IMG/VR virus record: IMGVR_UViG_3300021959_000330
Coordinates: 1 to 26,109 of that record
From: a virus
Length of the DNA: 26,109 nucleotides
Strand: one strand, 5' to 3'
Every line of letters starts with the position of its first letter. The first letter of the stretch is position 1. Shown here one piece after another: positions 1 through 26,109 of this stretch. The notes under the pieces were generated by a model. The model was given only the letters and a program-made list of their open reading frames with translations, did not search any database and was not told where the DNA came from. The translations under genes and the position numbers were made by a program.

Positions 1-8
1 TTAAACGC

Positions 9-35
9 GGGGGGTGGGGGCAAAAAATCGGGGGG
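9..35 (+). other. G-rich tract with three long G runs
   Basis: Runs of six, five and six G occur at 9-14, 16-20 and 30-35, with an A6 run between the second and third. The tract is strongly strand-asymmetric and unlike the coding DNA that follows. It could form a G-quadruplex with two stacked tetrads, or only mark a module boundary. The sequence alone does not decide. Confidence 0.4.
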
Positions 36-61
36 CCTGCATTACACACAAAATAGGCCCC
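32..61. terminator. Hairpin upstream of the packaging genes, possible bidirectional terminator
   Basis: A perfect 7-bp inverted repeat (GGGGCCT at 32-38, AGGCCCC at 55-61) encloses a 16-nt loop. On the minus strand the stem is soon followed by a T6 run (A6 at 22-27 on the plus strand). On the plus strand it is followed by A5T5 at about 64-73. It could therefore terminate transcripts from either side and insulate the structural operon from the module to the left. The loop is longer than in typical terminators. Confidence 0.45.
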
Positions 62-87
62 AGAAAAATTTTTCAAAAAAATCAGAC

Positions 88-114
88 TTGATTTACACGC
101 AATTACTGTACAAT
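88..114 (+). promoter_or_regulatory. Candidate sigma70-type promoter for the structural operon
   Basis: TTGATT at 88-93 and TACAAT at 109-114 resemble -35 and -10 boxes. They are separated by 15 nt, which is shorter than the preferred 17. The site lies between the upstream hairpin and the first gene and would give a leader of about 45 nt before the ATG at 165. If real, it excludes the upstream TTG at 114 as the terminase start, because that codon overlaps the -10 box. Confidence 0.35.
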
Positions 115-164
115 TGTTCCGCAATTTCCTTGCCTGTGGCGGTCTTCCCGGCTATTCTCAACCC

Positions 165-788
165 ATGAGCAACCGCATTTCCAAAGGCCGGTACGGCGAC
201 GACAACGATCCCAAGGTGATTGCGGCAGAATGTCGCAGGCTGGAAGCCAGTGAGGAATTCAACGAGTTGCCTGAGTTTATGTCGCGGCCCGAAGCCTTCA
301 ACAACCCGTCGCAGAAACTTCGCCGGACACAGATGACGGCATTGCCCTTCCGTTTGTCGCCTATGCAGTATAAGTTTGCCTATGAGTTCATCGAGACAGG
401 CGATGCGTACGGTGCATATCTGAAAGCCGGATACGCGGTAGACGGTAAAAAGCCATTTCAGATTCGTGGAAAGGCCAAGGAACTACTTGCACAGCCAAAG
501 GTCAACGCCTTTGTCGAATACATCAGGAAAAAAGCAATGGACAAGCTGGTAATTAACATCGACGACATCGTGGAGAAGTTTCTCACGACGTACAATCAGG
601 CAATGGCCTCGGAAGATTTCACCAATGCCAACCGTGCACTGGAAAATCTGGGTAAACACCTCGGCATGTTCGTCGAGAAGGCCATGATCGAACAGAAGAT
701 AACCATGTCTGCCGATCAACTCGACGCCGAAATAGCCAAGTATCAGGGCATTATCGATGCAGCTATCCAGCAGCCAGTCAAGCACTGA
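165..788 (+). CDS. terS: Terminase small subunit
   Basis: Probable DNA-recognition subunit of the packaging motor; it would bind the phage packaging site and present DNA to the large subunit that follows. The 207-residue protein has a helix-rich core at about residues 60-120 with the pattern typical of the family: an SPMQYKFAYEF helix, then GDAYGAYLKAGY, then a helix ending LLAQPKV and a further helix. This resembles the Terminase_2 N-terminal helix-turn-helix. The C-terminal half (IDDIVEKF, then ANRALENLGKHLGMF) is also typical. I chose the ATG at 165 over the TTG at 114 because 114 overlaps a candidate -10 box and the extra residues are not family-like. No strong ribosome binding site is seen. 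The end overlaps the large-subunit gene by 32 nt. Confidence 0.82.
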   Translation: MSNRISKGRYGDDNDPKVIAAECRRLEASEEFNELPEFMSRPEAFNNPSQKLRRTQMTALPFRLSPMQYKFAYEFIETGDAYGAYLKAGYAVDGKKPFQIRGKAKELLAQPKVNAFVEYIRKKAMDKLVINIDDIVEKFLTTYNQAMASEDFTNANRALENLGKHLGMFVEKAMIEQKITMSADQLDAEIAKYQGIIDAAIQQPVKH

Positions 789-2298
789 CCCACAGGTCCT
801 CCTCGCCCTGATGAAGGCCCGTGCTGCACAGGCGGCACACGACGATTTCGCATCCTACGTCAAGATGATGGCCCCGCTGATTGTCCCAGACTTCAAATGG
901 GGGCGACATATCGACATTATTTGTCGTGAATTGCAGCGTTGTGTCGATCAGGGTGGACAGAGGATCATGGTTTTCCTCCCACCACGGTCGTCCAAGTCCC
1001 TGATCTCCTCCAGATTGTTCCCATCGTGGTACATGGGACGCAATCCTGCCCACGAAATTCTGACAATCAGCCATAATGAGCAGCTATCCTCGGACTTTGG
1101 CCGGTCTGTCCGCGATCTGGTAGCAACTGGGGAGTTCGAGGAGGTATTCGACGGGGTCCGGCTACGGAAAGACGCCAAGGCTGCGGGTAAATGGAAGACT
1201 AACAAGGGCGGATCGTACTTCTCGGCTGGTGTTAAGTCCCAGATTGCCGGTCGCGGTGCCCATGTTGCCATCATCGACGATGCCATGTCTGAAGAGGACG
1301 CCTTCTCCGACGCCGGTCGTGAATACATCAAGAACTGGTACCCGTCAGGCCTCCGAACCCGTCTGATGCCCGGCGGTTCCATCGTTATCATCAACACCCG
1401 TTACCACGACGACGACCTCTGCGGGTGGCTGCTGCGAAATCAGGGCAACGAGGAGGTAGAGACACAGCCATGGAAGGTCATCAAGATACCTGCATGGGTC
1501 GATGACGAGGCGTCTGACCTTCTCGGACTACCAGTCGGCTCATCGTACTTCCCCGAGTGGAAGACAGATGAACTGCTACGTCAGGACGAGGCAGAAATCA
1601 GGTCGAACAACGGTGCCAAGTACTGGCAGTCGCTCTACATGCAGAACCCGACGCCCGACGACGGCGGTATCATCAAGATGGGCTACCTCCAGCCGTGGAA
1701 GGACAGCGATCCACCTGCCTGTGAGTTTGTCGTCCAGACACTCGACACCGCCTTCAGCACCAGACAGACTGCCGACGAATCGGTAATCCAGACATGGGGC
1801 ATATTTCATCAAGCCCAGACCGACTCGGCAGGACTAGAACATATTGTCGCCAACATAATCCTGCTCGGCAACGAACACGGGCGGTGGGAGTATCCCGAAC
1901 TACGTGCCCTTGCACAGGAGGAGTACGACCACCACAGACCTGATCTGATGATTGTCGAGAAGAAGGCATCGGGTCAATCGCTGATCCAAGACCTGCGTCG
2001 TGCCGGTCTGCCAATCATGGAATACAACCCTGACCGCGACAAAGTATCTCGTGTCAATGCAGTCACCCCGCTAATGGAGTCTGGACGAGTCTGGATACCG
2101 GCAGATCGACAGTGGGCAGACGATCTACTCAATCAGGCACTACGGTTCCCCGGCGGTAAGCACGACGACATGGTAGACGCCATGGCAATGGCAGTACTGT
2201 ACATGAAGGATTCATGGCGAATCGAACACCCCGACGATCCGGAGTGGGAAGACGACCAGCCTCGAAAGAAACGCGGCGGTTATTGGGTACTGCCCTGA
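757..2298 (+). CDS. terL: Terminase large subunit, packaging ATPase and nuclease
   Basis: Motor protein that drives DNA into the prohead and cuts the concatemer. The 513-residue length is normal for the family. The ATPase domain shows a Walker A-like LPPRSSKS at residues 74-81, a Walker B-like VAIIDDAM at 170-177 and a coupling motif IINTRYHDDD at 211-220. The C-terminal RNase H-like nuclease shows three acidic clusters: TLDTAF (D330), IVEKKASG (E401) and KHDDMVDA (D470, D471, D474). The ATG at 757 lies inside the small-subunit gene in another frame. A second ATG at 811 would remove 18 poorly conserved residues and cannot be excluded. Every expected catalytic element is present, so it should be active. 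Confidence 0.95.
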   Translation: MQLSSSQSSTDPQVLLALMKARAAQAAHDDFASYVKMMAPLIVPDFKWGRHIDIICRELQRCVDQGGQRIMVFLPPRSSKSLISSRLFPSWYMGRNPAHEILTISHNEQLSSDFGRSVRDLVATGEFEEVFDGVRLRKDAKAAGKWKTNKGGSYFSAGVKSQIAGRGAHVAIIDDAMSEEDAFSDAGREYIKNWYPSGLRTRLMPGGSIVIINTRYHDDDLCGWLLRNQGNEEVETQPWKVIKIPAWVDDEASDLLGLPVGSSYFPEWKTDELLRQDEAEIRSNNGAKYWQSLYMQNPTPDDGGIIKMGYLQPWKDSDPPACEFVVQTLDTAFSTRQTADESVIQTWGIFHQAQTDSAGLEHIVANIILLGNEHGRWEYPELRALAQEEYDHHRPDLMIVEKKASGQSLIQDLRRAGLPIMEYNPDRDKVSRVNAVTPLMESGRVWIPADRQWADDLLNQALRFPGGKHDDMVDAMAMAVLYMKDSWRIEHPDDPEWEDDQPRKKRGGYWVLP

Positions 2299-2311
2299 CC
2301 ACCCGTATAAT
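2283..2311 (+). promoter_or_regulatory. Candidate internal promoter with perfect TATAAT
   Basis: TATAAT lies at 2306-2311, with TTGGGT (three of six matches to TTGACA) 17 nt upstream at 2283-2288. It falls in one of the few intergenic gaps, 19 nt before the next stop-free frame. The expected start of transcription, about 7 nt past the -10 box, coincides with the ATG at 2318, so the mRNA would be leaderless. The -35 box is weak and lies inside the terminase gene, so chance is possible. Confidence 0.35.
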
Positions 2312-2317
2312 TCCCAC

Positions 2318-2581
2318 ATGGGATTTAATCTTCAATCTGTCATTACGACCACGGCACCGCTACTCTTCGCAGCAGTCGGCTATCTAATGATGTCGTTAAA
2401 TGAGTTGGAAAACCGTCTCTATCAGGTAGAATCACGGATGATGCAGCTGGTCACCCCCGACGGACAGATTGTCCCATCGCCGGACAATGCCATTGCTCGT
2501 CAGGAACTACGAGAAAATTTATTGCATCACATACACGATCTACAGGTACGCCTGTCGCTCCTAGAAGCAAAAGGACAATAG
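2318..2581 (+). CDS. Small membrane protein with C-terminal coiled coil
   Basis: An 87-residue protein I do not recognise by name. Residues 7-26 form one hydrophobic segment (from SVITTT to YLMMSL) suited to a single membrane span. It is followed by heptad-like helices (NELENRLYQVESRMMQL and a second at about 63-84) that predict a coiled coil. Small one-span, coiled-coil proteins of phages are often tied to lysis (holin or spanin-like roles) or to the neck, but nothing here proves either. The gene sits between terminase and portal, starts 20 nt after the terminase stop with no visible ribosome binding site, and ends 1 nt before the portal start. Gene 11997-12221 has the same architecture. Confidence 0.7.
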   Translation: MGFNLQSVITTTAPLLFAAVGYLMMSLNELENRLYQVESRMMQLVTPDGQIVPSPDNAIARQELRENLLHHIHDLQVRLSLLEAKGQ

Positions 2582-2582
2582 A

Positions 2583-5009
2583 ATGTCACTCGTTGAAAAC
2601 TACGGACCTATGCTGCCGGAAGCAGAACTCGAAGAAGGCCTCCCCGAGTTCGAGATGGAACTGGAAGACATCATGGTGGAGGGTGGGGACCTTTCAGGTC
2701 TGTCGCCCGACGACATGGCGTTCATGGCGTCCATGCAGGAAGAAGTTGCAGTAGAAATTGAAATCCCGCACTTCGCCAACCTTGCCGAGTATCTTGGCGA
2801 CGACGAGTTGTCGGACATTGCAGAACGTGTCATCGAAGGATTCGAGGCCGACAAGGACAGCCGCTCCGAATGGGACGAGACACTGACCCGTGGCCTCGAT
2901 CTGCTCGGCCTGAAGTTCGAGGAGACCGGCACGGCATTCGATGGATCGTGTGCAGCAACACACCCGCTGATCATCGAGTCAGCAGTAAAGTTCCAATCCA
3001 AGGCGTCTCAGGAGATTCTTCCCGCCAACGGTCCTGTCCGCACACAGATCATCGGTGATCCTGACAGTCAGATCGTCCAGCAGTCCAACCGTGTCCGCCG
3101 GTTTATGAACTATGAACTGACCGAGATGATGCCCGAGTACTTCGACGAGATGGAGCGGATGCTGTTCCATCTCCCCATTGTCGGCTCTGCAATCGTCAAA
3201 ATGTACTACGACGGCGGTCTGGAACGACCGACTGCCGAACACATCCCGATTGATCAGTTCTATGTCAACTACTCGGCAACTGACCTACGTCGTGCCGACC
3301 GGTACACCCACATCATCTACAAGTCCCCGGTCGATATCCGCCGAGACATGGCAGCAGGGATGTACCGTGATGTCGAAGACCTGTCAGACAGTCCGGACAG
3401 TGGCAGATCAGACAATGAGATTTCGTCCAAGATTGACGAGATCATGGGACTCAGCGGTAACAACTCCGAAGACCCAGAGTACACCCTTCTCGAACAGCAT
3501 GTCTATCTCGAACTCGAAGACGACGACATGCCGTATCCCTACATCGTGACAGTCGAGGAGTCCTCGCGTCAGGTCCTCTCTCTCCGTCGCAACTACCGTG
3601 AAGACGACCCCCGCGCCGAGAAGATGATCCACTTCACCCACTATCGGTTTGTCCCCGGCTTTGGCTTCTACGGTCTCGGCCTGATCCACCTGATCGGTAA
3701 CCTGACCATGACGGCAACGTCAGCCATGAGGGCACTGGTCGATGCCGGTCAGTTCGCCAACCTTCCCGGCGGCTTCAAGGCGAAGGGTGTCCGGGTTGTC
3801 GGCGACAACGACCCGATCAGCCCCGGTGAGTTCAAGGAAGTAGAGGCACTCGGCATGGACCTGAACAAGGCCATCGTCAACCTGCCCTACAAAGAACCGT
3901 CCCAGACACTCTTCCAGCTGCTCGGCTTTGTCTCCGGGGCAGCAGAAAAGTTTGCCGATCAGACCGATCAGGTCGTCAACGATTCCTCCGGATACGGTCC
4001 TGTCGGGACAACCATGGCCCTGATCGAGGCCTCTGCCAAGTTCTTCTCGGCAGTCCACAAGCGTCTCCACCACGCCCAGCGTCAGCAGTTCAAGATTCTG
4101 GCCCAGATCAATGAGACGTTTGTCCCTGTCAACGGCTACCCGTACGCCACACCGGAAGGTGACATGACCATCTTCCAGCAGGATTTTGATGGTCGTGTTG
4201 ACGTTCTCCCCGTCTCGGACCCGAACATCCCGAGCCGTGCTCACCGCCTGTCCTTGGCAAGTCTGGCTCTCCAGTTGGCAGCACAGACGCCTCCGGGGAC
4301 ATTCAACAACACCGAACTGATCCGTCAGGTCCTTGAGGCAGCAGACTTCCCGAACATTGATCAGGTCATCCCGGCCAAGCAGGAAGCCCAACCGGCAGAC
4401 CCGGTGACCGACATCATGAATGCCACAAAGGGAATGCCCATTGCTGCCTTCCCCGGTCAAGATCATGAGTCACACATTCAGGTCAAGACCAACTTCCTGT
4501 CCGACCCGACCGCAGGTGCGTCTGAGGCCTTCAAACAGTTTGCCCCGGTCATTCAGGCCAACATTCAGGAACATATGATGCTCCGGTACAAGACACAGAT
4601 CGAGGGCGTCGTCGCCCAGACAGTACCGCCCGAGCAATATCAGATGGCCGTACAGCAGGGAATGCAGGACGCAATCATTGCAGAGGCTGCTGCCCGAGTT
4701 GCCACGGCGAACCAGCAGATTGCCAGTGGGGGTAGCCCCGAGGAACGGCTGGTCCAGATTGATCAGGAGCGTCTCCGCCTTGATCAGGAAAAACTTCAGC
4801 TGGATGCCATCAAGGATGCGGCCAACATTGCAACCAAGAATCGTCAGCTGGACCTGAAGGAAGACCAGCAGCGCATGGCCGCACTGAAGGACGGTCTCAA
4901 GCTAATGTCGGACAAGGAGGAGGCAGAACTTGACCGTGAAGAAAGTCGTCGTGAGATGCTTATTGATCTTCTTGCTGATGCTGCCAAGTCAGAGGCCGCT
5001 GGTGGCTGA
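2583..5009 (+). CDS. Portal protein (P22-type, long)
   Basis: Dodecameric ring at the unique capsid vertex through which DNA enters and leaves; it docks the terminase and later the tail accessory factor. At 808 residues it is somewhat longer than P22 gp1 (725). The N-terminal 60 residues are very acidic. The core holds typical portal stretches, such as FDGSCAATHPLIIESAVKF, the IVGSAIVKMYYD region and PIDQFYVNYSATDLRRADR. The later helix-rich part (residues about 370-500) contains LIHLIGNLTMTATSAMRALVDAG and a VGTTMALIEASAKFFSAVHKR helix. The last 120 residues are a Gln/Glu/Lys-rich coiled coil, as in the P22 barrel. Its position directly after terminase fits. Its last 80 nt are also read in another frame by the hydrolase gene if that gene starts at 4930. 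Confidence 0.9.
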   Translation: MSLVENYGPMLPEAELEEGLPEFEMELEDIMVEGGDLSGLSPDDMAFMASMQEEVAVEIEIPHFANLAEYLGDDELSDIAERVIEGFEADKDSRSEWDETLTRGLDLLGLKFEETGTAFDGSCAATHPLIIESAVKFQSKASQEILPANGPVRTQIIGDPDSQIVQQSNRVRRFMNYELTEMMPEYFDEMERMLFHLPIVGSAIVKMYYDGGLERPTAEHIPIDQFYVNYSATDLRRADRYTHIIYKSPVDIRRDMAAGMYRDVEDLSDSPDSGRSDNEISSKIDEIMGLSGNNSEDPEYTLLEQHVYLELEDDDMPYPYIVTVEESSRQVLSLRRNYREDDPRAEKMIHFTHYRFVPGFGFYGLGLIHLIGNLTMTATSAMRALVDAGQFANLPGGFKAKGVRVVGDNDPISPGEFKEVEALGMDLNKAIVNLPYKEPSQTLFQLLGFVSGAAEKFADQTDQVVNDSSGYGPVGTTMALIEASAKFFSAVHKRLHHAQRQQFKILAQINETFVPVNGYPYATPEGDMTIFQQDFDGRVDVLPVSDPNIPSRAHRLSLASLALQLAAQTPPGTFNNTELIRQVLEAADFPNIDQVIPAKQEAQPADPVTDIMNATKGMPIAAFPGQDHESHIQVKTNFLSDPTAGASEAFKQFAPVIQANIQEHMMLRYKTQIEGVVAQTVPPEQYQMAVQQGMQDAIIAEAAARVATANQQIASGGSPEERLVQIDQERLRLDQEKLQLDAIKDAANIATKNRQLDLKEDQQRMAALKDGLKLMSDKEEAELDREESRREMLIDLLADAAKSEAAGG

Positions 5010-5607
5010 TAGCAACAAGATTCGACAGCTTCTATCCAAAAGCGGCTTCGGTGACGCAGCCACTGCTGGAATTATGGGTAACATTGACGTTGAAACCGGC
5101 GGTTCTTTCGACCCCCGACAGAAACAGTATTCTGGTGGACCGGGACGTGGACTGTTTCAGATGGAGTCCGGTGCAGGAAAACTAGACGAATATCAGACAT
5201 GGCTTAAAAATACAGGTCGTCAGGACAGCGATGCCAGTCAGATTCAGTTTTTTCGTGACACCATCTACGATCCGTCCGGAGTCCGGGACATTGTCGGAGT
5301 AGACGTAGTCGGATTTGGTAACGCCGAGAAACTTCGGAATGTGCTTGAAACCGATGATCCTGCAAAAATTGCCGAAGCCGTTTCCAATCTATGGGAAAGG
5401 CCGAGTGTTCCACATATGGAACGACGAAAAGAAGCCGCTGCTAAATATATGGAGGCAGAGCCGGAAGATACTACAAGTTTACTGTCCCGCCTTAACGAGT
5501 CTATTCGCGGTCTATTGGATAGAGGTGGGGATAGTCGTAAACTAGCCCCAGAAGATCAAGCACAATTTTCAGACCTGATGAGCCGTCTGTCACAGCAAGG
5601 AAAGTAA
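4930..5607 (+). CDS. Peptidoglycan hydrolase (phage tail lysozyme-like) with optional signal peptide
   Basis: Probable cell-wall hydrolase. The core matches the phage tail lysozyme family: GIMGNIDVETGG with a likely catalytic Glu at residue 55 (numbered from 4930), then GRGLFQ at 72-77 and a later NLWERPSVPHMERR stretch. Two starts compete. TTG at 4930 has a strong AAGGAGG at 4914-4920 and gives 225 residues beginning with a Sec signal-like peptide (KK and R, then CLLIFLLML, then LVA-DS). GTG at 5002 overlaps the portal stop and gives a 201-residue protein starting MADSNKIRQLL, with no signal. The first would be exported as an endolysin; the second would suit a virion-associated enzyme used at entry. 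The coordinates given are the long form. The C-terminal 45 residues are acidic and helical. Confidence 0.8.
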   Translation: MTVKKVVVRCLLIFLLMLPSQRPLVADSNKIRQLLSKSGFGDAATAGIMGNIDVETGGSFDPRQKQYSGGPGRGLFQMESGAGKLDEYQTWLKNTGRQDSDASQIQFFRDTIYDPSGVRDIVGVDVVGFGNAEKLRNVLETDDPAKIAEAVSNLWERPSVPHMERRKEAAAKYMEAEPEDTTSLLSRLNESIRGLLDRGGDSRKLAPEDQAQFSDLMSRLSQQGK

Positions 5608-5609
5608 TC

Positions 5610-7070
5610 ATGGCAATCCAAGACGATATTATAGCAATGCTGTCTCAGGTCAGCGATGCAGGTAACCGGGCAGCAGATCGTGGCCGCACAGGATCAGAAA
5701 TGTACAGCCAGATGGCTGATCTTCTGTCAGGCGATAACCGGTCCAAGGCAATGCGAGAAATTGCTATGCTTTCAGACAATCCTGAGATGAGTATTGAAGA
5801 GCAGATGCGCTTTGATCCTCTTACCGGAAGTCGGGTTGCTGATATTATCGAAAAGTACATGGAAGATGCCGGGGACGGTGCCACTGCTGCGGCAGTGCCG
5901 CAATCTCCTGTTCCTGACGATATGATTGTTGACGATACCCGTGCAGCCGAACGGATGATGGAAGTAATGCCGTCCCCCGACACTGCTCCACGCACACCCG
6001 TGACCACCCAGCCGTTACAACCCCTGACCCCGATGCCGGGTGCGGGTCCGGGCGAGGCCGGAATGTTGATGGTGGACGACACCGGAGCGGCCATGCAGGG
6101 TCAGGGCATGGACGAAATTCGAGAAGAGATTATATCGAAGTCTCCACGACTTCAGGAGGCCATGGCACAGGACATTGTTGACGGTGCCCGATCTGATACG
6201 GAACGTGCTGCTGATTTACAACAAGCTGCCATCCGTATGATGGAAGATCAGGCCCGTCAGGAAGGTGTCTACGGTACACAGGGTGCCCGTATTCGCGCCG
6301 CTGCCGGGGAGGAAACTGGTCTGAGTGGTGCCCTCCTTAACGCACGTATGGGTCGTGAAGCAACACCTGAAGATGAGATAGCGTCTCTCATCACTGGCGG
6401 CACGGCTGCTCTCAGTGCCCTTCCTGCCGGATCACTTGCTAATGTTGCGATGCGTCTTGGCGTTGGTCGTTTTTCCCCGCAGCAGATTGCGCGTAATCCC
6501 CAGCTTCGACTTCAGATTGAGCAGGAAGTTCGGCTTCTTCTCCCCAAACCAACTGCGGGTGCACCTTCTTCCTACGTTGTCCCGTCAGCACAGGTAGGGG
6601 CACAGGGCCGACAGGCAGCACAGGCAGCAGCCCGTGCCCGTCAGGCGGCAGAAGCCCGTGCCCGTGCAGCAGCGCGTGGCGAACGTAGCGGTCCAGACAT
6701 TCCGATTACCCCGTCCCCAGCCCAGCGACTTGGCTCGACTCAGGGTTCGACCAGCGCGTTCGATGATCTGATCAATCGTCTCGGCCCGATTGGAATGGCC
6801 GGGGGCATGTCTGTCCGCGACAACATTCTGCGTAACTACGCCATGATGTCCGATGGTAAGTCTGTTAGTCGACATCTGGGCATAAAACCAGAAAAAGGGA
6901 AAACGCGGGTACTTCCTAAATATGAAATGTATTTCCCAACTTCTCCTGAAGAAATTTCTGATATTCGTGACCGCCTAGACGAAGACAAGTCTTATGGTAG
7001 GCAGATTAGAAAATATCTAAATCCATATTATTTGTCCGACGTACTGTCAAATATGGGAAAAGATGATTAA
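5610..7070 (+). CDS. Large virion-associated protein of unknown function
   Basis: A 486-residue protein I do not recognise. It has an N-terminal helical region (1-80), a Pro-, Met- and Asp-rich linker (about 90-165) and a helical section (165-260). A small hydrophobic stretch follows (ITGGTAALSALPAGSLANVAM, about 261-281), then an Ala/Arg repeat-like helix around residues 330-355 and a charged C-terminus. Low-complexity, helix-rich proteins of this size beside a lysozyme-like gene are often internal or ejection proteins delivered with the DNA. That role is inference only. AAGGAAA at 5597-5603 precedes the ATG. The last 200 nt are visibly richer in A and T than the rest of the gene, which may mark a recombination joint. 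Confidence 0.75.
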   Translation: MAIQDDIIAMLSQVSDAGNRAADRGRTGSEMYSQMADLLSGDNRSKAMREIAMLSDNPEMSIEEQMRFDPLTGSRVADIIEKYMEDAGDGATAAAVPQSPVPDDMIVDDTRAAERMMEVMPSPDTAPRTPVTTQPLQPLTPMPGAGPGEAGMLMVDDTGAAMQGQGMDEIREEIISKSPRLQEAMAQDIVDGARSDTERAADLQQAAIRMMEDQARQEGVYGTQGARIRAAAGEETGLSGALLNARMGREATPEDEIASLITGGTAALSALPAGSLANVAMRLGVGRFSPQQIARNPQLRLQIEQEVRLLLPKPTAGAPSSYVVPSAQVGAQGRQAAQAAARARQAAEARARAAARGERSGPDIPITPSPAQRLGSTQGSTSAFDDLINRLGPIGMAGGMSVRDNILRNYAMMSDGKSVSRHLGIKPEKGKTRVLPKYEMYFPTSPEEISDIRDRLDEDKSYGRQIRKYLNPYYLSDVLSNMGKDD

Positions 7071-7282
7071 TGGCTGACACTAAGTTCGGTAAAGTAATGA
7101 AAGAATTCTATGCCGGTGATCTAAAATCTGGTTCCGGTAAGAAAGTGACAAATCCTGAACAGGCAAAGGCTATCGCAGCAGCAGAATCTAACGCTGTTAA
7201 AATGGCCGCTGGTGGTGCAGTATGTCGTCCAACCGGTCAGGGTTATCGCTCTGCCCGTCCCCGAAAAGGAATTATGTCATGA
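7070..7282 (+). CDS. Small DUF6496-like protein
   Basis: A 70-residue protein whose first 45 residues match the pattern I remember for DUF6496: KVMKEFYAGDLKSGSGKKV, then an Ala-rich helix (QAKAIAAAES). The function of that family is unknown; the assignment is from memory. The C-terminus is Gly/Arg-rich and ends with a GYRSARPRK motif that recurs, slightly changed, in the next gene. It starts within the stop codon of the preceding gene (TAATG), so translation is likely coupled. It lies in a run of four small genes between the large unknown protein and the co-chaperonin. Confidence 0.75.
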   Translation: MADTKFGKVMKEFYAGDLKSGSGKKVTNPEQAKAIAAAESNAVKMAAGGAVCRPTGQGYRSARPRKGIMS

Positions 7283-7482
7283 CCAAGAAAGCAATGCCGA
7301 AGCCCAAGCCGACAAGTTCTGTCGATCCTAAGACCGGGGCGACTCGTGGCTTTGAGCCTATCACAATTCAGTCTATTGACCCGGAGACGGGAGCAACTCG
7401 TGGACCAGATATCGAAATGGTTCCGGTAAAGAAAGCATCGGGTGGTCGCCTCGGCTACCGCCAAGCCCGTCAACCCAAATAG
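7279..7482 (+). CDS. Small basic protein with an internal 18-residue duplication
   Basis: The 67-residue protein begins MTKKAMPKPKP and then holds two copies of a short unit, SVDPKTGATRG at about 14-24 and SIDPETGATRG at about 32-42. It ends GGRLGYRQARQPK, echoing the end of the preceding protein (GYRSARPRK). I do not recognise a family. The ATG at 7279 overlaps the previous stop (ATGA), and upstream in-frame codons belong to the shadow of that gene. Probably disordered and nucleic-acid or protein binding, but that is only a guess from composition. Confidence 0.65.
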   Translation: MTKKAMPKPKPTSSVDPKTGATRGFEPITIQSIDPETGATRGPDIEMVPVKKASGGRLGYRQARQPK

Positions 7483-7491
7483 GAGGCCATT

Positions 7492-7623
7492 ATGGCAAAA
7501 GGTAAAGGTAAATCTTACGGCGACACCGCCAAGATTCCGCAGTCGGATTTCAGTGTCCGTGCGGAACGTGAAGTTCTTCGGAACTCCGACAAGTCTACTT
7601 ATCAGATTAAGAAAGGTAAGTAG
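7492..7623 (+). CDS. Very small basic protein (43 residues)
   Basis: A short frame from ATG 7492 to TAG 7621 with an ideal AGGAGG at 7481-7486, which decides that it is translated. The protein starts MAKGKGKSYGDTAKIPQ, carries 11 Lys/Arg against 5 Asp/Glu, and ends IKKGK. No function is recognised. It belongs to the group of small Lys-rich proteins scattered through this operon. A 35-nt gap without notable structure separates it from the next gene. Confidence 0.65.
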   Translation: MAKGKGKSYGDTAKIPQSDFSVRAEREVLRNSDKSTYQIKKGK

Positions 7624-7658
7624 TCACCCCCTCGTCTTCCCCACGTAACGGAGAACCC

Positions 7659-7847
7659 ATGTATTTCGAAGACATCAAGAAACAAATAGAAGCCCAGATT
7701 ACGGAGTACGAAAAACTCCTTGGGTCCAATGGCGCAGAGGACTATTCTGCCTATCGTCAATACGTCGGCACTATTTCAGGACTGAAGTGGTGTCGGGATT
7801 TGGTCGCACAAATCCAGAAACGTACAGCGGAAGGAGAAGACGACTAA
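7659..7847 (+). CDS. Small helical protein of unknown function
   Basis: A 62-residue, helix-only protein: MYFEDIKKQIEAQITEYEKLL, a short AEDYSAYRQYVG segment, then LKWCRDLVAQIQKRTAEGEDD. It looks like a helical hairpin. Similar short proteins with a YxxYRxxVGxIxGL-type centre occur in other podovirus-like phages beside head genes, as far as I recall, without known function. CGGAGAA at 7649-7655 precedes the ATG. Its stop overlaps the co-chaperonin start (TAATG), and its 3' end carries the AAGGAG used by that gene. Confidence 0.7.
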   Translation: MYFEDIKKQIEAQITEYEKLLGSNGAEDYSAYRQYVGTISGLKWCRDLVAQIQKRTAEGEDD

Positions 7848-8266
7848 TGGTCATGGAACCAAAAATGGCAGGTGCCATCAGTAATGCCGACTGGGCACAG
7901 GACGAAGACATTGCGGACCCGTCCCCGCTCCCCACAATCCCCGGATACCGACTCCTCATCAGGCCTCTGAAAGTTCAGGGCAGGACGAAGGGTTCTATCA
8001 TACTCCCCGATGCGTTCAAGGACGACATCAACTACCTGACCACCGTTGGCCGTGTACTGGCCGTTGGTGATCTTGCCTACCGGGACGACGAAAAGTTCCC
8101 GCTCGGCCCGTGGTGTCAGGTAGGAGACATTGTCTGCTACGGGAAGATGAACGGGAACAAACTTCGATATAAGGGCGTAAACCTTATCATGCTTTACGAT
8201 GACCAGATCATCATGAAGATTGAAGACCCCTCGGATGTTGATCCGATGTTTAACATCGCCTCATAG
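7847..8266 (+). CDS. GroES-like co-chaperonin
   Basis: A 139-residue relative of GroES/Cpn10, which caps the GroEL folding chamber. The barrel spans about residues 31-126. IPGYRLLIRPL matches the first strand. GSIILPDAFKDD (49-60) matches the mobile loop, with IIL at the GroEL-contacting hydrophobic triplet. VGRVLAVG (67-74) and VGDIVCYGKMNGNKLRYKG (92-110) match later strands, and LIMLYDDQIIMKI the last. It is longer than bacterial GroES (about 97) through a 30-residue acidic N-terminal extension, a DDEKFPLGPW insertion and a C-terminal tail. I chose the ATG at 7847 because AAGGAG at 7831-7836 sits 10 nt upstream. Directly upstream of scaffold and capsid genes, it probably helps host GroEL fold capsid protein, as T4 gp31 does. 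Confidence 0.88.
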   Translation: MVMEPKMAGAISNADWAQDEDIADPSPLPTIPGYRLLIRPLKVQGRTKGSIILPDAFKDDINYLTTVGRVLAVGDLAYRDDEKFPLGPWCQVGDIVCYGKMNGNKLRYKGVNLIMLYDDQIIMKIEDPSDVDPMFNIAS

Positions 8267-8290
8267 GCGTAAACTATGGAGGAATCGGTC

Positions 8291-9304
8291 ATGGCCGATG
8301 ATGACTGGAATGAAATTGATGTTGAATCCGCACAAGACGGTGACGACAAAGTAGAGTACGAAGTTGAAGAGGAAGCAACAGCTACAGAAGAGAAAGCTGA
8401 ACCTGTCAATGAGTCTGAAGATGATACAGCTTTCGTCGAGGTGGACGAGTCGGCCCCCGATCCTGATCCTGTCGAAGCTGCTCCGGAACTTGAAGGTGTT
8501 GACACCGACGGGGCACAGAAACGAATCCGACAGCTAGTCCGGCAGCGGAAGGAACGCGAAGAGCAGATCATTGCCCAGCAGCAGGAACTGGCCGCACTAC
8601 AGGCCCGACTGCAAGATACGGAGCAGAAGAATGCCGAAGTCTTTAAGAAAAACTATGACGTCACTGAACGACAGCTTCAGGAAAAGTCTGAGATGGCCCG
8701 TCAGGCATATCTCCGGGCTTACGATGACGGCGACAAAGAAGCTATGTTGGCCGCTCAAGAAGCTATGTTCGATGCCAAGCAGAATATCAGCTTGGTCCGG
8801 CAGGGTCGTCAAGACGTTGAGAAATATTCTACCGACCTTGTAAAACAGGCCGAGGCCTATAATAATCAAGTAGCGGCACAGCAGCAGCAACCGGCATACG
8901 ATCCGAAGGCTGTTGAATGGGCTGAACAGAATACGTGGTTCGGTCAGGATCAGGTAGCAACGGCGGCAGCACTTGCCATTGACGCCAACCTCAAGAACGA
9001 GGGCTACGATCCGACATCGGACGATTTCTATCAGGAAGTTGATAAGCGACTACGTGCTGAACTTCCTAACAAGTTCGGGGCTGCTCCTGCCTCGTCACCC
9101 AAGGAGCAAGTGGTAGGGGGACAGTCGCGTAAGTCTCCCGATTCTACCGGCGGCAAGAAAGGTAATCGTAAGGTCAAGCTGACCCGTGACGATATCGAAC
9201 TTGCCAAGAAGTGGAACATCCCACTTGAGCGGTACGCCAAAGAAAAGGCGAAGGCCGAAAAAGCGACGGCGGTGGGCGACTATACGTCCATCAATGTTGG
9301 TTAA
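8291..9304 (+). CDS. Capsid scaffolding protein
   Basis: A 337-residue protein with the usual scaffold layout: an extremely acidic first 75 residues, a coiled coil rich in Gln, Arg and Glu (about 80-130, with KRIRQLVRQRKEREEQI and QQQELAALQARL), further helices, and a basic C-terminal segment (KGNRKVKLTRDDIELAKKW). Basic ends of scaffolds commonly bind the coat protein. It guides assembly of the prohead and leaves before or during packaging. I chose ATG 8291 (MADDDWNE) over ATG 8276 because GGAGG at 8278-8282 lies 8 nt upstream of the second. It lies two genes and about 1.1 kb before the capsid gene, as expected. Confidence 0.85.
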   Translation: MADDDWNEIDVESAQDGDDKVEYEVEEEATATEEKAEPVNESEDDTAFVEVDESAPDPDPVEAAPELEGVDTDGAQKRIRQLVRQRKEREEQIIAQQQELAALQARLQDTEQKNAEVFKKNYDVTERQLQEKSEMARQAYLRAYDDGDKEAMLAAQEAMFDAKQNISLVRQGRQDVEKYSTDLVKQAEAYNNQVAAQQQQPAYDPKAVEWAEQNTWFGQDQVATAAALAIDANLKNEGYDPTSDDFYQEVDKRLRAELPNKFGAAPASSPKEQVVGGQSRKSPDSTGGKKGNRKVKLTRDDIELAKKWNIPLERYAKEKAKAEKATAVGDYTSINVG

Positions 9305-9322
9305 TACGCGGAGGACGAAAAC

Positions 9323-9817
9323 ATGAGTGAAAGTAAAACACGTACGAGTCGAGTTGATGGTGGTCGCAAGACCGAAGAACGATTTGATGATGAGTTCACC
9401 GAACCTAATTGGTTGTCAATTCCCGATTCTGTAATTGACCGGTTCAAAGATCAAGGCCTAGTACTTCGCTGGGTCCGTATTATGATCAACGGACAGGATG
9501 ATTATAAGAACGTAGGCGACCGACAGAACGATGGGTGGTCCTTTGTCGAACCGAACGATGTACCAGAAATGATGGCTAATTCTCGTGTCGTGGACGAGGG
9601 CCGATTTGAAGGTTGTGTCGTCCGTGGTGACGTTGCTCTCGCAAAGGCTTCTGCAAAGCGTATGCAAAGCAGACAAGAGTTTTACGAGAACCGATCTCGG
9701 ACAATGATGGATAACGTAAATGCTCAGTTGATGCGTCAGTCAAACTCAGCAATGCCGATTCATAACACCTCCAAATCATCTGTAACTAAGGGAAGGACGC
9801 CTTCCTTTAATGATTAA
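9323..9817 (+). CDS. Conserved phage protein between scaffold and capsid genes
   Basis: A 164-residue protein with a central segment LRWVRIMINGQDDYKNVGDR, then GWSFVEPNDVP, a GRFEGCVVRGDVALAKA strand-rich part and a helical, Arg-rich C-terminus with many Asn, Ser and Met. I recall similar proteins at this place in other podovirus-like phages, called only hypothetical or structural. Its place between scaffold and the head proteins suggests a part in prohead assembly. CGGAGGA at 9307-9313 precedes the ATG. Its last codons encode a strong hairpin (see 9788-9808). Confidence 0.7.
   Translation: MSESKTRTSRVDGGRKTEERFDDEFTEPNWLSIPDSVIDRFKDQGLVLRWVRIMINGQDDYKNVGDRQNDGWSFVEPNDVPEMMANSRVVDEGRFEGCVVRGDVALAKASAKRMQSRQEFYENRSRTMMDNVNAQLMRQSNSAMPIHNTSKSSVTKGRTPSFND
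9788..9808 (+). promoter_or_regulatory. Hairpin just upstream of the head-protein genes
   Basis: AAGGGAAGG at 9788-9796 pairs with CCTTCCTTT at 9800-9808 (one G-U pair) around the three-base loop ACG. It lies in the last codons of the preceding gene, 8 nt before the ribosome binding site AAGGAG (9816-9821) of the next. No long U run follows, so it is more likely an RNA-processing, stabilising or partly terminating structure than a full terminator. Confidence 0.4.
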
Positions 9818-9828
9818 GGAGTAACATT

Positions 9829-10407
9829 ATGGCTTTGTCGAAAGCACTTAATGGCTTCGTCCCCTCGCGTCGTCGTGGGTCTGGTGCGAACAGCACCGGT
9901 TCCAGCCGTTATCGTGTTGCCAACGCCTTTGGCAGCAACATTTTCTACGGTGACCTCGTTAAGTTGGACGGTGGCTTTATTGAACCGATTACCTCTGCTG
10001 GTAGCTACAGCACGGGTGCCTTTCAGGGTTGTGAGTACATTGACCCTGTAACGAAGCAGCCCACCTTCTCGAACTACTATCCGAGTGGTGTCTCTTCGGC
10101 TGTTGGTAACGTGACGGCGTTTGTCGTTGACGATCCGGCAGCTACCTACATTGTTCAGGCCGACGCCTCCGTGTCCGTTGGCGACATCAACCTGAACTTT
10201 GACGTGACGCTTGGTGCGGGTTCTGCCGTGACCGGTATTTCCGGCTTCGGTATTATCGCAACCAGCCGTCAGGAAACCACTGGCATGGTGCGTGTCCTCG
10301 ACATCTACAACGAGCCGGGTAACGCCTTCTCGGATGCAAATCCGAAGGTTGAAGTCCGTATCGTTCAGCATGTTGATGCCGATGTATCATCGCATGATGA
10401 AGACTAA
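9829..10407 (+). CDS. Probable head decoration or auxiliary capsid protein
   Basis: A 192-residue protein, mostly beta in prediction. It starts with a basic arm (FVPSRRRGSGANS), followed by YRVANAFGSNIFYGDLVKL and GAFQGCEYIDPVTKQPTFSNYYP. Its small glycine- and alanine-rich strands include GDINLNFDVTLGAGSAVTGISG. The VxxGDxVxL-type strand and the place immediately before the major capsid gene suit a decoration protein or a capsid-stabilising protein. I cannot assign a named family with certainty. AAGGAG at 9816-9821 gives strong initiation, so the protein is likely abundant. The C-terminus is acidic (HVDADVSSHDED). Confidence 0.7.
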   Translation: MALSKALNGFVPSRRRGSGANSTGSSRYRVANAFGSNIFYGDLVKLDGGFIEPITSAGSYSTGAFQGCEYIDPVTKQPTFSNYYPSGVSSAVGNVTAFVVDDPAATYIVQADASVSVGDINLNFDVTLGAGSAVTGISGFGIIATSRQETTGMVRVLDIYNEPGNAFSDANPKVEVRIVQHVDADVSSHDED

Positions 10408-10422
10408 GGGGAGTAATTAACA

Positions 10423-11343
10423 ATGGCTATTAACCGCAGTAATATCGCAAAGGAACTGCTCCCCGGCCTCAACGCTGTCTTCGGTGTTGAGTATGGTGAT
10501 GTAAACGACGAGCATGTTCCTCTGTTCGACGTCGAGAACTCAGACCGCAGCTTTGAAGAGGAAGTTCTCTTCACCGGCTTCGGCTCGGCTCCGACCAAGA
10601 CCGAAGGTTCGGCTGTTCAGTTTGACACTGCACAGGAATCGTACACCGCACGTTACAACCACGAGACTGTCGCTCTCGCCTTCTCAGTCACTGAAGAAGC
10701 GATGGAAGACAATCTGTACGACACCTTCTCGAAGGTTCGTGCCCGTGGTCTGGCCCGTGCGATGGCGAACACCAAGCAGGTGAAAGCTGCCGACATCTTC
10801 AACAACGGCTTCGCGGCTGGTGACTATGCCATCGGTGACGGTCAGGCGTTCTTCAGCGCCGATCATCCGACCATCGGTGACGGTACCCAGTCTAACCTTG
10901 CCGCTGCTTCGGACCTGTCCGAGGCTGCTCTTGAGACCATTCTTACGAACATCCAGCTTATCAAGGATGATCGTGGTATTCTGATCGGCGCGGGTGCGAC
11001 GTCTCTGCACATCCCCCCGGCCCTCCAGTTCACCGCTGAGAAGATTCTCATGTCGCCGGGTTCGACGAACGGCACGAATAACTATGCCAAGAACGACATC
11101 AACGCCATTCGTGCGATGGGTGCTGTTCCGGGCGGTTACTTCGTCAACCGTCGTTTCACCGACACGAACGGCTATTTCATCAAGACTGATGTTCCGAACG
11201 GTGCGAAAATGTTCAACCGTACGCCGCTTCAGACGAAGATGGAAGAAGACTTTGACACGGGTAACCTCCGGTTCAAGGCTCGGGAGCGTTATAGCTTCGG
11301 TGTCTCTGACTGGCGCGGTTACTTCGGCTCTGCCGGTAGCTAA
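10423..11343 (+). CDS. Major capsid protein (Mu gpT-like, HK97 fold)
   Basis: A 306-residue coat protein. The segment FSADHPTIGDGTQSNL, the following LSEAALETILTNIQLIKDDRG helix and the IPPALQFTAEKILMSPGSTNGTNN region match the Mu gpT-like capsid family as I know it. The start, with an acidic EDGDVND-type turn and FSVTEEAMEDNLYDTFSKVRARGLARAMANTKQ helix, fits the spine helix of the HK97 fold. No inserted I-domain like that of P22 coat is apparent, so the P22-like tail genes are combined with a different capsid lineage. GGGGAG at 10409-10414 gives strong initiation. The gene is followed by a terminator, consistent with the highest expression level in the operon. Confidence 0.87.
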   Translation: MAINRSNIAKELLPGLNAVFGVEYGDVNDEHVPLFDVENSDRSFEEEVLFTGFGSAPTKTEGSAVQFDTAQESYTARYNHETVALAFSVTEEAMEDNLYDTFSKVRARGLARAMANTKQVKAADIFNNGFAAGDYAIGDGQAFFSADHPTIGDGTQSNLAAASDLSEAALETILTNIQLIKDDRGILIGAGATSLHIPPALQFTAEKILMSPGSTNGTNNYAKNDINAIRAMGAVPGGYFVNRRFTDTNGYFIKTDVPNGAKMFNRTPLQTKMEEDFDTGNLRFKARERYSFGVSDWRGYFGSAGS

Positions 11344-11380
11344 TCGCTACTTGTTAAGCCAATTTTCGTGTGTGATAATC

Positions 11381-11410
11381 GGGGGAGTCGGGAGACCGTC
11401 TCCCCCTTTT
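11381..11410 (+). terminator. Rho-independent terminator after the capsid gene
   Basis: GGGGGAG at 11381-11387 pairs perfectly with CTCCCCC at 11400-11406, followed directly by TTTT (11407-11410). An alternative, tighter stem GGGAGA/TCTCCC (11390-11395 with 11399-11404) uses the same 3' arm. It lies in the 80-nt gap 11344-11423, which otherwise holds only the ribosome binding site of the next gene. It should cut or reduce read-through from the capsid gene into the neck genes. Confidence 0.8.
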
Positions 11411-11423
11411 ATTGGAGAATACA

Positions 11424-11717
11424 ATGGCAACTAACGTAAATTTTGCGTACGTTGATGGCAGTGGTCCCCTTCTACAGCTTGAAAACAACACTACGTTGAC
11501 GACTAGCCGGATTCATGGCATTCACGCCACGGGTGTTGGAACATTCACCGTTGTTGACGTAACTGATTCAGCGGCTACGACCAAGATCAAGTTCGTAAAC
11601 ACGACTGCCGCAGACGTCACCGAGATGTACATCGAAGACTTCGGCGTCCGGTTTGACGGCATCGTCAAGGTGTCGGCCCCCGCATCTACGACCAGCTTTA
11701 CCGTACAGTACGGCTAA
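11424..11717 (+). CDS. Small beta-rich protein of unknown function
   Basis: A 97-residue protein made of short Thr/Val strands (TNVNFAYVDGSGPLLQLENN, then HATGVGTFTVVDVTDSAATTKIKFVNTT, ending STTSFTVQYG). No family is recognised. A second decoration protein or a head-tail connector accessory are possibilities from its place after the capsid gene. I chose ATG 11424 rather than the TTG at 11412, because TTGGAGAA at 11412-11419 is the ribosome binding site. The stop overlaps the next start (TAATG). Confidence 0.65.
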   Translation: MATNVNFAYVDGSGPLLQLENNTTLTTSRIHGIHATGVGTFTVVDVTDSAATTKIKFVNTTAADVTEMYIEDFGVRFDGIVKVSAPASTTSFTVQYG

Positions 11718-11992
11718 TGGCTATTGAGTACCGAGGCGAAAAGTTCTCTGGGTATAACAAGCCGAAGCGTACCCCCGGTCACGCCAAAAAGTCTCATGCT
11801 GTCCTTGCCAAGGAAGGTAGCAAAGTAAAGCTAATCCGCTTCGGACAGAAAGGCGTCAGCGGTTCTCCCAAGAAAAAAGGTGAATCTGCCTCGTACCGTA
11901 AGCGGCGTGAATCCTTCAAGGCGCGTCATGCCAAGAACATCAAGAAGGGCAAGATGTCCGCAGCCTACTGGGCAGATAAGGTAAAATGGTAA
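11717..11992 (+). CDS. Strongly basic small phage protein
   Basis: A 91-residue protein with about 27 Lys/Arg against 6 Asp/Glu. It matches a pattern I know from many phages, of unknown function: a start with YRGEKFSGYNKPKRTPG, a VLAKEGSKVKLIRFGQKG strand pair, and an end SFKARHAKNIKKGKMSAAYWADK. Usual relatives carry cysteines near the RARHxC site and the end; here those cysteines are missing, so any metal binding would be lost. It is read in a coupled way from the previous gene. A nucleic-acid-binding or internal head role is possible but not shown. Confidence 0.75.
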   Translation: MAIEYRGEKFSGYNKPKRTPGHAKKSHAVLAKEGSKVKLIRFGQKGVSGSPKKKGESASYRKRRESFKARHAKNIKKGKMSAAYWADKVKW

Positions 11993-11996
11993 CACC

Positions 11997-12221
11997 ATGG
12001 ATAGCATCAATCTTCCTATTGCCACCGTTGTTATTATTCTCGTACAACTTGCCGGAGGAGTATGGTTCGGGGCCGACATTGCCGGTCGCGTGGCCGCAGT
12101 TGAAGATCGACTTGAATCCGCAGAAATCCTGCCTCCCGGATCAGCAATTAAATTATCAGAGATGTCTGACCGACTCGCTCGGATTGAAACTAAGCTGGAA
12201 ATTCTGATGGAGAAAAGGTAA
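11997..12221 (+). CDS. Small membrane protein with C-terminal coiled coil
   Basis: A 74-residue protein with one hydrophobic span (LPIATVVIILVQLAGGVWF, about residues 6-24). It is followed by heptads (VAAVEDRLESAE and MSDRLARIETKLEIL) predicting a coiled coil. The design is the same as that of the gene at 2318-2581, with no clear sequence identity. It could be a lysis protein (holin or inner spanin-like) or a membrane anchor; I cannot choose. It starts 4 nt after the preceding stop and ends in a TAATG overlap. No lipoprotein partner of the outer spanin type is seen in the overlapping frames. Confidence 0.7.
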   Translation: MDSINLPIATVVIILVQLAGGVWFGADIAGRVAAVEDRLESAEILPPGSAIKLSEMSDRLARIETKLEILMEKR

Positions 12222-12997
12222 TGACTTCTCAGATTAAATTGAACGGCGGGTTGTCGCCATCATCCATCACCCGTGTCGGGACGTACGAGCCGTGGGAGTT
12301 GCAGGTCGGACGTGGACAGATCGCCTTTCACAAAAAGCTGTTCAAATTTGGGTCGAATCCAGACGTCAACGGATCGAACGAAACAATCTGGGACGTGGGC
12401 GGTATCTACGCCTACCCCGGCTCTGCCCTTGCCATGACGGTGACCAGTGCAGCAGGTGTACCAGCCACCGACAACGGAGTAAAGGTTGTCGTAGCAGGTC
12501 TGGACGAAGATTATAACGAGGTCAGTCAGGAAGTAACTTTGGCAGGTTCTGGCACCGCCACGACGACACAGACATTCCGCCGTGTCTTTCGTGCCTATGT
12601 CAGCGGATCACAGGCACCGACCGACAACCTGAACATCACCAATGGCGGCACGACATATGCCCAAATTACGCTCGGCGAAAATCAAACTTTGATGGCAATC
12701 TGGACAGTCCCAGCAGGATACACGGCATATCTGTCTCGCGGAACGTTATCTGTCGGCACAGCTAACGGTAATCAGTACGTGACCGGTCGTCTGTCTACTC
12801 GTGAGTTTGGCGGTGTTTTTCGCACACAGGCCAAGGTAACTCTCCAGAACGGGTTCATTGACTTTCCTTTTGACATTCCACTGGAAATTCCTGAGAAAAC
12901 CGACATCGAGACACGGGCTATCTCGTCCGGGTCTAATAATGTCGTAGCAGCAACCTTGAGTCTTATCTACATCAAGAATGACACGCTGGTATCGTAA
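12221..12997 (+). CDS. Virion structural protein, neck or tail region
   Basis: A 258-residue beta-rich protein. The pattern KLFKFGSNPDVNGSNETIWD, then GIYAYPGSALAMTVTS, GVKVVVAGLDEDYNEVSQEV, RRVFRAYV and QTLMAIWTVPAGYTAYLSRG is familiar from structural proteins of cyanophages and other podovirus-like marine phages. These have been called virion proteins without a precise role. The long central part resembles stacked beta-sandwich domains. It lies downstream of the head genes among neck genes. The start overlaps the previous stop, with a purine-rich GGAGAAAAGG just upstream. Confidence 0.78.
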   Translation: MTSQIKLNGGLSPSSITRVGTYEPWELQVGRGQIAFHKKLFKFGSNPDVNGSNETIWDVGGIYAYPGSALAMTVTSAAGVPATDNGVKVVVAGLDEDYNEVSQEVTLAGSGTATTTQTFRRVFRAYVSGSQAPTDNLNITNGGTTYAQITLGENQTLMAIWTVPAGYTAYLSRGTLSVGTANGNQYVTGRLSTREFGGVFRTQAKVTLQNGFIDFPFDIPLEIPEKTDIETRAISSGSNNVVAATLSLIYIKNDTLVS

Positions 12998-13272
12998 TGG
13001 CTATACGCAGATCAAACACGCCTATGCAGGTAACTCGTGGACCTGCGACAAAGTCGCCTCCGAAAAAGAAACCGGTACGTATGAAGGCCGGTGGCAAACC
13101 CAAGTCACGGGTGAATGAAGCTGGGAACTATACTAAACCCGCGATGCGTGAGCGTCTCTTCAAGAAAATCAAAGCCGGGGGTAAGGGCGGCAAACCGGGC
13201 CAGTGGTCGGCACGGAAAGCGCAGATGTTGGCGCGAGAATACAAAGCCAAAGGCGGAGGCTATCGAGACTAA
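12997..13272 (+). CDS. Basic DUF5872-like small protein
   Basis: A 91-residue protein with about 26 Lys/Arg and only 4 Asp/Glu. The C-terminal 55 residues carry a conserved pattern: VNEAGNYTKPAMRERLFKKIK, then AGGKGGKPGQWSARKAQ, then a Gly-rich end. I recall this as DUF5872 (from memory, unverified). Function unknown; the charge and conserved Gly-Lys loop suggest nucleic-acid binding. It is coupled at both ends through TAATG to a structural gene upstream and another basic protein downstream, and such pairs recur in related phages as I remember them. Confidence 0.75.
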   Translation: MAIRRSNTPMQVTRGPATKSPPKKKPVRMKAGGKPKSRVNEAGNYTKPAMRERLFKKIKAGGKGGKPGQWSARKAQMLAREYKAKGGGYRD

Positions 13273-13526
13273 TGGCCCGGAAGAAACCACAGAAGTCACT
13301 GGCGAAATGGACCGGGCAGAAGTGGCGGACCAAGTCGGGCAAACCGTCAACGCAGGGTTCGAAGGCAACGGGCGAACGCTATCTGCCGGAGAAGGCTATC
13401 AAAGCCCTGAGTTCAAAAGAATACGCCGCAACATCAGCCGCCAAACGGAAAGGGACAAAGCGCGGAAAGCAGCATGTCTCGCAGCCGAAAAGTGTGGCAA
13501 AGAAGGTTAGGCGGTATCGCAAGTGA
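13272..13526 (+). CDS. Extremely basic small phage protein
   Basis: An 84-residue protein with 27 Lys/Arg and only 3 Glu (net charge near +24). Its segments KWTGQKWRTKSGKPS, GERYLPEKAIKALSSKEYAAT and AKRKGTKRGKQ form a pattern I have seen in many phage genomes, without known function. It sits directly behind its partner at 12997-13272 and shares the TAATG overlap. A DNA-condensing, head-internal or nucleic-acid-binding role would fit the charge but is inferred. Confidence 0.75.
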   Translation: MARKKPQKSLAKWTGQKWRTKSGKPSTQGSKATGERYLPEKAIKALSSKEYAATSAAKRKGTKRGKQHVSQPKSVAKKVRRYRK

Positions 13527-13702
13527 TCTATTACTTTATGATTATAACCATTGCTGGTGGTCTGCTCCACGAGACAAAGACTACTGGCTTTGCATCTGAG
13601 GAGACCTGTTACGAGTACGCAGCAAGTGCCCTCAACACCTACACAGCATTTGGTCATCAAATTGTTGAGGCCGAATGTAGGCCAGTCGGACAGGAGACTT
13701 AA
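13523..13702 (+). CDS. Small secreted-like protein with two cysteines
   Basis: A 59-residue frame starting at GTG 13523, whose last bases overlap the previous stop (GTGA), and ending with TAA at 13700. The N-terminus is hydrophobic (IYYFMIITIAGGLL), so it may be a signal peptide or membrane anchor. The rest contains Cys29 and Cys52, spaced as in small disulfide-bonded phage proteins, around a helix rich in Ala and Tyr. No named family. It has no separate ribosome binding site and must rely on coupling. It may act in the envelope, for example in exclusion or lysis. Confidence 0.55.
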   Translation: MIYYFMIITIAGGLLHETKTTGFASEETCYEYAASALNTYTAFGHQIVEAECRPVGQET

Positions 13703-13704
13703 TC

Positions 13705-13830
13705 ATGGCTATGAAACCCCGGATGATGAAAAAGAAAAAGACTATGATGCGTGGCGGCGGTAAGGTAAAACCTCCTAAGAAAATGATGCGTGGAGGCAAA
13801 ACCAGTGCAAAGAGTAAGACCCGTAAGTGA
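13705..13830 (+). CDS. 41-residue Lys/Met-rich protein without acidic residues
   Basis: The shortest and most basic gene here: 17 Lys/Arg, 8 Met and no Asp or Glu in 41 residues. It has a near-duplicate MMRGGGK / MMRGGK unit and Gly/Pro turns. AGGAG at 13692-13696 gives a good ribosome binding site 8 nt before the ATG. Related Lys/Gly/Met-rich miniproteins are common in this type of phage, as I recall. Function unknown; it would bind nucleic acids or acidic proteins. The last 26 nt overlap the next gene, and its codons supply that gene's GGAGG. Confidence 0.65.
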   Translation: MAMKPRMMKKKKTMMRGGGKVKPPKKMMRGGKTSAKSKTRK

Positions 13831-14374
13831 TTACATTAACGACCTTCGTCGCTGGACTACTGAAGTCCTTTCGAAACCATCTGAGCAGCTTGGAGGAATG
13901 CCTCCGTGTCCGTTCGCAGCGGACGCTTGGGAGGCTGGACTTGTTGCTGTCGGTCTTTGCGATGGTTTGGACGATGTTACTGACGCTCTTGATTTTTATC
14001 CCGCTAGTCGTCGTGACGTATTTATCTGTGTCCTTCCTGATGTTGAAGGACTTACTTCTGAAGAACTGGCCCGTTATGTGGAAGACAAGAACAAAGGTCT
14101 GGTGGCAGAAGATATGTGGCTCATGGCGTACCATCCAGATGACGATCCGAACGAATACGGACTAGACTATCTGGACGCCGACTGGGAGCCTATTGTTGAA
14201 GAAGACTACGCCATGATCTTTGTTCAGCAACTTTCGAAGTTGACTGCTGCATCCTATAATTTGGCGGAGCAGGGCTACTACGACGAATGCCCATGGAAGA
14301 CGTACCGCGATCTCGTCCATCGTCGAACTGAGAAGGCGATTCAGCATGGCAAGTTCAGGCCAGACGACATTTGA
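13805..14374 (+). CDS. Possible DUF1415-like protein
   Basis: A 189-residue protein that is not obviously structural. Residues near the start hold a helix (VSDYINDLRRWTTEVL) followed by GGMPPCPFA. Then come a strand pair with RRDVFICVLPDVEGL, a helix (SEELARYVEDKNKGL) and MWLMAYHPDDDP. The order of CPFA, a hydrophobic strand ending in P, and a strand ending in HPD resembles the DUF1415 family, whose function is unknown; this is a remote resemblance from memory. I chose GTG 13805 because GGAGG at 13792-13796 lies 8 nt upstream; GTG 13790 would add five residues. It overlaps the tail accessory gene by 29 nt. The acidic C-terminal half is helical. Confidence 0.6.
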   Translation: MQRVRPVSDYINDLRRWTTEVLSKPSEQLGGMPPCPFAADAWEAGLVAVGLCDGLDDVTDALDFYPASRRDVFICVLPDVEGLTSEELARYVEDKNKGLVAEDMWLMAYHPDDDPNEYGLDYLDADWEPIVEEDYAMIFVQQLSKLTAASYNLAEQGYYDECPWKTYRDLVHRRTEKAIQHGKFRPDDI

Positions 14375-15017
14375 TCTTGCAATAGACGACGTAATCGAAC
14401 AGGCCTTCGAGCAGATCGGGGGTCAGCCGATTAGTGGTGAGGAGGCCCGGTCGGCGCGTATTGCACTGAACCTGCTGCTTACCGAGTGGCAGAACCGTGG
14501 TGTCCTGCTCTGGAAGCTGGTCGATACTCCGGTTACCGTTACCACATCCACGACATCCTACACGCTCGACTCAGACATTATCGACAGTCTCCAGACCACG
14601 ATCAACGTGAACAGCAACGATCTGGAGATGAACCGGATTACTTATCAGGACTACATGAAACTGCCTGACAAGTCACAGACCGGACGGCCCACACAGTTCT
14701 CCTTTCTCCGTGGCAAGGACAACGTCAGCATGTACGTCTGGCCGACACCTGATCAGACCTACACAATGAACCTGTTTGCCATGACTCGTGTGCAGGACGT
14801 AACAGCATCGGCCATTCAGACCGGCGATGTCCCGTTCCGATTCCTCCCGGCATTGGTAGACGGTCTGGCCTATAAGATGGGGATGCGTCGCCCCGGCATA
14901 GACCCGTCGAAGATCAGCTTTCTGAAGCAGCAGTACGAGGAGACCTTTGCCTTTGCTCTTGAGGAGGATCGGCAGCGGACGTCCATGTTTATCCGTCCAA
15001 GACTGGGATACCTCTGA
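14346..15017 (+). CDS. Head-tail adaptor, P22 gp4-like tail accessory factor
   Basis: A 223-residue helical protein that would extend the portal and receive the tail hub. Typical family features are the N-terminal VIEQAFEQIGGQPISGEEARSAR helices, LLTEWQNRGVLLWKL, the TTSYTLDSDIID strand and the MNRITYQDYMKLPDKSQTGRPT region. The end has DVPFRFLPALVDGLAYKMGMRRPG and a final QQYEETFAFALEEDRQRT helix. These match P22 gp4-like proteins of podoviruses. AGAAGG at 14331-14336 lies 9 nt before the ATG. It starts inside the preceding gene and its stop overlaps the next start. Confidence 0.85.
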   Translation: MASSGQTTFDLAIDDVIEQAFEQIGGQPISGEEARSARIALNLLLTEWQNRGVLLWKLVDTPVTVTTSTTSYTLDSDIIDSLQTTINVNSNDLEMNRITYQDYMKLPDKSQTGRPTQFSFLRGKDNVSMYVWPTPDQTYTMNLFAMTRVQDVTASAIQTGDVPFRFLPALVDGLAYKMGMRRPGIDPSKISFLKQQYEETFAFALEEDRQRTSMFIRPRLGYL

Positions 15018-15304
15018 TGGCAACGGGTCGTCGATCAAATGCTATCTGTGACCGGTGCGGATTCCGGTGCAAGTACATTGAACTTCGCAATGAGGTAGAA
15101 GTAGGCGTCTGGGTCTGTCCGGAATGTTTTGACGGCTCGTATAACAGGGTGAACCATCCGCAGAACATGACGAACGTAGACACAACAGATGATCCCAGTC
15201 TCGACCATCCACGTCCCGACACGACTGCTGACACATCTGCAACTGACGGAAGCTGGACACCAGACGATAGTTCACCCGCATATCATAATGGACAGGCAAA
15301 CTAA
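15017..15304 (+). CDS. Zinc-ribbon protein with acidic disordered tail
   Basis: A 95-residue protein. Cys11-x2-Cys14 in AICDRCGFRC and Cys34-x2-Cys37 in VCPECFDG form a classic zinc ribbon, with an extra Cys18. HPQN follows the second knuckle. The remaining 45 residues are rich in Asp, Thr, Ser and Pro and should be disordered. This small protein is common between adaptor and tail genes in related phages, as I recall, with unknown role; it may be a structural cap or a binding partner of the adaptor proteins on either side. It starts in the TGATG of the upstream gene and ends in TAATG. Confidence 0.75.
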   Translation: MATGRRSNAICDRCGFRCKYIELRNEVEVGVWVCPECFDGSYNRVNHPQNMTNVDTTDDPSLDHPRPDTTADTSATDGSWTPDDSSPAYHNGQAN

Positions 15305-15960
15305 TGGCACTATCCTATTCACAACTACGGACCAACATTATTGAGTCCACCGAGAATGACGGCACGGAGTTTGCCGGTCAGATCGACCAGTTCATTGCAC
15401 GGGCCGAGGCACGGCTGACCATTGACATCGACGATGCCGGTCTGACTCAGCATCAGTATTCGCAGCTTGTTGCATCCGACCCGTTCCTCGGATTGCCGAC
15501 CGGATTTACCATCGTCGAGTCTGCCAACATAACGGCCAACGGGACACGAATTAATCTGCTAAACAGGAACGTGGACTTTATCGCAGACTACTGGCCTGTC
15601 CGTACATCCACCGGTACGCCGAAGTATTACGGACTCTGGGACGACAATACGATCATTGTGGCACCGACACCCGTCTCTGCATTTAACATTGAACTTGCTT
15701 TTGTCGCTGAACCAACGGCCATAACATCGGCCAATCCAACAAACTATTACACGGCAGAGACACCCAATGCCCTGTTCTACGCCTGTATGGTCGAGGCAGA
15801 GTTGTTCAACAAGAACTACGAAGTTGTTAAACTTTGGACCGAACTTTACACTAAGGAAATTGAATTGCTCCGCAATCGTGCCCGTCGTGCCCGTCGTGAC
15901 GATCTGGAGCCGCACAACCAACAGGCCAATAACGCCAATACACTTACCGGAGGCCCATAA
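15304..15960 (+). CDS. Second adaptor-like protein
   Basis: A 218-residue protein with an N-terminal helical bundle (LRTNIIESTEN, then FAGQIDQFIARAEARLTIDID), a VDFIADYWPVR strand, and a segment TPKYYGLWDDNTIIVAPTP with ALFYACMVEAELF. A long basic C-terminal helix (ELLRNRARRARRDD) follows. This is the pattern of the phage adaptor family at podovirus neck positions (DUF6682-like, from memory). It would join the neck under the gp4-like protein. It ends with a GGAGG ribosome binding site for the next gene. Confidence 0.72.
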   Translation: MALSYSQLRTNIIESTENDGTEFAGQIDQFIARAEARLTIDIDDAGLTQHQYSQLVASDPFLGLPTGFTIVESANITANGTRINLLNRNVDFIADYWPVRTSTGTPKYYGLWDDNTIIVAPTPVSAFNIELAFVAEPTAITSANPTNYYTAETPNALFYACMVEAELFNKNYEVVKLWTELYTKEIELLRNRARRARRDDLEPHNQQANNANTLTGGP

Positions 15961-16385
15961 TGGCTATTACTTCAGGAATCTGTATTTCCTTCCGCAAGGA
16001 AATTATGCTGGGTGAGCATGATCTGGACACAGATGCACTTAAACTTGCCCTCTATACTTCGGCAGCTTCGCTCTCCGACGGCACAACGGCGTACACGGTA
16101 ACTAACGAAGTTGTCGGCACCGGTTACTCGGCTGGTGGCGTAACGCTTACCGGAGTAGATGTAACCACGGACTCTTCGGTTGCAGTTGTCTCGATCACTA
16201 ATGCTGTTGTCAGCGCGGCAACGATCACCGCTCGTGGTGCCCTAATCTACAACTCAACAAACGCCGACAAAGCTGTTGCTGTTTTTGATTTTGGGGCAGA
16301 CAAATCCTCTACTGATGGTGACTTCACCATTCAGTTCCCGGCTGCTGCTGCTGCGACTGCAATTATCCGCATCAAATCTTCGTAG
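15960..16385 (+). CDS. Small virion protein, probable fibre-base or tail component
   Basis: A 141-residue beta-rich protein. LKLALYTSAASLSDGTTAYTVTNEVVGTGYSAGG, then VVSAATITARGALIYNST and AVAVFDFGADKSSTDGDFTIQFPA are familiar from a family of phage structural proteins encoded beside tail fibres. The role is not known; it may attach fibres to the tail. GGAGG at 15949-15953 lies 6 nt before the ATG, which itself overlaps the preceding stop. The high Ala and Thr content continues into the following fibre. Confidence 0.72.
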   Translation: MAITSGICISFRKEIMLGEHDLDTDALKLALYTSAASLSDGTTAYTVTNEVVGTGYSAGGVTLTGVDVTTDSSVAVVSITNAVVSAATITARGALIYNSTNADKAVAVFDFGADKSSTDGDFTIQFPAAAAATAIIRIKSS

Positions 16386-16394
16386 GTCTAATCC

Positions 16395-19391
16395 ATGACG
16401 CTGGTTCTTAAAGACAGGGTCAAAGAACAGACCACAACTACCGGTACTGGGACAGTTACTCTCGGCGGGGCTGTGTCTGGCTTTGAATCCTTTTCCGCAG
16501 TTGGTGACGGTAACACGACGTACTATGCCATCGTCCATCAGACTGCTGACGAATGGGAGGTCGGCCTCGGGACGTACACCGCCGCCGGTACCCTGCTGTC
16601 ACGCGATACGATCCTTGAGTCAACTAACTCTGACGCGGCTGTAAACTTCTCGGCTGGGACGAAGGACGTCTTCGTTACCTATCCATCCGACAAAGCTATC
16701 TATGCTGATGGTTCTGGCAACGTTGGTATTGGTACGAGCAGTCCTGACGCAGCCGCCAAGTTAGACGTAAATGGGCAGGTGCTTGTGCGAAGCACTGGCG
16801 CGGCACCTGATACAACCCCCGGCGGTCAATACGGTTTCTACATTCAGCCGGACAGCACCGGCACAGTAAATCTGATGTCGTATAGCAGCGGCGGTAGTAC
16901 CGACATTCAGTTCTTTACTAACTCAGGCGGTGCTGCGGCGGTCAATGCAATGACTATCGACAGCAGCGGCAATGTCGGTATTGGTGTCACACCTACTTAC
17001 AGACTTGAGATTGGTGGCGTTACTGAAAGCATTTTTAGAAACACTGGCGGCTCTGTCCAGTCTGCCGTGTATTCCAGCGGCGGCGGCAGTCAGGGTCAGT
17101 TTGGTACATTTTCCGCACACCCGACTGTGCTTATTACGGGCGGCACCGAGAAGGTCCGCATCGACAGCAGTGGCAACGTCGGTATTGGGACGAGCAGTCC
17201 CGGAACACCGCTCCATGTCGAAGGCGCAGCAGCAGCGAATAATCTCGCAATTCGTGTAATCAATACGGACACCTCTGGCTGGTCAACAATTCAAATGGGC
17301 GGCACAGACGCCGGTATTTATCGAAACGGCTCTGCCCAGACAAGTTACGGCGGCGCGTCGTCGCTCAACCTGATTACAGTTGGGGCACACCCAATTGCGT
17401 TTAGCACTGGCAACACGCCTCGTGTTATTATCGACAGCAGCGGAAATGTCGGTATTGGGACGAACAGCCCTAATGCAAACTATGCCCAGACTATTGTAGG
17501 CAACCTTGCTATTGGGTCTGGTTCAGCAGCCGCGCTGGGAGGTGAAAATTTTATCGTCACCGATGGCACCACGACTGGAAAAATTACGCTTGGTGGCGGA
17601 CCAACCGTTCAATTTGGATCGAAGTCAAATCATCCTGTTACATTTTTTGTAGCTAATGGTGAGAAGGTCCGCATCGACAGCAGCGGCAATGTTCTTATTG
17701 GGACTACTACTAATCCCGCTTCGCAGAGAATGGCCGTGTTAGGAGGAGGAGTACAATTTAGCGGCGGCACTTCTGCACAAGAAGGATTACGTATTCAGAG
17801 AGCCTCTGGATATGCAAGTATTACGGGCATTAATAATGATAATAACGCATTTAATGCTATATCATTTTTTACCAGCGGAACAGCAGCTTTACACATTACT
17901 ACCGGAAATAATGTCGGTATTGGGACGACAAATCCCGGAGATAAATTAGACGTTGTTGGCGGTAACGTGCGTATTGCTTCAACAAATGAAATTAGGTGGG
18001 TTGATAGCGGAACTATTCGGGGAACAATTGAAGCTGATGGAAGTGGAAATTTAATTTTTGGATCAGCCGGTGGTAGTGAGGCCGCACGGTTTACCAGTTC
18101 CGGTGATTTTGAGATGGCAGCAACTTATGGCCCTGCTCTCCGCAACGTAAGCCCATCTGCGACGGTACCATCCATACTTGTTGGGAAGACCGACACGGAT
18201 ACAGGCTTGGGTTCTCCGACTGGGGACAATCTTTCACTAATTACGGGTGGCGTAGAAGCCATGCGTATCGACGGTAACCGCGATACGGACTTTATCGGCG
18301 GTGGCGTAAAGGTTTCAGGCTCTCTTTCTACAGCGACTACAAACTCAATCGCGCTGGATCAAGCAGGATCAGTGTCGCGTATTCGTACATTTGGACCGTC
18401 CGTTGGCAATGCTGTAACAATCCAATTTGAACAAGCTGATAGTGCGGGAACGCCTATTAGATACCCATTAGTTATCGACAGCAGCGGCAATGTTGGTATT
18501 GGTACAACACCAAGCAGAAAACTTGAAGTCCTCAAGTCTGGCGTTGACGATGTGAACATCGCTTTAATTGGCGGCGGTTCCGGGGCAGGTGGTTCGTCTG
18601 TTGCTGTCGGTGCATATGGCACTTCTTCTTATATTCGTGGTGTAAACAACGGCGTCAGTGGATATACGCCTCTTAATGTAGGCGGCAGTGTTACTGTTTT
18701 AGAAACTAACGGCTCTGAGAAGATGCGTATCGACAGCAGCGGCAACGTCGGTATTGGTACGTCTTCTCCAACTGGCGGTTACAAACTAGATGTAGTTGGT
18801 GCCATTGGTGGACCTAGTGCTAGTTTTACCATCTATCCAAGTCCCGGCGTGTCTGCTAAACGCACTCTTAGCCTATCTAACAACGCTAACGCCACACTAC
18901 ATCTTGACCACGATGGGGGTTACAACCGTTTTGGTTGCGACAGCGTCTCTCAGCATTTTGCTTTTTGTGCTGGTGGTTCAACAGCAGGGAATATTAATGT
19001 CGTATTTAAGGGCGATGGTAACGTTGGTATCGGTACTACCAGCCCTGCAAAACAATTTGAAATTACCAAAGCATCTCGTGCTTTAATCGGAACGCTAACA
19101 GACGGTGCAACCATCACGCCTGACTTCGATGCTAATCAAAACTTTACAGTAACGCTAGGCGGTAACCGTACACTTGCCAATCCAACAAATGTTGATGCAG
19201 GTCAGACAGGTAGTATCTTTGTCGTGCAAGATGCAACAGGTGGTCGTACACTATCATTTGGTTCCTACTGGAAATTTGCTGGTGGCACTGCCCCGACACT
19301 TTCAACTGGTACTAACGCTGTAGATCGCATTGACTACATTGTAAAATCATCCACAGAAATACACGCTGTGGCATCACTCAATCTAAGTTAG
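16395..19391 (+). CDS. Tail fibre with GNVGIG repeats
   Basis: A 998-residue receptor-binding fibre. The first 100 residues ([19 protein letters not shown], then [21 protein letters not shown] and [17 protein letters not shown]) are a common virion-attachment domain. About ten repeats of the form [14 protein letters not shown] follow, each ending in a short KLDVxG strand, separated by variable segments of 40-110 residues. These repeats occur in elongated phage fibres and in adhesins. The C-terminal domain (about 893-998), with [24 protein letters not shown] and [13 protein letters not shown], is shared with the gene at 23688-24599. The stretch at about 17740-18090 is richer in A and T, suggesting module exchange. 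It has only a weak ribosome binding site. Confidence 0.85.
16717..19036 (+). repeat. Dispersed 17-30 bp repeats coding for the fibre motif
   Basis: The core GGCAAYGTYGGTATTGG recurs near 16717, 16968, 17172, 17443 (one change), 17685 (diverged), 17905, 18486, 18741 and 19016, usually preceded by ATCGACAGCAGC. A further diverged copy at about 18265-18300 codes for [12 protein letters not shown]. The DNA is nearly identical in several copies, so recombination between copies can add or remove modules. Confidence 0.8.
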
Positions 19392-19400
19392 GAGAAACCC

Positions 19401-19724
19401 ATGGCAATTACATGGTCTATTGTACAGCTTGACTACGCCCTGTCTGAAGACGGACATACCGACGTGGTCAATAACTCGCACTGGCAGTGCATCGACGAAG
19501 ATGCCTCCGGTAATCAGGCGCGGGTCTACGGGTCCGTAGCCATCCCGACAGATGACCTGTCAAACTTTACCCCGTATGCCGACATCACCGAGGCAGAGGC
19601 GCTTCAGTGGACGCTGGATGCCCTCGGTGCTGACGAGGTTGCCTCCATTGAGGCGAACGTAGCTGCTCAACTACAGCTGCTTGAAAACCCGACTGAGGGG
19701 AGCGGCACACCTTGGTCTAACTAA
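19401..19724 (+). CDS. DUF7936-like small phage protein
   Basis: A 107-residue protein. MAITWSIVQLDY, then VNNSHWQCIDEDASGNQARVYGSVAI and YADITEAEALQWTLDALGADEVASIEANVAAQL, ending GTPW, match a small family I recall as DUF7936, found beside phage tail genes. It resembles a beta-sandwich followed by a helical arm. The function is not established; a tail-fibre associated or assembly role is possible. AGGAGAA at about 19390-19396 overlaps the preceding stop and gives good initiation. Confidence 0.72.
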   Translation: MAITWSIVQLDYALSEDGHTDVVNNSHWQCIDEDASGNQARVYGSVAIPTDDLSNFTPYADITEAEALQWTLDALGADEVASIEANVAAQLQLLENPTEGSGTPWSN

Positions 19725-19735
19725 TGGAGATGTAA

Positions 19736-19942
19736 ATGGGAAAAAATGAAAAGACCCCCATTACCATTGACGACGTTGAATACCAGTACGAAGACATGAC
19801 CCCGGAACAGCAGACGATTATCAATCATATTGCTGATCTGGATCGTAAACTTTCATCGACACGATTTAATGTAGACCAGCTGGAAGTTGGCAAACAGGCT
19901 TTTGTCAACATGCTGACAGAGTCGTTGAAGACTGAGGAATAA
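19736..19942 (+). CDS. DUF6447-like small protein
   Basis: A 68-residue protein. ITIDDVEYQYEDMTPEQQTII, then a helix NHIADLDRKLSSTRFNVDQLEVGKQAFVNML, match a small family I recall as DUF6447, present in many cyanophages beside fibre genes and of unknown function. It is predicted as one beta hairpin followed by a long helix, typical of chaperone-like or assembly proteins. ATGGAGATG at 19724-19732 contains a GGAG ribosome binding site just before the ATG. Confidence 0.72.
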   Translation: MGKNEKTPITIDDVEYQYEDMTPEQQTIINHIADLDRKLSSTRFNVDQLEVGKQAFVNMLTESLKTEE

Positions 19943-19944
19943 CA

Positions 19945-20628
19945 ATGTTTGGAATGTCGTCATTTTCAGAACTGCCACTTTCGACGCAGGAAAATGACGC
20001 AGCCGTAGCCATGGTCGGTCAGTCACTCGACACGGCCATCGGAACCTTGACGATTACCGGTGAGGGTCTGGTTACTCTCACCGGTCAATCCGTTGACATT
20101 CAGGAAGGCATTGTAACATTCGCCATCTCAGCAACTGTTCTGCTGACCGGCGAATCTCTCGACATTCTTGCCGGTACGCCGACGGTTGATGCAGCAGCAT
20201 CTGTTGTGTTGACAGGCGCATCAGTTGATATCAACGAAGGAACGGTCACAATCTCCGCCGAGGCAGCGGTTACTCTGACCGGTCAATCGCTAGACAGTGA
20301 ATATGGCGACGTCACTATTACCGGTGACGCGGTTCTGACGCTGACTGGTGAGTCGGTTGATATTCTTGCTGGTACGCCAACGGTCAAGGCTGACGCTAAT
20401 GCCTCGGTAACTGGTCAGAGCCTGTCGTCCGAGTACGGGACGGTTACGGTAACTGGTACGGCAAACATCGTTGTGACTGGGGCATCTGCTGATATAATAC
20501 TTGGGCAATATCCTGTCTGGATTGTCGTCCCTGTCGGACCTGACGATGTTTGGACGACGGTATCAACAGGGGCACTAGACTCATGGAATCCGGTAACTGC
20601 CGGTTCTGGAAACACTTGGACGAACTAG
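19945..20628 (+). CDS. Tail protein built of eight 22-residue repeats
   Basis: A 227-residue protein. After 24 residues it consists of eight units of exactly 22 residues beginning G(Q/E/A)S(L/V)D and ending in TxLTG-like strands (residues 25-190). This is a regular beta structure such as a beta-solenoid or fibrous shaft. The last 38 residues are rich in Trp and Gly (VWIVVPVGPDD, then WTTVSTGALDSWNPVTAGSGNTWTN), a tail seen in some cyanophage structural proteins. The role is probably a short fibre or linker. AGGAA at 19935-19939 precedes the ATG. Its stop lies directly before the start of the LamG/SPRY protein. Confidence 0.75.
   Translation: MFGMSSFSELPLSTQENDAAVAMVGQSLDTAIGTLTITGEGLVTLTGQSVDIQEGIVTFAISATVLLTGESLDILAGTPTVDAAASVVLTGASVDINEGTVTISAEAAVTLTGQSLDSEYGDVTITGDAVLTLTGESVDILAGTPTVKADANASVTGQSLSSEYGTVTVTGTANIVVTGASADIILGQYPVWIVVPVGPDDVWTTVSTGALDSWNPVTAGSGNTWTN
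20017..20514 (+). repeat. Eight-copy 66-bp tandem repeat within a tail gene
   Basis: Units begin at residues 25, 47, 69, 91, 113, 135, 157 and 179 of the protein, with no length variation. At the DNA level the units have diverged, while units 3 and 6 (ESxDILAGTPTV) and units 5 and 7 (QSLxSEYGxVTV) are more alike. This suggests duplication of a larger two- or three-unit block. Confidence 0.8.
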
Positions 20629-23109
20629 ATGGTATTTCAAAACGATATTCTTGCAGGTGCATCTGGTGCAGCCGATGGCGGGTACACCATCGACCAGTCG
20701 ATCCGGTTTAACGACGATGACAGTCCGACACTGCAACGCACATTCGGCTCGGCTGGTGGGAACACATGGACGTTTTCGTGCTGGATGAAGCGAGGAAATC
20801 TTGGAAAAAATCTTGGAATCTTTTTTGCGCTACCATCCGTAAACAGCGGAATTGGCATCAACCCATCAGACCAGATTATTGTAGCTGACGACGGCGCGGC
20901 GACATACAACACGACTGCGGTATTCCGCGATCCATCAGCGTGGTATCATATTGTTTTCACCGGCAATGGAACTCTGAATAAAGTTTATGTAAATAACGTA
21001 CTGCAAACACTAAGCGGTTCCCCGAACATTGGCAGCGGTATCAATAAAGCCGTTAATCATAAAATTGGCGAGGGGGCATTAGGTGCCTCTAACGGTCCTT
21101 ATATGGATGGGTATTTTTCTGAGATAGTTTTTGTCGATGGAACAGAGCTTTCTCCCACTGACTTCGGTGAAACCAACGACGACGGTGTGTGGATTCCGAA
21201 AGCCTATGCAGGAACCTACGGCACCAACGGCTTCTACATTACAGGCGAGGACAGTGCCGATCTCGGCGCAGATTACTCAGGCAACGCCAACGATTTCACA
21301 TCGTCAGGGTTAACGGCATCAGACCAAGTTCCAGATAGCCCCACTGACAGCTACTGCGTACTGAACCCGCTGACCGGAGTAAACTCAGGCAGTTCAGTCG
21401 TCACACAAGCCAACGGCAATCTTGAAGCCACGATGACTGCCAACTATGTCGGCACGTTCGGCACCTTGGCGGCTAACTCAGGAAAGTATTACTTTGAGTA
21501 TAGCTACGCAGCCGATGCGAATTATAACGATGGTCGTTTGTACGGCGGTGTAGTCTGCGTCGAAACTGCGGACCACAGCTACTTCCGCATTGATGGTGGT
21601 TCCTTCTATCGCCCTGATAAGGTGACCGAAGGCAACTACATGATTAAGCATTTGAATGGGTCCGGCGAACAATCAAACACCGGCACATCCACTGTTGCGT
21701 ATAATACCAACCTTTCGTCAGCCAGTGCCACAGGCGGTCCAGAAAGCGGCCCCGATATCTACATGGTCGCAATGGACCTCGATAATAACAACCTTTACTG
21801 GGGTAAGAACGGCACTTGGTACGGCGCTAGTAGTACGTCCGGGTCTGATTATACTGACGCCACGCCCATTGCGATTCTATCAGCGCATCAAGGCAAATAC
21901 TTCGCCCCGGCGTTTGGTTTTTACGGCGCGACCAGCGGCACGACCGGCGTTCTAAACTGCGGTCAGGACGCGACGTTTGGCGGTCGATACAGCAGCCCTG
22001 CCGGTGACTTCTACTACACTCCGCCTACAGGTTTCTCGAAGTTGTCCACCGCCAACCTGCCCACACCTGCAATCGCTGACGGCTCGGCGTATTTCCAGAC
22101 GACGCTGTATACCGGAACAGGTTCTACGCTCGAAGTTAATCAGTCAGAAAATTCGACGTTTCAGCCTGATTTTGTATGGATTAAAAAACGCAGCGGTACC
22201 GACCGACATGAACTTGAGGATGCTGTTCGCGGTGCTTCACTACGCCTTTCATCAGATCGAACAGATGCAGAAGATACTGGTGGATTAACATCATTTGATG
22301 CGGATGGGTTTACAGTTGACGGGCTTTACGGATCGTCTGGTGAAAGTGGTTTTACCTACGCAGCATGGCAATGGTTAGCCGCTAACGGCACAGCGTCGAA
22401 CACCGATGGCAGCATCACGTCCACGGTGTCGGCCAATACGGCTGGGTTCAGTATCGTCAGTTATACAGGCAATGGGTCTTCTGGGGCAACTATTGGGCAT
22501 GGTCTTTCTCAAGCACCTGAAGTCGTTATCACAAAAAGTCGAGACAACGGCACTGGTAGAAGCTGGGCAGTTTATCATGTTGTACCGGGTCCAACTAAAT
22601 ACGCCGAACTTAATAACACTGATCCATTCTACACAGGTTCTACCCGCTGGAACGACACTGCTCCATCTAGCACGGTCGTTACTCTCGGCAGTCTTTTCAC
22701 TACGAATGACAGCGGAGCGGCAATGATTGCCTACTGTTGGCACTCCGTCGAGGGCTTTAGCAAGTTCGGAAGTTACACCGGAAACGGCTCGACAGATGGC
22801 CCGTTTGTCTGGTGCGGTTTCAGACCTGCTTACGTGTTGATTAAACGCACAGACAGTGGGGGAGAGGATTGGCAAGTTCAAGATAACGCTCGTAATCCCT
22901 ACAATCTTATTGACGATGCTATCTATGCAAATTCAACTGCCGCTGAAGTACTCAACAATGCCGCGTTTTATACAGATTTTTTGTCGAACGGTTTCAAAAT
23001 AAGGGCTAGTCACGCCGGTCGAAACGCATCTGGCGGCAATTACATCTTTATGGCATTTGCAGAACACCCCTTTGGCGGCGATGGTGTCGCCCCCGTCCCG
23101 GCTCGATAG
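20629..23109 (+). CDS. Carbohydrate-binding fibre protein with LamG, SPRY-like and repeat domains
   Basis: An 826-residue protein. Residues about 20-190 resemble a LamG or concanavalin-like jelly roll (SIRFNDDDSPTLQRTFGSAG, WTFSCWMKRG, WYHIVFTGNG). Residues about 260-470 resemble a SPRY/B30.2 domain (GKYYFEYSY, LYGGVVCVE, VAMDLDNNNLYWGKNGTWYG, FAPAFGFYG). The C-terminal third holds three related blocks at about 511, 607 and 710 (PDFVWIKKR, APEVVITKS, PAYVLIKRT, two of them preceded by SYTGNGS), which I recall as DUF7483-like. It looks like a receptor-binding fibre or spike recognising glycans. It starts one codon after the preceding stop with no clear ribosome binding site. Confidence 0.8.
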   Translation: MVFQNDILAGASGAADGGYTIDQSIRFNDDDSPTLQRTFGSAGGNTWTFSCWMKRGNLGKNLGIFFALPSVNSGIGINPSDQIIVADDGAATYNTTAVFRDPSAWYHIVFTGNGTLNKVYVNNVLQTLSGSPNIGSGINKAVNHKIGEGALGASNGPYMDGYFSEIVFVDGTELSPTDFGETNDDGVWIPKAYAGTYGTNGFYITGEDSADLGADYSGNANDFTSSGLTASDQVPDSPTDSYCVLNPLTGVNSGSSVVTQANGNLEATMTANYVGTFGTLAANSGKYYFEYSYAADANYNDGRLYGGVVCVETADHSYFRIDGGSFYRPDKVTEGNYMIKHLNGSGEQSNTGTSTVAYNTNLSSASATGGPESGPDIYMVAMDLDNNNLYWGKNGTWYGASSTSGSDYTDATPIAILSAHQGKYFAPAFGFYGATSGTTGVLNCGQDATFGGRYSSPAGDFYYTPPTGFSKLSTANLPTPAIADGSAYFQTTLYTGTGSTLEVNQSENSTFQPDFVWIKKRSGTDRHELEDAVRGASLRLSSDRTDAEDTGGLTSFDADGFTVDGLYGSSGESGFTYAAWQWLAANGTASNTDGSITSTVSANTAGFSIVSYTGNGSSGATIGHGLSQAPEVVITKSRDNGTGRSWAVYHVVPGPTKYAELNNTDPFYTGSTRWNDTAPSSTVVTLGSLFTTNDSGAAMIAYCWHSVEGFSKFGSYTGNGSTDGPFVWCGFRPAYVLIKRTDSGGEDWQVQDNARNPYNLIDDAIYANSTAAEVLNNAAFYTDFLSNGFKIRASHAGRNASGGNYIFMAFAEHPFGGDGVAPVPAR

Positions 23110-23118
23110 GAGAAGAAA

Positions 23119-23688
23119 ATGTGGACATATAACGGAAAACGTATTCGAGAGGGTCGGGCATGGACAGACGACAACGGTGTCCAACATCCGGCTAACTGGG
23201 CTATCTGGTCTGAGGACGAGAAGATTGCTCACGGTCTTGTCTGGGTCGCCCCTCAGACAAAACCAGATGAACGCTTCTACTGGTTCTCACAGAACGCTGA
23301 CGGCACGTACACGACGACACCAAAGGCTCTGGAAGACATCCCAACTGTTGACGAAAACAACGTGCCGGTAATCGACCCGGACACGATGGTACAGCTATCA
23401 ACACCGGGGCTGAAGTCCAACTGGATTTCCCAGACGAAGCAGACGCAGGGGTCGCTTTTGTCTCAGACTGACTGGGCGTATATTCGTAAGCAGGATACTG
23501 GCATCGACGTTCCAACGGACATTCAGCAGTACCGCAACGAAGTCCGTCTGGCGGCTGGGATTATCGAAGATCAGATCATTCAGTGTGTTGATCTCGACGC
23601 ATTCAAGGCTCTGTTCGTTACCCCGACGGACGCTGATGGCAATCCGACCGGTAACGCGCCGATTTATAACTGGCCGGAGGCAATCTAA
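23119..23688 (+). CDS. Tail fibre assembly chaperone-like protein
   Basis: A 189-residue protein. The first part has a MWTYNGKRIREGRAW strand with DDNGVQHPANWAIWSEDEK and an aromatic YWFSQNADGTYTTTPK strand. The C-terminal part (LKSNWISQTKQTQGSLLSQTDWAYIRKQDTG, then QQYRNEVRLAAGIIEDQI) resembles tail-fibre assembly proteins that cap fibres while they fold, with the DW and YR landmarks. It follows the LamG/SPRY fibre, which is the usual order. AGGAGAAGAA at 23108-23117 precedes the ATG. It ends in TAATG with the next gene. Confidence 0.75.
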   Translation: MWTYNGKRIREGRAWTDDNGVQHPANWAIWSEDEKIAHGLVWVAPQTKPDERFYWFSQNADGTYTTTPKALEDIPTVDENNVPVIDPDTMVQLSTPGLKSNWISQTKQTQGSLLSQTDWAYIRKQDTGIDVPTDIQQYRNEVRLAAGIIEDQIIQCVDLDAFKALFVTPTDADGNPTGNAPIYNWPEAI

Positions 23689-24599
23689 TGGCATCTACGT
23701 TTACCACCCGAATCAGGCTGAATAAGCAGGGGACCGGTGACAACGACTCGACGTGGGGTACAGTTCTTAACGATGAGGTCATCGACCTTACCGACTTTGC
23801 CATTGCCGGTTACACGACGATCAGCCTTGCCGGTGGTGATGTCAGTCTGACAACCAATGACGGTACAGCTGACGAGGCCCGTTCGGCCATGCTTGAACTG
23901 ACCGGAACTCTGACCGGAGACACCGGGGTCTATCTTCCGTCTGGAATTACCAAGAGCTACATCGTCAAGAACAACACATCCGGATCGTTTAATGCAACAA
24001 TCCTGATCGACGGTGGTACCGGAACGGCAGTCCCGCAGGGCGGTTCTATTATTGTCATGACAGACGGAACCACAGTTACTGATGCTGTGGACACCACTGC
24101 GTTGGGTCTTGGAACTGCGTCTACGCTGAACTTTGGAACATCCGTCAACGAACTTATTCCGGTTTCGTCTGCTGACGTCCGCTATGTTGCCGTGTCCACG
24201 GACTCAACAATTCCCAGTGCAAAGACATTTACATCGGCTACTACCTTTACGGCAAAGGTTGTTGGTGCCGGATCACAGGCATACTCAAGCCCTGTTTCTG
24301 TGGCCGTGGCTACATCCTCGGTTGAGTACGACCTCGCCGCCGGAAACAACTTCACGACAGTCCTGAATGCCAACGTCACGTTCGACAATCCGACCAATCC
24401 GCAGCCCGGACAGTCCGGTATTATTTACATCCGGCAGGACGGAACTGGAAGCAGGACTGCATCATTCGCGGCAAACTGGGAATTTACAGGAGGTACCGCA
24501 CCTACACTGTCTACTGCTGCATCCGCAGTTGATGCTCTGATCTACAATGTCCGTACATCAACAGCAGTCAGCGGGTTTGTCGTAAGTAATATGAGTTAA
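23688..24599 (+). CDS. Third fibre-like tail protein
   Basis: A 303-residue protein. The N-terminal domain (TTRIRLNKQGTGDNDSTWG, then VLNDEVIDLTDFAIAGY, GTADEARSAMLELTG, SYIVKNNTSGSFNATILIDGGTG) is a well-known attachment domain of phage tail proteins. A central linker holds VDTTALGLGTASTLNF and a DVRYVAVSTDSTIPSAKTFTSA segment, as seen in fibres. The C-terminal 96 residues (YDLAAGNNFTTVLNANVTFDNPTN, then [11 protein letters not shown]) are shared with the end of the gene at 16395-19391. It is probably a short fibre or an adaptor for a fibre. Confidence 0.78.
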   Translation: MASTFTTRIRLNKQGTGDNDSTWGTVLNDEVIDLTDFAIAGYTTISLAGGDVSLTTNDGTADEARSAMLELTGTLTGDTGVYLPSGITKSYIVKNNTSGSFNATILIDGGTGTAVPQGGSIIVMTDGTTVTDAVDTTALGLGTASTLNFGTSVNELIPVSSADVRYVAVSTDSTIPSAKTFTSATTFTAKVVGAGSQAYSSPVSVAVATSSVEYDLAAGNNFTTVLNANVTFDNPTNPQPGQSGIIYIRQDGTGSRTASFAANWEFTGGTAPTLSTAASAVDALIYNVRTSTAVSGFVVSNMS

Positions 24600-24604
24600 G
24601 CAGC

Positions 24605-26109
24605 ATGGCTGGTGTTCTCTCCGAACTCAACTTTGCCCGACCCGGCTTCAATCGGGAGAACACCCGGTACGCCGAGAAGGGGCACTGGTACGACGGTGAC
24701 CATGTCAGATTCCGGGACGGTACTCCGCAGAACATTCGCGGATACGAGAAGCGCGGCGGCGTCTTTGATGGCACACCCCGAGACACAGTAACGTGGGTAG
24801 ACTTTGATTCATCCCGGCTGATCGGCTTCGGTACTGAGAAGAAACTGTATCTGTACGAGGGCGGTGAGAACTACGACATCACCCCGATTGTTTCTGTCGT
24901 TACCGCAACAAATGGCCTAAACACCACAGCAGGGTCTACCCGGATTGTCGTATCCGTGACCGGCATTGGGATTGAAGACGGCAACTACGTCGCCTTCACC
25001 TCGCAGACAACGACGGTTGGGGGCAATATCTTCCTGACGACAATCAGTGATTCGTACGAGGTATCAGTTATTGATGCCGCATCGTTTGCCGTTGATATTT
25101 CCGTAACCGCAGCAGCAACGTCTGCCTCTGCTGGTGGTGATGTCACGATCCATCGTCTTCTCCCAGCAGGTCCATCGGTGTCTCAGCCGGGGTACGGCTG
25201 GTCAGCGGGTACGTACGGACTGTTCACTTACGGCACACCGCGAACAACATCCAACATTACCGTGGAGATTCGTCAGTGGTCAATGACTAACTGGGGCGAA
25301 GACCTTCTGGCAAATCCTCGTGGTGGGCGTATCTACCAGTGGGACGCAACTGGTGGGGCGGAAACTAGGGCCACTCTGGTAACTGCCTCCCCGACGCAGA
25401 ACAACCAGATTCTGGTAACGCCAGACAGTCAGTTCGCCATCAGTCTGGGCTGCACGAATGAGGCTGGTGACTACGATCCTCTGCTGGTCCGTTGGTCTAG
25501 TCAGGAAAACTACAACGACTGGACGGCTTCTGCGACCAACACCGCCGGGTCCAACCCAATCGGGACCGGGTCAAAGATTATCGGCGGGATGCACAGCCGT
25601 CAGGCCGTCATGATCTGGACCGACGTGGCTACGCATACAATGCAGTACGTCGGTGGTCCTTTTGTCTTCCGCTTCCGACATATCGGTGACAACACAGGAC
25701 TCATTGCCCCCCACGCAGCAGCAGAGTTTAACGGTATCCCGTTCTGGATGAGCGACACAAACTTCTTTGTCTGGCAGGGTGGTGCCGTCCAGACACTGGA
25801 CTGTACTGTTCGTCGTTATATTTTTGATGACCTCAACTGGGATCAGCGCGACAAAATCTTTGCCGGGGTAAACTCGGAGTTCAATGAGATTACATGGCTG
25901 TATCCGTCGGCTAATTCTTTGGAGTGTGACAGGTACGTCAGCTACAACCCGTTGGAAAACTACTGGGTCTACGGCACCGGCAAGTTTACCACATGGGCAG
26001 ATACCGGCATCTTCGATAACGTCATCACAGGCGGATCGGACAGCTACCTGTACGACAACGAACCGGCTGGTGTCTATACAGCAGATGGCGACCTGCTGCC
26101 GTCGTTCAT
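24605..26109 (+). CDS. P22 gp10-like packaged DNA stabilisation protein (3' end outside window)
   Basis: The frame runs open from ATG 24605 to the end of the window (501 codons plus two bases), so the gene is cut here. MAGVLSELNFARPGFNRENTRYAEKGHWYDGDHVRFRDGTPQNIRGYEKRGG is the typical start of the tail-hub/stabilisation family (P22 gp10, Phage_stabilise). The visible part continues as beta-propeller-like strands (GTEKKLYLYEGG, WGEDLLANPRGGRIYQWD, VRWSSQENYNDWTA, FAGVNSEFNEITWLYPS). It would plug the neck below the gp4-like adaptor. The start is 5 nt after the preceding stop, without a strong ribosome binding site. Confidence 0.85.
   Translation, partial: MAGVLSELNFARPGFNRENTRYAEKGHWYDGDHVRFRDGTPQNIRGYEKRGGVFDGTPRDTVTWVDFDSSRLIGFGTEKKLYLYEGGENYDITPIVSVVTATNGLNTTAGSTRIVVSVTGIGIEDGNYVAFTSQTTTVGGNIFLTTISDSYEVSVIDAASFAVDISVTAAATSASAGGDVTIHRLLPAGPSVSQPGYGWSAGTYGLFTYGTPRTTSNITVEIRQWSMTNWGEDLLANPRGGRIYQWDATGGAETRATLVTASPTQNNQILVTPDSQFAISLGCTNEAGDYDPLLVRWSSQENYNDWTASATNTAGSNPIGTGSKIIGGMHSRQAVMIWTDVATHTMQYVGGPFVFRFRHIGDNTGLIAPHAAAEFNGIPFWMSDTNFFVWQGGAVQTLDCTVRRYIFDDLNWDQRDKIFAGVNSEFNEITWLYPSANSLECDRYVSYNPLENYWVYGTGKFTTWADTGIFDNVITGGSDSYLYDNEPAGVYTADGDLLPSF

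What the first reader, a model, noticed from the sequence alone, without database searches (positions are those of the whole stretch)
7847..8266. Phage-encoded GroES-like co-chaperonin next to scaffold and capsid genes
The sequence shows a full GroES barrel with the IIL hydrophobic triplet in the mobile loop, plus a 30-residue acidic N-terminal extension and an inserted DDEKFPLGPW segment. T4 gp31 is the known precedent for a phage co-chaperonin needed for capsid folding. Here the gene immediately precedes scaffold and capsid genes and shares an overlap with the small gene before it, which suggests a dedicated capsid-folding module. The extension is not found in bacterial GroES and may add specificity.
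Basis: partly seen in the sequence, partly recalled or inferred. Interest (0 to 1): 0.6.

Follow-up and report, generated by a model that had tools for sequence, protein, structure and literature searches.

The report
Phage GroES lid beside capsid genes
An aquatic phage fragment carries its own GroES-type chaperonin lid just before its scaffold-like and capsid genes; the gene is genuine but already known as a core gene of related phages, and the new point is that it almost always travels with this capsid gene, which suggests it helps fold capsid proteins using the host's GroEL.

Summary
The ORF at 7847-8266 (139 aa) is a genuine Cpn10/GroES protein: over the Pfam cut-off, a PHROG 'co-chaperonin GroES' hit, and a predicted GroES fold with a canonical mobile loop. 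It is under strong purifying selection. The order portal / small genes / GroES / scaffold-like / two small genes / major capsid protein (MCP) is real.

DDEKFPLGPW is not an insertion; it occupies the ordinary GroES roof-hairpin position (net +1 residue). The real insertion is 4 residues in the mobile-loop arm. The N-terminal extension is real but shared, in variable form, by relatives; it is predicted disordered and only mildly acidic.

It is not new as a kind: GroES is a published core gene of HTVC023P-type pelagiphages and is annotated in other phages with the same gene order. What I add is a co-occurrence test: 81 of 82 loci with a related MCP and at least 5 kb upstream carry GroES about 2 kb before it, and the one miss adjoins an assembly gap. 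No GroEL was found in 21 phage records. Best reading: a dedicated late-operon co-chaperonin that caps host GroEL, most likely to fold capsid-module proteins. GroEL binding and substrate identity are inferred.

The parts
7847..8266 (+). GroES/Cpn10 co-chaperonin gene, 139 aa
   Evidence: Pfam PF00166 35.9 bits (cut-off 21.1), PHROG 3188 1.1e-12, model matches GroES at Z up to 9.7; dN/dS about 0.09 against L014
7847..7930 (+). N-terminal extension (residues 1-28), low-confidence or disordered in the model
   Evidence: pLDDT about 40-53 for residues 1-20; extra length relative to cellular GroES
7985..8044 (+). mobile loop (about residues 47-66): TKGSIIL tripeptide plus the +4 residue arm
   Evidence: alignments; lower pLDDT of about 61-64 for residues 41-60
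8069..8119 (+). roof-hairpin segment DLAYRDDEKFPLGPWCQ (residues 75-91), the claimed 'insertion'
   Evidence: aligns without an insertion to PDB GroES chains; G-[PA]-W-C motif in most relatives
7659..7847 (+). conserved small gene, 62 aa, function unknown, overlapping the GroES start by 1 base
   Evidence: related small ORF directly upstream of GroES in 312 of 353 loci; no Pfam or PHROG match
8276..9304 (+). 342-aa coiled-coil-like, scaffold-like protein (positional assignment)
   Evidence: PHROG 28737, unknown function, 5e-31
9323..9817 (+). 164-aa conserved module protein
   Evidence: PHROG 36003, unknown function; size and position conserved
9829..10407 (+). 192-aa conserved module protein, possibly decoration
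   Evidence: PHROG 37556, unknown function; position conserved
10423..11343 (+). major capsid protein, 306 aa, 33.2 kDa
   Evidence: Pfam Phage_capsid_4 and Mu-like gpT, PHROG 371 major head protein; 54-55% identical to HTVC023P, HTVC027P and DSL-LC04 MCP
2583..5009 (+). portal protein, 808 aa
   Evidence: PHROG 1216, 3e-32
757..2298 (+). terminase large subunit
   Evidence: PHROG 38, 2e-103

Best explanation
This is a phage-encoded GroES (Cpn10) co-chaperonin, expressed with the head-morphogenesis genes. It most likely assembles into a heptameric lid, binds host GroEL through the mobile-loop tripeptide IIL, and closes the folding chamber over phage head-module clients, most plausibly the major capsid protein or scaffold-like protein. 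Shown here: family, fold, mobile-loop and roof sequence, purifying selection, gene order, near-invariant co-occurrence with this MCP, and no detectable GroEL in related phage records. Inferred: heptamer, GroEL binding, client identity and timing of expression.
For: Pfam, PHROG and NCBIfam matches. PDB sequence matches are almost all GroES/Cpn10/Cpn20/Cpn23. The model matches GroES at Z 8-9.7 over about 90 residues, and T4 gp31 at Z 7.2-7.6. Mobile loop T-x-G-G-[IVL]-x-[L/I/K] predominates among the representatives. dN/dS about 0.07-0.1. MCP-anchored loci with at least 5 kb upstream: GroES present in 27/27 viral and 54/55 genome contigs, median 2.07-2.11 kb before the MCP; the one miss, L371, has an N run and bacterial genes directly upstream. 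GroES-anchored loci with at least 3.5 kb downstream: MCP present in 110/111. Same order in phages of Pelagibacter, Roseobacter, Caulobacter, Alcaligenes and Planktothrix. No Cpn60 in 21 phage records. Host genomes carrying the module mostly have their own groES as well, so the phage copy is an extra, specialised one.
Against: Conserved gene order also arises from shared descent of a late operon and does not prove a physical or folding link. The scans kept only the 80 best loci, so co-occurrence is sampled from MCPs at roughly 39% identity or more in the genome set and 54% or more in the viral set. The MCP is 33 kDa and would fit an ordinary GroEL-GroES cage, so the gp31 size argument does not apply. 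A few relatives have a degenerate mobile loop (L086, L428), hinting that GroEL binding may not be universal. No biochemical test was possible.
Confidence: 0.65

Rival explanations
1. The protein is a true GroES that simply supplements host co-chaperonin during infection and helps many phage proteins; its place before the capsid genes reflects late co-expression, not a dedicated client.
For: Canonical loop and roof segment make it a general GroES. The MCP is small enough for the normal cage. GroES genes of other phages sit near tail, early or terminase genes, without this capsid family beside them.
Against: Near-invariant coupling to one MCP lineage across widely different hosts while hosts already have groES.
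Confidence: 0.27
2. The GroES fold has been re-used as a structural or assembly protein of the head (for example at the portal or capsid) and no longer works with GroEL.
For: Position between portal and scaffold-like gene. Altered mobile loops in some branches such as L086 and L428.
Against: In the window and most relatives the GroEL-binding tripeptide context is retained, which a structural role alone would not require.
Confidence: 0.07
3. Not a functional gene or a chance ORF.
For: None found.
Against: Family hits, fold, dN/dS about 0.09 and conservation in hundreds of loci.
Confidence: 0.01

Closest known systems
GroES of HTVC023P-type pelagiphages (HTVC023P gp36, HTVC027P gp55)
   Same: Same family, N-terminal extension, gene order GroES / scaffold-like / two small genes / capsid, and a small gene overlapping the GroES start. 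38% identity over 143 aligned positions to HTVC023P. GroES is one of 13 core genes of that phage type (PMC9599517).
   Different: The window's protein is only 33-38% identical, has a different N-terminal extension, and belongs to a separate supported subgroup. Host of the window unknown.
GroES of Roseobacter phages CRP-901/902, phage DSL-LC04, Planktothrix phage Pag-Yong1, Alcaligenes phage QDWS535 and Caulobacter phage RW
   Same: GroES upstream of the same MCP family.
   Different: About 30-42% identity where detected by tblastn; the extension is variable or absent, and QDWS535 has an altered mobile loop.
Bacterial GroES (E. coli GroS)
   Same: Barrel, mobile-loop tripeptide, roof segment.
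   Different: Window protein has about 26 more N-terminal residues, +4 residues in the mobile-loop arm, a C-terminal tail and a GPWC motif.
T4 gp31
   Same: Phage co-chaperonin fold (Z 7.2-7.6); longer mobile loop.
   Different: gp31 lacks the roof (PMC6318259), has no detectable sequence similarity to this protein, and lies outside the head cluster in T4.
Viral chaperonins of virioplankton (Marine et al. 2017, ISME J; cited in PMC7185714)
   Same: Several uncultured-virus GroES entries are the closest viral structures, the best at 60% identity. That these entries come from this study is my recollection, not checked.
   Different: The paper itself was not readable here, so its coverage of this synteny is unchecked.

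Membership tests
Cpn10/GroES family (PF00166) | Score over the curated Pfam cut-off | tested here: met
   35.9 bits against 21.1
Cpn10/GroES family (PF00166) | GroES beta-barrel fold | tested here: met
   AF2 model, barrel pLDDT mostly above 90, Z 9.7 to GroES 8wuc
Cpn10/GroES family (PF00166) | Mobile loop with hydrophobic GroEL-binding tripeptide | tested here: met
   I51-I52-L53 aligned to I25-V26-L27; conserved in relatives
Cpn10/GroES family (PF00166) | Roof hairpin segment | tested here: met
   17 against 16 residues between AVG and VGD; no insertion in PDB alignments. Sequence-level test only: the model's secondary structure shows no strand there
Cpn10/GroES family (PF00166) | Heptameric ring and ATP-dependent GroEL binding | not testable with these tools
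   Needs biochemistry
NCBIfam GroES equivalog models | Score over curated cut-off of a bacterial GroES model | tested here: not met
   Best 41.2 bits against 128: homologous but not a standard bacterial GroES
T4 gp31 family | Sequence similarity to gp31 | tested here: not met
   BLASTP best E 0.10 over 7 residues
T4 gp31 family | Missing roof loops | tested here: not met
   Roof segment present; gp31 lacks it (PMC6318259)
T4 gp31 family | Longer mobile loop | tested here: met
   +4 residues against E. coli GroES; gp31 has 22 against 16
HTVC023P-type phage GroES/MCP module | GroES followed by scaffold-like gene, two small genes and a Mu gpT-like MCP | tested here: met
HTVC023P-type phages (as genomes) | PolA at least 45% similar and whole-genome grouping | not tested
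   No polymerase gene was looked for; the window is a 26-kb packaging, head and tail fragment

The most novel reading that the evidence does not exclude
This capsid lineage depends on its own dedicated co-chaperonin: GroES, the preceding ~64-aa protein and the MCP form an inseparable head-folding module kept across phages of very different bacteria, and perhaps of archaea. The longer mobile-loop arm, the disordered N-terminal extension and the ~64-aa partner would adapt host GroEL to capsid-module clients.
Probability: 0.35. Interest if true: 0.55.

Novelty: new member of a known kind. Interest (0 to 1): 0.3.

Why it matters
Phage co-chaperonins are usually discussed through T4 gp31. Here a GroES-type lid is a near-obligate companion of a capsid lineage that is abundant in aquatic viromes and also found in prophages of cultured bacteria (for example Gluconacetobacter, Phenylobacterium and Sphingobium). 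That makes the question of why some phages bring their own GroES directly testable in cultured systems, where the host already has groES and the capsid protein is too small to need an enlarged cage.

Tried and rejected
Insertion claim for DDEKFPLGPW: rejected by alignment. Phage-encoded GroEL partner: none found by Cpn60 HMM in 21 records, some of them fragments. Tree of GroES: only 121 columns; module sequences need 4 label changes and gp31, L089 and L090 are long branches, so I do not claim a single origin or the placement of gp31; the window's own subgroup is supported (99/96). A structural RNA at the small-gene/GroES junction: folding z -1.35, no Rfam match in the window. Promoter and terminator scans: counts close to shuffles. 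A mixed MAFFT alignment misregistered E. coli GroES around the mobile loop, so length counts rest. Two host GroES start sites (L403, L404) were misassigned by my script and are ignored.

Full report
Observation. The ORF at 7847-8266 encodes 139 aa. It hits Pfam Cpn10 over the curated cut-off (35.9 against 21.1 bits), PHROG 3188 co-chaperonin GroES (1.1e-12), and GroES chains in the PDB by sequence. Its score to NCBIfam bacterial GroES models is far below their cut-offs, so it is a divergent homologue. The ATG overlaps the stop codon of the preceding 62-aa gene by one base (TAATG) with AGGAG upstream.

Anatomy. Lined up with E. coli GroES, TKGSIIL falls on SAGGIVL, so IIL is at the GroEL-binding tripeptide position. 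Between the tripeptide and the next strand the window has 4 more residues; the same 4-residue gap appears against PDB chains. Between AVG and VGD it has 17 residues against 16 in E. coli, so DDEKFPLGPW is the usual roof-hairpin segment and not an insertion. The first 28 residues are extra (6 acidic, 1 basic) and the first 20 have low model confidence. Relatives share a variable extension; a conserved G-[PA]-W-C motif at the end of the roof segment marks most of the phage family.

Fold. AlphaFold2 on a 122-sequence alignment gave mean pLDDT 79, with most of the barrel above 90 and the N-terminus and mobile loop low. Foldseek and VIA-align match GroES (Z up to 9.7) and gp31 (Z 7.2-7.6). The closest viral model is an uncultured-virus GroES at 60% identity.

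Selection. Against L014 (85% identical protein) dN/dS is about 0.09 overall and about 0.07 in the barrel.

Context. The window encodes TerS, TerL, portal, lysozyme, GroES, a 342-aa scaffold-like protein, two small module proteins, MCP, SU10-like adaptors and tail-fibre-like proteins. The same order around GroES is seen in HTVC023P, HTVC027P, CRP-901/902, DSL-LC04, 023Pt_psg01, Caulobacter phage RW, Pag-Yong1, QDWS535 and Manatee Spring phages. Virus vir526, labelled Methanomicrobiales, has a GroES upstream of TerL instead.

Co-occurrence test. I searched for the MCP in viral and genome contigs and looked for GroES with an HMM. With at least 5 kb upstream, 27/27 viral and 54/55 genome contigs have GroES, a median of 2.07 and 2.11 kb before the MCP. 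The one miss, L371, has a run of N and bacterial genes directly upstream. In the other direction 110/111 GroES loci with at least 3.5 kb downstream have the MCP. By contrast, the six other phage GroES genes that I looked at lie in other settings: beside tail genes, among early or unassigned genes, or before a terminase. The counts are of the best-scoring loci and include relatives, so they are not independent trials. MAG labels of phage contigs are not host evidence.

Partner. No Cpn60 was found in 21 related phage records. Most of the fourteen genomes carrying the module also have a strong cellular-type GroES. So the phage protein should act on host GroEL, as a second lid. This step is inference.

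What is known. Phages that encode only GroES and use host GroEL are established (T4 gp31; PMC6318259, PMC7185714). GroES is listed among 13 core genes of HTVC023P-type phages (PMC9599517) and is drawn in Roseobacter CRP-901-type genomes (PMC10149686). The T4 explanation, an enlarged cage for 56-kDa gp23 (PMC6318259), does not carry over: this MCP is 33 kDa and the roof segment is present. The longer loop arm goes in the gp31 direction but its effect is unknown.

Verdict. A real, ordinary-in-kind phage GroES in a published type of phage module. The added value is the near-invariant coupling with one MCP lineage and the conserved small gene in front. That supports, without proving, a dedicated capsid-module folding role.

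Noticed in passing
7659-7847: The 62-aa gene before GroES belongs to an unannotated family (roughly Y[RK]xxxGxIxGL) found directly upstream of GroES in 312 of 353 loci, often overlapping its start; no Pfam or PHROG match.
   Followed up: partly
7780-7900: DNA identity to L014 and L018 peaks at about 95% across the end of the small gene and start of GroES, against roughly 70-85% nearby, and dS in the first 28 GroES codons is low (0.24 against 1.45). Could be a translation or regulatory constraint, or recombination.
   Followed up: partly
L090 100-456: Virus vir526, labelled as infecting Methanomicrobiales, carries a divergent GroES upstream of its terminase together with the related MCP; whether its host has a GroEL was not checked.
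   Followed up: no
L086 3531-3872; L428: GroES of Alcaligenes phage QDWS535 and of a Gluconacetobacter prophage have altered mobile loops, so some branches may bind GroEL differently or not at all.
   Followed up: no
L397 and G014 (Gluconacetobacter diazotrophicus): This genome has two phage-type GroES copies about 83 kb apart besides two cellular-type ones, suggesting two module-bearing prophages.
   Followed up: no
14346-15017 and 15304-15960: Two nearby genes both match the SU10 adaptor family, which suggests a duplicated head-tail adaptor.
   Followed up: no
4930-5607: Phage tail lysozyme-type gene directly after the portal gene (Pfam Phage_lysozyme2, 1e-18), with a mechanical TTG start that overlaps the portal end.
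   Followed up: no
L371: Genome contig CP070693 joins bacterial genes to a phage fragment across N runs; probably a chimeric scaffold.
   Followed up: yes
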